This document shows, in pieces, positions 1 through 64,000 of a stretch of 64,000 bases of DNA (position 1 is the first letter of the stretch; every line of letters begins with the position of its first letter). The position numbers were made by a program, and so were the translations under genes. Under the pieces are notes generated by a model. That model was not told the origin of the DNA and did not search any database. It saw only the letters and a list, made by a program, of their open reading frames with translations. The stretch is from Thiotrichaceae bacterium (GTDB lineage: Bacteria; Pseudomonadota; Gammaproteobacteria; Beggiatoales; Beggiatoaceae). The stretch spans positions 62,001 through 126,000 of the forward strand of contig JAABRD010000008.1 of NCBI GenBank assembly GCA_011391085.1. The letters are read 5' to 3'.

Positions 1-972
1 ATTATCGCCCCGGCGGTTCATAAAAGTAAAGAACAGATAGCTGATTTATTTCATATTCATCATCAACCATACGGTCTTACGCAACGTCTTACCCAAATTC
101 CAGAATTGGTCAATGAAGCCCGGCAAGTGTTGCGCGAAAAATTTCTTGCCGCTGACGTTGGCATCACGGGTGCGAATCTCCTCATTGCGGAAACTGGGAC
201 GACGGTGTTAGTCACTAACGAAGGGAATGGCGATTTGACCAGTACGTTGCCACGGGTGCATATTGTTATCACCGGTATAGAAAAAGTCGTGCCCACTTTG
301 GAAGATGCTACCACTATTTTACGAATCTTAGCCCGGAGTGCCACAGGTCAAGAAATCACTTCGTATACTACTTTCACGACAGGTCCCCGGCGTCTGGAGG
401 ACTTAGATGGACCTCAAGAATTTCATGTAGTCCTCCTTGACAATGGCCGTTCCCAATGGCTAGGCAACGAATTTCATGACATCCTCCGCTGTATTCGTTG
501 TGGGGCTTGTATGAATCATTGCCCCGTCTATGGTGCGATTGGAGGACATGCTTACGGGTGGACTTATCCAGGTCCAATGGGGTCGGTTCTCACCCCTCTC
601 ATGTTAGGACTGAAGGAAGCAAAAGACCTTCCCAATGCTTCCACGTTATGTGGACGTTGCGAAGAGGTGTGTCCATTGCACATTTCTTTACCTCACATGC
701 TACGTTGTCATCGCCACCGGGAACAGCAAGCTAAACTATCTCCTTTTTACATCCGTTGGTTACTCTCAATGTGGGCTTGGTTTGCCAGACATCCACGCCT
801 TTACCACTATTTTGCGGCCATCAAAATCCGTTGGCTAGGTCGTTTAGGCAGACGCCGTGGTGCATTTCGCTATCTTCCATTGGCGGGAAGGTGGACGGCG
901 ACTCGTGATCTGCCGGCGCCGCAGGGGGAGACGTTTATGGCGATGTGGAAGAAACAACAGGAGTTAAAGTAG
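1..972 (+). CDS. lutB: LutB-like iron-sulfur protein of lactate utilisation (5' end outside window)
   Basis: Reading frame 1 is open from the first base, so the N-terminus lies upstream of the window and about 323 C-terminal residues are visible. The sequence carries two ferredoxin-type cysteine clusters, CIRCGACMNHCP and CGRCEEVCP, spaced as in LutB/YkgF proteins, and the motif GGHAYGWTYPGPMGS between them is typical of that family. LutB is one subunit of the LutABC L-lactate oxidation complex, a cytoplasmic electron carrier. The C-terminal tail is basic and aromatic-rich. The partner lutC follows 570 bp downstream, an unusually wide gap filled by repeats. Family assignment is firm; the lactate substrate is inferred from the family. 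Confidence 0.9.
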   Translation: MIAPAVHKSKEQIADLFHIHHQPYGLTQRLTQIPELVNEARQVLREKFLAADVGITGANLLIAETGTTVLVTNEGNGDLTSTLPRVHIVITGIEKVVPTLEDATTILRILARSATGQEITSYTTFTTGPRRLEDLDGPQEFHVVLLDNGRSQWLGNEFHDILRCIRCGACMNHCPVYGAIGGHAYGWTYPGPMGSVLTPLMLGLKEAKDLPNASTLCGRCEEVCPLHISLPHMLRCHRHREQQAKLSPFYIRWLLSMWAWFARHPRLYHYFAAIKIRWLGRLGRRRGAFRYLPLAGRWTATRDLPAPQGETFMAMWKKQQELK

Positions 973-1021
973 GGTGCATCCCACGCACCATTTGGAAAAA
1001 TGCCATTCAGTTAAGAAATTA

Positions 1022-1184
1022 GGTAGTGATGCAATGTGGGTGATATGTTTACCCTCACCCCCGGCCCCTCTCCCTCCGGGTGCGGGGTGAAAACCGTTGG
1101 TGCCGCCACACTCCCCGCGCCCTCTGGGAGAGGGGCCGGGGGTGAGGGCAACTTCATGAATATCACCCAGATTGCATCACTACC
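1022..1184. mobile_element. MITE, family A, with exact 8-bp target duplication
   Basis: A 163-bp element begins GGTAGTGATGCAATGTGGGT and ends with the inverted counterpart (ATTGCATCACTACC). It is flanked on both sides by AGAAATTA (1014-1021 and 1185-1192), a perfect 8-bp target-site duplication. The interior is a long GC-rich inverted repeat built on CCCTCACCCCCGGCCCC. It encodes nothing. It lies between lutB and lutC. Confidence 0.85.
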
Positions 1185-1205
1185 AGAAATTAAAGTAGCC
1201 AAAGA

Positions 1206-1495
1206 ATTAAAATAGTGGTGGACTAGAGGCTTCAGCCGCAATGCCATTAAGTTAAGGAAAACCGCCCCCCGAATTAAAATACAGGTGGACTAGAGGCTAA
1301 CGCCTGTGGGTGCGGAACATAATTGAAATCGCGGGGCCCCGCCCCCGGCTAAAGCCTCTAGTCCACCCGTATTTTAATTTCGGGGAGACCTTCATTCCTT
1401 AACTTAATGGCATTGCGGCTAACGCCTCTAGTCCACCCGCGCTTTGATGGAATCACGTTCGGCCCCCCACCGGCTAAAGCCTCTAGTCCGGCGCT
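1206..1495. repeat. nested palindromes of the 'GGCTAAAGCCTCTAGTCC' and 'ATGCCATTAAGTTAAGG' families
   Basis: An inverted-repeat element with ends AATGCCATTAAGTTAAGG (1240-1257) and its complement (1397-1414) sits inside an outer pair of the motif GTGGACTAGAGGCT...AGCCTCTAGTCCAC. A further half copy follows near 1445-1490. The same units recur at 3135, 11140, 21725 and 59240. No coding potential; the short open frames crossing it are repeat translations. Confidence 0.8.
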
Positions 1496-1542
1496 TCTTT
1501 CACCTTGTGAACACCACCCATTTTTCCTAGCCAGAGAAACTT

Positions 1543-2184
1543 ATGAATCAACCCCGTACCACCATTTTCAACAACCTTCGCCAGTCTTTAAAACGTCAAG
1601 AATTGGATGCCCACACTCGCCAAACTTTACAAGCCCGGTTGGCGGCCCATGTAGTCCATGAACAACCCTTTGTCGGTCCAGACCTCGTGTCTAAATTTTT
1701 CTACCAACTTGACAAAGTGGTAGGCACTCATGACACGGTTTCTACTTTGACAGAGATTCCGTTTGCTATTCAAGAATTTTTACAAAAATACACTCTCCCC
1801 AAAGACCTGGTGGTGGATGCCCAGTTGAACCACTTGTCCTGGTCACCGCGCCTTCACCCAGCTTACCGGGCCGCCTTGCCGCAAGATGTAACCAGTGTTA
1901 GCTATGCTTTTGCCGGTGTGGCTGAAACAGGTAGTCTCGTCCTACGGTCCTCCCCAGTGAGTCCCACGACCTTGAATTTTTTACCAGAAAATCATATTAT
2001 CGTCCTCCCCAAAAACCGTCTGGTGGCCCATCTTGAGGAGGTATGGATGAAACTGCGTTCACAAACGATGCCACGTACTGTCAACGTTATCACGGGTCCG
2101 TCCCGCACCGCAGATATTGAACAGACGATTCAATTGGGGGCACATGGGCCAAGACGATTGCATGTTATTTTGGTGAAGAAATAA
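1543..2184 (+). CDS. lutC: LutC-like LUD-domain protein of lactate utilisation
   Basis: A 213-residue LUD-domain protein, the usual length for LutC/YkgG. Conserved features include the glycine-rich AFAGVAETGSLVL segment, the PENHIIVL strand and the C-terminal ITGPSRTADIEQ...GAHGPRRLHVI block that defines the family. LutC is a cytoplasmic subunit of the LutABC L-lactate dehydrogenase system and acts with the FeS protein encoded just upstream. No lutA is in view; it may lie upstream of the window. The wide, repeat-filled spacer raises the question whether lutC is still co-transcribed with lutB. Confidence 0.9.
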   Translation: MNQPRTTIFNNLRQSLKRQELDAHTRQTLQARLAAHVVHEQPFVGPDLVSKFFYQLDKVVGTHDTVSTLTEIPFAIQEFLQKYTLPKDLVVDAQLNHLSWSPRLHPAYRAALPQDVTSVSYAFAGVAETGSLVLRSSPVSPTTLNFLPENHIIVLPKNRLVAHLEEVWMKLRSQTMPRTVNVITGPSRTADIEQTIQLGAHGPRRLHVILVKK

Positions 2185-2190
2185 TCAGAC

Positions 2191-2223
2191 CCAGGAGTCC
2201 AAAGCGCAGCTTTGAACTCCTGG
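2191..2223. repeat. CAGGAGTCCAAAGC hairpin (family E)
   Basis: A 33-bp near-perfect palindrome built on CCAGGAGTCCAAAGCG and its complement, seven bases after the lutC stop. It could act as a bidirectional terminator stem, but no strong T-run follows. Related copies: 8651, 12999, 16992, 29300, 51318 and inside scpB. Confidence 0.75.
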
Positions 2224-2265
2224 ACTTTAGTAATTGTTTAAAAATAACTTTATTAAATTTACACT

Positions 2266-2601
2266 ATGTCCCTACCCACCTTCATGCAAAAAGGTCTCAC
2301 TGCGTTGTTAAAAGTCGTCAAACTCGCCAGTCAAGAAGGCGTTTTGAAGGCGGTTAATACGCTGGGAGAACACTTTACGTTAACCACTTATGAAATTGCT
2401 AAAGCCTATCAAGATAGTTATGAAATGGCTGTGGAAGCCATCTGTATCGGGTTAGGCAAACCGTCGTTATTGGCCGCCAGCGTGGTCAAGGAATTTGCTA
2501 ATCAGGTGGCACCCAATTATTTGCAACCATTTGTGCAAAAAGACCTTGTATTGCAAAGTACTGAATCCAAGGCGGTTGTCGACGGCCCCAGAATTGTTTA
2601 A
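2266..2601 (+). CDS. hypothetical protein, probably truncated
   Basis: A 111-residue ATG-initiated frame, mostly helical, with the segment LASQEGVLKAVNTLGEHFTL followed by YEIAKAYQDSYEMAVEAICIGL. I do not recognise a named family. The C-terminal 20 residues look out of register with the rest, and the frame stops just where a different frame (2618-3088) opens with the tail of a protein kinase. The simplest reading is that this is the N-terminal domain of a larger protein broken by a frameshift or junction near 2540-2600. It could also be a short stand-alone protein. Confidence 0.5.
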   Translation: MSLPTFMQKGLTALLKVVKLASQEGVLKAVNTLGEHFTLTTYEIAKAYQDSYEMAVEAICIGLGKPSLLAASVVKEFANQVAPNYLQPFVQKDLVLQSTESKAVVDGPRIV

Positions 2602-2617
2602 TTTGTTGTGTGACTAT

Positions 2618-3088
2618 ATGGAAGAAGACCCACAGGTGCGTCCTTCGGTGGAGGAGATGATGGTTAGATTGGAAAGATTGTCTCCGCAACGTAGGCAACC
2701 CGCTGTTCACTCTCTTCACACGCCTCTCGTGGAAAAGAAGCCAGTGGAATTGGAGAAAAAGGAAATTCCAGCATCTAGGGAGGAGGGGGACGGGGACGGG
2801 GAGGAGGCAATGAGTGAGGAATTGCGACAGTTATTGGAGTTAGCGCAGACCAAATTTGGCAAAAGCAGTGGCTACTCATACTCCTCTTCTCTACATTCGC
2901 AGGTGGAGAGTGAGGCCACGGTGGCCCAAGATGATATTCATGTGGTCTGTCCACGTTGTGATAGCGTATTTGTGGTGACAGCGGAGGGAGAAGCAAGGTG
3001 TCCTAATTGTAGTGGTGAATTTGAAGTCGATGAGGATGGGGATGTCATTTATGAGTATGGGGAGGACGAGGGGGAGGAGGAGAAATAG
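2618..3088 (+). CDS. kinase C-terminal fragment with zinc-ribbon tail
   Basis: The frame is open from 2495, but the first 41 residues overlap the upstream gene and look non-coding; ATG at 2618 is a conservative start. Residues just around it (LFNLLCDYMEEDPQVRPSVEEMM) resemble the last subdomain of eukaryotic-type Ser/Thr kinases (the xRPSxxE motif), yet no catalytic domain precedes it. A charged low-complexity linker follows, then a zinc ribbon, CPRCDSVFVV...RCPNCSGEFEV, and a very acidic tail (YGEDEGEEE). It is either the remnant of a larger kinase gene or part of a protein split by frameshift with 2266-2601. Confidence 0.5.
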   Translation: MEEDPQVRPSVEEMMVRLERLSPQRRQPAVHSLHTPLVEKKPVELEKKEIPASREEGDGDGEEAMSEELRQLLELAQTKFGKSSGYSYSSSLHSQVESEATVAQDDIHVVCPRCDSVFVVTAEGEARCPNCSGEFEVDEDGDVIYEYGEDEGEEEK

Positions 3089-3134
3089 TTGAACTTTTGC
3101 CAAAATTTTGCTAATGGAGAATAGAAAAACCAAA

Positions 3135-3195
3135 GGTGGATTAGAGGCTTTAGCCAGTGGCAGGGGCACGTCACCGGCTAAAGCCTCTAGTCCGG
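3135..3195. repeat. GGCTAAAGCCTCTAGTCC palindrome (family G)
   Basis: Inverted repeat GGTGGATTAGAGGCTTTAGCC / GGCTAAAGCCTCTAGTCCGG separated by a short GC-rich loop. Same family as 1206, 11140, 21725 and 59240. It lies 46 bp after the preceding stop. Confidence 0.75.
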
Positions 3196-3262
3196 TCTCT
3201 ATTTTATTCATTTTCCATTTTTCATTCTCCATGATTGCGACATCATGTATAATAGACGATTC

Positions 3263-3450
3263 GGTAGTGTTACAGTGGTAATGGTAAACCACTAGGATAT
3301 GTTGGAGTGGAGGCTTTCGCCGGTGGGGGTTGGCACTGAGTTAAACTTAGGGGAAAAGCCACCGGCGAAAGCCTCTACTCCAACAAAGCTACCACGAAAG
3401 CCTCTACTCCATGATACACTGTGGTTTACCATTACCACTACAACACTATA
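3263..3450. mobile_element. MITE, family A2 (TIR GGTAGTGTTACAGTGG)
   Basis: Terminal inverted repeats of about 28 bp: left GGTAGTGTTACAGTGGTAAT, right the complement ending CACTATA. The interior holds three copies of GGCGAAAGCCTCTACTCC-type sequence. The same ends are seen at 26270-26449, where an 8-bp target duplication is intact. Here no duplication can be read, so the copy is older or decayed. It ends 2 bp before the ATG of the next gene. Confidence 0.7.
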
Positions 3451-3452
3451 TT

Positions 3453-5300
3453 ATGAAACTACGTCAAAAAACTTTACTGATTACGATTGTCACTCTGATT
3501 AGCCTAGTTGGAGTACTCTATTTGGCATCCTCTAACATCTTGCTAAAAAATATTCGGGATGCAGAAGAACGTGAAATAGAACAACATGTTATGAATGTGT
3601 TGACCTTGTTTCAATCCTTACAACGGAGATTCAGTGAACGCCTGGTTGACTGGTCCGCATGGGATGCGACTTATCAGTTTATTGCCGATAAAAATCAAGA
3701 ATATATTGATGAAAATTTATCTTTGGACACTTTGAAAGGATTAAAGGTGGATATGATGCTGTTTGTCAGGAACACCGGCGAATATGTATTTGGGACGGGG
3801 TTTGGGAAGACGGAGTTATCAGAAGACGCTTTGCCCCTGGCACTACGTGCTGAATTACGTGAAAGCAATCAGTTCCTTCAATATCCCAATCTTTCTAACC
3901 TCAATTTTGGAGTGATATTGCTACCTGACCATCCCTTCTGGATAGTGTCATTGCCGATTTTGACTACCGACCATGAGGGACCCATTCTGGGGAGTTTGGT
4001 GATAGGACATTATCTGGCGCCATCCTACTGGACTTGGTTGGAGAAACTCACAAATTCATCGATAACGATCTATCGTTTGGACGACCCTCAATTATCTAGT
4101 GAGGTCGAAACACTACGCGCCAATTTGGCCGCTTCACCAAAGAAAGTGTTAATACAACCTGTGACCGAAGAGGTGATTCGTGGTTATACTTTCCTAGATG
4201 ATATTCACGGTCAACACGCTTTAATCCTGCAATTGGAAGTACCCAGAGTGGCTTATCAACAAGGTCAAACCAGTGTACATTATTTAGTCATTATGATACT
4301 GGTCAGTGGTTTGGTCTTTTTTATCGTCATGTTGGTGGCGTTGGAAAAATGGGTACTGTTAAGGTTAGACAGTCTCAGCAATCAAGTCAAAAAAATTGGG
4401 TTGGACAAAGAAAATTTCTTTATGCACGTTACCATCGACGGTCGCGATGAATTTGCCCAGTTAGCCAAAGCCCTCAATGACATGTTAAATGCGTTGCAGA
4501 TGGCCCAGGTAGAAATTAAAATGTTGAATGAACATTTGAAGGAGGAGAATATCCGCATGAGTGCGGAACTGTCGGTGACACGTCGCTTGCAACAAATGGT
4601 GTTGCCCAAACCCGAAGAGTTACTCAAAATTACGGATTTGGACATTTCAGGATTTATGGAACCGGCCTCCGAGGTGGGAGGAGATTATTATGATGTGTTG
4701 GAACACAATGGACGGGTGATATTCGGCATTGGCGATGTGACGGGGCATGGTTTAGAAAGTGGGGTACTCATGTTAATGGTACAAATGGCCATTCGCACGC
4801 TGTTAACTTGTAATGTAACAAATTTGAAAACCTTTTTAGATGTTCTCAATCGGGCCTTGTACGCAAATATTCAGCGGATGAACACGGATAAGACTCTCAG
4901 TTTATTACTGTTAGACCGTCAAGGCGGTGTTTTACATGTCAGTGGTCAACATGAAGAGGTCATCATTGTTCGTCAAGGAGGGGTAATTGAACGAGTGGAC
5001 ACGATAGATTTGGGATTTACCATCGGTTTGGAGGAGAACATTGCTGACTTTGTGGGTCAAGTCAATGTGAAATTGCAACCTGGGGATGGTATTGTGTTAT
5101 ACACAGATGGAATTACGGAAGCGGAAAATCCCAAAGGGGAATTTTATGGTATGGAACGGTTGTGTCATGTCATCAGTCAGACTTGGTCGCGTTCTGCCTC
5201 TCAAATTCAACAAGCGGTCATTGCCGATGTGCGTTCACATATTAGTACGCAAAAAATCTTTGATGATATTACGTTGGTGGTGTTGAAGAAGAAGGTGTAA
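3453..5300 (+). CDS. membrane sensor PP2C-type (SpoIIE) phosphatase with CHASE-like and HAMP domains
   Basis: About 615 residues from ATG 3453; the frame opens 42 bp earlier, but those codons lie inside the flanking MITE and the N-terminus at 3453 gives a normal basic start plus membrane helix. Order: transmembrane helix (about 8-28), a periplasmic sensor resembling CHASE4 (VDWSAWDATYQFI), a second helix near 285-305, a HAMP-like linker with DGRDEFAQLAKALNDM, coiled coil, then a SpoIIE/PP2C serine phosphatase domain (DISGFMEPASEVGGDYYD, FGIGDVTGHGLESG, VLYTDGITEAEN) with the metal-binding aspartates present. Likely an environmental sensor that dephosphorylates an anti-sigma-antagonist type protein; no such partner lies nearby. 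No ribosome-binding site is evident. Confidence 0.85.
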   Translation: MKLRQKTLLITIVTLISLVGVLYLASSNILLKNIRDAEEREIEQHVMNVLTLFQSLQRRFSERLVDWSAWDATYQFIADKNQEYIDENLSLDTLKGLKVDMMLFVRNTGEYVFGTGFGKTELSEDALPLALRAELRESNQFLQYPNLSNLNFGVILLPDHPFWIVSLPILTTDHEGPILGSLVIGHYLAPSYWTWLEKLTNSSITIYRLDDPQLSSEVETLRANLAASPKKVLIQPVTEEVIRGYTFLDDIHGQHALILQLEVPRVAYQQGQTSVHYLVIMILVSGLVFFIVMLVALEKWVLLRLDSLSNQVKKIGLDKENFFMHVTIDGRDEFAQLAKALNDMLNALQMAQVEIKMLNEHLKEENIRMSAELSVTRRLQQMVLPKPEELLKITDLDISGFMEPASEVGGDYYDVLEHNGRVIFGIGDVTGHGLESGVLMLMVQMAIRTLLTCNVTNLKTFLDVLNRALYANIQRMNTDKTLSLLLLDRQGGVLHVSGQHEEVIIVRQGGVIERVDTIDLGFTIGLEENIADFVGQVNVKLQPGDGIVLYTDGITEAENPKGEFYGMERLCHVISQTWSRSASQIQQAVIADVRSHISTQKIFDDITLVVLKKKV

Positions 5301-5307
5301 TGAATAA

Positions 5308-5348
5308 GGAGTCCAAAACATGTTTTGGACTCCATGTTTTGGACTCCT
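5308..5348. repeat. GGAGTCCAAAACATGTTTTGGACTCC hairpin (family D)
   Basis: A perfect 26-bp palindrome (halves GGAGTCCAAAACA and TGTTTTGGACTCC) plus an extra half copy, between two convergent genes. Position suggests it may end transcription from both sides. Family copies: 19972, 23477, 24023, 27353, 50236, 63664. Confidence 0.8.
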
Positions 5349-5366
5349 TAAATTCATCGTTTCCAT

Positions 5367-5960
5367 TCAATCGATAATAACAATCGGCTGTTCTCCTTCC
5401 ACCAATCGACGTGGTTTCCACAATTTCACAATTTCACCACTGTTATCATCAAAGGGTACAATGTTATATTTCTCCAGTAATTGGGCGATTCTACCGCGTT
5501 CCCAAAGTGCCCTTAATTGTTCCACTTCACTGTCGTTATGTAACCTGAGTACGCCAATATGGCCTTGTAATGCGACGTTTAGCACTCTCCGGAATCTTGC
5601 ACCGACGGAATTAACATCACGTAATTCCAGTTGATGGGAACGTCGTTCCAGCGAAATGGTGTCTAAATAAATGCCATGTTCAATAGGTTCGTCGGGGGCG
5701 CCAAAGACGAGATGCACTTTTTTAAAGTGTAACCCTAACAATTGAGTCATTCTTTTATTCGGGGTCAAGTGCCACTGGACTGTTTGGTAATCCTCCTCCG
5801 TGCTGATAAGTATTGACAATTCGTGCCCTTCTGCATTCACCTTTAAGGTGAGTCCTTTTAATTTCAGGGCCGCCAATTTGGTGTAGGAAAAGTTTTGAAT
5901 GTCTGCACAAAAATCATTCAGCACATTGATGCTGCTTTGCAGATTCCAGTGATTTGTCAT
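5367..5960 (-). CDS. conserved hypothetical protein
   Basis: 197 residues, ATG start. I do not recognise the family. The sequence is soluble, without signal peptide or membrane helix; it alternates strand-like segments (LSILISTEEDYQTVQWHL, KKVHLVFGAP) and ends with a basic stretch and IVIID. It stands alone: convergent with the sensor phosphatase on one side, and separated from thiG by the palindromic tandem array on the other. It is called coding because it is long, has normal composition and no competing frame. Confidence 0.6.
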   Translation of the reverse strand: MTNHWNLQSSINVLNDFCADIQNFSYTKLAALKLKGLTLKVNAEGHELSILISTEEDYQTVQWHLTPNKRMTQLLGLHFKKVHLVFGAPDEPIEHGIYLDTISLERRSHQLELRDVNSVGARFRRVLNVALQGHIGVLRLHNDSEVEQLRALWERGRIAQLLEKYNIVPFDDNSGEIVKLWKPRRLVEGEQPIVIID

Positions 5961-6003
5961 GTTCGTTTTACAATTTAACAGTGAAAAAGGTTAGGCAACT
6001 GAT

Positions 6004-6334
6004 GGTTAGCTTTCCTAAACCGTCGAGGTTTAGGAAAGCTGGGTTAGGCAACGGTTAGCTTTCCTAAACCTTCAAGGTTTAGGAAAGCTGGGTTAGGCAA
6101 CGGTTAGCTTTCCTAAACCTTCAAGGTTTAGGAAAGCTGGGTTAGGCAACGGTTAGCTTTCCTAAACCTTCAAGGTTTAGGAAAGCTGGGTTAGGCAACG
6201 GTTAGCTTTCCTAAACCTTCAAGGTTTAGGAAAGCTGGGTTAGGCAACGGTTAGCTTTCCTAAACCTTCAAGGTTTAGGAAAGCTGGGTTAGGCAAAGAT
6301 TAGCTTTCCTAAACCTTCAAGGTTTAGGAAAGCT
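6004..6334. repeat. tandem array of seven 49-bp units, each holding a 33-bp palindrome
   Basis: Units start at 6004, 6053, 6102, 6151, 6200, 6249 and 6298, an exact 49-bp period. Each contains AGCTTTCCTAAACCTT, one centre base, then AAGGTTTAGGAAAGCT: a 16-bp-arm hairpin. The linker GGGTTAGGCAACGGTT is identical between units; the first unit has a variant centre (CCGTCGAGG) and the last a variant linker. Single diverged copies of the palindrome occur at 44277 and 52859. The array separates a hypothetical gene from the 3' end of thiG. Confidence 0.95.
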
Positions 6335-6347
6335 AGACACCGCGAAA

Positions 6348-7145
6348 TTAAAAAAATAACCCTTCTATCGGTGAAGAAGCACTGGCATACCGTTTGCGTG
6401 GCATCCGTCCTGCCAAGTAGGCTTCGCGTCCTGCTTCAATCGCTTTTTTCATCGCTTGGGCCATTAAAATCGGGTGTTTGGCACAAGCAATGGCGGTGTT
6501 CATTAACACACCGTCGCAACCGAGTTCCATAGCAATCGCCGCATCAGAAGCCGTTCCCACGCCGGCATCGACTAAAATGGGGACTTTGGCGTTTTCTACA
6601 ATGGTTAAAATATTCAGGGGGTTACGAATGCCCAATCCGGAACCAATGGGTGCGGCCAAGGGCATGACGGCAACACAGCCTATTTCTTCAAACCGTTTGG
6701 CGATAATGGGATCATCATTGGTATAGACCATCACTTGAAAGCCGTCTTTGACTAAGATACTGGCCGCTTCCAAGGTGGCCACAATATCTGGAAACAAGGT
6801 TTTTTCGTCACCCAAAACCTCTAATTTGACCAAAGAATAGCCGTTAAGCAATTCTCGCGCCAATCTGCAAGTACGCACGGCTTCAGACGCTGTATAGCAA
6901 CCTGCCGTGTTCGGTAATATCGTGTATTTACTAGGCGAAATGACTTCAAGTAAATTTGGCTGTTTCGGGTCTTGACCGATGTTGGTACGTCGAATCGCCA
7001 CCGTCACGATTTGCGCCCCACTGGCCTCAATAGCCAGCCGAGTTTCTTCTAAATCTTTGTATTTGCCAGTGCCGACCAGTAGGCGGGATGTGTAGGTTTG
7101 ATCTGCAATCGTCAAATGCGTATCGTTAAATAGAAATTCTGACAT
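6348..7145 (-). CDS. thiG: thiazole synthase ThiG
   Basis: 265 residues, full length for ThiG, a TIM-barrel enzyme that condenses 1-deoxyxylulose 5-phosphate, dehydroglycine and ThiS-thiocarboxylate to the thiazole phosphate of thiamine. Diagnostic segments are [12 protein letters not shown] near the N-terminus, [16 protein letters not shown], the Schiff-base lysine in [10 protein letters not shown] (Lys107), the [15 protein letters not shown] phosphate-binding loop and [14 protein letters not shown]. Neither thiS nor other thi genes are adjacent. The 3' end abuts the palindromic array, 13 bp away. Confidence 0.95.
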
Positions 7146-7327
7146 GTTACACCTATGAGTTTGAAATTAAACGAGTTTGAATCTTAATGAATAATGAATA
7201 ATGAATAATGAATAATGAAGTCATACGAGAGTTGTCCCACTTCGCAGGTGCAATCCACCTCTTGACATTTCTTCCTGTTTATCATAAACAATAGGTCACA
7301 CTAAAATGAAAACATGGTGATCTTGCC

Positions 7328-8629
7328 TTGAACGATATTCCTATAAGTATATTATCTAGCATACTGCTTTTCCTCATTCTGTCTTCAGCATTTTTTTCGG
7401 CCGCAGAAACCAGCATGATGGCGATAAATCGTTATCGATTACGTCATTTCGTGGCGAAAAAACATGCGGGTGCCCAGCGCGTCAATGAGTTATTAGAACA
7501 TCCAGACCGCCTTATTGGGGTGATTTTGTTGGGGAATAATTTCGTCAATATTTTAGCATCTTCCATCGGCACCGTGATTGCCATTGAACTGATGGGTGAA
7601 GCTGGAATTGCCGTGGCCGCCGCCGCCATGACGGTGATTGTGCTGATTTTTGGGGAAGTGACTCCCAAAACGGTGGCCGCCCTCCATCCTGACAGAATCG
7701 CTTTTGCCACTGCGATTATTGTGAAACCGTTGTTGAAGTCATTGTACCCCATTGTTTGGTTACTGAATAGTTCCAGTAACGGATTAATCAAACTCCTGGG
7801 GTTGTGGAGGGAACCCAATCAAAATTCGCATCGTTTAAATGGCGACGAATTGCGGACCGTGGTGTTAGAAGCCGAGGGAATTATTCCCAAACGTCACCAG
7901 CAAATGTTGTTAGGCATTTTAGACTTAGAAAAAGTCACGGTGGAACACATTATGATACCACGTCATGAAATCGTGGGTGTCGATTTAGAAGACCCCTTGG
8001 ATGTCATCACCGAACAACTGGCCACCATTCAACATTCTCGTTTGCCACTGTACCGCGAGAGTATTGATAATGTGATTGGCATGATTCATGTGCGCAGACT
8101 GTTGCGTTTGTTTAAACGCAATGAATTAACCAAGGAGGCGTTGGAAAAAAGTGCGCGAGAACTGTATTTTGTGCCTGAAGGGACGCCGTTAAATACGCAA
8201 TTGCTGAATTTCCAAAGACATAAGCGGAGAATCGGTCTGGTCGTAAACGAATATGGAGATATTCAGGGGCTTGTCACCTTGGAAGACATTTTGGAGGAAA
8301 TTGTGGGCGAATTTACGACGAATCCTGATACTCTGAGTCCCAATATTCATCCTCAAGAAGATAGCACTTTTCTGGTGGATGGGAGTGTCACGGTGCGCGA
8401 GTTGAACCGTTTTATGCAGTGGCATTTACCTACCGATGGTCCTAAAACGCTAAATGGTCTGATTTTAGAATATTTGGAAGTGATTCCGGATGCGGGAACC
8501 AGTTTACGTTTGGAAGGTTATCCAATGGAAATTGTCCAAATAGCCAATAATGCCGTGAAAATGGTTCGCCTCTGTCCAACGCTGTGGCAGCCGCAGGTGC
8601 GGAAAAGAAAGGTAGTGAAAGGTAGTTGA
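7328..8629 (+). CDS. CNNM/CorC-HlyC family membrane protein (DUF21-CBS-CorC)
   Basis: 433 residues. An N-terminal DUF21/CNNM membrane domain with about four helices (LFLILSSAFFSAAETSMMAINRYRLRH, then LLGNNFVNILASSIGTV) is followed by paired CBS domains (about 200-320: MIPRHEIVGVD..., GLVTLEDILEEIVGEF) and a C-terminal CorC/HlyC domain (FLVDGSVTVRELNRF). This architecture belongs to magnesium/cobalt efflux or membrane-protection proteins such as YfjD/CorB. TTG at 7328 is the start that gives the family's N-terminus; no upstream ATG fits. The promoter region carries four ATAATGA-type direct repeats (7187-7219). Confidence 0.88.
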   Translation: MNDIPISILSSILLFLILSSAFFSAAETSMMAINRYRLRHFVAKKHAGAQRVNELLEHPDRLIGVILLGNNFVNILASSIGTVIAIELMGEAGIAVAAAAMTVIVLIFGEVTPKTVAALHPDRIAFATAIIVKPLLKSLYPIVWLLNSSSNGLIKLLGLWREPNQNSHRLNGDELRTVVLEAEGIIPKRHQQMLLGILDLEKVTVEHIMIPRHEIVGVDLEDPLDVITEQLATIQHSRLPLYRESIDNVIGMIHVRRLLRLFKRNELTKEALEKSARELYFVPEGTPLNTQLLNFQRHKRRIGLVVNEYGDIQGLVTLEDILEEIVGEFTTNPDTLSPNIHPQEDSTFLVDGSVTVRELNRFMQWHLPTDGPKTLNGLILEYLEVIPDAGTSLRLEGYPMEIVQIANNAVKMVRLCPTLWQPQVRKRKVVKGS

Positions 8630-8650
8630 CCAAGAACTGGATAACCATGA

Positions 8651-8703
8651 ATCCAAAGCGCAGCTTTGTCCGTGACTTGGCAAAGCGACGCTTTGGACTC
8701 CTG
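8651..8703. repeat. ATCCAAAGCGCAGCTTTG hairpin (family E)
   Basis: Imperfect palindrome of the CAGGAGTCCAAAGC family just after the preceding stop codon, with arms ATCCAAAGCG and CGCTTTGGACTCCTGG around a variable centre. Confidence 0.65.
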
Positions 8704-8737
8704 GAAAGGTATAATTAATTCTGGAAATGTGTTAATC

Positions 8738-9079
8738 ATAGTAATATTCTCCCAAACTGGTGCGATTCCCTTCTTACGTGCAATAAGAATTATTGCCACC
8801 TGCGAAGCGTCGCAACGGCGCAATATAGTAATATTCCTTTAAATCTGTACGATTTCCTCTGGAGCGCAATAAGAATTATTGCGCCCGCGTAGCGTCGGCG
8901 CGAAGCGCAAGAATTTGGAGGACGTTTCAGAGGGAATGGTACAAGTTTGGAAGACTCTCTTGCGCTTCGAGCCGCAGGGGGCGCAATAATTCTTATTGCG
9001 CTCCAGAGGATGTGCAACGGCGCAATAATTCTTATTGCGCTCCAGAGGATGTGTACAAATTTATAGAAATATTACTATA
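8738..9079. mobile_element. composite of family B elements (TATAGTAATATT ends, GCAATAATTCTTATTGC cores)
   Basis: A partial left end ATAGTAATATTCT at 8738 is followed by a full left end TATAGTAATATTCC at 8824 and a right end AATATTACTATA finishing at 9079. Between them are several copies of the 18-bp palindrome CGCAATAAGAATTATTGCGC, some duplicated. It fills most of the 480-bp gap before the receptor gene, which starts 34 bp after the right end. Confidence 0.7.
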
Positions 9080-9112
9080 ATTGAAATTATAACTCCTACA
9101 GATAATAACCAA

Positions 9113-11125
9113 ATGGCTAACAAACCTTTACTTTTTCGTATCACTACCATTTTGAACACATTCTTGCTACTCGGCCTTCAACCACTCACCACGGTTCAAA
9201 GTGAACCACTTCGAGTCTCCGAAGCCGAGAAAGAGATAGTCGAATCATTGATGGCTATGGACCTAGAAGAATTAATGAATGTGGACGTCATCAGTGCCTC
9301 CAAAACCACCCAAAAAACCTCGGAAGCCCCTTCCTCTATGACGGTGTTTAGTCGACAAGAACTCATTGCGATGGGGATTACTTCGGTTGAAGAACTTTTG
9401 AATTTCGTGCCTGGTTTTCAAGCCACTCGTGAAATGATTTACAATCAAGGATACCGCGTGGTCAGCCGTGGTCAAAGTACCCCACAAACATCTTACAACG
9501 TGTTGTTTATGATAGACGGACAACGTCTCAACACCGATTTCACCGGCGGGGCTTTGGCCACCAACCACTTTCTCACTCTGGCAAACGTCAAACAAGTCGA
9601 AGTGATTCGCGGACCAGGTTCTGCACTCTATGGCACCAGTGCTTTTACCGGTGTGGTCAACATCATCACGACCACCGATAGTAATAACGCTTTCGCCAGT
9701 GGCGGCAATCTCAATAGCCAAGAATTTTACACTAATTTGTCTCACTTGGGAAAAAATTGGCAAACTTCGTTGTTTGCCCGGTATTTTCATGACGATGGCC
9801 AAACTTATGGATCCGGCTATTTGCCCAGTGATCCGTATGCCACGCAGGCCCATGACCCACGTTGGGGAACCGAGGTACGTCTCAATCTGGCCTGGAATAA
9901 ACAAGTGTCGTTGAATTTTCAACATAAGGAACGTCGATTCGAAGATTTTTTAGGTGGTCGCAACCTTTCTCTTGAGGGCACCAATTTTTTTGACAGTGAA
10001 CAGGATATGGTCGCGCTTAAATATCATTTGCTGGACACTGAACAAGGAAAAATGACGTTGTATGGCCAACATTTAAGGGTGACAATGGAAAACGCGAGTG
10101 GCTATCTGGTGAAAAATACGACGGCCCGGGAACTCACTTTTTCAGAAGAACACGAATGGCTATTTGGCATCGATGGCTATTATCAATTAAACCCACACCA
10201 TGATTTATCGGTTGGGGTAGAATGGCGTCAGCCAGAGTTGACGAATCGCTATCTGGTCAATACTGACTTTGTCACCGGTGACGTGATTAGCCGGCTTGGT
10301 TACGCAACTAGGAAACGCAACGTGTTGGGCTTGTATGTACAAGAACAATATCATTTCAGTGACGCTTTAGAAGCAACGTTAGGGGTTCGCTATGACCGCT
10401 ATTCAGATTTTGGGAATACCACGAATCCCCGATTAGCCTTGGTGTACACCATGACTCCAGAAACCAAGTTTAAACTGATGTACGGCCAAGCCTTTCGGGC
10501 CCCCTCTTATGTTCAATTAGGGGTCGGCGGGTTCGGCAATCCTAACTTGAGACCAGAAACAGTGAAAACTGCTGAATTGGCTTGGACCCAGCAATACGCA
10601 ACGGTGCAAACGACGCTAACTCATTTTTGGAGTAGAACGGAGGATCGGATAGACACTGTGCTAAAACCAGGGACAGGACGAGTTTTTGCCAATCTTTCCA
10701 ACTTAGACACCGCCGGTTGGGAATTGGAAACATCGTTTAAACGAGATAATCTGTTTCTACGATTGGCTTACACGTATCTGACCAAAACCATTGAAAATCC
10801 GCAAAATGTGTCTAACCAGATGTTTTCAGCCATCGCGAATTATCAATATGGTAACTGGAATGTTAACCTCAACGGTTATTACCATGACGAGATGGAACAG
10901 GATATTGTTGCACCGAAGGGAGGCTTTACGATGTTCACGATGGCTGATTATTGGGTATGGAACAGTGCCTTACGCTATAATTGGAACAAACATTTGACCT
11001 TCGTAGGGCGCATCCAAAATTTGGCAGATGACGAGTTTGCCAGTCCAACCAAGTCGACCAATTTTGTCATTGGCTTACCCAATCGGGGGCGTACTTATTC
11101 TTTGGGGGTGGAAGTGCAATTTTAA
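9113..11125 (+). CDS. TonB-dependent outer-membrane receptor
   Basis: 670 residues from ATG 9113; codons upstream lie within the repeat. A hydrophobic N-terminal segment (ITTILNTFLLLGLQPLTTV) is a likely signal sequence. The plug domain follows: VDVISASKTTQKTSEAPSSMTVFSRQEL, then DGQRLN and the signature VEVIRGPGSALYGTSAFTGVVNIIT. The remainder is aromatic-rich beta-barrel with the YGQAFRAPSY and ELAWTQQY strands and a C-terminal phenylalanine (VEVQF), as expected for outer-membrane assembly. The plug resembles receptors for cobalamin, colicin or iron complexes, but the substrate cannot be told. No TonB-ExbBD or transport genes are adjacent. Confidence 0.92.
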   Translation: MANKPLLFRITTILNTFLLLGLQPLTTVQSEPLRVSEAEKEIVESLMAMDLEELMNVDVISASKTTQKTSEAPSSMTVFSRQELIAMGITSVEELLNFVPGFQATREMIYNQGYRVVSRGQSTPQTSYNVLFMIDGQRLNTDFTGGALATNHFLTLANVKQVEVIRGPGSALYGTSAFTGVVNIITTTDSNNAFASGGNLNSQEFYTNLSHLGKNWQTSLFARYFHDDGQTYGSGYLPSDPYATQAHDPRWGTEVRLNLAWNKQVSLNFQHKERRFEDFLGGRNLSLEGTNFFDSEQDMVALKYHLLDTEQGKMTLYGQHLRVTMENASGYLVKNTTARELTFSEEHEWLFGIDGYYQLNPHHDLSVGVEWRQPELTNRYLVNTDFVTGDVISRLGYATRKRNVLGLYVQEQYHFSDALEATLGVRYDRYSDFGNTTNPRLALVYTMTPETKFKLMYGQAFRAPSYVQLGVGGFGNPNLRPETVKTAELAWTQQYATVQTTLTHFWSRTEDRIDTVLKPGTGRVFANLSNLDTAGWELETSFKRDNLFLRLAYTYLTKTIENPQNVSNQMFSAIANYQYGNWNVNLNGYYHDEMEQDIVAPKGGFTMFTMADYWVWNSALRYNWNKHLTFVGRIQNLADDEFASPTKSTNFVIGLPNRGRTYSLGVEVQF

Positions 11126-11136
11126 GAGTGAGGATG

Positions 11137-11425
11137 GAAACCGCGCTGGTGGACTAGAAGCGGAAGCTGGAGGCAACACTGGTGGACTAGAGGCGAAAGC
11201 CGGTAGCAGTTCTCCGTCATTTGATTATGTTCCACTCCCCCACCGGCTAAAGCCTCTAGTCCACCGGTATCTCCCACCAGCTAAAGCCTCAATACCATTA
11301 AATTAAGCACCATGAGTAGGGTGCGTGCCCACGCACCGATTAGATGTGGTGCGGTTACTAAAATGGTGCGTAGGACGCACCCTACCTTAACTTAATGGCA
11401 TGGAGGCGTAAGCCTCTAGTCCACC
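11137..11425. repeat. family G and H palindromes between convergent genes
   Basis: Contains GGTGGACTAGAGGCGAAAGCCGG with its inverted partner near 11243-11265, then a nested inverted repeat GTAGGGTGCGTGCCCACGCACC / GGTGCGTAGGACGCACCCTAC (11316-11390) bounded by CCATTAAATTAAG and CTTAACTTAATGGCAT. Nothing else is visible in the gap. Confidence 0.7.
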
Positions 11426-11439
11426 AGTGCAACCCTAAA

Positions 11440-12966
11440 TCATACCTTTAATTCCGCTTGTTCTCCCCCCTTGCCGATCACTTCAGCACTCTTAAAGGTA
11501 ACATTCTCCTTTGGCAATTTTAACTGTTGGCCCGCGAAAAATTCTTGCAACGTCAAGATTTGCAACTTGGGGTAATGATGATTGCCGACTTTATGATAAC
11601 CTTGTTTAGCAATCGTTTCCAACATAGGACGAGTCGGTTCGGCACGAGTCAGAAAGACACCCAATTCACATTTGTGTTTGACCATCGCCCCCAATAACGC
11701 ATCAATATCTTTGGATTGAACCTTTTGCCCCCCTTTCACCTGAAAAGCTGCGTTCAGCTTGTCCGCTTTGGAAATGGCATAGACCGCAATTCCGTCGATA
11801 CCCTTATCGGCACCTTTCTTGCCAAACATTGTTGAGAAGGCGCCAAACTCCATGATCCACCAATCTTGAAACGCAAAGGCATTCTGTTCCCAAAGTTTTA
11901 CCGCACTATTCTCATCAGTAGGAATCCCGCGGATTTCAAATCTGGCCAAATCTCCTTGATAAGTTCCTTGCAACCGATGTTTGATGAGAGAAATGGCAAA
12001 GGGAGAAATATCGATCCCCAGCCACCGGCGCCGCAATCCTTCCGCCACGTCAACCGTGGTGCCACAACCACAGAAGGCATCTAACACCAAATCACCTTCG
12101 TTGGAACTAGCTTGGATGATGCGTTCTAGTAGAGTTTTGGGTTTTTGGGTGGGGTAGCCGAGACGTTCTTTAGCCACGGGGTTGATCATATTTATATCCG
12201 ACCAAATATCATCAACCAACGTGATCCCCTTGCTGTCCTCTAAATACTGTTTATAGGAGTACCTCGCCCCCTTCTTAGTGGGTTCAATTAAACGTCCTGC
12301 TTCCTTTAACCGTTCAAAGGTCTCTTGACTATAAGTCTTTAAGAGGGTTTTCCGGTAATATCCGCGTTCATCATGCCATTTGAACCTTTTTAGATATTCC
12401 TCAGAATAGGAAGTCGAGGGAGGATTCCAGATATTATCCTCTCTCTTGGAATAAAACAGAATAACGTCATGGTTGCGGGGCAGTTGTTTTGCCCTTGATT
12501 TGCTACTACCGTTGAATGGAGTTCTCTTCCAGGTAATCTCATTCCGAAAATTCCTAACCCCAAACACTGCATCACACCCCGTCTTCAAGTAATGACTCGC
12601 CGTCGGGTCACAATGTAAATAAAAACTCCCCGTCGGTTTTAAAACTCGATGCAATTCCAGAATCCGCAACGTCATCATCACCAAGTACGGAAACACCTGT
12701 GGCGCAATATCCTGATAAGCGCGTAAGAGATGATACAAATGTTCATTCTGTAGCGTATCTAACTGTTGCATGGAATCATTGACATTTTTCAATGACCAGG
12801 TGTCCTCAAAAGCCAGACGTTGTACTTGAATCTCTTTATCATGAAAGAACACATTGTAATTGCGCTTCGAGTTAAAGGGAGGGTCAATATAGACTAAATC
12901 GACAGACTCGTCTTTTACATAATCTTGTAAGACGTTTAAGCAGTCACCTAGATAGAGATAGTTCAT
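11440..12966 (-). CDS. DNA methyltransferase fused to a PD-(D/E)XK nuclease-like domain
   Basis: 508 residues from ATG 12966, chosen because GAGG lies nine bases upstream; an in-frame TTG (13014) would add 16 residues. The N-terminal region has the amino-methyltransferase motif DPPF at residues 28-31 (VDLVYIDPPFNSKRNY) and, later, the SAM-binding motif VLDAFCGCGTTVDVAEGL, so the order IV-then-I is that of beta-class N4/N6 DNA methylases. The last 150 residues (GADKGIDGIAVY, AAFQVKGG, DIDALLGAM) match the restriction-endonuclease core of Mrr-like proteins (D...QVK). It is probably a self-contained restriction-modification enzyme. No specificity gene is adjacent. Confidence 0.85.
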   Translation of the reverse strand: MNYLYLGDCLNVLQDYVKDESVDLVYIDPPFNSKRNYNVFFHDKEIQVQRLAFEDTWSLKNVNDSMQQLDTLQNEHLYHLLRAYQDIAPQVFPYLVMMTLRILELHRVLKPTGSFYLHCDPTASHYLKTGCDAVFGVRNFRNEITWKRTPFNGSSKSRAKQLPRNHDVILFYSKREDNIWNPPSTSYSEEYLKRFKWHDERGYYRKTLLKTYSQETFERLKEAGRLIEPTKKGARYSYKQYLEDSKGITLVDDIWSDINMINPVAKERLGYPTQKPKTLLERIIQASSNEGDLVLDAFCGCGTTVDVAEGLRRRWLGIDISPFAISLIKHRLQGTYQGDLARFEIRGIPTDENSAVKLWEQNAFAFQDWWIMEFGAFSTMFGKKGADKGIDGIAVYAISKADKLNAAFQVKGGQKVQSKDIDALLGAMVKHKCELGVFLTRAEPTRPMLETIAKQGYHKVGNHHYPKLQILTLQEFFAGQQLKLPKENVTFKSAEVIGKGGEQAELKV

Positions 12967-12998
12967 GTTGGTTAACCTCATTGATGGTATCAAAGCCA

Positions 12999-13053
12999 GA
13001 AGTCCAAGGTGCAATTTTGTCGACGACCTGGCAAAACTATGCGTTGGACTCTG
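12999..13053. repeat. GAAGTCCAAGGTGC hairpin (family E, diverged)
   Basis: Imperfect inverted repeat GAAGTCCAAGG...GTTGGACTCTGG between the HEPN remnant and the methylase. A decayed family E copy. Confidence 0.5.
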
Positions 13054-13063
13054 GAATTATATA

Positions 13064-13309
13064 TCAAGATTTCTTTGGTGACCATAACTTGAACAATTCA
13101 TTTACCAGTTCCTGAAGTTGCCTTACCGCTTCGCTGAGTTCAGCCGTTTGAAAGCCATGAACCAGATGATTCCTGACGTTTAGCAGAGATTTTGCATTAT
13201 CAAACTGTTCTATAGAGAGTTCACCTTGTGAATACAAATGGTTAATCAAAGAGGGGGTTGGAAATCGTTCGATAGGAAGAGTAATTAGAAACTTCTTCAA
13301 ATACCGCAT
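13064..13309 (-). CDS. HEPN-like small protein, probably frameshifted at its 5' end
   Basis: 81 residues containing the motif RNHLVHG, an R-x4-H signature of HEPN domains (RNase or toxin-associated helical domains). Annotated here from ATG 13309, which has no ribosome-binding site. A better start, ATG 13334 preceded by AATGAGGTTATT, opens the neighbouring frame (MKTENLALNAVFEEVSN...) and stops after 30 codons at 13242. The two frames overlap over 68 bases, so a single frameshift would join them. The gene lies directly upstream of the methylase on the same strand and may have belonged to the same restriction or toxin cassette. Confidence 0.5.
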   Translation of the reverse strand: MRYLKKFLITLPIERFPTPSLINHLYSQGELSIEQFDNAKSLLNVRNHLVHGFQTAELSEAVRQLQELVNELFKLWSPKKS

Positions 13310-13334
13310 TTAAGGCCAAGTTTTCTGTTTTCAT

Positions 13335-13685
13335 AATAACCTCATTAAGTTTATTGAACACGCAATGTTTTTCTAAAAATTACAAATTTTCAAGAATCAC
13401 TAAGGATAAGACCGCACCAACAGGTTTATCCTCATCTGTATCTGTTAACAGTTTCTTGATAAAAAAACATTACTTGTGCAACACGACTCCTAAATAAGGT
13501 CGCTACGGTAAAATGTTATCGCGAGTGTTTATCTCCTCTTAAATAGGTAGAAAAGAAAAAAACACCAAACCAAAAACTTCATGATAGCAACATCAAAATT
13601 TCTGGTCCAGTGTCGTGAAAACCAAACAAAGAAACTCAGTTTTTGGGAAAAAACTGAGTTTCTAATAGAGTCTCCTGTCCCTATC
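13335..13685. other. gene-free region with one hairpin
   Basis: About 350 bp without a convincing reading frame. The only structure is a hairpin at 13630-13663, AGAAACTCAGTTTTT with its complement AAAAACTGAGTTTCT, placed 23 bp beyond the groEL stop codon; reading out of groEL it could serve as terminator. It is a copy of family K (also at 28077, 28794, 32733, 40868, 43208, 44407, 47531). Confidence 0.6.
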
Positions 13686-15329
<1,644 letters not shown>

Positions 15330-15368
15330 TTAAAAAAAACGCTACGAGAATCTGGAAAGTCCAGACAG

Positions 15369-15656
15369 TTATTCGATAACACCCATGATGTCTTCTTCAC
15401 GCATGATGACATACTCTTGACCGTCGATTTTCACTTCGGTGCCAGAGTATTTGCCAAACAACACGATGTCGTTGACTTTGACATCCAAGGCGCGGACTTG
15501 ACCATTTTCCAGAATCTTGCCCTTGCCAACCGCTGCCACTTTGCCGCGAATAGGCTTTTCTGTGGCAGAGTCTGGAATCACGATACCACCTGGGGTTTTT
15601 CTTTCTTCTTCAACACGTTTGATAACAACACGGTCATGTAAAGGACGAATTTGCAT
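15369..15656 (-). CDS. groS: co-chaperonin GroES
   Basis: 95 residues from ATG 15656, preceded by GGGAG at a good distance; the longer open frame adds seven unlikely residues. The sequence [14 protein letters not shown], the mobile loop around [14 protein letters not shown] and the roof and C-terminal [17 protein letters not shown] are canonical. GroES caps the GroEL ring. First gene of the groES-groEL operon. Confidence 0.98.
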
Positions 15657-15781
15657 ATTTTGTCTCCCTATTAACAAACAACGAGGTCTAACGATTACGT
15701 TAAGATGAGTTAGCCAATGTCAGAATATTCAGTTGCTGACATTCAAGCGCAATAAATTCAGTACCATTTGTATAAAATCTA

Positions 15782-15821
15782 TTAGCACTCTACTCTACTT
15801 GCTGCTAATAAATAAGGTCAA
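15782..15821 (-). promoter_or_regulatory. CIRCE-like operator overlapping the groES promoter
   Basis: On the plus strand 15782-15808 reads TTAGCACTC, nine bases, then TGCTGCTAA. CIRCE, the HrcA repressor site, is TTAGCACTC-N9-GAGTGCTAA: the left half is perfect, the spacer exact, and six of nine bases of the right half agree. On the minus strand a candidate -35 TTGACC (15821-15816) is followed 18 bp later by TAGAGT, so the operator would overlap the -10. It lies about 126 bp before the groES start. HrcA control is inferred; hrcA is not in the window. Confidence 0.65.
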
Positions 15822-15958
15822 CAGGAAATGATCTCAAGGGCACCCGAAGATTTTTTTATTGTCAAAAATGATTTACCAAATTTTATGGGATTTACTCAGA
15901 AAAAGGAATATCTTTTGCATCTATACTGTGTTGGATACTAAAAACCAAGGGTAAATTT

Positions 15959-16255
15959 ATGAAATCACTTAAATATTGCATACTTATCTGTTTATTATTC
16001 CTTAGCAACTTGCCAGCACATGCCGCAGAAGCCACTTCTTACAGGGGGGTCATCGGGTGGTTTGATAACGGCCGCGGATTTGGATTTATTACGCCCAGCG
16101 GCGGAATCACTGGAAATGTTTTTGTACATTTCAGTGCTATCCTTACTGCGAAAAAGGATGACGCTAAAATCTTGACGGAAGGGCAACCAGTGCTATTTCA
16201 GTTTAGAGTCGTTGAAGGACAAAAAAGGGCGATTTGGGTTAAAGTGATAAATTAG
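15959..16255 (+). CDS. cold-shock-domain protein with a signal peptide
   Basis: 98 residues. The N-terminus MKSLKYCILICLLFLSNLPAHA is a classical Sec signal peptide with an AHA cleavage site. The rest is one cold-shock domain: RGVIGWFDNGRGFGFITP contains the RNP1 motif, and NVFVHFSAI the RNP2 motif, with a normal C-terminal strand (AIWVKVIN). Cold-shock domains bind single-stranded nucleic acid and are normally cytoplasmic; here export to the periplasm is predicted. The first base of the gene is preceded by AAACCAAGGGTAAATTT, a usable ribosome site. Single gene between groES and rnpB. Confidence 0.85.
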   Translation: MKSLKYCILICLLFLSNLPAHAAEATSYRGVIGWFDNGRGFGFITPSGGITGNVFVHFSAILTAKKDDAKILTEGQPVLFQFRVVEGQKRAIWVKVIN

Positions 16256-16523
16256 TGATTCCACACAACCCAGCCGCCGTTGTCAAGTCAGAATAGTTTT
16301 GAATATACCTTAGTGTCAAGATAAAAACAGACCAAGAAAACATTTTATCTTAATATATAGTGGTAGGATAAGGTATAATCAATGGAATTATTTAGCAAAA
16401 ATTCAGATACTTCACACCTTGAAAACGCTTATTAAAATAACGCGCTATTCCAAACATATAGTAATATTCCTATAAACTTGTACGTACCCTCTGGAACGCA
16501 ATAAGAATTATTGCGAAAAAGAA
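16256..16523. other. gene-free spacer with a family B half element
   Basis: No reading frame of note. From 16457 a left end TATAGTAATATTCC and the palindrome CGCAATAAGAATTATTGCG are visible, but the matching right end is missing. It abuts the 3' end of rnpB. Confidence 0.55.
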
Positions 16524-16917
16524 GGAAGTTAGTCCATAAGCCGGATTCTGTTCATCCATTCTTGATAAGAACGGATGTGACTGCCATTCATCTAGGATGT
16601 TTGTCACCAAACACCTCCAGCGACTTACCCAGGAACGATGCGGACCACATCTGTTTCAGTCACCTTAAAAATCACAGTACACTCAAACGGTTCCTCTATT
16701 TAGTCTTGCACCAGGTGGGGTTTACCATGCCCCCTATGTTGCCATCGAGGCGGTGAGCTCTTACCTCGCCTTTTCACCCTTACTTGTTTGTCACAAGCGG
16801 TATTTTTTCTGTGGCACTTTCCGTAGGTTTACACCCCCCAGGCGTTACCTGGCACCCTGTCCTATGGTGTCCGGACTTTCCTCTACTGTGACGTAGCGAC
16901 AGTCTTGACTAACTTCC
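16524..16917 (-). ncRNA. rnpB: RNase P RNA (type A)
   Basis: Read on the minus strand, the RNA begins GGAAGTTAGTC and ends with the pairing GGACTAACTTCC, giving the terminal P1 helix. The conserved core is present: GAGGAAAGTCCGGACACC near the 5' side (P4 strand), GGTAACGCCTGGGGGG, CCTACGGAAAGTGCCACAGA, and near the 3' end GAACAGAATCCGGCTTATGG (second P4 strand). About 394 nt, within the range for bacterial type A. It is the ribozyme that matures tRNA 5' ends with RnpA. End positions are set from the helix and may be off by a few bases. Confidence 0.95.
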
Positions 16918-16925
16918 TAAACCAC

Positions 16926-16954
16926 AGTATAGAACAGTGGAAAGAAAATGTCTA
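16926..16954 (-). promoter_or_regulatory. sigma-70 type promoter of rnpB
   Basis: On the minus strand: -35 TAGACA (16954-16949), a 17-bp spacer, and -10 TATACT (16931-16926), eight bases before the predicted RNA 5' end. Five of six and five of six matches to consensus. Confidence 0.75.
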
Positions 16955-16991
16955 GTTTTTTTTATTCCTTTATTATATAAAGGTAATAATT

Positions 16992-17104
16992 CAGGAGTCC
17001 AAAGCGTAGCTTTGTCCGGGTCACGCACAAAGCTACGCTTTGAACTCCTGGAGTTGCTACGCTTTGAACTCCTGGAGTTGCTACGCTTTGAACTCCTGGA
17101 GTTG
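16992..17104. repeat. tandem CAGGAGTCCAAAGCGTAGC palindromes (family E)
   Basis: One full inverted repeat (CAGGAGTCCAAAGCGTAGC ... GCTACGCTTTGAACTCCTG) followed by two additional 27-bp copies of the right arm, GAGTTGCTACGCTTTGAACT. It lies between rnpB and the 3' end of the acetyltransferase gene. Confidence 0.8.
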
Positions 17105-17123
17105 AGTGATTCCTGGTTTCCTT

Positions 17124-19805
17124 TTACAAATTCCGACTCACCCACGTCAACGTCCGATCCTCCTGTTCCAAAGTGGCTGTAAATCCCAACTTATTCATCA
17201 ATTTTAACATGTTATGATTACTACTTAACACCTCTCCCTGCATAACCTTCAACCCTTTGGCCCGCGCCGCGTCCATCAAAGAAGTCATCAATTGTTGCGC
17301 AATGCCACGATGTTGCCACTGATCTGCCACCACCAAGGCAAATTCACAACTTTCGCCATCTGGATTAATCGCATAACGTGCTACGCCCAGTTCCAATTCT
17401 TTGCCATCTTGTTCAGTGACCACCACTAATGCCATCTCGCGGTCATAATCAATTTGGGTAAAACGTACCAACATGGTGGGAGTCAATTCGTGCAAGCTTT
17501 GCATAAAACGAAAATAGCGCGATTCATCAGATAGATTACGGATAAACTCTTGTTCAATATCCGCATCTTCTGGACGAATGGGGCGAATGGTGACATCGGT
17601 ACCATCTGGCAATTGCCAATATTTGACCAGGTGAACTGGGTAAGGATAAGTGGCCATGTGGGCGTAACGGTCTGGAGAAGGCGTATAGTAATTGACCACC
17701 ACCCGGGCATCGACTGCAACCACGCCGTCTTCGTCTATAATCAAAGGATTAATGTCCATTTCGTGTAACCAAGGTAGTTCACAGGCCATTTCAGACACTC
17801 TTAACAAGACCTTCTCCAGCGCGTCACGTTTCGCTGGGGGGAGATGACGAAAGGCACCTAATAATTTGGCCGCCCGCGTCTTATTAATCATCGTGTTAGC
17901 GAGATAACGGTTGAGAGGTGGCAAGCTGACGGCTATATCTCCTAAGATTTCTACCATCGTGCCACCAAGACCAAAACTGATGACAGGTCCAAAAACTGGG
18001 TCCCGAATGATTCCAACCATCAATTCCCGTCCATGTGGCTTACGCACCATGCGTTCTACCGTAACCCCGTCCAGACGGGCTTGTGGACATTTTTCCCTAA
18101 CTCGTTGCATAATACATTTGAAAGATTCGCGCACCGCCTGGGCACTGTTAATGTTTAACTTGACTCCGCCGACATCACTTTTATGCACAATGTCAGGTGA
18201 GTTAATTTTCATGGCCACGGGGAGGCCGATAGATTCTGCTAAGACTAACGCTTCGTTAGGACTGTGGGCGATGGCAGTGTTGACTACAGGGATGCGAAAG
18301 GCGCCTAACAACGCTTTGGATTCCATTTCAGTTAACACTTTGCGGCGTTCTGCTAACACGCTTTCAATAATGATGCGTGCCCCTTCCACATCCGGCGGAT
18401 CCACTCGGCCTAACGGTCCTGGCGTTTGTAACAACAATTGTTGATTTTGATGATAAGCAGACAGATAACAAAAACCTTCCAACGCGGTTTCTGGTGTACG
18501 AAATTCAGGAATCCGCGCTTGTCCAAACAGACGCCGACTTTCTTTCACCTGAGTACCTCCCATCCAACATGCCAAGATGGGTTTCGTCGAATGTTTAGCC
18601 AATTCGACAATCACTTCTGCCGTCTCCAATGGGTAACTGGTGGCTTGCGGAGTCAAAATGACCAGTACCGCATCGACATTGGGGTCTTGAAGACATAGCG
18701 ATAGCACCGTGTGATAACATTCGGCAGAGGCATCGCTGGTCATATCTATCGGGTTACCATGCGACCAAGTGGCAGGCAAGTCCTTGTTTAAACTAGCCAA
18801 CGTAGTGGCAGACAGTTCGGCCAGCGGAATACCTAAATCAGCACATCGATCCGTCGCCATGACGCCAGGGCCACCGCCATTGGTGACAATCGCTAACCGA
18901 TTGCCTTGGGCTTTATAACGAGACGCAATCGTTTTCGCCGCCGCAAACAGTTGACCAAAGGTATATACGCGCACCACGCCCGCCCGTTGCAAAGCGGCAT
19001 CAAACGCATCATCGCGTCCAATCAGGGCCCCGCTGTGAGACATAACAGCTTTGGCCGCACTGTGATGGCGACCACTTTTAATCACAATGACTGGTTTCAT
19101 TCGCGCCGCCGCACGCAGTCCACTCATAAAACTGCGGGCCTGATGAATGCCTTCGATATAAAGTAAAATGCCCTGCGTGTGCGGGTCGGAGACCAGATAA
19201 TCAAGAACTTCCCCAAAATCTAAATCTGCCGACGTGCCCACGGAGACGACGGTAGAAAAACCGATGTCATTGGGCACGGCCCAATCAAGTACCGCAGAAC
19301 ATAAGGCGCCGGACTGGGAGACCAAAGCCAAATTGCCGGACTTGGTACGACCTTGCAACAAAGTGGCATTTAAGTTTAGATGAGGACGTAAAATGCCTAA
19401 ACAGTTCATGCCCAGCAAGCGAATGCCATGCCGTTTTGCCGCGGCCACCACTTTCTTTTCCAACTTAACACCTTGGGCGCCAGTTTCGCTAAATCCTGCT
19501 GAAATAATCACAGCCGTTTTAACACCGTATTCGCCACAAGAGTCGATGACCTCTAACACTGTGTTAGCGGGTGTCACAATGACGGCCAAATCCACCGGTT
19601 TGCCACCCAACTCGTTGAGAGATTGATAGGCCACTTGGTCTTGGATGACTTTGTATTTCGGGTTAATCGCATATAATTCACCCTGATAACCATTTTCCAA
19701 TAAATTTTTTAAGACGATATATCCTATAGAATCTTCCGTGTTACTGGCGCCAAAGATGGCAATAGATTTGGGGGAGAATAGGGGTTCTAAATAATGTTTA
19801 CTCAT
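17124..19805 (-). CDS. Pat/YfiQ-type protein: acyl-CoA synthetase (NDP-forming) fused to GNAT acetyltransferase
   Basis: 893 residues from ATG 19805; the open frame extends 18 codons further without support. Order: CoA-binding Rossmann domain (SIAIFGASNTEDSIGYIVLKNL), succinyl-CoA-ligase-like domain (LVSQSGALCSAVLDWA, IVTNGGGPGVMATD), ATP-grasp domain (VAMKINSPDIVHKSDVGGVKLN, MVGIIRDPVFGPVISFGLGG), and a C-terminal GNAT domain from about residue 720 (VTIRPIRPEDADIEQEF, VVADQWQHRGIAQQLMTSLMDAA). This matches bacterial lysine acetyltransferase Pat/YfiQ, which acetylates metabolic enzymes such as acetyl-CoA synthetase. Monocistronic; weak ribosome site. Confidence 0.92.
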   Translation of the reverse strand: MSKHYLEPLFSPKSIAIFGASNTEDSIGYIVLKNLLENGYQGELYAINPKYKVIQDQVAYQSLNELGGKPVDLAVIVTPANTVLEVIDSCGEYGVKTAVIISAGFSETGAQGVKLEKKVVAAAKRHGIRLLGMNCLGILRPHLNLNATLLQGRTKSGNLALVSQSGALCSAVLDWAVPNDIGFSTVVSVGTSADLDFGEVLDYLVSDPHTQGILLYIEGIHQARSFMSGLRAAARMKPVIVIKSGRHHSAAKAVMSHSGALIGRDDAFDAALQRAGVVRVYTFGQLFAAAKTIASRYKAQGNRLAIVTNGGGPGVMATDRCADLGIPLAELSATTLASLNKDLPATWSHGNPIDMTSDASAECYHTVLSLCLQDPNVDAVLVILTPQATSYPLETAEVIVELAKHSTKPILACWMGGTQVKESRRLFGQARIPEFRTPETALEGFCYLSAYHQNQQLLLQTPGPLGRVDPPDVEGARIIIESVLAERRKVLTEMESKALLGAFRIPVVNTAIAHSPNEALVLAESIGLPVAMKINSPDIVHKSDVGGVKLNINSAQAVRESFKCIMQRVREKCPQARLDGVTVERMVRKPHGRELMVGIIRDPVFGPVISFGLGGTMVEILGDIAVSLPPLNRYLANTMINKTRAAKLLGAFRHLPPAKRDALEKVLLRVSEMACELPWLHEMDINPLIIDEDGVVAVDARVVVNYYTPSPDRYAHMATYPYPVHLVKYWQLPDGTDVTIRPIRPEDADIEQEFIRNLSDESRYFRFMQSLHELTPTMLVRFTQIDYDREMALVVVTEQDGKELELGVARYAINPDGESCEFALVVADQWQHRGIAQQLMTSLMDAARAKGLKVMQGEVLSSNHNMLKLMNKLGFTATLEQEDRTLTWVSRNL

Positions 19806-20253
19806 GGGACACCGTTTTTGAAGGGTTATAATATTTATAGTATAGCATAATTTGTGCAACGCACCATAAAATTTATATTATGCAGATATATAAATCATTT
19901 TTGGGATTGTGCAATGCAATATCAAGGTCTCTAAATAACGGAATTTTCTTCAGCAGACGTGGAACGATGGTGGAGTCCAAAACACGTTTTGGGACGCGGT
20001 GGAACGATGGTGGAGTCCCAAAACGTGTTTTGGACTCCACCGTCCCAAAACGTGTTTTGGACTCCACCGTGGGATAACCACAGCGTATCCACCTCCCGTT
20101 CTTCACTTTGACTGAAATAAAAAATACTTGTGCAATGCAAAAATGTCATAGTACAATTTCCTTCTAGTAAGACTTGGAAAACTGATTTAACTCAACCTTT
20201 CCCATCTTGCAATAATCATCACCAATCACAATTTTCAAGGAGTTTTTCTAAAA
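19806..20253. repeat. divergent spacer with GGAGTCCAAAACGTGTTTTGGACTCC repeats (family D)
   Basis: The 19972-20070 part holds several copies and inverted copies of GGAGTCCAAAACACGTTTTGG and its CCCAAAACGTGTTTTGG variant, interleaved with CGGTGGAACGATGGTGGAG. The rest is AT-rich and must contain the divergent promoters of the acetyltransferase and lyase genes. TCAAGGAGTTTTT directly before 20254 is the lyase ribosome site. Confidence 0.75.
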
Positions 20254-21696
20254 ATGCTTATCAAACTGTCAGATGGCCGTGAAATCCCAGTCGAGAGTCA
20301 CAAGGTCCGAATCGTTCAAAAAATCCAACTGATTCCCGTCACAGAACGCCTCCGGGCGATAGAAGAAGCGGGCTATAACACATTCCTGTTACGCACCCGT
20401 GACCTCTTTATGGACATGTTGACCGACAGTGGCACCAATGCCATGAGTGACAACCAATTGGCTTCCATGATGGTGGCCGATGACGCCTATGCCGGGTCAG
20501 AAAGTTTTTACAAACTGGCCAGTGCCGTAAAAGACGTGTTCGGTTTTGAATACAGCCTACCCGCCCATCAAGGCCGGGCCGCCGAACATCTCTTGGCCAA
20601 ATTGTTTATCAAGCCAGGGGATGCCATTCCCATGAACTATCACTTCACCACGACCAAGGTGCATTTTGAATTTCTGGGTGGCACGGTGTATGAAATTTAC
20701 ACCGACGAAGCGTTGAAAACCGAAAGTACCGTCCCCTTCAAAGGGAACTTGGACTTGAATAAATTCCAAGACTTGATTAAACGCTATGGACCTGATAAAG
20801 TGCCCTTTGTGCGTATGGAAGCCACTACCAATCTGATTGGCGGGCAACCGTTCTCCCTGCAAAACCTCCGCGATGTCAAAGAGATTGCCACCAAACATGG
20901 CATCCCCCTCTTTGTCGATGGCAGTTTGATTTCCGAAAATGCGTATCTGATTAAGCAACGCGAACCGGGCTATCAAGACAAATCGATTCAGGAGATTATT
21001 TCCGAAATCATGGGACTGGCCGACATCATGTACCTCTCCGCCCGCAAGAGTTGCAGTGTCCGCGGCGGCTTAATTGCCACCAACAACAAAGCCTACTATG
21101 ACAAAATCTTACCCTGGTTACCCGTCTATGAAGGCTTCTCCACTTACGGCGGCATGTCCACCAAAGAGATTGAAGCCATGGCGGTAGGCATTCGGGAGAT
21201 GACTGATGTCAACGTAGCCGGCAGTTCTGTAGAATTTGTCAAATATTTCGCAGAACGCTTGATAGCCAAAAAGGTCCCCGTGGTGACACCTCCCGGCGGC
21301 TTAGGCTGTCACGTCGATGCCAAACGTTTCTTGCCCCACCTGACTTCCTTCCAATACCCAGCGGGGGCTTTAACAGCGGCGATTTATCTCGTCTCCGGCA
21401 TCCGCAGTATGGAACGTGGCACCGTCTCCATGGAACGAGACAAAGACCGCAACGAAGTGGCTTCGGACTTAGAATTAGCCAGATTGGCAGTCCCTCGGCG
21501 CGTCTATACCATGTCCCACATTGAATTTGCCGTGGACCGTATCAGTTGGTTATACCAACACCGCGATTTAATCAAGGGACTGACCTTTGTTGAAGAACCC
21601 CCCGTGTTGCGCTTCTTTTTTGGCAAAATGACAGCCCAAGAACAATGGAGTCGGAAGTTAATGGAAGCCTTCCAGAGTGACTTTGGGGAAGTGTAA
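20254..21696 (+). CDS. tyrosine phenol-lyase / tryptophanase family PLP lyase
   Basis: 480 residues. The beta-eliminating lyases convert tyrosine to phenol or tryptophan to indole, with pyruvate and ammonia. The sequence follows tyrosine phenol-lyase rather than tryptophanase: EEAGYNTFLLRTRD, LTDSGTNAMSDNQ, DDAYAGSESFY, FTTTKVHF, RSMERGTVS and LRFFFGKM (tryptophanase has His at that last position). PLP-anchoring Lys is in SARKSCSV (Lys265), ring Asp is Asp222. Two oddities: the arginine three residues after that aspartate in known tyrosine phenol-lyases is leucine here (DGSLIS), and the segment after the PLP lysine is altered and one residue short (SCSVRGG). Substrate is therefore uncertain. 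Monocistronic. Confidence 0.85.
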   Translation: MLIKLSDGREIPVESHKVRIVQKIQLIPVTERLRAIEEAGYNTFLLRTRDLFMDMLTDSGTNAMSDNQLASMMVADDAYAGSESFYKLASAVKDVFGFEYSLPAHQGRAAEHLLAKLFIKPGDAIPMNYHFTTTKVHFEFLGGTVYEIYTDEALKTESTVPFKGNLDLNKFQDLIKRYGPDKVPFVRMEATTNLIGGQPFSLQNLRDVKEIATKHGIPLFVDGSLISENAYLIKQREPGYQDKSIQEIISEIMGLADIMYLSARKSCSVRGGLIATNNKAYYDKILPWLPVYEGFSTYGGMSTKEIEAMAVGIREMTDVNVAGSSVEFVKYFAERLIAKKVPVVTPPGGLGCHVDAKRFLPHLTSFQYPAGALTAAIYLVSGIRSMERGTVSMERDKDRNEVASDLELARLAVPRRVYTMSHIEFAVDRISWLYQHRDLIKGLTFVEEPPVLRFFFGKMTAQEQWSRKLMEAFQSDFGEV

Positions 21697-21721
21697 TTGT
21701 TGAGAAATCATTAACCAGCCC

Positions 21722-21958
21722 CCCGTGGGACTAGAGGCTTCAGCCGGTACCACGGGACTAGAGGCTTCAGCCGGAGGGTTTGAGGGAATTTTAAATATCG
21801 GGGGGATGCCTACCACCGGCTAAAGCCTCAATGCCATTAAGTTAAGGTAGGGTGCGTCCCACGTACCTTATGGGAAACCGCACCGTGCCTAAGTGGTGCG
21901 TGGGACGCACCCTACCCATTGGGCTTAACTTAGAAGCCTCTAGTCCCGCGGTTCTACA
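21722..21958. repeat. family G and H palindromes
   Basis: Two tandem copies of GGGACTAGAGGCTTCAGCCGG, an inverted partner GGCTAAAGCCTC, then ATGCCATTAAGTTAAGGTAG and the inverted pair GGTGCGTCCCACGTACC / GGTGCGTGGGACGCACC, closing with GGGCTTAACTTAG and CCTCTAGTCCC. Nested elements as at 1206 and 11137. Confidence 0.75.
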
Positions 21959-21992
21959 AAGAAACTTAGATACCCATCTATCAACCTTTTTC

Positions 21993-22157
21993 GGTAGTGA
22001 GGTAATGTGGGTGAAATGTCTGAACTCTGATTAGAATGATTTTCAGATGGACTCTGATTAGTCAAGCCTCCTTTCATAGCCCTCATTTAATCATTTCAAT
22101 CAGAGTTCAAGACCGACGAGAAACCGCACGATATTTCACCCAGATTGCATCACTACC
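21993..22157. mobile_element. MITE, family A, just upstream of nuoF
   Basis: 165 bp with ends GGTAGTGAGGTAATGTGGGT and ATTGCATCACTACC and an internal long inverted repeat around GAACTCTGATTAGAATGATT. Flanks are CCTTTTTC (21985-21992) and CATTTTTC (22158-22165): an 8-bp duplication with one mismatch. It ends 31 bp before the nuoF ATG. The apparent 51-codon N-terminal extension of nuoF is a translation of this element. Confidence 0.82.
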
Positions 22158-22188
22158 CATTTTTCAAACCTATCAAGGAATCATATTT

Positions 22189-23460
22189 ATGGCCAACGAA
22201 GTCTGTTTTAAACATATCCACCTACCCAATTCCTGGACCCTCCCCGTTTATGAAAGCACCGGCGGTTACCAGGCATTACGGAAAATTTTACAAGAGAAAC
22301 CCGCGCCTCAAGAAATTATCAATACCCTCAAATCCTCCGTCCTCCGCGGCCGCGGCGGCGCCGGTTTCTCGGCAGGACTGAAATGGAGTTTCATGTTACC
22401 CGTCCGAGATAAACCCATCCCTAAATACATCGTTTGCAACTCTGATGAAGGCGAACCCGGCACCTTTAAAGACCGGGACATTTTGCGCTACAACCCTCAT
22501 GCAGTCATTGAAGGAATGGCTATCGCAGGTTATACCATTGGCGCCACCGTCGGTTACAACTACATCCGCGGCGAATTTGCAGAACCGATTGCCCGTTTTG
22601 AAGCGGCCCTAGAAGAAGCCTACCAAGCCGGACTGTTAGGCAAAAATATTTTGGGTACGGGGATAGATTTTGACCTTTACACTCACCACGGGGCCGGTGC
22701 CTATATTTGTGGAGAGGAGACCGCCTTGCTAGAATCCATTGAAGGGAAAAAAGGTCAACCGCGTTACAAACCACCTTTTCCTGCGGCTTACGGTCTATAT
22801 GGCAAACCCACCACGATTAACAACACGGAAACCTTAGCTTCCGTACCAAGCATTATCAACAACGGCGCCGACTGGTTCTTGAAACTAGGCAAACCAAACA
22901 ATGGCGGTGCCAAACTCTTCTCCGTCTCTGGACATGTGAAAAAACCAGGGAACTATGAAGTCCCAATGGGCACTCCCTTTGCCGAACTCTTTGAAATGGC
23001 CGGCGGAATGCGCGACGGAAGTCAACTAAAAGCCGTCATCCCCGGCGGTTCCTCCACCCCAGTTCTCAAAGGAGAAGTGATGATGGGGTTGACCATGGAT
23101 TATGACTCCATTGCCAAAGCCGGTTCCATGCTAGGTTCAGGCGCCGTCATTGTGATGGACCAGAAGACTTGCATGGTCAAAGTCTTATCCCGTCTCTCGC
23201 ACTTCTATGCCGAAGAATCCTGCGGCCAATGTACCCCCTGTCGCGAAGGCACCGGCTGGTTAGCCAGAGTCGTCCACCGCATTGAACATGGCGAAGGGCG
23301 TCAAGAGGACTTGGATTTATTGGCAGATGTAGCTGATAAAATCTCCGGGCGCACCATTTGCGCCTTGGGAGACGCGGCGGCTATGCCAGTGGCCAGTTTT
23401 GTGAAGACGTTTAGGGAAGAGTTCCAGTATCATATTGATCATAAGCGGTGTATGGTGTAA
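22189..23460 (+). CDS. nuoF: NADH-quinone oxidoreductase subunit F
   Basis: 423 residues from ATG 22189, preceded by TCAAGGAATC. The start fits the family; the longer frame is repeat-derived. FMN/NADH-binding segments are intact: [49 protein letters not shown]. The C-terminal 4Fe-4S ligands [10 protein letters not shown] and the later cysteine in RTICALGD are present. NuoF is the NADH-oxidising subunit of respiratory complex I. It is normally inside a 13-14 gene nuo operon, but here no other nuo gene is near, and repeat elements occupy both flanks. Confidence 0.95.
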
Positions 23461-23476
23461 AACCTCGCTTCACGGT

Positions 23477-23502
23477 GGAGTCCAAAACAGGTTTTGGACT
23501 CC
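23477..23502. repeat. GGAGTCCAAAACAGGTTTTGGACTCC hairpin (family D)
   Basis: Near-perfect 26-bp palindrome (arms GGAGTCCAAAAC and GTTTTGGACTCC), 17 bp after the nuoF stop. A possible terminator stem. Confidence 0.75.
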
Positions 23503-23527
23503 AAGATTACTTTAAATAACGACTCAC

Positions 23528-23908
23528 ATGGGCCTCATTTCCATCGACATTCAACTTAGCAACCCCGCTGCACCTCATTTAAAACCCATGACCGCGACAG
23601 CATTGGTTGATACAGGCGCCACGACGCTTTGTGTTCCCGAATTTGTAGCGATTCAACTACAATTACAGGAAAGCGAAAAGCGGGTGGTGAACACCGCAGA
23701 TGGCAAATCTCATGTTGTTCCTTATATGGGGCCTCTCAAAATTCAGTATGAAGGTCGTACCTGTTATACGGGTGCGATTGTGATAGGGGATACCATGCTA
23801 ATGGGTGCGATTCCATTGGAGGACATGGATTTGAACCTGTTGCCAGCCGAACGAAAGGTGGTGGTGAATCCGAACAGTCCGAACATTCCGTCGGCAATCG
23901 CCAAATGA
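23528..23908 (+). CDS. retropepsin-like (clan AA) aspartic protease
   Basis: 126 residues with the catalytic signature ALVDTGATTLCVPE near residues 25-38, followed by the beta-rich fold and the second conserved strand VIGDTMLMGAIPLEDMDL. These single-domain bacterial retropepsin relatives usually work as dimers; targets are unknown. Found alone between nuoF and the DUF455 gene, flanked by repeats. Confidence 0.8.
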   Translation: MGLISIDIQLSNPAAPHLKPMTATALVDTGATTLCVPEFVAIQLQLQESEKRVVNTADGKSHVVPYMGPLKIQYEGRTCYTGAIVIGDTMLMGAIPLEDMDLNLLPAERKVVVNPNSPNIPSAIAK

Positions 23909-23934
23909 GAGACTTGGGTAGTCTGTCAATTTTC

Positions 23935-24014
23935 GATAGTGACGCACAAGATAGTGGTGACGGCCTTCAAACCTGTCAGGTTTAAATTAAATCACTATCT
24001 TGTGCATCACTACC
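23935..24014. mobile_element. MITE, family A (short variant), decayed
   Basis: 80 bp, ends GATAGTGACGCACAAGATAG and CTATCTTGTGCATCACTACC, interior AAACCTGTCAGGTTT. Same type as the 93-bp element at 41679, whose target duplication is exact; here flanks CAATTTTC and CATTTCGA no longer agree. Confidence 0.7.
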
Positions 24015-24022
24015 CATTTCGA

Positions 24023-24079
24023 AATCCAAAACACGTTTTGGACACGTTTATTCCCGTCCAAAACGTGTTTTGGACTCCT
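24023..24079. repeat. family D palindrome
   Basis: ATCCAAAACACGTTTTGGA followed by an inverted partner TCCAAAACGTGTTTTGGACT. Lies between convergent genes. Confidence 0.7.
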
Positions 24080-24098
24080 TATGGTGAGGCATTTGGGG

Positions 24099-24917
24099 TT
24101 AACTTAACTCAAATACCTTTTCCAATTTTTCCAACTCCGTCTCACTGAAGCCCGCTTGCAAACGGGCTTCGTGATTTAAGGAACTGTGCAACCGGCCGCG
24201 GAAATACTGTTTTATCAAACTGAAGAAAGTCGCTTCTGGTTCTACTTGACGTTCCGCACAGAAATAGGCAAACCACCGAGACCCGCAGGCGACATGGCCA
24301 ATCTCATCGCGTAAAATAATGTTTAAAACTTCCACGAGAGGAGTCAAGTGATATGATTGTAATTTATTCAGAATCGTGGGAGTGGCATCTAATCCGCGGG
24401 CTTCTAACAGGCGGGGGACTAAGGCCATGCGGACTAAGACATCATGGGCCGTGTCGATGGCCATTTCCCATAAACCATTGTGGGCGGGGTAGTCGCCATA
24501 AGCATAACCGAGTTTCTGTAACTGGTTTTGTAATAACAAGAAATGCGTTGCCTCCTCATCGGCCACGTTAATCCAGTCAGCATAAAACTCGGTAGGTAAG
24601 TTCCGAAAACGATAGACTGCATCCCAGGCTAAATTGATGGCATTAAATTCAATATGCGCCAACGCATGTATCAAAGCCGCTTGCCCCGCTGGTGAAGTCA
24701 AGGTACGACGTGGCACGTCTTTGGGAGAAACGAGACGCAAATAAGAAGGTTGGCCAGGGGTTACAATAGGTTGTACAGAGGTACTGGCTTCAGTGTCAGC
24801 CAGCGATAATTCTCCCGCCCGCCAGGCTTGGGTCGTGGACTGGGTGAGTTGCACCTTATCCGCAGGGTCACAAGCCATGAGGCAATGGTAGGCAGCGTCA
24901 AAAACAGTGATTGTCAT
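24099..24917 (-). CDS. DUF455 family ferritin-like protein
   Basis: 272 residues, ATG start. The core has the di-iron-type helices of the DUF455/ferritin-like superfamily: LIHALAHIEFNAINLAWDAVYRF and INVADEEATHFLLLQNQL provide E-x-x-H style ligands, and ILRDEIGHVACGSRWF a further pair. Members are related to the tRNA hydroxylase MiaE fold, but the biochemical role is unknown. It is separated by 77 bp from the methyltransferase gene upstream on the same strand and may be co-transcribed with it. Confidence 0.85.
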   Translation of the reverse strand: MTITVFDAAYHCLMACDPADKVQLTQSTTQAWRAGELSLADTEASTSVQPIVTPGQPSYLRLVSPKDVPRRTLTSPAGQAALIHALAHIEFNAINLAWDAVYRFRNLPTEFYADWINVADEEATHFLLLQNQLQKLGYAYGDYPAHNGLWEMAIDTAHDVLVRMALVPRLLEARGLDATPTILNKLQSYHLTPLVEVLNIILRDEIGHVACGSRWFAYFCAERQVEPEATFFSLIKQYFRGRLHSSLNHEARLQAGFSETELEKLEKVFELS

Positions 24918-24994
24918 AGTGATATGTGACTTTTATAAAAATGAGCCGATGATTTTCTCTGGAGGAATATGGTATGCAGTTGCGCTTTGGACTC

Positions 24995-26158
24995 CTAGAG
25001 GCGTCCTCTTTCATCGCGCATAAATCCAAGCAGTGGCCACTCCAAATTGCGAGTCAATGCCATGACTTTGAAGAGTTCGCCCATTTCACTGGGTAAAATT
25101 AACATCTTTGCCTGTTGCGCTAATCGCAAATAATGGCTATCATTATAATCGTATGCAGATAACAAGGCAGGCAAACCACAGGCTAATAAAAAATTGGCTT
25201 GAGTGGTATAACCTGCGACGTGTAACCCCGCAGTCTGGGCCGCGTCGGCAAGGGCGGTGAAATTGACATGTGCCGTGATGTCTTGCAAGCCAACCAAAAT
25301 CAAGGGGTTAGTATGGGCTTGATGTTGGTAATGACACATCAGAGTTCCTTGATGACGTTGTAAATGATAATATTCTCGGCTAGGAAAACCGTAATCAATT
25401 AACAAAACCAGCCCCGTTTCCAAACAGTCTGCTATGGATTGTATCCAACTGGGTAAAGCCAGATGGATTTCCGAAGTATATGGAATCGGGAGGATCGGGC
25501 GCAATTGTTCCACTTGAGTACGCAATAATTCATTGCGAGTGGGGAGGCATTGCCAGATAAATTGCGTTTCATCATAACTCACATAGTATTCGAAAACTTC
25601 TTGTGCTTCTAAACAAAAACGTTGCACTGGCAGGGCGTCTAAGACTTCATTGGCAAGGATGACGCCTTTTAGGGGTTGCGGTGGCAATGACTGAAGCCAG
25701 TGAACAAGATGACAGAATTGAGGAACGTGGGCTTGCAACGTGGCTTGTTGACGCTGTTGTAATTCGGCACTGACTTCTAAAATTAGATAACGTGACGGTA
25801 AGCAGTTCAAATTGGCCAATTCTTTTAACAAATCGGCAGCCATGATGCCAGAACCAGCCCCCAATTCAAAAATGACTCCTTGCGGAAGGGCAGTGAAGAT
25901 TTGTTGACATTGACGGGCCAAACATTGTGAAAACAATGGAGAGATTTCAGGCGCTGTCACAAAATCTCCACCTACCCCAAATTTGCGGGCGCCGGCACTG
26001 TAATAACCTAACCCAGGGGCATATAAGGCGTGTTGCATGAAATCTGCAAAAGGAATAGCACCGCCAGCTTGGTCAATAGCTTGTCTGATGACAGAAGTCA
26101 ATTGTTGACTATGTAGTGCGGCATCGGAATGGGGAGGGGGGAAGGGTAAATTGGACAT
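24995..26158 (-). CDS. MidA/NDUFAF7-family SAM-dependent methyltransferase
   Basis: 387 residues. Family hallmarks are IPFADFMQHALYAPGLGYYSAGARKFGVGGDFVTAPEISPLF at residues 36-77, the SAM motif VIFELGAGSGIMAADLL, and the post-core ILANEVLDALPVQRF. In mitochondria the relative NDUFAF7 methylates an arginine of complex I; bacterial function is less clear but complex I assembly is a reasonable guess, and nuoF lies 1.5 kb away. The N-terminus carries a proline-rich leader. Confidence 0.9.
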   Translation of the reverse strand: MSNLPFPPPHSDAALHSQQLTSVIRQAIDQAGGAIPFADFMQHALYAPGLGYYSAGARKFGVGGDFVTAPEISPLFSQCLARQCQQIFTALPQGVIFELGAGSGIMAADLLKELANLNCLPSRYLILEVSAELQQRQQATLQAHVPQFCHLVHWLQSLPPQPLKGVILANEVLDALPVQRFCLEAQEVFEYYVSYDETQFIWQCLPTRNELLRTQVEQLRPILPIPYTSEIHLALPSWIQSIADCLETGLVLLIDYGFPSREYYHLQRHQGTLMCHYQHQAHTNPLILVGLQDITAHVNFTALADAAQTAGLHVAGYTTQANFLLACGLPALLSAYDYNDSHYLRLAQQAKMLILPSEMGELFKVMALTRNLEWPLLGFMRDERGRL

Positions 26159-26177
26159 GTTTGTTAGCGGAGAGTTA

Positions 26178-26530
26178 AGGTAGGGTGGATTAAGCGAAGC
26201 GTATCCACCTGTGTGTTTAAAGAGGGTGGATACGCTTCGCTTAATCCACTCCAGATGTGTTTAAAAATGGGTAGTGTTGCAGAGGTAATGGTATAGCGGT
26301 TTTGGAGTACGGAATTGATTCCGCTTGAAACGGAATCAATTCCGTACTCCAACGGAATCAATTCCGTACTCCAACGGAATCAATTCCGTACTCCAACGGA
26401 ATCAATTCCGTACTCCAAAACCCATAACCATTACCTTTGCAACACTATCTAAAAATGGTGGATACACTTCGCTTAATCCACTCCAGATGTGTTTAAAAAT
26501 GGTGGATACGCTTCGCTTAATCCACCCTAC
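26178..26530. repeat. GTGGATTAAGCGAAGCGTATCCACC repeats (family I) split by a MITE
   Basis: Inverted copies of GGTGGATTAAGCGAAGCGTA at 26183 and near 26225, then, beyond the nested MITE (26270-26449), two more copies of GTGGATACRCTTCGCTTAATCC separated by TCCAGATGTGTTTAAAAATG. The segment before and after the MITE shares that same 20-bp sequence, so a tandem family I array was hit by the insertion. Confidence 0.8.
26270..26449. mobile_element. MITE, family A2, with exact 8-bp target duplication and internal tandem repeat
   Basis: 180 bp with ends GGTAGTGTTGCAGAGGTAAT and ATTACCTTTGCAACACTATC. Flanked by TAAAAATG at 26262-26269 and 26450-26457, an exact 8-bp duplication. Inside are four tandem copies of a 22-bp unit ACGGAATCAATTCCGTACTC (plus CA), which is also family F of the scpA/scpB region. 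Confidence 0.85.
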
Positions 26531-26571
26531 ATTGGCCACTGATTTTTCTATTCTCCACTCTCCGCTAAATT

Positions 26572-27339
26572 ATGACAACCACTCACCACATAGCACCCAA
26601 TGATTTAACCAACAAAGTTGCCCTCATCACGGGTGGTAGCCGACGGATTGGCGAGGCGATTGCCCGTCAATTACATGCCGCTGGGATGAAATTGGCAATA
26701 CATTATCGTCATTCGGAAACCGCCGCCCACGCTTTGCAGGCGGAGTTAAACAATCAACGGTTATCGTCGGTGTTGCTGTTGCAAGCTGATTTGTTGCAGG
26801 TGTCTAAAATCCACCGCATGATGCAGCAACTCATAGAACATTATGGCCGTTTAGATGTGTTAGTCAATAATGCGTCCACTTTTTATTCTACACCAATTGG
26901 TAAAACTGAAGAAAATGACTGGGATGACTTGATTGGGACCAATTTGAAGGCACCTTTTTTCTTGTCTCAGTTTGCGGCGCCTCATTTGACGACAACACAT
27001 GGTTGTATTGTGAACTTGGCCGATATTCATGCTGAACGTCCGCTGAAATCTTATCCTGTCTATAATATTGCCAAAGCGGGGGTCGTCATGTTGACCAAGA
27101 CGTTTGCCCGTGAATTGGGGCCGCAAGTACGAGTGAATGCGATTGCCCCTGGGGCGATTTTATGGGCGGAAAAGGAGACCGACGATGTGACTAAACAGCG
27201 GATTATTTCTAACACTGCCCTCAAACGTCCAGGGCATCCAGATGATGTGGCACGTACTGTTTTATTTTTGGTACGTGATGCCACGTACATGACTGGCCAG
27301 GTGATTGCGATAGACGGCGGGCGGACGTTGAATCAGTAA
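26572..27339 (+). CDS. pteridine reductase-like short-chain dehydrogenase
   Basis: 255 residues. Rossmann motif TGGSRRIGEAIA with the extra arginine of the pteridine reductase/FolM subgroup, the NNAS motif (VLVNNASTFYSTP), and the catalytic Asp/Tyr-x3-Lys in NLADIHAERPLKSYPVYNIAKAG, followed by VRVNAIAPGAILW. These enzymes reduce dihydro- or fully oxidised pterins with NADPH. Ends GQVIAIDGGRTLNQ as usual. Single gene between repeat blocks. Confidence 0.88.
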   Translation: MTTTHHIAPNDLTNKVALITGGSRRIGEAIARQLHAAGMKLAIHYRHSETAAHALQAELNNQRLSSVLLLQADLLQVSKIHRMMQQLIEHYGRLDVLVNNASTFYSTPIGKTEENDWDDLIGTNLKAPFFLSQFAAPHLTTTHGCIVNLADIHAERPLKSYPVYNIAKAGVVMLTKTFARELGPQVRVNAIAPGAILWAEKETDDVTKQRIISNTALKRPGHPDDVARTVLFLVRDATYMTGQVIAIDGGRTLNQ

Positions 27340-27352
27340 AGGGTGCCCAGGT

Positions 27353-27469
27353 GGAGTCCCAAAACAGGTTTTGGGACTTCACTATCATCCTACCCGACTT
27401 CCTCTGGAACGCAATAAGAATGATTGCGCCCCGTGTGCTTGCCGCGCAATCATTCTTATTGCGTTCCAG
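27353..27469. repeat. family D hairpin plus CTGGAACGCAATAAGAAT inverted repeat
   Basis: 27353-27379 holds GGAGTCCCAAAACAGGTTTTGGGAC. 27404-27469 is a 66-bp inverted repeat with arms CTGGAACGCAATAAGAATGA and TCATTCTTATTGCGTTCCAG around a GC-rich loop. The latter is the core of family B elements. Confidence 0.75.
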
Positions 27470-27517
27470 CAGGAATCGTATTCGGTTAGGAGAATATAAC
27501 TAGATTTTCTGTAAACT

Positions 27518-28063
27518 ATGCCAACTAATCTTCTTCCCATCAAACCCATTGACTACCAAAATGTCCACCTCTTCCTGTCTTTGGAAGAACCTCCTCCTCA
27601 TGTGCAGGCCCTGGTGTATGAACAAGACACGGCCCTGGTGTTACAACCTCCTCATCTCCTCAGTTACCCTACCGAGAGTACCAATGAACTGATTCAGCAA
27701 GCCTTGCACACTCCCCCCCATCTGCCTGGCACGGTTGTAGTCAAGTCAGGTCACCCTCTGCACATTCATGCCGTGATTCATGACATGGATAGTGAACCCA
27801 CTTGGCAATCGCAGTGGATAACCCAGGCTTTACTCAACATTTTACAAACGGTTGAACAACGTGAATTACATTCCCTGGCAATGCCTTTATTGGGAACAAC
27901 ACACGGTAATTTACCTGCTGACCAATTTTTTCAACTGTTGAAAATGGCAATGACTGAATTTTCCTTAGTTCACTTGGAACAGCTTTGGTTAATAGTAGAT
28001 GAAAGGACAACTCTTGAAATTTTTGAGAAGTTATATCAAGAGATGGTCAATATTATGCGATAA
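27518..28063 (+). CDS. hypothetical protein with macro-domain-like region
   Basis: 181 residues, ATG start. The middle and C-terminal part (PGTVVVKSGHPLHIHAVIHD ... HSLAMPLLGTTHGNLPADQFFQLL) matches the layout of macro domains, in particular the 'hPhLGTxxGxL' loop that binds ADP-ribose. The N-terminal third has no recognisable feature. If correct it would bind or hydrolyse ADP-ribose derivatives in the cytoplasm. Assignment rests on one motif; it could be a diverged, non-binding relative. A TerB-like gene follows 163 bp downstream. Confidence 0.6.
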   Translation: MPTNLLPIKPIDYQNVHLFLSLEEPPPHVQALVYEQDTALVLQPPHLLSYPTESTNELIQQALHTPPHLPGTVVVKSGHPLHIHAVIHDMDSEPTWQSQWITQALLNILQTVEQRELHSLAMPLLGTTHGNLPADQFFQLLKMAMTEFSLVHLEQLWLIVDERTTLEIFEKLYQEMVNIMR

Positions 28064-28076
28064 ACCGCTGGTGCAA

Positions 28077-28108
28077 AGAAACTCAGTTTTTGAACAAACT
28101 GAGTTTCT
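28077..28108. repeat. AGAAACTCAGTTT hairpin (family K)
   Basis: Perfect-arm palindrome AGAAACTCAGTTT / AAACTGAGTTTCT around a 6-bp loop, 14 bp after the stop codon. Confidence 0.75.
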
Positions 28109-28226
28109 GATGGCCAATCATTCTGATGCCCCCCTTGCCTTTTCGATTCTCTACCCTTATAATAGTTTTGTATTATAAGATTTATCCGTAACACAATTAT
28201 CATTCACTATTAAGGAGTCAATCATT

Positions 28227-28664
28227 ATGGGCTTTTTCTCAAGCAAAACCGCAACTTCCACCGATACGTTTAATAAACAAGAAGCCATGTTAGCCGTGGC
28301 CCTGGCCACTTCCGCTGCCGATGGCAACATTGCCGAAGAGGAGGCGAAAGGCATTTTCGCTTATCTGTTGCAGATGAGAATGTTTGAGGGCATGACTCAA
28401 AAACAACTCTCGGACATCTTCAAAAAACTGGGCAAAATCCTGCAAACCGAAGGCGTGGGGGGTCTGGTTACCATTGCCAAAAACAGCCTTCCCGCAGAAC
28501 TTCGGGAAACGGCTTTTGCCTGTGCGGTTGACATTGCGATGGCCGATGGCAGTGTGGAGGCCAGTGAACAAGCCCTCTTGGAAGAACTCCAAAAAGTTCT
28601 GAGTGTCTCTGACGACATTGGCAAATCCATTATCCAAGTGATGATGATTAAGAATCGTGCATAA
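28227..28664 (+). CDS. TerB-like tellurite-resistance domain protein
   Basis: 145 residues. Two repeats of an all-helical acidic motif, LATSAADGNIAEEEAKGIFAYLL and VDIAMADGSVEASEQALLEELQKVL, are typical of the TerB fold, in which D-G-x-I/V-x-x-x-E loops can bind metal. The N-terminus MGFFSSKT is short and polar. TerB relatives act in tellurite or general stress response; function of isolated copies is unknown. Preceded by a clear AAGGAG ribosome site. Confidence 0.8.
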   Translation: MGFFSSKTATSTDTFNKQEAMLAVALATSAADGNIAEEEAKGIFAYLLQMRMFEGMTQKQLSDIFKKLGKILQTEGVGGLVTIAKNSLPAELRETAFACAVDIAMADGSVEASEQALLEELQKVLSVSDDIGKSIIQVMMIKNRA

Positions 28665-28688
28665 ATGAACGGTTGTCCAAACAGAAAT

Positions 28689-28791
28689 AGGACTTACGCA
28701 ACGACTTTTGCAACTCCTTGACTTTCCACAAGTACAAGAGATAACACCCCTCGAAGGGGTGTTATCTCTGCCGCAGTTTTGCGTAAGTCCT
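28689..28791. repeat. inverted-repeat element with AGGACTTACGCAA ends (family C)
   Basis: 103 bp with ends AGGACTTACGCAA and TTGCGTAAGTCCT and an internal hairpin GATAACACCCCTCGAAGGGG. Same ends at 28836 and 29573. Confidence 0.8.
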
Positions 28792-28835
28792 AAGAAACTA
28801 AGTTTCGGAAAGCAAACTTAGTTTCTTAATTACCC

Positions 28836-28959
28836 AGGACTTACGCAACTGTGTTTATAACTCTTTGATTTTACCCCCCCTATCCCCCCCGTACACGGGG
28901 GGGAATGACTCCCTCCCCGCGTGGGGGGAGGGTTGGGGAGGGGTGAATGCGTAAGTCCT
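28836..28959. repeat. family C element with GC-rich core
   Basis: 124 bp with AGGACTTACGCAA and TGCGTAAGTCCT ends, interior inverted C- and G-runs (CCCCCCGTACACGGGG). A family K hairpin (28795-28828) lies between this and the previous copy. The acylphosphatase ATG is 48 bp downstream. Confidence 0.8.
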
Positions 28960-29006
28960 ATTACCGTTAATTTGGAAAGAGTTGGACAATTCAGGACTGT
29001 CATGCC

Positions 29007-29285
29007 ATGAGTACCAAAATTTGTATGCACTGTCACGTCCGGGGACGAGTTCAAGGCGTCGCCTTTCGCTACTATACGCACAAAGAAGCCCAACAATTGG
29101 GAATCACTGGTTGGGCGAAAAATCTGAAAGATGGGCGTGTCGACGTCTTAGCTTGTGGGGAAGCCAGTGCGGTAGAAAAACTTGCCCTTTGGTTACATCA
29201 AGGTCCCCCTGCGGCACATGTGGAGGAAGTTAATTGCGCAAAGGCGGATAGTTCTCTTTGCCCAAATGATTTCACCGTGGGTTAA
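29007..29285 (+). CDS. acyP: acylphosphatase
   Basis: 92 residues, the normal size. The catalytic loop HVRGRVQGVAFRYYTH contains the anion-binding arginine (VAFR), and the catalytic asparagine is in GWAKNLKDGRVDVLACG. It hydrolyses acyl phosphates in the cytoplasm. The C-terminus (PNDFTVG) replaces the usual F-x-I-x-x end but is recognisable. Confidence 0.93.
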   Translation: MSTKICMHCHVRGRVQGVAFRYYTHKEAQQLGITGWAKNLKDGRVDVLACGEASAVEKLALWLHQGPPAAHVEEVNCAKADSSLCPNDFTVG

Positions 29286-29738
29286 AAACCGAGTCACCAG
29301 GAGGAAAAAGCGTAGCTTTGGACTCCTGGTTATCTGGTTACTAGACGGGTACAAATACTGCATATAACTTCCGAATCTATGGAATGGCCGATATATTTAG
29401 AGTAAATGTCCTTGTTTATTGACATACCTCAATGCCATGTTATCCATACCGTGTAACCTTTCTGAGGTGATTAGCTGGTATGGAAACCGTCAATGGCATA
29501 TTTAAAGATGGACAATCTCTAATTAGATTAAGCCGAGTCCTTATGAAAAAATGACTTTAATAAAACGTTTTCAGGACTTACGCAGCCGTTTTTGTAATTC
29601 GTTGATTTACCCCCCCTAATCCCCCCACACGCGGGGGGAATGACTCCCTCCCCGTGTGCGGGGAGGGTTGGGGTGGGGTGAGTGCGTAAGTCCTAGTTTT
29701 AAAATACGACTCCCAACCCCATTTTGAGGAAGAAAACC
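29286..29738. other. gene-free spacer with family E and C repeats
   Basis: Begins with a family E hairpin (CAGGAGGAAAAAGCGTAGCTTTGGACTCCTGG, about 29299-29330). About 240 bp of unremarkable AT-rich sequence follow, then a family C element (listed separately). TGAGGAAG just before 29739 is a ribosome site for the next gene. Confidence 0.6.
29573..29694. repeat. family C element with GC-rich core
   Basis: 122 bp, ends AGGACTTACGCA and TGCGTAAGTCCT, core CCCCCCACACGCGGGGGG and CCCCGTGTGCGGGG. Nearly the same interior as 28836-28959 and similar to the interiors of family B copies at 41065 and 53570, so cores have been exchanged between families. Confidence 0.8.
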
Positions 29739-30722
29739 ATGTCTGAACAAACCCCTGTCACTATTTCAGCAGTTGCCCTGAATAATACCGACTCTTCTGT
29801 GCTAAAGGTGGCTGCCACATTGTTAGAAAAACATGCTATCCCGGTCCAACTGTTGGAAGGGGCCGATACCAGCGGCACCATCATTGTCGTGGATATAGAC
29901 ACCCCAGCAGGCCGAGATTTTTACGAACACTTCGATAATCCACGTCAACGCATCATGCTGTTGTTGTCTAGTGATACCCTCAATGATCCACGTAATCTGG
30001 TCATCAAGAAACCTATTCGCGTCCAAACGTTGCGGGACGTGTTGATGGACATCTGTACGGGTTTTGCGCCGAAAGCGAAACAGACCCTGCCTGCGGGGGA
30101 AAAGATCAAAACTGCTACTCTTACGGATGCCAACAACAGTCTATTTTTTATTTTGTTAAAAGCCAAACAAGAAAAACAGGTTTTACAAATCTTTTGTTCC
30201 CCTTATTCCCCTTTATTTATAGACACCTCCAAAGAAATTGTAGCCACCTCCGCTTCGCGTGATACGTTGCGCAAAATTATCCAAACTGCCTCTGGGCAAC
30301 TTCGAAGCACTAAAATATCTAGCCAGGACTTTGAAGTTTTGGCTAGAGGCCAATTGATGATACCTCTCAATCATCTCCTCTGGAGTGCCGCTTTATATGG
30401 TTCCTTTGGTCAACTGATTCCCGAACATTCACCTGATGTCCCAGTACAACTCAAAGCCTGGCCTAACCTCTCCCGTCTGGAGTTTGAAACGGACCACATG
30501 AAACTCGCGTCCATCATGGCGGCCAGGGCCATGAGTCTCAAGCAAGTCCAGGAGAAATTTCATCTCTCTTGGGACACGTTGGTAGGTTTTTACAATGCCA
30601 CCTGGGCGACTGGTTTGTTGACCGTCAATCCTGCCAATTTGCCCACTGTGTCGGTCAAAAAAGTGATTGGTAAGACGGGACTGTTTGCGAAAATTGCGAA
30701 TCGTTTGAGATTGGCCCATTAG
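29739..30722 (+). CDS. conserved hypothetical protein, two-domain
   Basis: 327 residues from ATG 29739, eight bases after TGAGGAAG. The first 115 residues alternate strands and helices and resemble a degenerate response-regulator receiver fold (TIIVVDIDTPAGRDF, IMLLLSSDTL, VIKKPIRVQTLRDVL), with a KP motif like that of receivers. The C-terminal part has LSRLEFETDHMKLASIMAARAMSLKQVQEKFHLSWDTLVGFYNATWATGLL, helical and possibly winged-helix-like. No signal or membrane segment. I cannot name the family; a regulatory role is a guess from the receiver-like domain. Confidence 0.65.
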   Translation: MSEQTPVTISAVALNNTDSSVLKVAATLLEKHAIPVQLLEGADTSGTIIVVDIDTPAGRDFYEHFDNPRQRIMLLLSSDTLNDPRNLVIKKPIRVQTLRDVLMDICTGFAPKAKQTLPAGEKIKTATLTDANNSLFFILLKAKQEKQVLQIFCSPYSPLFIDTSKEIVATSASRDTLRKIIQTASGQLRSTKISSQDFEVLARGQLMIPLNHLLWSAALYGSFGQLIPEHSPDVPVQLKAWPNLSRLEFETDHMKLASIMAARAMSLKQVQEKFHLSWDTLVGFYNATWATGLLTVNPANLPTVSVKKVIGKTGLFAKIANRLRLAH

Positions 30723-30782
30723 TGGGGAAAAATGAATAATGAAGATTGGGTTTTCGCCGATTGGTTGATCTCGGTTTTCCCA

Positions 30783-31535
30783 TTATTCATTATTCATTAC
30801 TCTTCCCCCCGCAAATTCCTTCACCCACATCTTTGTCATCCCTGCTACTGCCACCGGCATCACGAAAAAATTGACCACTGGAATGATCATCATTATCACG
30901 ACTGTACTCCCAAATCCCAATGCTAAACCGCGTTGACTGGCTAACAGTTGACGTTGTTGCGAAAACGAGAGAGAATGATTATCCGCCGGGTCATCAAAAT
31001 ATTCCAAGGCTGACATCCAAGCGCCAAACAGGAACCAGAATGCTGGTGCAACAAGATTGATAGGTGGAATCACGGAGAGTATGAGAAGACTCAGTAGTTG
31101 CCAGCCATAATAAAATAACTTTCTCACTATATCGCCCCATTTCCTGGGTAACTGTTGGAGAGATTGAAAGAGTGAAACCGTTGGCAAAGGTGTGCCCGTC
31201 AAATGTTCTTCCACCGCTTCGGCTAACATTCCATTGAAAGGTTCTGCAATGAAATGAGAGATCAATGTGAAAGTGAACAAGACGATGCCGATGAGAATTG
31301 TGATGAATGATGACCAGATAAGCCAACTTAACCAGGCCAATGCGTCAGGCACCCAATGTTGTTGAATGTCCTGGACCATTGGGTTAAATTGTAACCAACT
31401 CAGGTAGGCTAACACACTCAAGAAGAATGCGCTGATGGTAAGTGGAATGATGACAAAAATGCGAATGCTGGGCTTTGTAATGAGAGGAAAGCCGGAGAAG
31501 AAATAAAGGATACCTTTGATGAATTGGTTTAGCAT
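30783..31535 (-). CDS. cysZ: CysZ/EI24-type sulfate permease
   Basis: 250 residues with the four to six hydrophobic segments of CysZ (IRIFVIIPLTISAFFLSVLAYL, FITILIGIVLFTFTLISHFIAEPFNGMLAE, GWQLLSLLILSVIPPINLVAPAFWFLFGAW, STVVIMMIIPVVNFFVMPVAVAGMTKMW). Conserved motifs FIAEPFNGMLAE and FDDPADNHSLSFSQQR support the call. CysZ imports sulfate for cysteine biosynthesis. The stop codon lies within an ATTATTCATTATTCAT repeat, so the last residues (VMNNE) are repeat-derived. Confidence 0.9.
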   Translation of the reverse strand: MLNQFIKGILYFFSGFPLITKPSIRIFVIIPLTISAFFLSVLAYLSWLQFNPMVQDIQQHWVPDALAWLSWLIWSSFITILIGIVLFTFTLISHFIAEPFNGMLAEAVEEHLTGTPLPTVSLFQSLQQLPRKWGDIVRKLFYYGWQLLSLLILSVIPPINLVAPAFWFLFGAWMSALEYFDDPADNHSLSFSQQRQLLASQRGLALGFGSTVVIMMIIPVVNFFVMPVAVAGMTKMWVKEFAGGRVMNNE

Positions 31536-31547
31536 GGGAAATGGATA

Positions 31548-31788
31548 ATGGATAGTAGATAATGGATAATGAATAATAAAAAATAATGAATAATAAAAAA
31601 TAGAGACCGGACTTACGGCTTACGCCTCAATGCCATTGCTGTTAAGGTAGGGTGGATTAAGCGTTAGCGTATCCACCAATGTCGGTGTCGGTGGATACGC
31701 TAACGCTTAATCCACCCTACATGGGATGGAGGCGTAAGCGGTAAGTCCGGCACTCATTATTCATTATCCATTATCCATTATTCATTAC
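31548..31788. repeat. divergent spacer with ATAATGGATAATG runs and nested inverted repeats
   Basis: Short direct repeats of ATAATGAATAATGGAT flank both ends. Between them lies an inverted pair GACCGGACTTACGGCTTACG / GGCGTAAGCGGTAAGTCCGG enclosing GGTAGGGTGGATTAAGCGTT and its complement (family I). The upstream regions of cysZ and trmB are therefore almost entirely repeat. Confidence 0.75.
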
Positions 31789-31791
31789 CCA

Positions 31792-32454
31792 ATGACAATT
31801 CGTAGCTTCGTCCGCCGCAGTGGCCGCATTACCACAGCCCAACAACGGGCCTTAGACACTCTTTGGCCACGTTATGGTATTAAACTTGACCGTACTTTAA
31901 ATTTAGAAGAACTGTTTGGTAGGTCCGCCCCAAAACATTTAGAAATCGGTTTTGGGATGGGCGATGCCCTCTTCGAAATGGCTAACAATCATCCTGAAAA
32001 TGACTATCTTGGTATCGATGTACATCTCCCCGGCATAGGCAGTCTCTTATTGAAAATTGACACCGCCCAACTGACCAATGTCCGAACTTGCAATGCCGAT
32101 GCTGTCACTCTCTTGCAAAATCATTTGCCTTCAGATAGTATAGAGACGGTTTACATTTTCTTCCCAGACCCTTGGCCCAAACACCGTCATCAGAAACGAC
32201 GCCTCATTCAGCGTGAATTTGTCACCCTGTTGGCCCAACGTATTCAACCCGGTGGTTACTTATATTTGGCAACGGATTGGCAAGATTACGCCCAACAGAT
32301 GTTACAAGTCCTTGATGCTGCACCTGAGTTCCTCAATACGGCAGGTTCAGGCTGTTTTGCCGTGCGTCCGATCCAACGCCCGCTGACTAAATTTGAACAA
32401 CGGGGACAACGTTTGGGACATCAGGTATGGGATTTGATTTATTTGCGTAAATAA
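31792..32454 (+). CDS. trmB: tRNA (guanine-N7-)-methyltransferase TrmB
   Basis: 220 residues. SAM-binding HLEIGFGMGDALFEMA, NDYLGIDVHLPGIGSLL and the catalytic/RNA-binding block IFFPDPWPKHRHQKRRLIQ are diagnostic. It methylates G46 in the variable loop of many tRNAs. The N-terminus contains FVRRSGRITTAQQRAL, a conserved family start. The final codons run into the target duplication of the following MITE (TAAAATTT includes the stop). Confidence 0.95.
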   Translation: MTIRSFVRRSGRITTAQQRALDTLWPRYGIKLDRTLNLEELFGRSAPKHLEIGFGMGDALFEMANNHPENDYLGIDVHLPGIGSLLLKIDTAQLTNVRTCNADAVTLLQNHLPSDSIETVYIFFPDPWPKHRHQKRRLIQREFVTLLAQRIQPGGYLYLATDWQDYAQQMLQVLDAAPEFLNTAGSGCFAVRPIQRPLTKFEQRGQRLGHQVWDLIYLRK

Positions 32455-32459
32455 AATTT

Positions 32460-32704
32460 GGTAGTGATGCAATTTGGGTGAAATATCGTGCGGTTTCTCT
32501 TCGTCTTGAACTCTGATTGAGATGATTAAATGAGGGCTATGAAAGGAGGTTTGACTAATCAGAGTCCATCTGAAAATCATTCTAATCAGAGTTCTGATTG
32601 AGATGATTAAATGAGGGCTCTGAAAGGAGGCTTGACTAATCAGAGTCCATCTGAAAATCATTCTAATCAGAGTTCAGACAGAGAACTCACATTGCATCAC
32701 TACC
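32460..32704. mobile_element. MITE, family A, with internal 74-bp duplication
   Basis: 245 bp, ends GGTAGTGATGCAATTTGGGT and ATTGCATCACTACC, flanks TAAAATTT (32452-32459) and TAAGATTT (32705-32712), an 8-bp duplication with one mismatch. The interior holds two near-identical copies of a unit starting GATGATTAAATGAGGGCT. It directly abuts the trmB stop. Confidence 0.82.
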
Positions 32705-32791
32705 TAAGATTTAATTCACTTCAATGCCGCGAGAAACTAAGTTTCGGAACGCCAACTGAGTTTCTTAGAAACCATTTCTGTCAATAACTTT

Positions 32792-33424
32792 ATGAGTCAA
32801 TACTTCTCCATTCACCCCCAAAATCCTCAAAGCAGACTGATTAATCAAGCCGTTGCCATCATTCGGGACGGTGGAGTCATTGTCTATCCCACTGATTCCA
32901 GTTACGCCCTCGGTTGTCACTTAGACAACAAAGAGGCGATGGAAAGAATCAGTCGTTTGCGACAAATTGACAAAGACCATAACTTTACCTTAGTGTGCCG
33001 TGACCTTTCCGAAATTGCGACTTATGCTAAAGTAGAGAATATGGCGTTTCGTCTAATGAAATCGCTGACGCCAGGTCCCTACACCTTCATTCTCAAAGCC
33101 ACCCATGAAGTCCCCCGGCGCCTCCAAAATCCCAAACGTAGAACCATTGGTATTCGCATCCCAGACCACGTCATTGTATCGGCCTTGTTAGAAGCACTGG
33201 CCGAACCCATTGTGAGTTCGACTCTCATTCTTCCAAACCAAAATACGCCAGAAACGGAACCTGAAACCATTCGGGAACTCTTGGAAAAACATGTTGACCT
33301 GATTATCGATGGGGGTCATTGTGGCCATGAACCTACCACCGTGGTTGACCTCATGGCAGAATCGCCAAAAGTGCTTAGACAAGGCAAAGGACCTGTGGAT
33401 TTGTTTGAGGAAGAACACGAATAG
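32792..33424 (+). CDS. YciO/Sua5/YrdC-family threonylcarbamoyl-AMP synthase-like protein
   Basis: 210 residues. The YrdC fold motifs are GGVIVYPTDSSYALGCHL, the SxR-like RISRLRQIDKDHNFTLVC, LTPGPYTFIL and RRTIGIRIPDH. Length and the ending (VLRQGKGPVDLF) fit the YciO branch rather than TsaC itself. YrdC/TsaC makes threonylcarbamoyl-AMP for t6A in tRNA; the YciO role is less certain. Preceded by a family K hairpin at 32733-32766. Confidence 0.9.
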   Translation: MSQYFSIHPQNPQSRLINQAVAIIRDGGVIVYPTDSSYALGCHLDNKEAMERISRLRQIDKDHNFTLVCRDLSEIATYAKVENMAFRLMKSLTPGPYTFILKATHEVPRRLQNPKRRTIGIRIPDHVIVSALLEALAEPIVSSTLILPNQNTPETEPETIRELLEKHVDLIIDGGHCGHEPTTVVDLMAESPKVLRQGKGPVDLFEEEHE

Positions 33425-33761
33425 GAGGTATGCAACCACATCTATAGTAGTCTGTAGGGTGGATTAAGCGAAGCGTATCCACCGCCGGTCTTTCTGGTGG
33501 ATACGCGCAGCGAAATCCACCCTACGTATGGGAAATAAATACCAGTTTCGTTTTGCATAGGTACTTAGTAAGTTTTGAAATACGGGAAACCACCATCACC
33601 TAATGCCCTTATGATTTTTTGGAAAAACCAGAGTTTCTTTTTCAAACGACTTGAGGTAATATAACCTTGAATCATTTTGGACGAGGAATCACTTGACACC
33701 TCGCCTCATAGAAGGTTTTTTTAGGTAAAACAATATCATACACATCATTAAGGGGAAACAA
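33425..33761. other. spacer with a family I palindrome before trpS
   Basis: 33457-33526 is an inverted repeat: GTAGGGTGGATTAAGCGAAG ... TCCACCCTAC with a short loop. The remaining 230 bp contain no frame. AAGGGG at about 33751 is the ribosome site of trpS. Confidence 0.65.
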
Positions 33762-34973
33762 TTGAACACTTCAAGTTCTCAACGAGTCTTATCTGGAATG
33801 CGACCTACAGGGCAGTTACATCTAGGACACCTACACGGCGTACTCAAAAACTGGCTTAACTTGCAACATGAATACAAATGTTTCTTCTTTGTAGCAGATT
33901 GGCACGCCCTAACCACAGAATACGACAACACCAGCATCATCACAAAAAATGTCTGGGACATGGTCATCGACTGGTTAGCTGTGGGAATCAACCCCGGTGA
34001 CGCCACTCTCTTCATCCAATCCAAAGTCCTTGAACATGCCGAATTGCACCTCTTACTGTCCATGTTCACCCCCCTGGGTTGGTTAGAACGGGTGCCCACT
34101 TACAAAGATCAGCAACAAAAACTGTCAAACAAGGACCTCACCACCTACGGCTTTTTGGGTTACCCCCTGTTGCAAAGTGCCGACATTTTGATTTACAAGG
34201 CCGGTCTCGTGCCCGTAGGCGAAGACCAAGTGGCCCACATTGAATTTACCCGTGAAGTCGCCCGCCGGTTTAACCACTTCTATGGGCGCGAACCCGATTT
34301 TGAAGACAAGGTCAAAGACGCCATGCGTAAAATGGGCAGTAAAAATGCCAAAATTTACAAAGAGTTACGCAAACGTTATCAAGAACAAGGAGAGACGGAA
34401 GCCTTGAACACCGCCCACGCCCTAGTCGAGACTCAAAGAAATGTCTCGCTGGGTGACAAAAAACGGTTGCTGGGGTATTTAGAGGGAGAAACCAAAACGA
34501 TTTTGCCCGAACCTGCACCATTGTTGACACCCGTGGCCAAAATGCCGGGCTTAGATGGTCAAAAAATGTCCAAGTCTTACAACAACACCATTGCCCTGCG
34601 CGAGTCTCCCAGTGTGATCGAAAAAAAGATTCGTACCATGCCGACTGATCCCGCACGAATGCGGCGCACCGACCCTGGTGACCCCGAAAAATGTCCCGTC
34701 TGGCAGTTCCATAAAATTTATTCCGACGAGAACATCCACGAATGGGTACAAGCCGGCTGTCGTAGCGCCGACATCGGTTGTTTAGAATGCAAACAACCCA
34801 TCATAGAAAGCATTCTGGCCGAATTGGCACCCATTCGCGAACGGACTCAACGTTACTTGGAAGAACCTGAATCGGTACGCGCCATTCTCACCGAAGGCAG
34901 TGAAAAAGCCCGCACCACGGCCCGCGAGACATTGGAGGAGGTGCGGGAAGTGATGGGATTGTTGTATCGTTAA
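33762..34973 (+). CDS. trpS: tryptophanyl-tRNA synthetase
   Basis: 403 residues, class I synthetase that charges tRNA-Trp. Start is TTG 33762, eight bases after AAGGGG; the next Met (residue 13) would remove the beginning of the nucleotide-binding strand. Signature motifs are GQLHLGHLHG (HIGH-type) and GQKMSKSYNN (KMSKS). The long form with the GYLEGETKTILPEPAPLLTPV insertion is the one seen in many Gammaproteobacteria. The protein ends ...VREVMGLLYR as in relatives. Confidence 0.95.
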   Translation: MNTSSSQRVLSGMRPTGQLHLGHLHGVLKNWLNLQHEYKCFFFVADWHALTTEYDNTSIITKNVWDMVIDWLAVGINPGDATLFIQSKVLEHAELHLLLSMFTPLGWLERVPTYKDQQQKLSNKDLTTYGFLGYPLLQSADILIYKAGLVPVGEDQVAHIEFTREVARRFNHFYGREPDFEDKVKDAMRKMGSKNAKIYKELRKRYQEQGETEALNTAHALVETQRNVSLGDKKRLLGYLEGETKTILPEPAPLLTPVAKMPGLDGQKMSKSYNNTIALRESPSVIEKKIRTMPTDPARMRRTDPGDPEKCPVWQFHKIYSDENIHEWVQAGCRSADIGCLECKQPIIESILAELAPIRERTQRYLEEPESVRAILTEGSEKARTTARETLEEVREVMGLLYR

Positions 34974-34994
34974 ACGGGCGCTGTGAATGAAGTT

Positions 34995-35092
34995 GCCCTT
35001 GGAGTCCGGAATTTATTCCGCGTGAATGAAGTTGCCCTTGGAGTCCGGAATTTATTCCGCTTCAATGGACGGAATAAATTCTGGACTCCAAA
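34995..35092. repeat. GGAGTCCGGAATTTATTCCG repeats (family F)
   Basis: Two 45-bp direct copies of GCCCTTGGAGTCCGGAATTT-ATTCCGC, then an inverted partner ACGGAATAAATTCTGGACTCC. The same palindrome occurs inside scpB (35991-36014) and within the MITE at 26270. Confidence 0.8.
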
Positions 35093-35128
35093 TTCTCTGG
35101 TTTTGAACTCCTTGAAAATAAAACCTTC

Positions 35129-35920
35129 ATGAACACTCAACTCACTCCCATCCTCATCCAAGGCAAACCCCTTGACCAATTGCCTTCTGATTTATATATA
35201 CCACCTGATGCACTACGAATCTTTTTAGAAAATTTTGAGGGACCGTTAGACCTGTTACTCTATTTAATTCAACGGCAAAACTTTGACATTCTAAATATTC
35301 CTATCGCCGAAATCACCCGTCAATACTTACAATATGTGGAACTGATGAAAGCCCTACACCTAGACCTGGCCGCCGAATATCTCCTCATGGCCGCCATTCT
35401 CATGGAAATTAAATCACGTCTCTTATTACCAGTGCATCGAGAAGACGGTGACAATTCGGCCCCAGAAGACCCTCGTGCTAAATTAGTTCAACAACTGCAA
35501 GAATACGCCCGTTACAAACAAGCGGCCCTAGATTTAGACGCTTTGCCAAGGTTAGGACGCGACCTCTTTACTGTCTCCGCCAGTGTTCCAGAAATACCTA
35601 AAGAAATCATGGTCCCCAATATCCCCTGGCCGGCCCTTCTCCACGCTATGCGCGAAGTCATGGAACGAGTCGCCTTCTTCACTTCTCATCAAGTGCTACG
35701 TGAACCGCTGTCTGTGCGGGAACGCATGAGTTTAATTTTAGAGTTGCTAAAAACCCCGCAACCCATTGACTTCATAACCTTCTTCAACTTGGAAGAAGGC
35801 CGGGCTGGCGTGGTTGTCACCTTATTAGCGATTTTAGAACTGGTCAAAGAATCTCTTATCCAAATTATCCAACCTCAACCTTTTGACATGATACAAGTCA
35901 TTCGTGTAGAAACCTTATGA
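35129..35920 (+). CDS. scpA: segregation and condensation protein A
   Basis: 263 residues. The N-terminal kleisin signature LENFEGPLDLLLYLIQRQNFDILNIPIAEITRQY and the following EYLLMAAILMEIKSRLLLP are canonical. The C-terminal winged helix region (DFITFFNLEEGRAGVVVTLLAILELVKE) contacts the SMC head. ScpA bridges SMC and ScpB in the chromosome condensin. Its stop overlaps the scpB start by four bases (ATGA). Confidence 0.95.
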   Translation: MNTQLTPILIQGKPLDQLPSDLYIPPDALRIFLENFEGPLDLLLYLIQRQNFDILNIPIAEITRQYLQYVELMKALHLDLAAEYLLMAAILMEIKSRLLLPVHREDGDNSAPEDPRAKLVQQLQEYARYKQAALDLDALPRLGRDLFTVSASVPEIPKEIMVPNIPWPALLHAMREVMERVAFFTSHQVLREPLSVRERMSLILELLKTPQPIDFITFFNLEEGRAGVVVTLLAILELVKESLIQIIQPQPFDMIQVIRVETL

Positions 35921-36693
35921 CTGACACTCTCACCTCCTCCGCCACGGCTTTACCATCCTCTTCGCCCGGTTCTTCGGAAATATTTCCTTTGGAGTACGGA
36001 ATTTATTCCGTACCACTTAAACCGATTCTGGAAGCGGCCCTCTTTGCTGCGGACCAGCCGTTGACGCTGGAAGACTTGCAAGCCTTATTCGTAGCCGATG
36101 AATCTCCACCGCCACGTTCGACCTTGCGAGTGATATTAACTGAACTACGAGATGACTGTGACCCCCGCGGCGTGGAATTGGTAGAAACTGCCAGTGGCTT
36201 TCGTTTTCAAACCAAACCCAGTCTCACGCCTTGGATAAAACGTCTTTACACCGAACGGCCTCCCCGCTACTCCCGTGCCCTGTTAGAAACGCTTGCGATT
36301 ATTGCTTATCGTCAACCGATTACACGCACTGAGATTGAAAATCTCCGGGGGATTAGCGTCAACCCTGAGATTATTAAAAAACTCCTAGACTATAACTGGA
36401 TTCGAATCCTGGCCCACCGTGACACCCCAGGTCATCCCGCTTTATATGGCACGACCCGCGCTTTTTTAGAACACTTTAATTTAAAAAATCTCGATGCTTT
36501 ACCTCCCCTGGCCGACCTCCGCGATTTGGATTCACAAGGTCTGTTGTTTCAAATTCCAGACGATTCTCAGGAGTCCAAAGCGTCAGCTTTGCCAGAGGAT
36601 TCAGAGGAGTCCAAAGATTCAATTTTGCCCGACGATTCTCAAGAGTCCTCGGCGTCGGTGGCCCCCGACACAAACTCTATCACTTTAACTTAG
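35917..36693 (+). CDS. scpB: segregation and condensation protein B with repeat-derived tail
   Basis: 258 residues. The tandem winged-helix core is clear: LKPILEAALFAADQPLTLEDLQALF and PPRYSRALLETLAIIAYRQPITRTEIENLRGI..., LYGTTRAFLEHFNLKNLDALPPL. ScpB dimers bind ScpA in condensin. Two parts are unusual. Residues about 24-32 (FPLEYGIYS) are the translation of the palindrome GTACGGAATTTATTCCGTAC, and the C-terminal tail is three 12-residue acidic repeats (DSQESKASALPE, DSEESKDSILPD, DSQESSASVAPD) encoded by CAGGAGTCCAAAGC-type repeat DNA. Both are intergenic repeat families found elsewhere in the window. Confidence 0.93.
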   Translation: MTDTLTSSATALPSSSPGSSEIFPLEYGIYSVPLKPILEAALFAADQPLTLEDLQALFVADESPPPRSTLRVILTELRDDCDPRGVELVETASGFRFQTKPSLTPWIKRLYTERPPRYSRALLETLAIIAYRQPITRTEIENLRGISVNPEIIKKLLDYNWIRILAHRDTPGHPALYGTTRAFLEHFNLKNLDALPPLADLRDLDSQGLLFQIPDDSQESKASALPEDSEESKDSILPDDSQESSASVAPDTNSITLT

Positions 36694-36858
36694 GCTGGTA
36701 TCATTCAGTTTGTATGGAGTGGGCAACGGCAAACCTGTTGTCCACCCTACACAGGCTGTTGTAATTCTAACGTGTTAAGTTATTCAACCGTTTTCAATAA
36801 ACTGTGGTAGGTGGCAATTCTCGACACATAATATAAATTTCATAGATATAGACTACTC

Positions 36859-37149
36859 ATGATTGAAATCCGGCAAACCGCAGAGTATGCCCGTTGGTTC
36901 CAAAACTTACGTGATCGGCAAGCACGGTTGCGAATCGACGCACGTATTCGTCGTTTGTCACTTGGCAACCCCGGTGATGTGAAGCCTGTCGGTGAGGGTG
37001 TTTCGGAATTGCGAATAGATTACGGTCCCGGTTACCGGGTGTACTTTGTGTAACACGGAAATTACTTCGTCGTGCTACTGGCTGGGGGCGATAAGCAGAC
37101 CCAATACCAAGATATTCAAACAGCCCGCAAATTAGCGCGGAATCTATAG
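36859..37149 (+). pseudogene. HigB/RelE-type toxin gene with an internal stop
   Basis: Translation from ATG 36859 gives a Gp49/HigB-like toxin (MIEIRQTAEYARWFQNLRD, LRIDYGPGYRVYFV) that stops at TAA 37051-37053. The same frame continues with the expected C-terminal strands, HGNYFVVLLAGGDKQTQYQ and IQTARKLARNL, to TAG 37147-37149. One base change (probably CAA to TAA) therefore truncates the toxin. These toxins cleave mRNA on the ribosome. The antitoxin gene follows 8 bp later and is also shortened, so the module looks inactive. Confidence 0.8.
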
Positions 37150-37157
37150 GAAAGCGT

Positions 37158-37346
37158 ATGACTAAAACATTCACCCAGATTTGGAATGTCGCTGAACATC
37201 TGGAAACCGAAGAGGACATGGCCGCTTATTTAGAAGCCGCGTTGGAAGAACACGACCCGGCTCTGGTTACGGCGGTACTAGGTGATATTGCCCGTGCCAA
37301 AGGGATGATGCAAACAGCCATGGAAACCGCACCCGATGGGCAATGA
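37158..37346 (+). CDS. truncated HigA-like antitoxin
   Basis: 62 residues. The start MTKTFTQIWNVAEHLETEEDMAAYLEAALEE and ALVTAVLGDIARAKGM match addiction-module antidote proteins, which normally continue for about 35 more residues with a helix-turn-helix. Here the frame ends after METAPDGQ and no continuation is seen in any frame. DNA binding is therefore lost. Partner of the broken toxin upstream. Confidence 0.7.
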   Translation: MTKTFTQIWNVAEHLETEEDMAAYLEAALEEHDPALVTAVLGDIARAKGMMQTAMETAPDGQ

Positions 37347-37364
37347 AAAACTATGTTACCCCTC

Positions 37365-37853
37365 CTAGCCTTCTCCCGCCTGTTGCAATACCACTTCAAT
37401 CACGGTTTGACTTAAACTAAAACCGTGGGAACAGAGTCGATCAATTTCAGGACGAATGACGGGTAACAACCCCAATTGCTTGGCCTTCAGTAAAATTCCT
37501 AACGTTCCAATTTTGTTCAAATGCAGTTCGGTTAACTTCCGACGTCCTCTTTTTTCATCCATTAACACCCAGTCCGCACCCATTTCTAGGGCCAACACGA
37601 TGGTTTCAGCCTCCCCCAAGTCCAGGGTTTCTAGTAACGATTTTACTCTGTGCCGATTTGTCACACTGACAGTTTCTATCCAAGTCGAGGTTGTGACTTC
37701 GTGTTTTGCCCCGCCCACTTCTCGACCAAAAATGACAGTTTCTTGATAGACTGCTTGGGGAATGTAAATTTTGTCAAACAGTGAATGTAACAAATCAAAT
37801 CGCCCAAGAGAGGCGAGTCCAATTAATGGTGTCGTATTTGAGACAATAATCAT
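37365..37853 (-). CDS. DUF3368-type PIN-domain toxin
   Basis: 162 residues from ATG 37853, which overlaps the stop of the upstream antitoxin by four bases; the longer open frame is antisense to that antitoxin. The N-terminus MIIVSNTTPLIGLASLGRF has the first PIN acidic position replaced by Asn/Ser (VSNTTPL), as is common in DUF3368, and the later acids LDLGEAETIVLALE and VLMDEKRGRR are present. Probable metal-dependent RNase of a type II toxin-antitoxin pair. Confidence 0.85.
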   Translation of the reverse strand: MIIVSNTTPLIGLASLGRFDLLHSLFDKIYIPQAVYQETVIFGREVGGAKHEVTTSTWIETVSVTNRHRVKSLLETLDLGEAETIVLALEMGADWVLMDEKRGRRKLTELHLNKIGTLGILLKAKQLGLLPVIRPEIDRLCSHGFSLSQTVIEVVLQQAGEG

Positions 37854-38131
37854 TCGACCCGGTGGACCTCTAAAGACTCCACCGCGGCAAATTCTTCCGC
37901 AAGTTCCGCCGGGGTATAATTCAGATAGGCAATTCCTCGTCTTCGAAGAAACGCCAAGAACTCGACGCGACTGAGATTTAACCAGTTCGCCGCCTTGCCC
38001 GACGAAATGCGTCCTTCGGTGAACAAGGATAAGACCAGCCATTCCGCCACCCGGTTTTGAATTTCGGTTTGGTCAAAGCCGAAGTGAAGGAATTGGTTGG
38101 GGAGGGTGATGGGAAACACGGTGGTTTGCAT
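37850..38131 (-). CDS. UPF0175-family antitoxin
   Basis: 93 residues, with the UPF0175 helix-turn-helix region WLVLSLFTEGRISSGKAANWLNLSRVEFLAFLRRRGIAYLNYTPAELAEE. UPF0175 genes are regular partners of DUF3368 PIN toxins; the ATGA overlap with the toxin confirms co-translation. Likely also represses its own promoter. Confidence 0.88.
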   Translation of the reverse strand: MQTTVFPITLPNQFLHFGFDQTEIQNRVAEWLVLSLFTEGRISSGKAANWLNLSRVEFLAFLRRRGIAYLNYTPAELAEEFAAVESLEVHRVE

Positions 38132-38226
38132 GAGGTTTATTCCTGTTTAATATAAAATTTTGACGACGGTCAAGGAGGATGTTCACCTGCGGCATAAATG
38201 TGAACAATTTGAAGTAAAAAAATCTT

Positions 38227-38292
38227 GTGTAGGGTGCGCGTCCCACGCACCACTAACCCGTTGCCAAAATGGTGCGTGGGACGCACCCTACT
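38227..38292. repeat. GTAGGGTGCGTCCCACGCACC palindrome (family H)
   Basis: Inverted repeat GTAGGGTGCGCGTCCCACGC / GGTGCGTGGGACGCACCCTAC with a 25-bp loop, three bases past the 3' end of the next minus-strand gene. Confidence 0.8.
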
Positions 38293-38295
38293 TGA

Positions 38296-38778
38296 CTACG
38301 CAGCTTGCAAAATCGACTGTTTCCACCATTGTTTAAGTTCACTCCAATCCTCCTCGATTCTTTGTAAAACAAGCAATTTCGCTTCGGTATCGGTCTTATC
38401 TAGTTTCGCAAAATCATAATAAGAATCTACCGCCGGCACATAGCGATCCGGCAACTGGTTGGGAGAGGTTAAATAAACCTGTTGACAAATTAAGTCATCG
38501 TCCAGGTCGAGGGCATATAAGAAGCCGTCCACGGGATTTAAAATGAGTTCTCGCAATGACAGTTTTTGAGTGATATAGAGTCTTAAAAATTTTTGCGTGA
38601 CGCGGAACACTAACCAACGATTGCAACGTTGGTCCACATCACACCAGTGGTAGAGGTAGTAATCACCATATTGGTTTTCAAACAGGGTTAGTAAGGGACC
38701 ATCAAAGTAGATTAAGTCAACTATATCTCTTAGGTGGAGAGGAAAGGTTTTGAGTGGGTTACCGGTGAGGGATTGCAT
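38296..38778 (-). CDS. conserved hypothetical protein (DUF6575-like)
   Basis: 160 residues from ATG 38778 (a TTG four codons earlier is less likely). Features: LRDIVDLIYFDGPLLTLFENQYGDYYLYHWCDVDQRCNRWLVFRV, then RELILNPVDGFLYALDLDDD, and a C-terminal helix ending in WKQSILQAA. This arrangement resembles DUF6575 proteins of unknown function. It follows the next upstream gene by 15 bp and is probably co-transcribed with it, in an accessory cassette with an XRE regulator. Confidence 0.65.
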   Translation of the reverse strand: MQSLTGNPLKTFPLHLRDIVDLIYFDGPLLTLFENQYGDYYLYHWCDVDQRCNRWLVFRVTQKFLRLYITQKLSLRELILNPVDGFLYALDLDDDLICQQVYLTSPNQLPDRYVPAVDSYYDFAKLDKTDTEAKLLVLQRIEEDWSELKQWWKQSILQAA

Positions 38779-38793
38779 AATTATTCTCAACTT

Positions 38794-39234
38794 TTATTTC
38801 AATGATCCGATTGTCTTGAATTTCTTTGACAATTCAGTATGTTCAAATTCATGTAAACTAAAATGCCCATTGGCATCGACATCAGACATGACTCCATCCG
38901 TTTCATCCAGTCGGCCTTGGGCAATATGGGTGCCCAGAGATTCTTGAATATTGGGATGATCTTTTTTCAGTTCTATATATCTTTGATAAGCATTGGAGAA
39001 AGAGTCAAAAAAGGAGAGGGCATAACCTTGGCATTTGCTGACATCTTTTTTAAAACGCCGTCCATTCTTGCGTTCTGGTTTGATTATCAGCACAGGCAAA
39101 AAGTTATGTGGATGCTTCTCATGGTGAGTATCAAACACGAATCGGCAAGCAGTTCTTTCTTCCGCCTGATAGTCTGAAGGTGGACATGGCGTGACGAGGG
39201 TGGCCAAATATTGTTGGTACTTAAAAGGCATCAT
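38794..39234 (-). CDS. hypothetical protein
   Basis: 146 residues, ATG start. No family recognised. It is soluble and basic in the middle (KPERKNGRRFKKDVSKCQGYALSFF) with a mixed C-terminus containing DVDANGHFSLHEFEH, an EF-hand-like loop (D-x-D-x-N-G-x-x-x-x-x-E) that might bind calcium, although only one is present. Located directly upstream of the DUF6575-like gene and 58 bp downstream of an XRE regulator. Confidence 0.6.
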   Translation of the reverse strand: MMPFKYQQYLATLVTPCPPSDYQAEERTACRFVFDTHHEKHPHNFLPVLIIKPERKNGRRFKKDVSKCQGYALSFFDSFSNAYQRYIELKKDHPNIQESLGTHIAQGRLDETDGVMSDVDANGHFSLHEFEHTELSKKFKTIGSLK

Positions 39235-39292
39235 TGATGGTTCTCTCTTGTTATAGTTTTGAAAATGGTGGATACGCTTCGCTTAATCCACC

Positions 39293-39703
39293 CTACCTCA
39301 TGTCCCCCTCCCCCTTCCCCTCTTCCATCAAACTAATAATTTTCTTCAAATACGCATTTTCCTGTTCCAACCGTTCCACCAGCAGACGATATTTTTCCAG
39401 TTCATGTTTAAGTTCCACTACTTCCATTGAACCAGAGGTAATGTGCGACTGGTTAAAGTGAGTAGCATGAGTATTGCAAGCACCGACCACATTAAATACA
39501 TTCTTGTCACTAGCCCCAACCAGTTCCGATAGTTCCATGTCAAACACTTTGGCAATTTGTTTCAGTCGAGAGAGTTGTAGATTGGTGAGACTGCGTTCAA
39601 TATTCGAGTAGGTATTGGGATGTATATTTAACTTCTCCGCCATCTCTGCTTGGGTCCAATGTTTGTCTTCGCGGATTTGTCTAATTCGTTCACGGAGTTC
39701 CAT
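39293..39703 (-). CDS. XRE-family transcriptional regulator with coiled coil
   Basis: 136 residues. An N-terminal Cro/CI helix-turn-helix (IRQIREDKHWTQAEMAEKLNIHPNTYSNIERSLTNLQLSRLKQIAKVFDM) is followed by a linker and a leucine-heptad coiled coil (VVELKHELEKYRLLVERLEQENAYLKKIISLM) likely used for dimerisation. The two genes downstream on the same strand may be its targets. A half copy of family I (39265-39296) lies at its 3' end. Confidence 0.85.
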   Translation of the reverse strand: MELRERIRQIREDKHWTQAEMAEKLNIHPNTYSNIERSLTNLQLSRLKQIAKVFDMELSELVGASDKNVFNVVGACNTHATHFNQSHITSGSMEVVELKHELEKYRLLVERLEQENAYLKKIISLMEEGKGEGDMR

Positions 39704-39961
39704 AGATACACATTCCGACTGTGTGAGGAGACACAGTAAGTCTGGGTGGACAGGTAATGAAATTCTTTTTAAGATTGATAGAGTGTAGATTGACCTCGTT
39801 CAACTACACGGGTTAACAAAAGGAAGTCACGCGATACACAGTCTCACTGGGTAACTTCACAGTGGGCCTGGGTGGACGGGTTAAAATTTCCTTTTGTTGT
39901 GTTCAATTTTTCAAACGGGCAGTTTATCACTGTTAGTTTGAAATTGTCAAGAGGTTTTTTT
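39704..39961. promoter_or_regulatory. divergent control region with a direct repeat
   Basis: Between the XRE gene and the exported-protein gene. CACAGTAAGTCTGGGTGGAC (from 39733) and CACAGTGGGCCTGGGTGGAC (from 39857) are imperfect direct copies, each followed by GGT and an AAATTYYTTTT stretch. Such a pair could be the regulator's binding site. Function inferred only from position. Confidence 0.35.
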
Positions 39962-40858
39962 ATGAAACTGTTAAGGTGCTGTTTTATCAGCACATTTTTT
40001 ACAGCGTGGCTGCTTTTATCTATGGCAAGCTCTGTTGTAGCAGATGACTTTGTTGATCTCCTTGGATTAAATTCCAGCAAAGTTGGTGATTCAATGGGAG
40101 AAAATTTAACTGTATTTGAATTTGATAATGGTGGATATTACCTTGCAGCAACTAAAAAAGGTGTTATAGGAAAGCTAAAGCTTCCTGTCAATCTCTCAAA
40201 AACGTTCGAGGTTACTTTAGAAGTTTATGCGGGGCAAACCACTGGAAGTGACGAAATAAAAATATTCCTTCTAGCATCTGATGATACGAGGATTGGTGTA
40301 GGTGTAGCGAGTATGTTTGTTGGGTTTATCGGTGAGTATGCTCACGGCACAAAGTACACGGAATATCTCCCAGAGGGTTGGAAAGGGGATAATCTTAAAC
40401 CAGCTTGGAATGATTTAAGACTCTCGGTTGCTGATGGGGAAGCTAAGTTGTATATAAATGATGTTTTTCTTGATAAAGTGACCCCAAACAGTCCAGATGC
40501 AAGTTATACCAATTTAGTAATAGACGGAATTAGAAGTGTTGACGGTATAACTGGTGTTGGTGTAAAAGGTACAGGAACAACGCCACCATCTAATGGCGGT
40601 AACTTTGAAGAAGGCAAACAAGCCGGTATTCAACAATGCGTTGCTAACCCAGCCTCTTGTGGTATCGCCGTGACACCTGGAAGTTGTGGTGACAGTGGCG
40701 CACATGCGGCCTTTAATCCAGGCACTGGGGAGTTACATATTCCCTTGGTAGATGTCCCAGGTGCGTTTGGACTGATGCAGACGTTTGATGTCTATTTGAT
40801 CCAGCAACCGGCGACGTTTACGTTTGACTTGGATTTGGGGCGAATCGTGCAGAAATAA
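39962..40858 (+). CDS. exported protein with jelly-roll-like domain
   Basis: 298 residues from ATG 39962, preceded by AAGAGG. Signal peptide at 1-27 (FISTFFTAWLLLSMASSVVA). The mature N-terminal domain is beta-rich with WKGDNLKPAWNDLRLSVADGEAKLYINDVFLDKV, similar to laminin-G/concanavalin-like carbohydrate-binding folds. A linker GTGTTPPSNGGN leads to EEGKQAGIQQCVANPASCGI, a cysteine-containing connector, and a C-terminal module (HIPLVDVPGAFGLMQTFDVYL). Role unknown; periplasmic or surface location is predicted. AT-richer than its neighbours, which suggests recent acquisition. Confidence 0.75.
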   Translation: MKLLRCCFISTFFTAWLLLSMASSVVADDFVDLLGLNSSKVGDSMGENLTVFEFDNGGYYLAATKKGVIGKLKLPVNLSKTFEVTLEVYAGQTTGSDEIKIFLLASDDTRIGVGVASMFVGFIGEYAHGTKYTEYLPEGWKGDNLKPAWNDLRLSVADGEAKLYINDVFLDKVTPNSPDASYTNLVIDGIRSVDGITGVGVKGTGTTPPSNGGNFEEGKQAGIQQCVANPASCGIAVTPGSCGDSGAHAAFNPGTGELHIPLVDVPGAFGLMQTFDVYLIQQPATFTFDLDLGRIVQK

Positions 40859-40867
40859 GGCACACTT

Positions 40868-40903
40868 CAGAAACTCAGTTTCTCAAAGAAACTGAGTTTC
40901 TCA
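40868..40903. repeat. AGAAACTCAGTTTCT hairpin (family K)
   Basis: Palindromic pair AGAAACTCAGTTTCT / AGAAACTGAGTTTCT, separated by CAA, 10 bp after the stop codon. Confidence 0.75.
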
Positions 40904-40935
40904 GCGTCGACAGGTGCGTGGGACGCACCCTACTA

Positions 40936-40971
40936 GACCTTGAAGGTTTTGAAAACTTTCAAGGTCTTTTT
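40936..40971 (+). terminator. rho-independent terminator
   Basis: Stem GACCTTGAAGGTTTT / AAAACTTTCAAGGTC with a 1-2 base loop, followed by TTTTT. It ends transcription of the exported-protein gene. A copy with the same sequence lies at 42062. Confidence 0.8.
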
Positions 40972-41064
40972 AATTGGACCGTTGCAAAATTTTTCTACAA
41001 GACTATAATTAGTCAATTCACTCAACTAGCACACATGGTTCGATGAAATAAAAAGAGGTGTACA

Positions 41065-41180
41065 TATAGTAATATTCCTCATCACTTGTACCCCCCCAAC
41101 CCCCCCGCACGCGGGGGGGAATCACTCCCCCCGTGTACGGGGAGGCTGGGGGGGTATAAATGAGAAGGAATATTACTATA
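41065..41180. mobile_element. MITE, family B, G/C-run core
   Basis: 116 bp with ends TATAGTAATATTCCT and GGAATATTACTATA. Interior GTACCCCCCCAACCCCCCCG ... GGGGGG forms a long GC hairpin. Flanking bases are TA on both sides, compatible with TA-directed insertion but not provable because the ends themselves begin with TA. The next gene starts 26 bp downstream. Confidence 0.75.
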
Positions 41181-41206
41181 CCATGTCTATCAAAGGATAA
41201 AAATCT

Positions 41207-41584
41207 ATGGAACTATTATTTGAATCAACCGATAACTTCGAGAAAGACCTGAACCAATTCAATGACCAAGAAAAACACCAAATTGTGGCAGAGTTGAATC
41301 ATCGATGCGCCACTTTAACAAATGGGTTTAAAGCCTTTTATAGACGGGCGGTCCGCCCACTTAAAATCAAACTCAAGAATGGCTTTGAACCGAGTCTTTA
41401 TTCCTTACAGGTGAATCGAAATGTGAGGGTCATTCTCACCGTTGATGAAGACCCCTTATTCGAACAAATCATCATTACTCTGATGAGAGTGGTTCGTCAT
41501 CAGGACCTAGAGACCGCTTTTCGTGGAATAGCGGAATCTCTCTACCATGGTTATATTCACTCTATTTCTGGTCACTCACCTTAA
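41207..41584 (+). CDS. RelE/ParE-like toxin
   Basis: 125 residues. The strand pattern FEKDLNQFNDQEKHQIVAELN ... RPLKIKLKNGFEPSLYSLQVNRNVRVILTVDEDPLFEQIIITLMRVVRH is that of RelE-superfamily RNases, here with a C-terminal extension (AFRGIAESLYHGY). The stop is four bases before the start of the next gene, so the two form an operon. If the neighbour is the antitoxin, it is broken by a MITE. Confidence 0.75.
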   Translation: MELLFESTDNFEKDLNQFNDQEKHQIVAELNHRCATLTNGFKAFYRRAVRPLKIKLKNGFEPSLYSLQVNRNVRVILTVDEDPLFEQIIITLMRVVRHQDLETAFRGIAESLYHGYIHSISGHSP

Positions 41585-41587
41585 ATC

Positions 41588-42030
41588 ATGGCTGAAATCA
41601 AAGTATTGCTAGATGAATATGGGATTATTCACGAAGCTAACAAAATCCTGCCCGATGACCAACATAGACTGGATTTTTGGTAGTGATGCACAAGGTAGTG
41701 GTGATTGGCTTCAAACCTGACAGGTCTTCGAGACCTGTCAGGTTTAAACCACTACCTTGTGCATCACTACCGGATTTTTTGAGTGCATTGGCAGAACTAG
41801 AAGACAATTCTTGCCATAAAAACCAGAATTACCCGAAAACGAGACTGCATCGAGTGACAGGTTATGAGAAGGCCGTTTATAGAGCTGATATTAACAAAAT
41901 CTCAGGTTGGCGTTTACATCTTCAATTCGACAAAAAAACCAATCAGTTACGGCTAAAAGACCTTATTAAAGGTCAAAGACATGATGATGTCATAAAAGTC
42001 ATCAAATCAAAAAAGGGTCGGTATGAGTAG
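41588..42030 (+). pseudogene. partner gene of the RelE-like toxin, disrupted by a MITE
   Basis: From ATG 41588 the frame reads MAEIKVLLDEYGIIHEANKI, continues to LDF and stops inside the MITE at 41679-41771. After the element it resumes (LSALAELEDNSCHKNQNYP ... LHRVTGYEKAVYRADINKISGW ... KDLIKGQRHDDVIKVIKSKKGRYE). Removing the 93-bp element plus one copy of the 8-bp duplication restores an uninterrupted frame of 113 codons: CTG GAT TTT TTG AGT GCA. A second, N-terminally truncated homologue lies at 43003-43197. Family unknown; position suggests the antitoxin or second component of a toxin-antitoxin pair. Confidence 0.85.
41679..41771. mobile_element. MITE, family A (93 bp), inserted in a gene with exact 8-bp duplication
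   Basis: Perfect 23-bp terminal inverted repeats beginning GGTAGTGATGCACAAGGTAG. Flanked by GGATTTTT at 41671-41678 and 41772-41779. The interior is a palindrome around AAACCTGACAGGTCT. The clearest evidence in the window that these repeats are transposable. Confidence 0.92.
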
Positions 42031-42061
42031 AAAGGTGTGTAGAATGCCTCCGACACGATTA

Positions 42062-42097
42062 GACCTTGAAGGTTTTGAAAACTTTCAAGGTCTTTTT
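42062..42097 (+). terminator. rho-independent terminator
   Basis: GACCTTGAAGGTTTT / AAAACTTTCAAGGTC stem with TTTTT, 32 bp beyond the stop of the disrupted gene. Same sequence as at 40936. Confidence 0.78.
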
Positions 42098-42233
42098 AAT
42101 TGCAAGGTTGCAAAGTTTTTCAACTTATAATTGGCCATGTTAAAATGAAAAAAACGGTCAACAAACCCAGTTTTCAAACAAAGACTGTCGATATTGAGAA
42201 ACTGTCATTACACTCCTAAACTACGAGGCCAAC

Positions 42234-42455
42234 ATGCAAATTACCTTGGATTTACCTGATGAACTTGCCCAACAAGTGCTTACCCTTCCAGAACCGTCCC
42301 AGTTCTTGGCAAATCTTTTGAAACAGGTGCTACCAAACCGAGTGGCTACCGATTCCTGGGTGACTTTTTCCGCACAATTGGAACAACACGCGGTTGAGAC
42401 TGGTATTCCCGACCTTGCTTTACATCACGATGATTACTTATCTTTACCTCTATGA
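42234..42455 (+). CDS. putative antitoxin
   Basis: 73 residues. The N-terminus MQITLDLPDELAQQVLTLPE is a short beta strand plus helix, as in small ribbon-helix-helix-like antitoxins, and the C-terminus is acidic (HHDDYLSLPL). Overlaps the following PIN-domain toxin by four bases (ATGA), which is the usual organisation of VapBC-type modules. Family not named. Confidence 0.75.
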   Translation: MQITLDLPDELAQQVLTLPEPSQFLANLLKQVLPNRVATDSWVTFSAQLEQHAVETGIPDLALHHDDYLSLPL

Positions 42456-42865
42456 AAAAATATGTGTATGTGGATACCGCGGCACTCATTGCCCTGGGTA
42501 ACAAGACCGATAGTCTTCACCGACTGGCTAATCAAATCAATCAACGACTGATAGCAGAACAATATACGTTTCTTACCACGAATGCTGTCATTTTAGAATT
42601 GGCCAATGCTTTCAGTCGAGTACGCTACAAACCCTTGGTGATTAGTCTAATCGAAGCTATTCAACAATCTCCCAAATGGCATTACCTGACAATAGATGAA
42701 ACCTTGATGGCGCAGGGTCTGAGTTTGTTCAAACAACAATTAGATAAAGATTGGAGTTTAACAGACTGTCTTGGTATTCATCTCGCCCGGCGATTTCAAA
42801 TCACAGAAATTTTCACTACCGACCATCATTTTGAACAGGCTGGTTTCAAAATTTTGTTGAAGTAA
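42452..42865 (+). CDS. PIN-domain ribonuclease toxin (VapC-like)
   Basis: 137 residues. Acidic PIN residues are visible in VYVDTAALIAL (first Asp), LTTNAVILELANAF (Glu), DKDWSLTDCLGIHLA (Asp) and IFTTDHHFEQAGF (Asp). Typical VapC toxins cleave tRNA or rRNA. The ATGA junction with the upstream gene indicates translational coupling. Confidence 0.87.
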   Translation: MKKYVYVDTAALIALGNKTDSLHRLANQINQRLIAEQYTFLTTNAVILELANAFSRVRYKPLVISLIEAIQQSPKWHYLTIDETLMAQGLSLFKQQLDKDWSLTDCLGIHLARRFQITEIFTTDHHFEQAGFKILLK

Positions 42866-42871
42866 CCGTGT

Positions 42872-42973
42872 AGGGTGCGTCCCCCGCACCATTAGCCCGT
42901 TGTAGAAGCATCGAAAGGTGCGTGGGACGCACCCTACTAAAAAGTTTTGAAAACCTTCAAGGTCTTTTTAGTA
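42872..42973. repeat. family H palindrome and a terminator half copy
   Basis: GTAGGGTGCGTCCCCCGCACC / GGTGCGTGGGACGCACCCTAC (42872-42938), then GTTTTGAAAACCTTCAAGGTCTTTTT, a truncated copy of the terminator at 40936. Confidence 0.7.
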
Positions 42974-43002
42974 AGCCAATACCAAAACTTAATCCCGCTA
43001 AG

Positions 43003-43197
43003 TTACTTATATCTGATTTTCTTCCTTTTGATAACTTCACTGGCCTCATCATGGAGTTGTCCCGCAATCACATCTCTCAAATAAAGATTACCATCAATCA
43101 ATTGCAGGTGGATTCGCCAACCAGAGATTTTATCTATGTAGGCACGATAGACCGTTTGCTTAACACTTTCAATACGATGTAATCTGGTTCTCGGCCA
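43003..43197 (-). pseudogene. C-terminal fragment homologous to the MITE-disrupted gene
   Basis: The last 63 codons (RTRLHRIESVKQTVYRAYID, KISGWRIHLQ, LRDVIAGQLHDEASEVIK) align throughout with the C-terminus of the gene at 41588-42030. The N-terminal half is missing: upstream the frame runs into family K palindromes and then antisense of the next gene. A degraded paralogue. Confidence 0.7.
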
Positions 43198-43207
43198 ACT
43201 TCTGACC

Positions 43208-43292
43208 ACGAAGAAACTCCGTTTCTTTAAGAAACTGAGTTTCTGGGGTGCCGTTCCGGAAGACGTGCTAAGAAGAAACTCAGTTTCTGGGG
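43208..43292. repeat. clustered AGAAACTCAGTTTCTGGGG repeats (family K)
   Basis: Three copies: GAAGAAACTCCGTTTCTTTA, AGAAACTGAGTTTCTGGGGT and AGAAACTCAGTTTCTGGGGT. The latter two each carry GGGGTGCCGTT, a direct repeat of about 35 bp. They form the out-of-frame tail of the gene at 43227. Confidence 0.7.
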
Positions 43293-43568
43293 TGCCGTTG
43301 CGTAAGGTGAGGGTAAGAGGGTAGTGGAGGATGGGCCTGAAACGCGGGTGCCACCGTTTGGAATCACCACAGGTTGCGAAGAACCAGAACGACGCCATAA
43401 ATGCACAGTGATGACCAACAAAGCAGTCACCACCAGAAAAGCCAATCCAGCCCATACTGACCAGCCAAAAGTGGCCATCACCGCAAAAAGAAAACCGCCT
43501 ACGGTGGCAACAATGTTGAAATCGTTGATAATATTGTCATTCGATGGATGAGAAGAAGGAAGTGTCAT
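43227..43568 (-). CDS. small membrane protein, C-terminus extended into repeat DNA
   Basis: 113 residues, ATG start. Two membrane helices around residues 20-58 (IVATVGGFLFAVMATFGWSVWAGLAFLVVTALLVITVHLWRR). The N-terminus is polar and cytoplasmic-like. The last 35 residues (TAPQKLSFFLARLPERHPRNSVS) are translated from family K repeats and are probably not ancestral. No function can be assigned. Confidence 0.55.
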   Translation of the reverse strand: MTLPSSHPSNDNIINDFNIVATVGGFLFAVMATFGWSVWAGLAFLVVTALLVITVHLWRRSGSSQPVVIPNGGTRVSGPSSTTLLPSPYATAPQKLSFFLARLPERHPRNSVS

Positions 43569-43789
43569 AGGTTAAGTTACTTTAGTCGTTTTAAGAAACC
43601 GAGTTTTTTGAAACCCCCCGGTTTCTATTCTTATAATGCTTAGATAAGTTGGTCAAAATTACACAAAATAGATACATTTAAAGAGAACCATTTTACAGCA
43701 ATTTTCAACTCTGGCAATCTTACCACTAAAGAATTAACAGCGTAAAATATACATTATGTTGAGTGTCTATTCAAACTCACGCCGTGTAT

Positions 43790-43875
43790 CGACTCGAGTC
43801 ACGGGCTGACCCGACTCGAGTCACGGGCTGACCCGACTCGAGTCACGGGCTGACCCGACTCGAGTCACGGGCTGA
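43790..43875. repeat. four tandem 22-bp units CGACTCGAGTCACGGGCTGA
   Basis: A perfect array with period 22. Each unit contains the palindrome CGACTCGAGTC and ends in GGGCTGACC. No coding frame, no matching sequence elsewhere in the window. Confidence 0.85.
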
Positions 43876-44026
43876 GTCGATTCCACTCAGAATTTCGTGC
43901 GATCTACTGCATGACTACCAGAAATTATTTATGGATAAATAACAGAATGTGTTTATGCGATTAATATACTTATTTCAAGATGGATTAAAGATGTCCAAAG
44001 TATCCGTCAATTAATCAAAACTTACG

Positions 44027-44308
44027 CAAACCAGCTTTGCCTCCGCCTCGAAGGCGGAGGCAAAGCTAAACGACGTACTTTTATAAAACCATAGAATTAC
44101 CAAAATCATTGCGTCAATCCTAATCATCGACACCGCGTTTGAGTCGAAGTGTTCCAGCGTTTGAGTCGAAGTGTTCCAGCGTTTGAGTCGAATCGGTCCG
44201 GCCCATGTCTTAAATTCAGAACTTAACGTAACGATTTTGGTAACCATATTGATTTTACAAGAGTACGTCGTTCAACTTTCCTAAATCTCCAAGGTTTAAG
44301 AAAGCTGG
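44027..44308. mobile_element. long-TIR element with internal 22-bp tandem repeat, flanked by AGCTTT palindromes
   Basis: 44069-44272 has imperfect inverted ends about 45 bp long: left AACGACGTACTTTTATAAAA..., right complement AACGACGTACTCTTGTAAAA..., both continuing to ACCAAAATCRTTRCGT. The interior has three copies of GCGTTTGAGTCGAAGTGTTC-CA. On the left is a palindrome AGCTTTGCCTCCGCC-TTC-type (44031-44065), on the right a decayed copy of the family J hairpin (44277-44308). Nothing encoded. Confidence 0.6.
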
Positions 44309-44431
44309 ACCTCTTTAATCATGTTCACCACCGTAAGCCAATAAATATTTGCCCACCCTGCCCTAACTTGACACTTTCAACATTTCCGATAAAATAACAC
44401 CCTCTATAGAAACTAAGTTTCTTTAAGAAAC

Positions 44432-44755
44432 TTAGTTTCTAGTCTTCTGTACCGAAACTGACTGATTTGGTTGCGCCTCAGAACAAGGATTTTGACCTGC
44501 TGGCAAACTAGGCTGTTCTAATTCAAACTGTAACAAATGCCAATGGAGACAACAATTTTCGCTACAAGTTTCCGTGGGTGTCATGGTAAAAGAATAACTG
44601 TCAAAAAAATCGATCCAATTGGCTTGAGGGCTAACAGACAAAGTTGATTTAGTTGCAATAAAAGGTGTATGCTTATGAAACTGGGAATAATCCCATATAT
44701 AGTACCCACATACCCAAAAGAGTAGCAAGATGCCTGACAAGATGAGTGCTTTCAT
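44432..44755 (-). CDS. hypothetical single-pass membrane protein
   Basis: 107 residues from ATG 44755. An N-terminal membrane helix (ALILSGILLLFWVCGYYIW) is followed by a periplasmic domain with four cysteines (TCSENCCLHWHL, NPCSEA). The final QKTRN is encoded by a family K hairpin, so the natural end may have been altered. No family recognised. Confidence 0.5.
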   Translation of the reverse strand: MKALILSGILLLFWVCGYYIWDYSQFHKHTPFIATKSTLSVSPQANWIDFFDSYSFTMTPTETCSENCCLHWHLLQFELEQPSLPAGQNPCSEAQPNQSVSVQKTRN

Positions 44756-44811
44756 GAGTGTTCTTAAATTAAGGTAGAAAAGAATATCCAAAAACTATCA
44801 AAGTGGTGGAG

Positions 44812-44895
44812 TCCAAAACATGTTTTGAACTTCGAATCCACTATCCACTATCCACTATCCACTATCCACTATCCACTAAGTCCACTATCCACTAA
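44812..44895. repeat. family D half hairpin and tandem CCACTATCCA repeat
   Basis: GGAGTCCAAAACATGTTTTG (44812-44831), then about six copies of the 10-mer TCCACTATCC/TCCACTAAG up to 44895. The alaS ATG follows 20 bp later. A related run on the other strand lies at 57308. Confidence 0.75.
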
Positions 44896-44915
44896 GAAGT
44901 TCACTATCCGCTAAA

Positions 44916-47519
44916 ATGACTACCAACGTCGCCCAACTCCGCCAACTTTTTTTAGACTATTTTCATTCCAAAGGACACACCATTGTCCCAAGTAGTCCCC
45001 TCATTCCTGCTAATGATCCCACGCTTCTTTTCACCAATGCAGGGATGGTGCAATTTAAAGAAACTTTCTTAGGTAGCCAACCTCGTCATTACTCCCGTGC
45101 GGCCAGTTGTCAACGCTGTGTACGGGCTGGAGGCAAGCATAACGACCTCGAAAATGTCGGCTACACCGCCCGTCACCATACCTTTTTTGAAATGCTAGGC
45201 AATTTCAGTTTTGGAGACTATTTTAAACGAGAAGCAATTGAATACGCTTGGGAATTTCTTACCCAAGTATTAGCTTTGCCACCAGCTAAACTGTGGGTCA
45301 CGGTCTATGAAAAAGATGACGAAGCCGCCGATATTTGGCTAAATCACCTCCAAGTTGATCCCACACGCTTCTCCCGCTGTGGTGAAAAAGACAATTTCTG
45401 GATGATGGGGGACACAGGCCCTTGTGGTCCTTGTTCTGAAATCTTCTATGACCACGGCCCCACCGTCCCAGGTGGTCCGCCCGGTAGTCCAGACCAAGAA
45501 GGCGACCGTTATATCGAAATTTGGAATCTCGTCTTCATGCAATATAATCGCAATACCCAAGGAGAGTTAACGCCACTACCTAAACCGTCGGTCGATACTG
45601 GAATGGGTCTGGAAAGATTGGCCGCGGTTATGCAACATGTTCATAGTAACTATGAAATCGATTTATTTCAAGCCCTTCTCCATGCTACCGCTAAAATGGC
45701 CGTCCATCTGAAAACTGATAACAGTTCTATGCGCGTCATTGCTGACCATATTCGCGCCTGCGCATTCCTCGTGGTGGACGGCGTTATCCCGTCTAATGAA
45801 GGACGTGGTTATGTCTTACGGCGCATTATACGCCGGGCTATTCGGCATGGACACAAATTATGGTTGCGGAAACCATTCTTTTATCGCCTGGTCGACGAAT
45901 TAGATAAGCAAATGGGCAGTGCTTATCCTGAATTAACTCAACATAAAGACTTGGTAGCCCGCATTCTCAAACAAGAAGAGGAACGGTTTGACGACACGTT
46001 AGACCGTGGAATGCGCCTATTAGAAGAAGCCTTGGCTAATCTTCAAAATCGAACCATCCCTGGCGACATCGTGTTTAAACTGTATGACACTTATGGCTTC
46101 CCTACCGATTTAACCGCTGACATCGCCCGCGAACGGGGTCTCACTTTAGATATGGAAGGCTTTGACAAAAACATGGCCATCCAACGTAACCAAAGCCGGG
46201 AAGCGGGACAATTTAAGGTCGATTTGAGTCAACTGGCCCAAGGTACTCATTGTCAAACGGTCTTCACTGGTTATGATCAATTAGAAACTGACAGTATTGT
46301 GATCGCCCTGTTTTCCCAAGATCAGCCTGTCGAATGTTTAACTGCCGGTCAAGAAGGCCGAGTGATTTTAGAGTATACTCCCTTTTATGCAGAATCGGGT
46401 GGTCAAATGGGAGACCGCGGAACGTTAAGCCAGGGTGACACCATTTTTGAAGTGCAAGACACCCAAAAAATGGGCAAAGCCCACGTTCATCTTGGCAAAC
46501 TCACCACGGGGACGCTTCATCTGGGTGACAAACTCCGTGCCACTATTGATATTCAATTTCGTCAAGCGACGGCCCGTCATCATACTGCGACGCATTTACT
46601 TCATGCGGCATTACGTCACATTTTGGGTGACCATCTGAAACAAAAAGGGTCACTGGTGGCCTCTGATAGGTTACGCTTTGACTTCTCGCATTTTGAACCC
46701 ATCACGGCTGAACAATTGACCCAGATTGAACGTCTCGTCAATCAACAAATTCTACTGAATATGCCTGTACAAACCCGTCTCCTGGGCTTAGAAGAGGCCA
46801 TGAAGAGTGGGGCGATGGCCCTGTTTGGGGAAAAATATGAGGACCAGGTGCGGGTCCTCTCGGTTGGTGATTTCTCTACCGAACTGTGCGGTGGCACCCA
46901 TGTTCAACACGCGGGAGACATTGGTTTGTTCAAGATTCTTTCAGAAACTGGCGTGGCCGCGGGGGTGCGGCGGTTGGAAGCAGTGACTGGAACTAGTGCC
47001 TTGGATTGGGTAACAGACACGGAGAAAACGTTGAATCAACTGACGACTTTACTCAAGACGAATCGTGAGACGTTAGCGGAACGTTTGAATCAAACGTTAG
47101 AACAATCGCGCACTTTGGAAAAAGAAGTGGCCCGTCTGCAAGCGAAATTAGCCAGTAGTCAAGGCAACGATCTCGTCAGTCAAGCCGTCCAAATCAAAGG
47201 TCTAAATGTGTTAGCGGCCCAATTGTCTAACGTGGATATGAAACAACTGCGTGACACGTTAGATCAATTGAAAAATAAATTGGGCACTGCCGCGATTCTG
47301 TTAGCCACCGTCAATGATAATAAAATCTCCCTAGTAGCGGGCGTTACCGCAGATGCCACCGACAAAGTTAAAGCGGGTGATTTGGTTACCTACGTGGCCA
47401 AACAAATCGGCGGAAAGGGTGGTGGACGACCTGATATGGCCCAAGGAGGAGGAACGGAACCGGCGAAGTTGCCAGAGGCGTTGGCAAGTGTGACGGCGTG
47501 GGTAAGTGGGTGTCTGTGA
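44916..47519 (+). CDS. alaS: alanyl-tRNA synthetase
   Basis: 867 residues, full length. Class II catalytic core ([68 protein letters not shown]), editing domain with zinc ligands ([14 protein letters not shown] and [11 protein letters not shown]), and C-terminal C-Ala domain ending in [14 protein letters not shown]. It charges tRNA-Ala and clears mis-acylated Ser/Gly. Repeat units occupy the space directly upstream. Confidence 0.98.
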
Positions 47520-47530
47520 AGGTAAGGGGG

Positions 47531-47563
47531 AGAAACTAAGTTTCTTTCAGAAACTTAGTTTCT
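47531..47563. repeat. AGAAACTAAGTTTCT hairpin (family K)
   Basis: AGAAACTAAGTTTCT / AGAAACTTAGTTTCT followed by TTTTC, 11 bp past the alaS stop. Position and T-run suit a transcription terminator. Confidence 0.75.
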
Positions 47564-47596
47564 TTTCATATCAACCCAACAAGAGTAACTAAAATT

Positions 47597-47929
47597 ATGG
47601 CCAGTTTAACCCTAGAATTACCAGATAGTTTAATGCAACAAGTGGAACAACGAGGATTATCCGTACAAAGATTGCAAGCCTTAGTGGGACAATGGGTGCA
47701 ATCTTATTTGCAAAAAACGGGGGAGGACACGTCCAGAAAACAGGAGGAGGAGTGGGAACACAAAGTTCTCCCTAATGGTATTGAGGTGTGGGTGGAGTCT
47801 CTGGAAGGGAAACCGTATCGCTATCCGACGGTGTTGGTGTCCGCGGCCTCGTTAAACGGTTTAGTGGGTTGCCTTCCTGGAATAAACGGAGATGCCCTAG
47901 CTGATACGGAGGTTGTTTATGAAGACTAA
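47597..47929 (+). CDS. putative antitoxin of a PIN-domain module
   Basis: 110 residues. It starts MASLTLELPDSLMQQVEQRGLSVQRLQALVGQWV, a strand-helix start as in small DNA-binding antitoxins, followed by a charged linker and a C-terminal domain with EVWVESLEGKPYRYPTVLV. Overlaps the next gene by eleven bases, as expected for an antitoxin-toxin pair. Confidence 0.75.
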   Translation: MASLTLELPDSLMQQVEQRGLSVQRLQALVGQWVQSYLQKTGEDTSRKQEEEWEHKVLPNGIEVWVESLEGKPYRYPTVLVSAASLNGLVGCLPGINGDALADTEVVYED

Positions 47930-48386
47930 GAAAGAGGTGGTCATTGATGCTTCCTTGCTAGTGGGACTAATCTACACCGATGATGTTTGGCATTCTCGAT
48001 CAAAGGTTCTGTGGACAACTCTTAAAGAAGCCGGTTATACCTGCATTTACTTTGATTGCGTAGTGGGAGAGGCAGTCAGTGCCTCAATGCGTCGGTTGTA
48101 TGAGAAACAGCATCTCTCCAACATCAAGTTCCTGTTGAACCAATTAAATACTTTCGTACCCATCGAATCCATTACTTGGATTCTTCCCAAAATGCAACAT
48201 TGTTATCCTAACGTCCTCGACTTAATGGAATCCTCTGGCGGTGCCTTAAACTTCAATGACGCGCTGATCGCGTTAGCTTGTCGTGAACGTGAAATTGACA
48301 TGATTGCCAGTTTTGATGCGGATTTCGACCAGGTGAGTTGGTTGCGGCGAGTCACGAAGGCAGAGGAGGTGGAGGGAGAGGGTTGA
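47919..48386 (+). CDS. PIN-domain ribonuclease toxin
   Basis: 155 residues from ATG 47919. PIN acids are in VVIDASLLVGLIYTDD, CVVGEAVSASMRRLYE, LNFNDALIALACRER and IASFDADFDQV. Likely VapC-type RNase. The C-terminal residues EEVEGEG are acidic and may be unstructured. The end lies close to a decayed MITE. Confidence 0.83.
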   Translation: MKTKKEVVIDASLLVGLIYTDDVWHSRSKVLWTTLKEAGYTCIYFDCVVGEAVSASMRRLYEKQHLSNIKFLLNQLNTFVPIESITWILPKMQHCYPNVLDLMESSGGALNFNDALIALACREREIDMIASFDADFDQVSWLRRVTKAEEVEGEG

Positions 48387-48435
48387 AGAAAGGGTAAGTA
48401 CCGAAACAGAGATTTTACCGGCTTTTCAATCTTCG

Positions 48436-48562
48436 CCCTCACCCCCGGCCCTTCTCCCAGAGGGCATGGGGAGAAAACTACGGGTGCCGCCTGTCTCCCC
48501 TCTCCCCCTGGGAGAGGGGCCGGGAGTGAGGGTAAACATATCACCTACATTGCATCACTACC
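48436..48562. mobile_element. MITE remnant, family A
   Basis: The right end ATTGCATCACTACC and an interior CCCTCACCCCCGGCCC / GGGCCGGGAGTGAGGG like that at 1022 are visible. The left end is too diverged to place, and no target duplication can be found. Confidence 0.6.
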
Positions 48563-48565
48563 ACT

Positions 48566-48916
48566 TTATGATCCTTCTGACCAAGATTGACCTATCACCA
48601 AAATACCAATGAAGATAATCACAATCCCTATCCATCGCAACGGTGTAATCGGTTCCTGCAACACCAGGGAGGAGGCGAGAATCACGGCAATAAATTGCAT
48701 GGCGGCAAACGATTGGGCAACATGGAGGGGTAGCCATTTTAAGACGAGAATGTAAAATAATGCGCTGGTACCAAACGCGGCCAGTCCGCCGATGATCCAG
48801 ATATTGAGGAATCCAAACCACTTCGTGGCGTCTTCGGCTACCGCCCCTGTTTTCAATAACAGGTTGGCTATCACTGTTAAACTAATCATTGCCAGGTAAG
48901 TCAAGACAATTTTCAT
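48566..48916 (-). CDS. small DMT/EamA-type membrane transporter
   Basis: 116 residues with four hydrophobic helices, starting MKIVLTYLAMISLTVIANLLLKTGAVAE and ending LRWIGIVIIFIGILVIGQSW. Size and the EPI(T/S)PLRWIG motif match small EamA/SMR-like members of the drug/metabolite transporter superfamily. The ATG overlaps the stop of the upstream methyltransferase by four bases, so the two are co-translated; perhaps it exports or flips a product of that enzyme. Confidence 0.8.
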   Translation of the reverse strand: MKIVLTYLAMISLTVIANLLLKTGAVAEDATKWFGFLNIWIIGGLAAFGTSALFYILVLKWLPLHVAQSFAAMQFIAVILASSLVLQEPITPLRWIGIVIIFIGILVIGQSWSEGS

Positions 48917-49845
48917 CGCGGTTTCTCAGCCATTCCAATGACAATTAAGCCACTCCCGGTTAAACCAGGTATTTTGACAGTCAGATCATCCACTTTGGTC
49001 ATCATTCTGGTCAAGGGACGAATCCCTGGCAAGAAACGAAAGAAGCGGTTAAAGATTAACACGTCGCTGTTCATTAGCAGGCAATATCCAACAAATCCAT
49101 ACGTTTGCCAAACTTTCAAGGATAAGCCGGCTTGTTTCAAAGGGGTCACCGTTTCACTGTATAGCAAAGGTCTTTCGGTGTCACTATCCAACGTCGGTGA
49201 GACTCGATAGATAATCGCCCGTAGCCACCGCCACAGAAAGAAATCGCTGACTGGTTCGCGCCAGTAAAATTGACCGCCGGGCTTTAAAATTCTAAAGATT
49301 TCGGCAAACAGTTGACTGCGTTGATTGACGTGATGAATGCCTCCTAACATGAAGACACTGTCAAATTGACCAGTTTGCAACGGCAACTGGGTGGCATCTC
49401 CCTGAATAAAGAGAAAATGCGGTTGTGGAAACTTTTGACGGGCCACTTCCAACATCGACACTGAAATATCCACGCCTACAGCCTGTTCCATTCGATGACC
49501 TAACAGGCGTATCGCTTCCCCACTGCCGCAACAAATTTCGGCGACTTGACCTAAAGTTGCTGGTTGCGTCACTTGCAAAAAGGCTTCATCTAGGTAATTC
49601 ATGTATTCTTGCGTATGTGGATAGTCCAAATTATTCAAATACTCTTTGGCTATTCGATCATAATGGGCTTGCTGTTGACGGGCTTCTGGCGAACAAAATT
49701 GTTCTGCAAACAGTGGAATAGCAGCGTCGTTAATTGGGTATGAATGTTGACCATCTGTTGACCAAAGGCCGTTTTCTTGTGACACCAGCGGTTGGTGAGA
49801 CAGGGGACATTGGAGGAGTGGTAAAAAAGAGGGGGGGATAATCAT
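48913..49845 (-). CDS. class I SAM methyltransferase with Trm112-like N-terminal region
   Basis: 310 residues. The first 50 residues (LLQCPLSHQPLVSQENGLWSTDGQHSYPINDAAIPLF) match the zinc-finger-like Trm112/YcaR fold, although only one cysteine is left. The methyltransferase core follows: QVAEICCGSGEAIRLLG, AVGVDISVSMLEVAR, QTGQFDSVFMLGGIHHVN, EIFRILKPGGQFYWREP. Acceptor unknown; fusion of these domains occurs in small-molecule and lipid methylases. Operon with the DMT transporter. Confidence 0.82.
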   Translation of the reverse strand: MIIPPSFLPLLQCPLSHQPLVSQENGLWSTDGQHSYPINDAAIPLFAEQFCSPEARQQQAHYDRIAKEYLNNLDYPHTQEYMNYLDEAFLQVTQPATLGQVAEICCGSGEAIRLLGHRMEQAVGVDISVSMLEVARQKFPQPHFLFIQGDATQLPLQTGQFDSVFMLGGIHHVNQRSQLFAEIFRILKPGGQFYWREPVSDFFLWRWLRAIIYRVSPTLDSDTERPLLYSETVTPLKQAGLSLKVWQTYGFVGYCLLMNSDVLIFNRFFRFLPGIRPLTRMMTKVDDLTVKIPGLTGSGLIVIGMAEKPR

Positions 49846-49870
49846 GTTAAGTTTCTCAAGTTGAATATTG

Positions 49871-50035
49871 GGTAGAGATGCAATCTGGGTGAAATATCGT
49901 GAGGTTTCGCGTCGGTCTGGAACTGTGATTTATATGATTAAATGAGGACTCTGAAAGGAGGCTTGACTAATCATAGTCCATCTGAAAATCATTCTAATCA
50001 GAGTTCAGACAATACACCCACATTGCCTCACTACC
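49871..50035. mobile_element. MITE, family A, with exact 8-bp target duplication
   Basis: 165 bp, ends GGTAGAGATGCAATCTGGGT and CACATTGCCTCACTACC, flanked by GAATATTG at 49863-49870 and 50036-50043. Interior palindrome as in the copies at 21993 and 32460 (one unit). Confidence 0.88.
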
Positions 50036-50077
50036 GAATATTGGTTTGTTACGAATCATTGTGTAAAATAGATGCGT

Positions 50078-50207
50078 TATAGTAATATTTCCATAAGACG
50101 GTACGCCCCTCCCCCCTCTCTGGAGCGCAATAAGAATTATTGCGCCCCCGTGCGCAGCGCAATAATTCTTATTGCGTTCCAGAGGAGAGAGACTAAGTAT
50201 TACTATA
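50078..50207. mobile_element. MITE, family B, GCAATAATTCTTATTGC core
   Basis: 130 bp with ends TATAGTAATATTTCC and AGTATTACTATA. Interior contains CTGGAGCGCAATAAGAATTA and its complement. It lies 34 bp from the preceding family A element and is followed by a family D hairpin (50236-50260). Confidence 0.75.
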
Positions 50208-50292
50208 ATGTTTCTATTCGGGTATAGGCACACTATCCCAAAACTTGTTTTGGGACTCCAAATTTAACTCCTTTTCTATTTTCCATTATTTT

Positions 50293-51309
50293 ATGTTCGG
50301 CATCCGTTTTATCAAAATACCACCTACCACTTACTTATTGCAATACAGTCGTGGTAAAATTAAACAAGAAGGGCAGGGTTTGGCATTTTTTTACTTTGCC
50401 CCGTTCACGTCTCTTGTGGCAGTTCCTATGGGTAGCACAGATGTTCCCTTTATTTTTAAACAAGTCACGGCGGATTTTCAAGAAATTACCATTCAAGGTC
50501 AGGCCACGTATCGCGTGGCAGACCCGAAGCAACTGGCGCAGTTGTTGAATTTCACGTTAGACAGTGCGGGCCGAAATTATGTCAGTACGGACCCGGAGAA
50601 GCTGTCGCAACGGGTGATTAACTTGATTCAAGTGTTGATGCAAAGTGAAATTGGGCAGCTGTCTTTGCGAGAAGCGTTGATCGCGACGACCCATTTGGTT
50701 CAACAAGTGCGCGAATCTCTTGGAATGTCTCAGGAAATTAAACAGTTGGGGTTGGAAGTGTTGGGACTGTCGATTTTGGCCATTAAACCCAATCCAGACA
50801 CGGCCCGGGCGTTGGAAGCGGATGTGCGAGAACAATTGTTGAAGGAAGCAGATCAAGCCATTTATGCCCGCCGAAATGCGGCGGTAGAACAGGAACGGGC
50901 GATTAAGGAGAATGAGTTGGATACGGAAATCGCGGTGGAAAATAAGCAGCGTCAAGTGCAGGAAGCGCAGATTGAAGCCGAACGATCCGTGAAGGAGAAG
51001 CAACGACAAATTCAGAAGGAGGAGATGACGGGGAAAATTGCGTTGGAGAAACAGAATCAAGATTTAGTGGCGTTGGCCACTGAGAATTGGCGTTGTGAAG
51101 CCGATGCCAAAGCCTATAATCTGACTGTCACAATGAAGGCGTTGGCTGGCACCGATGCGAAGGTGTTGCAAGCGTTGACCAGTGTGGGAATGAATCCCCG
51201 TCAATTGGTGGCGTTGGCGTTTCGGGAATTGGCCGAGGGGGCAGAAAAGATTGGGCAGTTGAATGTCTCGCCGGAGTTGTTAGTGGAGTTATTGGGGAAG
51301 CGTAAATAA
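50293..51309 (+). CDS. SPFH/band-7 domain protein
   Basis: 338 residues from ATG 50293; the frame is open 16 codons further into repeat DNA. An N-terminal SPFH domain (LLQYSRGKIKQEGQGLAFFYFAPFTSLVAVPMGSTDVPFIF) is followed by a long helical region with alternating charge (residues 190-260, EQERAIKENELDTEIAVENKQR, RSVKEKQRQIQKEEMT). There is no clear membrane helix, so membrane contact would be by the SPFH edge. Such proteins assemble scaffold oligomers on membranes. No nfeD-like partner is adjacent. Confidence 0.85.
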   Translation: MFGIRFIKIPPTTYLLQYSRGKIKQEGQGLAFFYFAPFTSLVAVPMGSTDVPFIFKQVTADFQEITIQGQATYRVADPKQLAQLLNFTLDSAGRNYVSTDPEKLSQRVINLIQVLMQSEIGQLSLREALIATTHLVQQVRESLGMSQEIKQLGLEVLGLSILAIKPNPDTARALEADVREQLLKEADQAIYARRNAAVEQERAIKENELDTEIAVENKQRQVQEAQIEAERSVKEKQRQIQKEEMTGKIALEKQNQDLVALATENWRCEADAKAYNLTVTMKALAGTDAKVLQALTSVGMNPRQLVALAFRELAEGAEKIGQLNVSPELLVELLGKRK

Positions 51310-51317
51310 ACAAAATA

Positions 51318-51382
51318 CGGACTTCAGGATTTTAAAGCGTAGCTTTGTCACGTACAAAGCTACGCTTTGGATTCGTGTGCCT
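51318..51382. repeat. family E palindrome
   Basis: Inverted repeat GGATTTTAAAGCGTAGCTTTG / CAAAGCTACGCTTTGGATTC around a short CACGTA loop, just after the SPFH stop codon. Confidence 0.7.
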
Positions 51383-51399
51383 AGTTAGGCAATTTGAAA

Positions 51400-51800
51400 T
51401 GGGGTGAGATTCCCCCTTCATTGAGTGAAAGCCAGAAAATTCTTTAATCTGGGTAGTTTATGAAGTCCTTACTCTCAGACCTCCAAGCGTTTAACTACGC
51501 ATTGGGGTGTATAGCAAGAGGAAACATGCGAAGAGATGGACTCAGGAGACTCTGTTTAAGACCATCCTCGCAGGAGAGTTTGTCATGGTTAGCGTAAGCA
51601 AAGTCTTGGTTGAAGCCTCAAAACGGCGACAGGGTCAAATAGCCTATAATGAAACGTGAATCCTTTTCATTAACACTCTAAAGGCTAATGGGGTAAAGAG
51701 ACAACCTAAAGCAAATATATATTCAAATTGACTGAAACTAGGGATGAGGTTAAAAGTGGGACACGGATGTTCAAACGGTTAAGAAGTCACTTTTAATCTT
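51400..51800 (+). ncRNA. possible group II intron remnant or other structured RNA
   Basis: About 400 bp without an open frame but rich in short complementary segments: GAGTGAAAGCCAGAAAATTC, GCAAGAGGAAACATGCGAAG, GATGGACTCAGGAGACTC, GGTTGAAGCCTCAAAACGGC, GACAGGGTCAAATAGCC, ATGAAACGTGAATCC. The style recalls domain I of bacterial group II introns, but the catalytic domain V and a reverse transcriptase are not seen, so this would be a 5' fragment. The assignment is tentative. Confidence 0.3.
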
Positions 51801-51819
51801 AGAGTCTGTTCAAAATCTT

Positions 51820-51893
51820 TCGGGCGCAAGGCGCAATAATTCTTATTGCGCCCCAGAGGATATATGCAGGTTTATGGGGATGTCACTATAGTT
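51820..51893. mobile_element. family B partial element
   Basis: GGCGCAATAATTCTTATTGCGCCCCAGAGGATAT and a right end CACTATAGTTATT reach into the cpoB stop codon. The left end is absent. The last codons of cpoB overlap it. Confidence 0.5.
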
Positions 51894-52806
51894 ATTGCCG
51901 ATAAATCTGTCGCAACCGTTCTTCGGCCAATTGGGCTGTCGCAGTGCCTGGATAGAGGTCTTTCACTTGCTTCAAGGTGGCTTTCGCATCCTCGTATTGT
52001 TTCAGTTCATAGTAAATGTAACCCATTTTGAGTAACGCATGGGCACTTTTCTGATGGTCTGGATATTTGTCGCGCAACGTTTTAAACGTGGTGATAGCAG
52101 AATGATACTGTTTCAAAGCTGCTTGCGATTCGCCTAGCCAGTAATAGGCGTTGGCCACATATTGACCTTGTGGGTAACGTTTTAAAAAGGCTTCCCAGCC
52201 GGCTATAGATTTTTCGTATTCTCCATTTTGAACCACTTTGAAGAGAGTTTGATAATCTTGGGTTTCATCGGTGCCTGACAGGGTAGCAGGTGCAGAGATT
52301 GTTCCTGAATCCAGGGAAGGTGGGGCTTCTCTGGCAGAAATATCCGTTTTATCTGCCTCTTCAGAGGAAGTGACCGCAGGGGGAGGCGCAGGGGATGAGA
52401 CCGAGGGGATTGCTGGTGGTGGTTTTTTCGTGGGCAGTTCTTCCGCAATGGGTTCAGAAGGTTCCGAAGAGTCAGAATTAGGGTCCGGTGGTGTGGCTGG
52501 TTCGCCACCTGGTTGCAATTCACGAAACCGTTGGTCAAGGTCTAAAAACATCTCTTCTTGTTGCCGTTTCACTTGTTGGATGGTGTGTAGTAAGACTTCT
52601 TTTTCACCACGCAAGTTTTGCACGTCTCGTTGCAATTGAGATAACGTCGATTCATGGTCCAGCAGGGTTTCGCGGAGGGTGGTAATCTGTTGTTCCAGAC
52701 GGGTTAAACGCGCTTCTGGGCTGTCTTGAGACAAAGAAGATTGGGCTGAAACGGTGCTAGTGAGGAGAGTCAAACATATCAGTTGAGTGAATTTTCGTAT
52801 TTGCAT
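51892..52806 (-). CDS. cpoB: cell division coordinator CpoB/YbgF (Tol-Pal associated)
   Basis: 304 residues from ATG 52806; the open frame starts nine codons earlier. Signal peptide 1-24 (QLICLTLLTSTVSA). A coiled coil follows (RLEQQITTLRETLLDHESTLSQLQRDVQNL), then a Pro/Ser/Glu-rich linker (TPPDPNSDSSEPSEP...), longer than usual, and C-terminal TPR repeats (YQTLFKVVQNGEYEKSIAGWEAFLKRYPQGQYVANAYYWLGES...). CpoB couples Tol and PBP1B activity during division in the periplasm. Last gene of the tol-pal operon. Confidence 0.93.
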   Translation of the reverse strand: MQIRKFTQLICLTLLTSTVSAQSSLSQDSPEARLTRLEQQITTLRETLLDHESTLSQLQRDVQNLRGEKEVLLHTIQQVKRQQEEMFLDLDQRFRELQPGGEPATPPDPNSDSSEPSEPIAEELPTKKPPPAIPSVSSPAPPPAVTSSEEADKTDISAREAPPSLDSGTISAPATLSGTDETQDYQTLFKVVQNGEYEKSIAGWEAFLKRYPQGQYVANAYYWLGESQAALKQYHSAITTFKTLRDKYPDHQKSAHALLKMGYIYYELKQYEDAKATLKQVKDLYPGTATAQLAEERLRQIYRQ

Positions 52807-52858
52807 GTGAATGTTTGGGGATGAGGATTGCAAGATGAGGTAAGACTGGAAATCGTTT

Positions 52859-52893
52859 AACTTTCCTAAACCTTTAAGGTTTAGGAAAGTGGG
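52859..52893. repeat. single copy of the CTTTCCTAAACCTT palindrome (family J)
   Basis: AACTTTCCTAAACCTTTAAG with complement AGGTTTAGGAAAGT, followed by GGGTTAAGCC: a lone unit of the array at 6004-6334, between pal and cpoB. Confidence 0.75.
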
Positions 52894-52921
52894 TTAAGCC
52901 ACTGAGGTTTGTGTCTGGCGG

Positions 52922-53446
52922 TTAAGGGTAAATGATTTCGACCCGGCGATTGATTTGCCAGGAAGTTTCATTGTGACCTGGGTCGATGGGATGTTCTTCC
53001 CCATAGCTGAGAGTGTTCATCAGTGATTCTGTGACTCCCATGATCACGAGGGCACGTTTGACCGATTCGGCACGACGTTCTCCTAAGGCCAGGTTGTATT
53101 CACGAGAACCACGTTCGTCAGCATGACCTTCTAAGCGAATGCTGACAGGATGAGATTGAAGATAGGCGGCATGGGCTTCTAACACGGCACGGGCGTCGTT
53201 ACGAACATCACTTTTGTCATAGTCAAAATAAACGACTCGTTCGGTAGGAATGGCGCCAACGGCCCCTTCTCCTGGTCTACCGGTGCCGTCGCCACCTTCC
53301 TCGGTGCCGGCACCGCCAGCCGCCAAGCCACTGCCAGGACCGCCTACTTCGTCGCCGGGTTTGGTTTTACCTTTGCTACTACAGCCAGCCACGGCAAGAG
53401 TCATAGCCATGAGGGTGAGGATTAGATAACGTGGTAGTTTTTTCAT
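52922..53446 (-). CDS. pal: peptidoglycan-associated lipoprotein Pal
   Basis: 174 residues. Lipoprotein signal with lipobox LAVAGC (Cys22), a Gly/Glu-rich linker (GDEVGGPGSGLAAGG...), and an OmpA-C domain (VVYFDYDKSDVRNDARAVLEAHAAYLQSHP, LEGHADERGSREYNLALGERRAESVKRAL) that binds diaminopimelate. Anchors the outer membrane to peptidoglycan and interacts with TolB. Located 295 bp after tolB, a gap holding a family B element. Confidence 0.97.
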   Translation of the reverse strand: MKKLPRYLILTLMAMTLAVAGCSSKGKTKPGDEVGGPGSGLAAGGAGTEEGGDGTGRPGEGAVGAIPTERVVYFDYDKSDVRNDARAVLEAHAAYLQSHPVSIRLEGHADERGSREYNLALGERRAESVKRALVIMGVTESLMNTLSYGEEHPIDPGHNETSWQINRRVEIIYP

Positions 53447-53569
53447 GTTGAGTTACTTCCTATATTTAAAGTTTGAGGTTGAAATAAAAGTTGTGGTGAA
53501 GACTAAAGTTAATATTGTGAACTGTGATTTGTGTGATGTATGTGATGAGTCTGTGTGAAAAAAGGCATT

Positions 53570-53678
53570 TATAGTAATATTCCTCATCACTTGTACCCCC
53601 CCTGCCCCCCGTACACGGGGGGAGTGACTCCCCCCCGCGTGCGGGGGGCAGGGGGGGGTACAAAGGAATATTACTATA
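53570..53678. mobile_element. MITE, family B, in the tolB-pal spacer
   Basis: 109 bp with ends TATAGTAATATTCCT and AGGAATATTACTATA and a GC-run hairpin core (GTACCCCCCCTGCCCCCCGT / GGGGGGCAGGGGGGGGTAC). It separates pal from tolB in an operon where they are usually adjacent. Confidence 0.78.
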
Positions 53679-53741
53679 TCATCCAGTCTTTCATCACACA
53701 CATCATAACACATCACATCACATCAATACATCAATCACAGT

Positions 53742-55079
53742 TCATTCAGTAAATGGCGACCAGGCCGGTTCCCGAACTTCTTTGCCTAGTTCCACAGATA
53801 ATCGCTGATGCACTCGTCCGTCTATGGAAACTGCGGCCAAAGAGGCGCCGGTGCCATAGATAATCATGCTACCATTGGGTGCAAAACTAGGAGATTCGTC
53901 CAGTGACGTTCTGCTTAATACATTGATGCGATTGTTGTCTAAATCCATGACCGCAATTTGGTAGCCTCCTCCGCCATTGTGAAGCAAAGTGATTTTGCGT
54001 CCATCGGGCGAGAAGCGGGCGCGGGCGTTGTAACTGCCTTGGAAGGTGACTCTTTGAATATTGCTTCCAGCCGTGGACATGCGATAAATTTGGGGCTGAC
54101 CACTGCGGTCTGAAGTGAATACCATCGATTGACCATCAGGCGACCAATCTGGTTCTGTGTCCACCGCTTTGTCATTGGTTAATTGAGTCAGGTTGCCCGT
54201 CTGGAGGTCCAGAATATGGACATCTGGATTGCCATTTTGGGAGATGGTCAGGGCCATTTTGGTGCCGTCTGGGGACCAAGCAGGGGCGCCGTGAATGCCG
54301 CGGCCAATGGAGACGCGGTTGCGTTTGCCGGTGCGAATGTCTTGCACATAAACTGCCATTTGTTTGTCGCGTAGGCCCTTGGCGGAGAGAATGGGGTCGT
54401 AAGTGACATACGCAACCCGTTGCCCGTCGGGGGACCAAGTGGGGGACAAAATAGGTTCACTGGACCGTAACATGGTGCGCGGATTGGCACCGTCGGCGTC
54501 GGCGAGGTAGAGGACATATTGTTTTTGTTTGCCCATTTTTTGGACGACGACATAGACAATTTGGGTGCCAAAGACGCCGCGTTCGCCCGTCAAGGCTTTG
54601 TAAATCTGATCGCTGATTTGGTGGGCAACTTGACGGAGGTTATTCAGGTTAGCATTGTAGCTAAGTCCCAGAATTTGGGACCCGGTGTTAATGTCGAAGA
54701 GTTGAAATTCCACCGTGTAGTCGCCCGTGGCACTGCTTTGCACTCGGCCAATGACCAGGTGCGGTATTCCTGCTTGTTGCCAGACGGGAAAATGAACTTG
54801 ACTGGCTTGGCTAGGTTGTTCTGGTAACGTGGCCACTGGCATGGGGGCGAAGCGGCCACTGTGATAGAGGTCGTTGGTGACAATTTGGGCAATGTCTTGA
54901 GGTGGACGTTCGATGCCGCCGAAAGGAACGATAGCAATGGGTTGGCCACTCGACCCCTCGGCGTCGCCGCCGCCCTCTTCGGTACCAACGATTTCTATTT
55001 CAATCTCTGCATAAGTGTTACTGGCCAAAAAAGGGTAACAGAATAGCAGTAAAAATAAGATGAGTGATAGATGACGCAT
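53742..55079 (-). CDS. tolB: Tol-Pal translocation protein TolB
   Basis: 445 residues. Signal peptide (LILFLLLFCYPFLASNTYA), N-terminal domain (IAIVPFGG, FDINTGSQILGLSY) and a six-bladed beta-propeller with repeated (P-T/A-W)SPDG motifs (PTWSPDGQRVAYVTYD, PAWSPDGTKMALTIS, PDWSPDGQSMVFTSDR). An acidic insert EEGGGDAEGSSGQ follows the first strand and is not usual. TolB is periplasmic and binds Pal. Two bases separate it from tolA. Confidence 0.97.
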   Translation of the reverse strand: MRHLSLILFLLLFCYPFLASNTYAEIEIEIVGTEEGGGDAEGSSGQPIAIVPFGGIERPPQDIAQIVTNDLYHSGRFAPMPVATLPEQPSQASQVHFPVWQQAGIPHLVIGRVQSSATGDYTVEFQLFDINTGSQILGLSYNANLNNLRQVAHQISDQIYKALTGERGVFGTQIVYVVVQKMGKQKQYVLYLADADGANPRTMLRSSEPILSPTWSPDGQRVAYVTYDPILSAKGLRDKQMAVYVQDIRTGKRNRVSIGRGIHGAPAWSPDGTKMALTISQNGNPDVHILDLQTGNLTQLTNDKAVDTEPDWSPDGQSMVFTSDRSGQPQIYRMSTAGSNIQRVTFQGSYNARARFSPDGRKITLLHNGGGGYQIAVMDLDNNRINVLSRTSLDESPSFAPNGSMIIYGTGASLAAVSIDGRVHQRLSVELGKEVREPAWSPFTE

Positions 55080-55081
55080 AG

Positions 55082-56302
55082 TTATTTACCTCTCTTTTTA
55101 GTATCCTCACTGGAATAAAATGGTATGTTAGTTAATCGTTTCCTGACGTTTTCAGAAAGTTCTTTAGGAATTGGAAAAGGTGTAGCATTATAAACGGCGG
55201 CCACTGCGGATTGGTCAAAGGCAACATTACCACTGCTTTTGCTGATACGTGCCACGACCGAACCACTTGGAAGTACACGGACAGAAACTACACAGTAGAG
55301 GTCGTGACCTGGTGGTTGTCGCCAACGACTTTTCACTCGTTGCAGAATTTGGGCTATCACTTGCCCCACTCGCGCCTGATTACCGGCTTGGGCCGCTTGT
55401 GCGCGACGTGCCTCCTCTGCTTTTTGGGCAGCCCCCGCAGCAGCTTGTTCAGCCTTTCGTTTAGCCTCCGCCTGTTGTTGTCGTGCCTTTTCCTGGGCCG
55501 ACCGACGTTTGGCTTCCGCTTCTGCTTGTTGTCTGGCTTTTTCTGCGGCACGCAGTTTTTTAGCTTCCTCTGCTTCCGCTTGTTGTCGTTCCGTAACACG
55601 CGGTTTTTCTTTCTCTTTCTCCCTAACTAATTGTTGTTGTTCTTGCCGACGCTTTTGTTGTTCTTCTTTTGCTTTACGCTTGTTTTCAGTTACCTTGGCA
55701 AGACGCCGTTCCTTTTCCAAATTAGCCTTCTTGAGTTCCTCCACACGTTGCTTTTCCGTCTGCTGTCGTTGGAGTTCTACATTTTTCTTTCGTTCCGACT
55801 CCTCTTGTTGCCGTCTTAAACGTTCTTGCTTCTCGATCTCCTTGCGCTTTTGTACCTCTTGCTTCTGCGCCTCTGCTAAGAGTTGCCGTTCTTGTTTTTG
55901 TTGTTGCTTACACAACTTTTTCAAACGCTGTTTCTCGGCAGCATTCAAAAATGGCTGAGAATTGTTTCTTTCCAATTGTTCACAGGGCTTGTCCCCGATG
56001 TCTGCAACAATCTCCTCTTTGACCACCGGTGGTGGCGGTGGTGGCGGGGCAACTGGTCTGGGTGGCGGCGGTGGTGGAGTAATCGCAACCTTAGTTGGGG
56101 GCCGTTCTTCTGGTTCTTCAATCTCCTCAAAGACTTCGCGCAACTGTTCTTCATCCATAGCAACGGCCTCCATTATCCCTTCTTCTTCGGCTTCAGAAGG
56201 AGGTTGGATGATAATGGTGCTTGGCAGACTGAATAGCAGAATCGTTATCAGTATAGCATGGATGAACAGCGAGTCAATGAAGGAGGTGATTTTGTCTAGC
56301 AT
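55082..56302 (-). CDS. tolA: TolA
   Basis: 406 residues. An N-terminal membrane helix (IHAILITILLFSLP) is followed by proline-rich and acidic regions, a long helical stalk of alternating Lys/Glu/Gln/Arg (residues about 130-310) and a C-terminal domain (QRVKSRWRQPPGHDLYCVVSVRVLPSGSVVARISKSSGNVAFDQSAVAAV) as in TolA/TonB. It links inner-membrane TolQR to the outer envelope. Divided from tolR by the Uma2 gene. Confidence 0.94.
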   Translation of the reverse strand: MLDKITSFIDSLFIHAILITILLFSLPSTIIIQPPSEAEEEGIMEAVAMDEEQLREVFEEIEEPEERPPTKVAITPPPPPPRPVAPPPPPPPVVKEEIVADIGDKPCEQLERNNSQPFLNAAEKQRLKKLCKQQQKQERQLLAEAQKQEVQKRKEIEKQERLRRQQEESERKKNVELQRQQTEKQRVEELKKANLEKERRLAKVTENKRKAKEEQQKRRQEQQQLVREKEKEKPRVTERQQAEAEEAKKLRAAEKARQQAEAEAKRRSAQEKARQQQAEAKRKAEQAAAGAAQKAEEARRAQAAQAGNQARVGQVIAQILQRVKSRWRQPPGHDLYCVVSVRVLPSGSVVARISKSSGNVAFDQSAVAAVYNATPFPIPKELSENVRKRLTNIPFYSSEDTKKRGK

Positions 56303-56341
56303 ATTTGCCTCAAGTTGTCCAAAACGTGTTTTGGATTTCTT

Positions 56342-56848
56342 TTATTCCTCAAATATTTTGTTAAGTGGTAATCTAATATTCAGTATGTCGTCAACAACCT
56401 CGGCATCGCCATGTTTAGGGCTAAACAATTTGTAATTCGTGAGGGACTGATAGACCGTCACGTCCTCCAATTCGGGTAAAATTAGCCAGCAAGATTTGAT
56501 TCCCAGATGAAAATAAACTTCTAGTTTTTCTTTGAGGTCCATGATGCCTTGGCGAGGTGAGACGATTTCAATGGCCAAGTGTGGCATGTCAGACATTCGT
56601 ACAATGTCATACGGTTTTTTAAAGCCTCGATATTGTTCGGCTGGATACAGGCACACATCAGGTCTTAATTCGTCTGTTTGGCCTAACGCAAATTGGCTTA
56701 AATCGTGTTTGCTAACGTCTAAAGAGAGTTCAATGTTAGGTGTATATTCTTTGACTAAGGTTCTGAATGCCATGAACAATTGTCCTTGTAAAAAGCCATG
56801 ATTCCAAGAGGCCATGTCGGTATCTTTCGATTCGGTTACGTGAGTCAT
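56342..56848 (-). CDS. Uma2 family (DUF820) PD-(D/E)XK nuclease-like protein
   Basis: 168 residues. The restriction-nuclease-like fold shows in ELRPDVCLYPAEQ and PHLAIEIVSPRQGIMDLKEKLEVYFHLGIKSCWLILPE, with the acidic residues of the active site. Uma2 proteins are abundant in cyanobacteria and filamentous bacteria and have no established role. It interrupts the otherwise conserved order tolR-tolA, with 24 bp to tolR. Confidence 0.87.
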   Translation of the reverse strand: MTHVTESKDTDMASWNHGFLQGQLFMAFRTLVKEYTPNIELSLDVSKHDLSQFALGQTDELRPDVCLYPAEQYRGFKKPYDIVRMSDMPHLAIEIVSPRQGIMDLKEKLEVYFHLGIKSCWLILPELEDVTVYQSLTNYKLFSPKHGDAEVVDDILNIRLPLNKIFEE

Positions 56849-56872
56849 TGTGGTATTTCTCTGTTAATAACA

Positions 56873-57295
56873 TCACCTTTTTGGCATTTCTGGTGATTTA
56901 GTAATCAAGCCGATTTTTTTTATGCCGGCTTGCCGAAGTAAACCCATGACGTTGGTCACTTTTCCATACGGTAGTCTGGCGTCGCCTTTGAGGAGGACGT
57001 CGGACGTGGGGGCATCACGTAGGATGGCTTTGATTTCTCCGGGTAATTCCGCGGCTGAAACGGCCTGGGGTTTATCTTTGTATTCTAAAAAAAGATCGCC
57101 TCTGTCGTCAATCACGACAACGATGGGTCTTTTGTCAGGCATTATACTCCTAGCCTGTTTAATTGTGGGTAGTTCAACATCGACGCCTTGGGTTAGCAAG
57201 GGCGAGGTTATCATAAAAATAATGAGGAGTACCAGCATCACGTCGATATAGGGTACTACATTCATTTCGGCAAGTCTATGTTTTCGTTGACGCAT
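56873..57295 (-). CDS. tolR: TolR
   Basis: 140 residues. ExbD/TolR topology: short basic cytoplasmic start (MRQRKHRLAEMNVVPYIDVML), one membrane helix containing the proton-path aspartate (YIDVMLVLLIIFMITSPLL), and a periplasmic domain (LRDAPTSDVLLKGDARLPYGKVTNVMGLLRQAG). Works with TolQ to energise TolA. Between tolQ and a Uma2 gene. Confidence 0.95.
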   Translation of the reverse strand: MRQRKHRLAEMNVVPYIDVMLVLLIIFMITSPLLTQGVDVELPTIKQARSIMPDKRPIVVVIDDRGDLFLEYKDKPQAVSAAELPGEIKAILRDAPTSDVLLKGDARLPYGKVTNVMGLLRQAGIKKIGLITKSPEMPKR

Positions 57296-57307
57296 GTTGT
57301 AAAGGCA

Positions 57308-57388
57308 GTGGATAACGGATAGTGGATAGTGGATAGTGGATAACGGATAGTGGATAACGGATAGTGGATAACGGATAGTGGATAGTGA
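57308..57388. repeat. tandem GGATAGTGGATAACGGATAG repeat
   Basis: Decamer-like repeats GGATAGTGGATAACGGATAG ... between tolQ and tolR, about eight units. It is the complement of the CCACTATCCA run upstream of alaS (44837). Confidence 0.8.
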
Positions 57389-57430
57389 CGTGATTTTATC
57401 CTGGTTTCGGTTGCCATTATCGATTATCAG

Positions 57431-58153
57431 TTAGTTTTCTAAAAATTCTTCGGGTTCAGTGGTTGAAGAGGTAGTGGTGGTCATGGCTAAGATTTGACGT
57501 TGCAAAATGCCTAAAAATTCGTCTGAAAAGGTGTCGTAGCGGGTAATCAAACGTTCCACGTCGTCAGTGTAATGGTTGTATGCCAGGACCGCAGGAATAG
57601 CGGCAAAGAGGCCCATCGCAGTGGCAATGAGGGCTTCGGAGATGCCGGGGGCAACCATGGCGAGGGTGACTTGTTGTAGTCCACCTAACGCATGGAAGGA
57701 GTTCATAATGCCCCAAACAGTGCCAAACAGTCCTATGTAGGGACTGACGGAACCGACCGTGGCCAGCGGTGTGAGGTGCATGTCGAGTTTGTCAGTTTCG
57801 CGATGCAGGGCGATTCGTAAGGCGCGTTGGACGCCTTCTATGATGGTTGCAGAGGCAACCTGGGGTTGTTTGCGAAGTCGCAAAAATTCTAAGTAACCTA
57901 AGACGAAAATATTTTCTATCCCTTTGGGTTCCTTTTCTTGGCTACTGATGCGATTGTATAATCCTCTCAAGTCTTTACCTTTCCAAAAGCGTTCTTCAAA
58001 ATCGTTGGCAATGCGGTGTGATTTTTGGAGAGAACGGCTTTTGCGGAAAATGAGGGTCCAGGAGTAAAGGGAGATGAGAAGCAATAACAGCATAACCATT
58101 TGCACCAGCAAGCTGGCGTTTTGGACTAATTGGTAAATGGATAATTCGGTCAT
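57431..58153 (-). CDS. tolQ: TolQ
   Basis: 240 residues. MotA/TolQ/ExbB family: first helix (LLVQMVMLLLLLISLYSWTLIF), a long cytoplasmic loop (KSRSLQKSHRIANDFEERFW, EKEPKGIENIFVLGYLEFLRLR), then two helices (LATVGSVSPYIGLFGTVWGIMNSFHAL, ATAMGLFAAIPAVLAYNHY). With TolR forms the proton channel. Overlaps ybgC by four bases. Confidence 0.96.
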   Translation of the reverse strand: MTELSIYQLVQNASLLVQMVMLLLLLISLYSWTLIFRKSRSLQKSHRIANDFEERFWKGKDLRGLYNRISSQEKEPKGIENIFVLGYLEFLRLRKQPQVASATIIEGVQRALRIALHRETDKLDMHLTPLATVGSVSPYIGLFGTVWGIMNSFHALGGLQQVTLAMVAPGISEALIATAMGLFAAIPAVLAYNHYTDDVERLITRYDTFSDEFLGILQRQILAMTTTTSSTTEPEEFLEN

Positions 58154-58566
58154 ATCGTGGTGGTGATAATACTTTCAAATTTTTCAAAAATGTCTTTAGG
58201 AAACGGTTGCGGGCGAAAGTTGGGGAGGTTGACACAAGCAATTTTGACAGTGGCAGCACACAAGAGGTCATCTTGGCGCACAATGGTTTGGGTCATGGTC
58301 AAACTGGCTTTGCCTAACCGGGTAATAGTGGTGATGAGTTGGAGTTGGTCATCAAAGATAGCGGCTTTTAAGTAGTCAATGGTAACGTGTCGCACCACAA
58401 AGATTAAGTGGTGGTGTTGTCTAAGTTGGATCTGTTCGATATTCAGATGGCGCAACCATTCAGTGCGGGCGCGTTCCATGAATTTCAAGTAGTTGGCATA
58501 ATAGACCACGCCACCGGCATCGGTGTCTTCGTAATAAATTCGGAGGGGCCAAATAAATTTGTTCAT
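58150..58566 (-). CDS. ybgC: Tol-Pal system acyl-CoA thioesterase YbgC
   Basis: 138 residues. Hot-dog fold motif RIYYEDTDAGGVVYYANYLKFMERARTEWL with the catalytic aspartate, and LITTITRLGKASLTMTQTIVR. First gene of the tol-pal block; YbgC hydrolyses short acyl-CoAs. Reads ATGA into tolQ. Confidence 0.95.
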   Translation of the reverse strand: MNKFIWPLRIYYEDTDAGGVVYYANYLKFMERARTEWLRHLNIEQIQLRQHHHLIFVVRHVTIDYLKAAIFDDQLQLITTITRLGKASLTMTQTIVRQDDLLCAATVKIACVNLPNFRPQPFPKDIFEKFESIITTTI

Positions 58567-58575
58567 TTATAAAAT

Positions 58576-59142
58576 TTAGTAAGGGTGGGGGGGTTGTGCT
58601 TTTTTGGTGGTGAAAATTTTGTTCACCGGGAGGTGAATATCTAGGGTCGGGTCAATGATTTCACCTTCTTCAAAGATTTTTGAGGTCTGGATGGAAAAAT
58701 AGACTTTCAGTAGTTTTAGATTGGGGTCCACGTACCAACAGGATTTGACACCAAGATCAAAGTATGCTTTGAACTTATTAGTGATTTCGCGGCTACTCTG
58801 GCTGGGACTGACAATTTCTACGCAACATAATGGTATCTCATGGACTCGCACGGGGTCAATACCTACGGTGGGGTCCACATAGTCAAAGGTGTCAGCGAGA
58901 TATACGGCCACGTCAGGTTTGAGTTCGCGTTCTGCGTGAAGGTCATATTTTTTCAGAATTTCTTGACGTTCTGGGGTGGACACGTCAATGGAGAGTTCTG
59001 TGGCAGAGTTGTAGGCGTCGGAAAGGTTGAAGAAACCGGCGAGACGTGCTTGTAGGATGCCGTGGTTTTTCGAGGACATGGTTTGTTCGGTAGGGTTGTC
59101 TAATGTGAGTTTGAGAGTATCAGTAGGTTGTTTTGCATTCAT
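58576..59142 (-). CDS. Uma2 family (DUF820) PD-(D/E)XK nuclease-like protein
   Basis: 188 residues. ELKPDVAVYLADT and PLCCVEIVSPSQSSREITNKFKAYFDLGVKSCWYVDP show the fold. It is a second, diverged paralogue of the gene at 56342. It sits between ruvB and ybgC, nine bases before ybgC, which normally are neighbours in Gammaproteobacteria. Ends in KKAQPPHPY. Confidence 0.87.
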   Translation of the reverse strand: MNAKQPTDTLKLTLDNPTEQTMSSKNHGILQARLAGFFNLSDAYNSATELSIDVSTPERQEILKKYDLHAERELKPDVAVYLADTFDYVDPTVGIDPVRVHEIPLCCVEIVSPSQSSREITNKFKAYFDLGVKSCWYVDPNLKLLKVYFSIQTSKIFEEGEIIDPTLDIHLPVNKIFTTKKAQPPHPY

Positions 59143-59202
59143 AGTTGGTTTGTCTCTATTATTGACAATTGATGGTGATAAATTGGAAGGGGAACGTCGT
59201 CA

Positions 59203-59380
59203 ATGCCATTCAGTTAAGGAATTGAAGTGGCGAAAAAATTAAAGTGGTGGTGGACTAGAGGCTTTAGCCGGTGGGTGGGCCCCGCAATTTCAATTATGTT
59301 CCGCCCCCCCTCCGGCTAAAGCCTCTAATCCACCACAATTTTAATTCTTTCGCCATTTCAACTCCTTAACTGAATGGCAT
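59203..59380. mobile_element. inverted-repeat element with ATGCCATTCAGTTAAGGA ends
   Basis: 178 bp, ends ATGCCATTCAGTTAAGGA and TCCTTAACTGAATGGCAT, then arms GTGGCGAAAAAATTAAAGTG with family G GGACTAGAGGCTTTAGCCGG inside. Same architecture as the 1240-1414 element. It occupies the ruvB 3' flank together with a half copy GGCGTAAGCCTCTAGTCC. Confidence 0.75.
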
Positions 59381-59420
59381 GGAGGCGTAAGCCTCTAGTC
59401 CAGTGGGTCACTGGCTAAAT

Positions 59421-61655
59421 TCATGGATTTTCAAACATATCATCTTGAAGTTCTGGAATCGTTTTATGCGGTTTTAAATCAAAATGTTGCCAGGCAAGCC
59501 GGGTAGCGACGCGGCCTCTGGGGGTGCGCATGAGGAAGCCTTGTTGAATTAAGAAGGGTTCAATGACTTCTTCGATGGTGCCTCGTTCTTCGCCAATAGC
59601 CGCCGCTAGACTTTCTATGCCGACCGGGCCGCCGTCAAATTTTTCCATAATGGCGAGTAAGAGTTTTCGATCCATCATGTCCAGACCATAAATGTCAACA
59701 TTGAGGAGGTCAAGGGCACTTTTTGCCACTTCTAGGGTGATATGGCCATCGGCGCGAACTTGGGCATAGTCTCGAACCCGCCGGAGGAGGCGGTTGGCAA
59801 TCCGTGGGGTGCCGCGGGAACGGTGGGCTAGTTCGGTGGTGCCATCGGGGTCGATGGGGACATTTAAAATGTTGGAAGCGCGTGTGATAATTTTAGCCAA
59901 TTCGTCACTGTTGTAAAATTCGAGGCGATGGGTGATGCCAAAGCGGTCTCGTAGCGGAGAAGTGAGAAGCCCTGCACGAGTGGTTGCACCAATTAGGGTG
60001 AAGGGTTTCAGGTCGAGTTTAATAGACCGGGCCGCAGGTCCTTCTCCTATCATAATGTCCAGTTGAAAGTCTTCCATGGCGGGATATAAAATTTCTTCTA
60101 CCACGGGACTCAGACGGTGAATTTCGTCAATAAAGAGGACATCACGGGGTTCTAAATTAGTCAATAAAGCGGCTAAATCGCCGGGTTTTTCTAAAATAGG
60201 TCCAGAGGTTTGACGTAGGTTCACACCCATTTCGTTAGCGGTGATGTGGGCTAAGGTGGTATTATGGTTGTAAAAACCATTGGCGACAAACGAGTGGCTG
60301 TTGGGAACGCAGAAGTCATACACGGGGGCGCGGCCTGGTGTTAGGGTAGCGACGCGGTCCCAGTAGATGTTAGGGTGGCAAAGCTGTTTAAGGATTTGCA
60401 TTTCGGGTTGCCAGGTAGCTTGAGTTCCCAGTAAATTCAATGATTTTTCTACTTCTTGACGCGATAAGGGGTGCAGATAATTTTGGCACAAGGCGTCAAG
60501 TTGTGGATAAGCCGCCGAGGTGGGGAGTATCGTTTGGTCAATGATGGTCTTTAACAGCGGTTGCGTATAGGGTATCAAGTCTAAAGGTGACTCATTCCAG
60601 AAGTCGTCTGGAAAGTGATTGCCAGGCAGAGACCTCGCAGGTCTGGGTGGTTTAAAACCTATCCATTTTTGTAACAAATCAAACTGGTTGCCCGTAATCA
60701 GTAACTGATCTTGACAATGTAGGCCCGTGATGGGGTCGCGTGGACGATGCGCAATAATCCCAAAGTGAGTCAGCAACAATTGTATTTGAGTGGTTAATCG
60801 GTTAGAATGTAATGGCAATTCCAGATGAGTTTGTCTGATTTGACCGATTGTTTCAAAAATACCACGTAGGCAAGCGGCAATAGTACTGGCAGATTTATCT
60901 AAAATAAATGCGGGTAACTCGCAACATTGAATCGCTACTCGTCTTCCTATGTCATAACACCAAATAAAATTAGCCATGTTATTCAGTGCGATAGAAAAAT
61001 AATGGGGTATCCTGGAGACCTTTCGTTGCTTTTTGTCAGAAAATTCCTTAATATGGGATATGACAGAACCATGGAATTTGACAGGATTCTGAATAAATAT
61101 TTTATTATCAACAGGTTGCGGATGCACCAATTTTTGCATATTTTGGGTAATGGCGATCCAATCTTGACTGGTTAAATCACCTAAAGATTTCCACTGTAAT
61201 CCGTGTGGTGTCGCAACCATGACGGGATGATTGGGCGTACCTTGGAGACTGAAACCGGCGTTGGTAGTCAAACAAAGAGTCTCTTGGATGCCGTTACTAT
61301 AGATATGTGAGGTATTCTCAAAACCTTGCAAGCCATAGACACGAATCCGTTTTTCAAGATAACTATCGGTTTTTAAATGCGGTGGAATTAAGTTAGCAAA
61401 TGGAGTCCACCCAAATTCTGTTAAAATATAGCTATCGGCGGTGATACACTTGCCCAGGCCTGGTGGTCCAAAGATTAATACATGATCAAGTGCCTCGCCG
61501 CGTGCCTTAGCGGCGGTGATGAAAATTTCCATTTGTTCACAGGTGCGCGGTTGACCAATATAGTCATTTAGACACTGTGGGCGAATGGTTTTATCAAAAA
61601 TGCGGTCTTCGGCACAGCCGACGGGGCTAATTAAACGTTCGGTTTCTATGGTCAC
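59421..61655 (-). CDS. ruvB: Holliday-junction helicase RuvB containing an intein
   Basis: 744 residues from GTG 61655, where the family N-terminus begins ([34 protein letters not shown]). The open frame reaches further into repeat DNA. Removing the intein leaves 348 residues, normal for RuvB. The P-loop GPPGLGK|TT is split: the intein lies between the lysine and the first threonine. Downstream are Walker [11 protein letters not shown], sensor 1 [10 protein letters not shown] and the winged-helix end ([17 protein letters not shown]). RuvB is the ATP motor of RuvABC branch migration. No ruvA or ruvC is adjacent. Confidence 0.96.
60261..61448 (-). mobile_element. intein inserted in the RuvB P-loop
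   Basis: 396 residues starting Cys ([14 protein letters not shown]) and ending GFYNHN before extein Thr. Splicing motifs: block A Cys1, block [13 protein letters not shown] with the T-x-x-H motif, block [19 protein letters not shown], block G penultimate His and final Asn. The middle (about 150-350) resembles a LAGLIDADG homing endonuclease, [14 protein letters not shown] then [13 protein letters not shown], but the acidic residues of the second motif (normally F-D-x-D-G) read F-E-T-I-G, so cleavage is probably lost. Protein splicing appears competent. Confidence 0.9.
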
Positions 61656-61744
61656 AAATGATAGTTGTAAATTGATAGTCTGAAATTGCTGATTTAAGTA
61701 CCTATGCGAAGCCAATCTGGTATTGATGGCCTGCATGTAGCATG

Positions 61745-61823
61745 TAGGGTGGATTAAGCGAAGCGTATCCACCAGAAATGCAGGTGGTCCGTCTGGTGGA
61801 TACGCTTCGCTTAATCCACCCTA
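61745..61823. repeat. GTAGGGTGGATTAAGCGAAGC palindrome (family I)
   Basis: 79-bp inverted repeat with arms GTAGGGTGGATTAAGCGAAG and CTTCGCTTAATCCACCCTAC, immediately before ruvB. Similar to 33457, 26178 and 31645. Confidence 0.8.
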
Positions 61824-61973
61824 CAAACTACAAACGGCCAACAAACCATATACCAGATTGGTTATTCATGCTTACTTATGCTGATGTGGGCGAGATTTGA
61901 CCGCTTTTTGAAAGTTGTCGAATCTTTCTATGTCGTGTCATAATACCAAAAACTCTAACTCTTCACAATAGGA

Positions 61974-63509
61974 ATGTCCACCTTGGAAGACAAAAAAGAA
62001 CATCGTAACACCTTACCTAAAGGTTTCTGGCTAAACGAATACGAAATTGAGTCCGTCCTGGGCAAGCCGGGAGGATTTGGTATCACTTACCTGGCTATGG
62101 ATACTAATTTGCGCCAAAAGGTCGCGGTTAAAGAGTATCTACCTACCGATTTTGCCATACGTGAAGGTATCAGCACCGTTTATGTGCGTTCTTCCTCCGA
62201 TGCCGATTCCTTCCAATGGGGCTTGAAATCCTTTATTGAAGAGGCGCGTGCGCTGGCGCGGTTTAGTCATCCCAATATCGTGCGCGTTTTGCGTTTCTTT
62301 GAGGCCAATGGGACCGCCTACATGGTGATGGAATACCAAGAAGGTCAATGCTTTACGGATTATTTAAAAACCCAGCATACCCTCAATGAACAAGAATTAT
62401 TGGCTATTATAGACCCCCTCTTATTTGGTCTGGCAGAGGTCCACAAAGCGGGGCTGTTACATCGTGACATCAAACCTAATAATATTTACATTCGCAACGA
62501 CGGCACTCCCGTGTTACTCGATTTTGGTTCGGCCCGCTATGCGGTTGGCAAAACTCGTAGTGTTACCAGTATTGTTACGCCAGGTTATGCACCTTTAGAA
62601 CAATACGATAATGCCATCAAAGATCAAGGTCCATGGAGTGACATTTATGCCCTGGGCGCGGTCATGTATCATGCTATTCACGGCGAACCGCCACCAGCGG
62701 CCACGAGGCGCGTGTTAAAAGACCCCATGATACCTGCGGTGCAAATTGGGGAAGGTAAATATAATGAAAGCCTGTTAAAGGCCATTGATTGGGCTTTACA
62801 AGTCAGCGAGGAAAATCGTCCGCAAAGTGTGGAACAATGGCGTCACGCCTTTTTATCTGATTTTTTCAGTCAGAAAGTAGCGTTACCACTTCCCCCTTCT
62901 TCTTCCATAGAAAAATTCTGGAGTTCTCCACAATTGCGTTGGTGGTGCCTCACCGCCCTCAGCGGCTTGGGGGTTATCCTATTGGTTGCCCTGTGGGTTA
63001 TTGCCTCCCTTTATTATGGTGGTGTGCCATCGCAAGAACTTCAAGCTGCCTTAGCCAAAGAACAGGCCGCCCGCGCTGCTTTAGAAAATGAACTTAAAGA
63101 CACCAAGGCTTTGTTAGACAAGGAACAAAAACTTCGCAAACAAAAAGAACTGTTACTTGCCAAAGTCGTCAGTTTTGAAGAAAGAAAGCAAATCAGGGGG
63201 GAAACCGGTTCTCAAAACCACCTGGGAACAAATAACTACTATGATGTAGTGGGGGTTGGTGCTTCAGATACTTTAAGAGTCCGTTCCCTCCCAGGCGCCC
63301 TCAGTCCCCTTGTAGATGAACTCCCACCTAATGGCAAATGTGTTGCTTATTTGGGACAGTTTCGCATTGTCGGTCAATACGTATGGGTGTTGGTGCAATA
63401 CAGAGACAAGCCGAAGGGTTGGGTAAATTCACAATTTCTGATAGAAAATCGAGATGAGGAATGCAAAAAATTAGAGGTTCAAACCGTCAACGAGGAAAAG
63501 AAACCATAA
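61974..63509 (+). CDS. membrane Ser/Thr protein kinase with extracytoplasmic SH3-like domain
   Basis: 511 residues. Kinase domain 20-300: glycine loop GKPGGFGITYLA, ATP lysine VAVKEYLP (Lys53), catalytic HRDIKPNN (Asp165), DFG (LLDFGSAR, Asp183) and TPGYAPLEQY. A membrane helix near 325-350 (WWCLTALSGLGVILLVALWVIASLYYGG) follows, then a coiled coil (ALAKEQAARAALENELKDTKALLDKEQ) and an SH3b-like domain (DTLRVRSLPGALSPLVDELPPNGKCVAYLG ... WVLVQYRDKPKGWVNSQFL) that would sense cell-wall or ligand cues outside. No phosphatase partner is adjacent. Confidence 0.9.
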   Translation: MSTLEDKKEHRNTLPKGFWLNEYEIESVLGKPGGFGITYLAMDTNLRQKVAVKEYLPTDFAIREGISTVYVRSSSDADSFQWGLKSFIEEARALARFSHPNIVRVLRFFEANGTAYMVMEYQEGQCFTDYLKTQHTLNEQELLAIIDPLLFGLAEVHKAGLLHRDIKPNNIYIRNDGTPVLLDFGSARYAVGKTRSVTSIVTPGYAPLEQYDNAIKDQGPWSDIYALGAVMYHAIHGEPPPAATRRVLKDPMIPAVQIGEGKYNESLLKAIDWALQVSEENRPQSVEQWRHAFLSDFFSQKVALPLPPSSSIEKFWSSPQLRWWCLTALSGLGVILLVALWVIASLYYGGVPSQELQAALAKEQAARAALENELKDTKALLDKEQKLRKQKELLLAKVVSFEERKQIRGETGSQNHLGTNNYYDVVGVGASDTLRVRSLPGALSPLVDELPPNGKCVAYLGQFRIVGQYVWVLVQYRDKPKGWVNSQFLIENRDEECKKLEVQTVNEEKKP

Positions 63510-64000
63510 ATCCATCTCCCCTAAATCGTGTTTCCGTTCCTATTTTATAATAACATTCCTTCTCATTTGTACCCCCCCTGCCCCCCGCACGCGGGGGGGA
63601 GTCACTCCCCCGTACACAGGGGCAGGGGGGTATAAGTGATGAGGAATATTACTATAACAGTCGGAGTCCTAAAACCCGTTTTGGGCCGAAGTTGTCCAAA
63701 ACGAGTTTTGGACTCCCTTTCTGTAAAGACTGTCAATCCTCTTAGTCCAACGTCCAGTCGTCTGGCAAAAACGTCTATCTTTGAACCAAAAGCCGGCTTG
63801 GTAAGTATTTTGCAAAGTAAGTGACTAAAGTGGAAAACGGTGAATAGTTTTATTAAAATTCGGCAGTCTATCAACTCACCGGCTAAAGTCTCCATTTCAA
63901 CGTTTCCACTTTCGGCAACCCACACGGTAGTAAGGTAGAATAGACTCAAATTTAGACTAACGACTGGCCCACATCAATTTCCATGAACAATATTTCAACG
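63510..64000. other. repeat-rich spacer at the window end
   Basis: Contains the family B element 63546-63656, a family D inverted pair near 63664-63715 (GGAGTCCTAAAACCCGTTTTGG / CCAAAACGAGTTTTGGACTCC), and about 270 bp of unremarkable sequence. ATG 63983 may open a new gene running off the edge (MNNIST); too short to judge. Confidence 0.5.
63546..63656. mobile_element. MITE, family B, GC-run core
   Basis: 111 bp, left end TATAATAACATTCCTTCTC (diverged), right end GAGGAATATTACTATA, interior GTACCCCCCCTGCCCCCCGC / GGGGCAGGGGGGTA hairpin. Same type as 41065 and 53570. Confidence 0.75.

Follow-up and report, generated by a model that had tools for sequence, protein, structure and literature searches.

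Passages of PMC4853749 that deal with giant sulfur bacteria report many split genes in these organisms, together with palindromic repeats of unknown identity. For Candidatus Thiomargarita nelsonii the same passages describe two MITEs, in hupL and in the dsrA intron, which resemble the elements examined here in being short, transposase-free, bounded by inverted repeats and dispersed in a giant sulfur bacterium's genome; the hupL element also splits a gene. The sections of PMC6382973 on Acinetobacter describe a comparable element, MITEAba12, which is likewise short, has inverted ends common to an autonomous IS, is flanked by target duplications and splits a gene. An ISAba3-like IS1 element treated there has a 24-bp end beginning GGTGGTGTTTCAAA and generates 8-bp duplications.

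The window, by which we mean the whole 64,000-nucleotide stretch of DNA that was analysed, lies on contig C129 of a 5.77 Mb genome in 140 contigs, from a relative of these bacteria. A palindromic element of 93 bp interrupts a small gene within it. The features of the locus are listed below.

41207-41584, + strand: upstream partner gene, no confident family
41588-41677, + strand: split gene, N-terminal 30 codons (from alignment with homologues)
41671-41678, + strand: 8-bp target duplication GGATTTTT, left copy
41679-41771, + strand: 93-bp MITE, type A, with two-box ends GGTAGTGATGCACAA + GGTAGTGGT around the AAACCTGACAGGTCT hairpin
41679-41702, + strand: left terminal inverted repeat, 24 nt, perfect
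41710-41748, no strand: inner hairpin, 18-nt arms, 94 % complementary, 3-nt loop
41748-41771, - strand: right terminal inverted repeat, 24 nt, perfect
41772-41779, + strand: 8-bp target duplication GGATTTTT, right copy
41782-42030, + strand: split gene, C-terminal 82 codons and stop (from alignment with homologues)
43003-43230, - strand: second gene copy, C-terminal half only

The first-pass annotation had described perfect inverted ends of 23 bp. Their perfection was borne out (100 % complementarity between 41679-41702 and 41748-41771), while their length proved to be 24 nt. It had also noted the same sequence on both sides of the element, and this is indeed an exact 8-bp repeat, GGATTTTT occupying 41671-41678 and 41772-41779. 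No transposase reading frame was present in the element among the ORFs of the window. Folded as single-stranded RNA, the 93 bases formed one long hairpin of -68.7 kcal/mol (z -12.05), a value equalled by none of 200 shuffles. The 23-base end pattern, with up to three mismatches allowed, had four matches in the window, two of which belong to this element, against a mean of 0.00 in 100 shuffled sequences. Rfam returned 16 matches at E up to 1 across 41000-43500, all under their gathering scores, and a promoter scan of 41400-42200 gave a single promoter-like site, which lies outside the element, and no excess over shuffles. One frame is open across the whole element into the C-terminal half of the gene (41677-42030, 117 codons, with an ATG inside the element), so that a fusion peptide is predicted to be possible.

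Removal of the element with one copy of GGATTTTT had been proposed to restore a frame of 113 codons, which the arithmetic reproduces (30 codons, one at the junction and 82). Two homologues align across both sides of the split. One, L087, is an uninterrupted copy of 111 amino acids on contig C58 of the same genome, with 56 % identity over 80 residues of the C half; the other, L085 in genome G019, has no insertion at the split site and has a TAA of its own near the C end. In this alignment column 30 is the last of the N half and column 32 the first of the C half, only the junction codon being absent, so the restored frame has the shape of real homologues. Both are free of the stop codons found at the split site, and no homologue was found that shares those stops in the absence of the element, the observation that had been named in advance as counter-evidence. 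The gene preceding L087 is 42 % identical to the product of 41207-41584, and L085 is also preceded by a similar reading frame, in which an internal stop was seen by eye. Relatives of the C half were present in three of the 57 genomes searched, the genome itself included, and a match in G007 covered 33 residues only. Neither Pfam (E up to 0.1) nor NCBIfam (E up to 1) gave a match to the C half. The second copy of the C-terminal half that had been pointed out nearby was confirmed at about 43003-43230 on the minus strand, with 50 % identity over 43009-43230 and without an N-terminal part; short palindromic GAAACTCAGTTTC repeats (43210-43306) occupy the place where that part would stand. Between the two copies lies a two-gene pair (42234-42865) that is VapBC-like by layout, its second gene having a PIN domain (PF01850).

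Further copies of the 93-bp element, here termed type A, were collected from 25 loci, and the 20 full-length copies were aligned, the five partial ones being left out. An exact 8-bp duplication flanked ten of these copies, two had one mismatch, one had two mismatches and seven had no recognisable duplication; ten exact cases in 20 exclude chance. The copy in the window has perfect ends and a perfect duplication and differs from the type-A consensus at seven positions. Identity to it among the remaining full copies is 85-95 %, and the family is thus not brand new. Genome-wide, 71 type-A ends were counted at up to three mismatches, against none for the control. At L018 (G000:C85:63968 onward) the right side of a type-A copy stops at the inner GGTAGTG box, and an exact duplication of 8 bp, TGATTATT, comes directly after it; either this box was used as an end or 15 bp were lost by slippage.

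Among named genomes, a set that perhaps does not include this one, the exact 22-base end occurred only in Thiomargarita sp. SulCav_PC08, in three stretches. One type-A insertion is common to the two genomes (L008, 1501-1593, in this genome; L091, 48-140, in SulCav_PC08) with the same 8-bp duplication, in a region that is 95.8 % identical over 1,415 aligned bases, element included; this insertion is therefore probably older than their split. It sits inside a free copy of the CTGACAG hairpin. The organism analysed here is probably a relative of Thiomargarita, which NCBI assigns to Thiotrichaceae. The flanks of the 41679-41771 locus had no match among the three SulCav_PC08 stretches. This is weak evidence that SulCav_PC08 has no element at the corresponding locus, as the MAG may lack the locus or have changed ends. 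The duplication, the inverted ends, the dispersed copies with duplications of their own and the two insertion-free homologues support the reading of 41679-41771 as a mobile palindromic element inserted into a gene. The intact duplication and the open C half are consistent with a fairly young insertion, without giving it a date.

Type A belongs to a wider family of elements, mostly of 58-245 bp and without a transposase gene, whose common end is GGTAGTG[A/T]TG. Other members in the window are listed below; none is assigned a strand.

1022-1184: same end family, CCCTCACCCCCGG palindrome inside, duplication AGAAATTA
21993-22157: same end family, CTCTGATT interior, flanks CCTTTTTC / CATTTTTC with one mismatch
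23935-24014: decayed second type-A copy, 80 bp, flanks unmatched (4 of 8 positions mismatched)
26270-26449: same end family, type B/C ends, GGAATTGATTCCG palindrome array inside, duplication TAAAAATG
32460-32704: same end family, enlarged CTCTGATT interior, flanks TAAAATTT / TAAGATTT with one mismatch
49871-50035: same end family, CTCTGATT interior, duplication GAATATTG

In addition, a CCCTCACCC hairpin at 48435-48562 adjoins a single type-D end and is perhaps a decayed member of the family.

A census was taken in 864 kb (15 % of the genome), a non-random choice consisting of the window and 800 kb of five large contigs. A loose 13-base end pattern matched 319 times and its reversed control 113 times, so that about a third may be due to chance; single ends therefore prove little and the argument rests on the flanks. 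There were 102 pairs of facing ends no more than 600 bp apart, 41 of them with exact 8-bp flanks and 51 with at most one mismatch. At other lengths, exact flank matches among the 102 pairs numbered none at 4-7 and 10-12 bp and one at 9 bp. One pair of ends on C53, spanning 1,846 bp and with flanks that match, proved to be a duplicated gene and was removed before the count of 51. At that contig, L138 (G000:C53:69800-72000) shows a duplication with a repeat distance of 1,671 bp that takes in the start of a 577-codon frame; a family element follows one repeat copy, and the 8-mer CCATTTTG occurs three times. The duplicated sites (52, the dropped C53 pair included) were 74 % AT compared with 54 % in the sample and tended towards CAAATTTG. 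A crude open-frame test classed 14 of the 52 sites as coding-like, against 338 of 432 random positions. The surviving copies thus lie mostly between genes, and the copy that splits the gene at 41588-42030 is among the fewer inside one. The 51 elements flanked by 8-bp matches uphold the proposal that mobile DNA is among this genome's intergenic palindromes.

The most frequent end was type D (GGTAGTGATGCAATNTGGGTGA), with 1,019 occurrences in this genome at up to three mismatches and none for the control. It was present in eight of 56 related genomes, with a maximum of 18. D-like end pairs in the loci examined from the relatives were mostly without surviving duplications (none of 15 exact, two of 15 with one mismatch).

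A transposase gene flanked by these exact ends, for which the first-pass annotation had suggested a search, was not found in this genome, and the 864-kb sample held no autonomous element between facing ends up to 3 kb apart. The IS1 transposase profile PF03400 had no match in the genome at E up to 0.001; because the assembly is in 140 contigs, a repeated IS could be missing from it. Five loci with a long common left end (L093, L095, L098, L100 and L110) were considered as a full-length parent and rejected, their long frames showing no transposase by eye. IS1 transposases scored above the Pfam cut-off in 17 of the 56 relatives. Five proteins from relatives were scanned and all five matched PF03400, and NCBIfam assigned to the IS1 family the one full-length protein compared with it. 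A profile built from the relatives' IS1 enzymes detected one fragment of 156 amino acids (E 5.5e-8) in this genome, truncated where contig C83 ends. Against PF03400 this fragment scored 21.1 bits, below the cut-off of 24.1, and neither NCBIfam nor the phage collection gave a match to it; in the plasmid collection its best relative, 49.7 % identical, is a Gloeothece protein annotated as an IS1 family transposase. The end beside it, GGTAGTCCCTACAAAGTAATGG, is related to the MITE ends but is the best match to no MITE type.

In the relatives, an inward-facing GGTAGT was present no more than 150 bp past the 3' side of the IS1 match at 24 of the 28 loci with enough flank (two further loci had too little), compared with 700 of 12,000 random stretches from the same loci (5.8 %); within that distance it was absent at L186, L187, L200 and L204. 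Hand-picked IS1 ends (23 ends from 16 of 30 loci, and the C83 end) agreed with the MITE ends at up to 19, 19, 20 and 17 of 24 positions for types A, B, C and D, respectively, whereas random sites starting with GG averaged 7.7 with a 99.9th percentile of 15-16. Most of these ends were found by their likeness to the MITE pattern, which inflates the identities, and the GGTAGT test is the less biased check. As in type A, another GTAGTG box stands 14-15 bases inside several of the IS1 ends, and three IS1 copies in relatives (L177, L180 and L197) have exact 8-bp duplications. At L186, in G011, a D-like end begins 26 nt past the stop of an IS1 remnant.

The 8-bp duplications, the GGTAGT beside IS1 genes of relatives and the duplications of those IS1 copies make it most likely, with a probability of roughly 0.85, that the 93-bp element is a non-autonomous MITE with IS1-type ends, inserted by an IS1-family transposase acting in trans. 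Such an enzyme would recognise the ends of the element and insert it at an AT-rich 8-bp site inside the small gene, leaving GGATTTTT on both sides; the stop codons that the element brings into the upstream frame split the gene after codon 30. Since the transposase should need only the ends, anything between them would be carried along, and the abundance of intergenic palindromes would in part be explained by the resulting spread of any interior. The active enzyme may have been lost, may be unassembled or may lie outside the assembly. Several points stand against the IS1 reading. The genome appears to hold no complete IS1 transposase, only the cut C83 fragment; ten of the 20 full type-A copies are without an exact duplication; and type D, the most frequent end, is the least IS1-like, the IS1 end at L186 that resembles it failing the strict GGTAGT test.

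Duplications of 8 bp are also made by IS6, IS1595 and ISL3, and the ends might merely resemble those of IS1 while belonging to one of these families. An IS6 parent was the one tried first because the type B/C ends recall TGTTGCAAA, which we take to be a feature of IS6 ends; PF13610 had no match in this genome, nor had PF12762 (IS1595) or PF01610 (ISL3). ISXO2-like (PF12762) transposases are reported for Ca. Thiomargarita nelsonii in passages of PMC4853749, yet the three PF12762 loci in the relatives have no convincing pair of such ends, whereas the relatives' IS1 loci do, and an origin from one of these three families is unlikely. Still less probable is movement of whole elements as REPIN-like palindromes by a RAYT (IS200-like) transposase. 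The interiors are palindromic and the ends contain GTAG, which would then be the tag of one REP superfamily, and PMC3733652 describes a GTAG-tagged superfamily. The exact 8-bp duplications at 41 of 102 pairs contradict this for whole elements, as IS200-type movement is not known to leave a target duplication, although RAYT could possibly have moved the free inner hairpins.

The interiors of 51 elements were compared after 26 bp had been trimmed off each end. Nine classes were obtained: CTCTGATT (26 elements), CCCTCACCCCCGG (17), a GGAATT...ATTCCG array (two) and six singletons, which include the hairpin of the 41679-41771 copy and an element of 58 bp consisting of little more than the two ends. 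Two of the singletons, being the two forms of the 93-bp element, do not count as independent. Most classes are self-complementary, and three are also common away from ends. Fold z was below -3 for 40 of 50 interiors (median -4.6), compared with six of 60 random 110-base segments (median -0.2). The second form of the 93-bp element folded no better than shuffles (z 0.5), from which a hairpin is not obligatory. As a query, the 93-bp element had matches in at least 19 of the 56 relatives, and among the matches listed these covered mainly its middle; one match, an H1 hairpin (the hairpin of the window copy) in G001, extends to the right end and is accompanied on one side by end-like boxes.

Counted in 300-base bins, CTCTGATT was free in two places, within end pairs in 35 and beside a single end in three; the corresponding numbers were 9, 35 and 15 for CCCTCACC, 16, 8 and 11 for the GGAATT array and 9, 3 and 1 for H1. 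Hairpins may have been captured by the ends, inserted into older MITEs or escaped from dead ones. A tentative proposal, to which we give somewhat less than an even chance, is that one IS1-type end pair repeatedly took up unrelated palindromes and spread them, so that several families of intergenic palindromes are carried by a single miniature transposon system that is now orphaned; perhaps hairpins are favoured as interiors because folding brings the two ends together. It is also conceivable, and likewise a little short of an even chance, that nothing was captured, in which case the free palindromes would be worn MITEs without ends and the different interiors would be old lineages of a single MITE. 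According to the part of PMC10969869 that treats QMITE2, its truncated copies come to resemble REPs, and the many interiors beside one end alone (15, 11 and 1 of them in the last three classes) and the one-sided boxes of the G001 hairpin fit such wear. However, the GGAATT and H1 palindromes are more often free than paired, and in the relatives H1 was matched, among the matches listed, mainly away from the ends.

The elements described here give part of the palindromic repeats in one genome of a giant-sulfur-bacterium relative a concrete vehicle, with one end family, one duplication length, a probable IS1 parent and several exchangeable interiors. The spread of non-coding palindromes thereby becomes a testable question, and one split gene is explained. 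A family of IS1-type ends that enclose several palindromic interiors, at such copy number, was not found described in the open-access literature searched, and the term IS1 is absent from PMC3852290. MITEs, including one that splits a gene, are already known in Ca. Thiomargarita nelsonii; the aspect that may be new, and which is not claimed firmly, is one end type with several unrelated palindromes. By description in the relevant passages of PMC4853749, the hupL element differs from those found here in having direct repeats of 10 bp, inverted repeats of 19 bp and a suspected PD-(D/E)XK parent, and the dsrA-intron element in its TATA-type ends. MITEAba12, as presented in sections of PMC6382973, differs in having 9-bp duplications, an ISAba12 parent in the same strain and one interior. 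REPs and REPINs are similarly abundant, mainly intergenic palindromes, but the whole elements here have constant 8-bp duplications. The IS1 family of the relatives is alike in ends that start GGTAGT, in many cases with another GTAGTG box 14-15 bases further inside, and in 8-bp duplications (L177, L180, L197); the elements here differ from it in being mostly 58-245 bp long and in carrying palindromes instead of a transposase gene.
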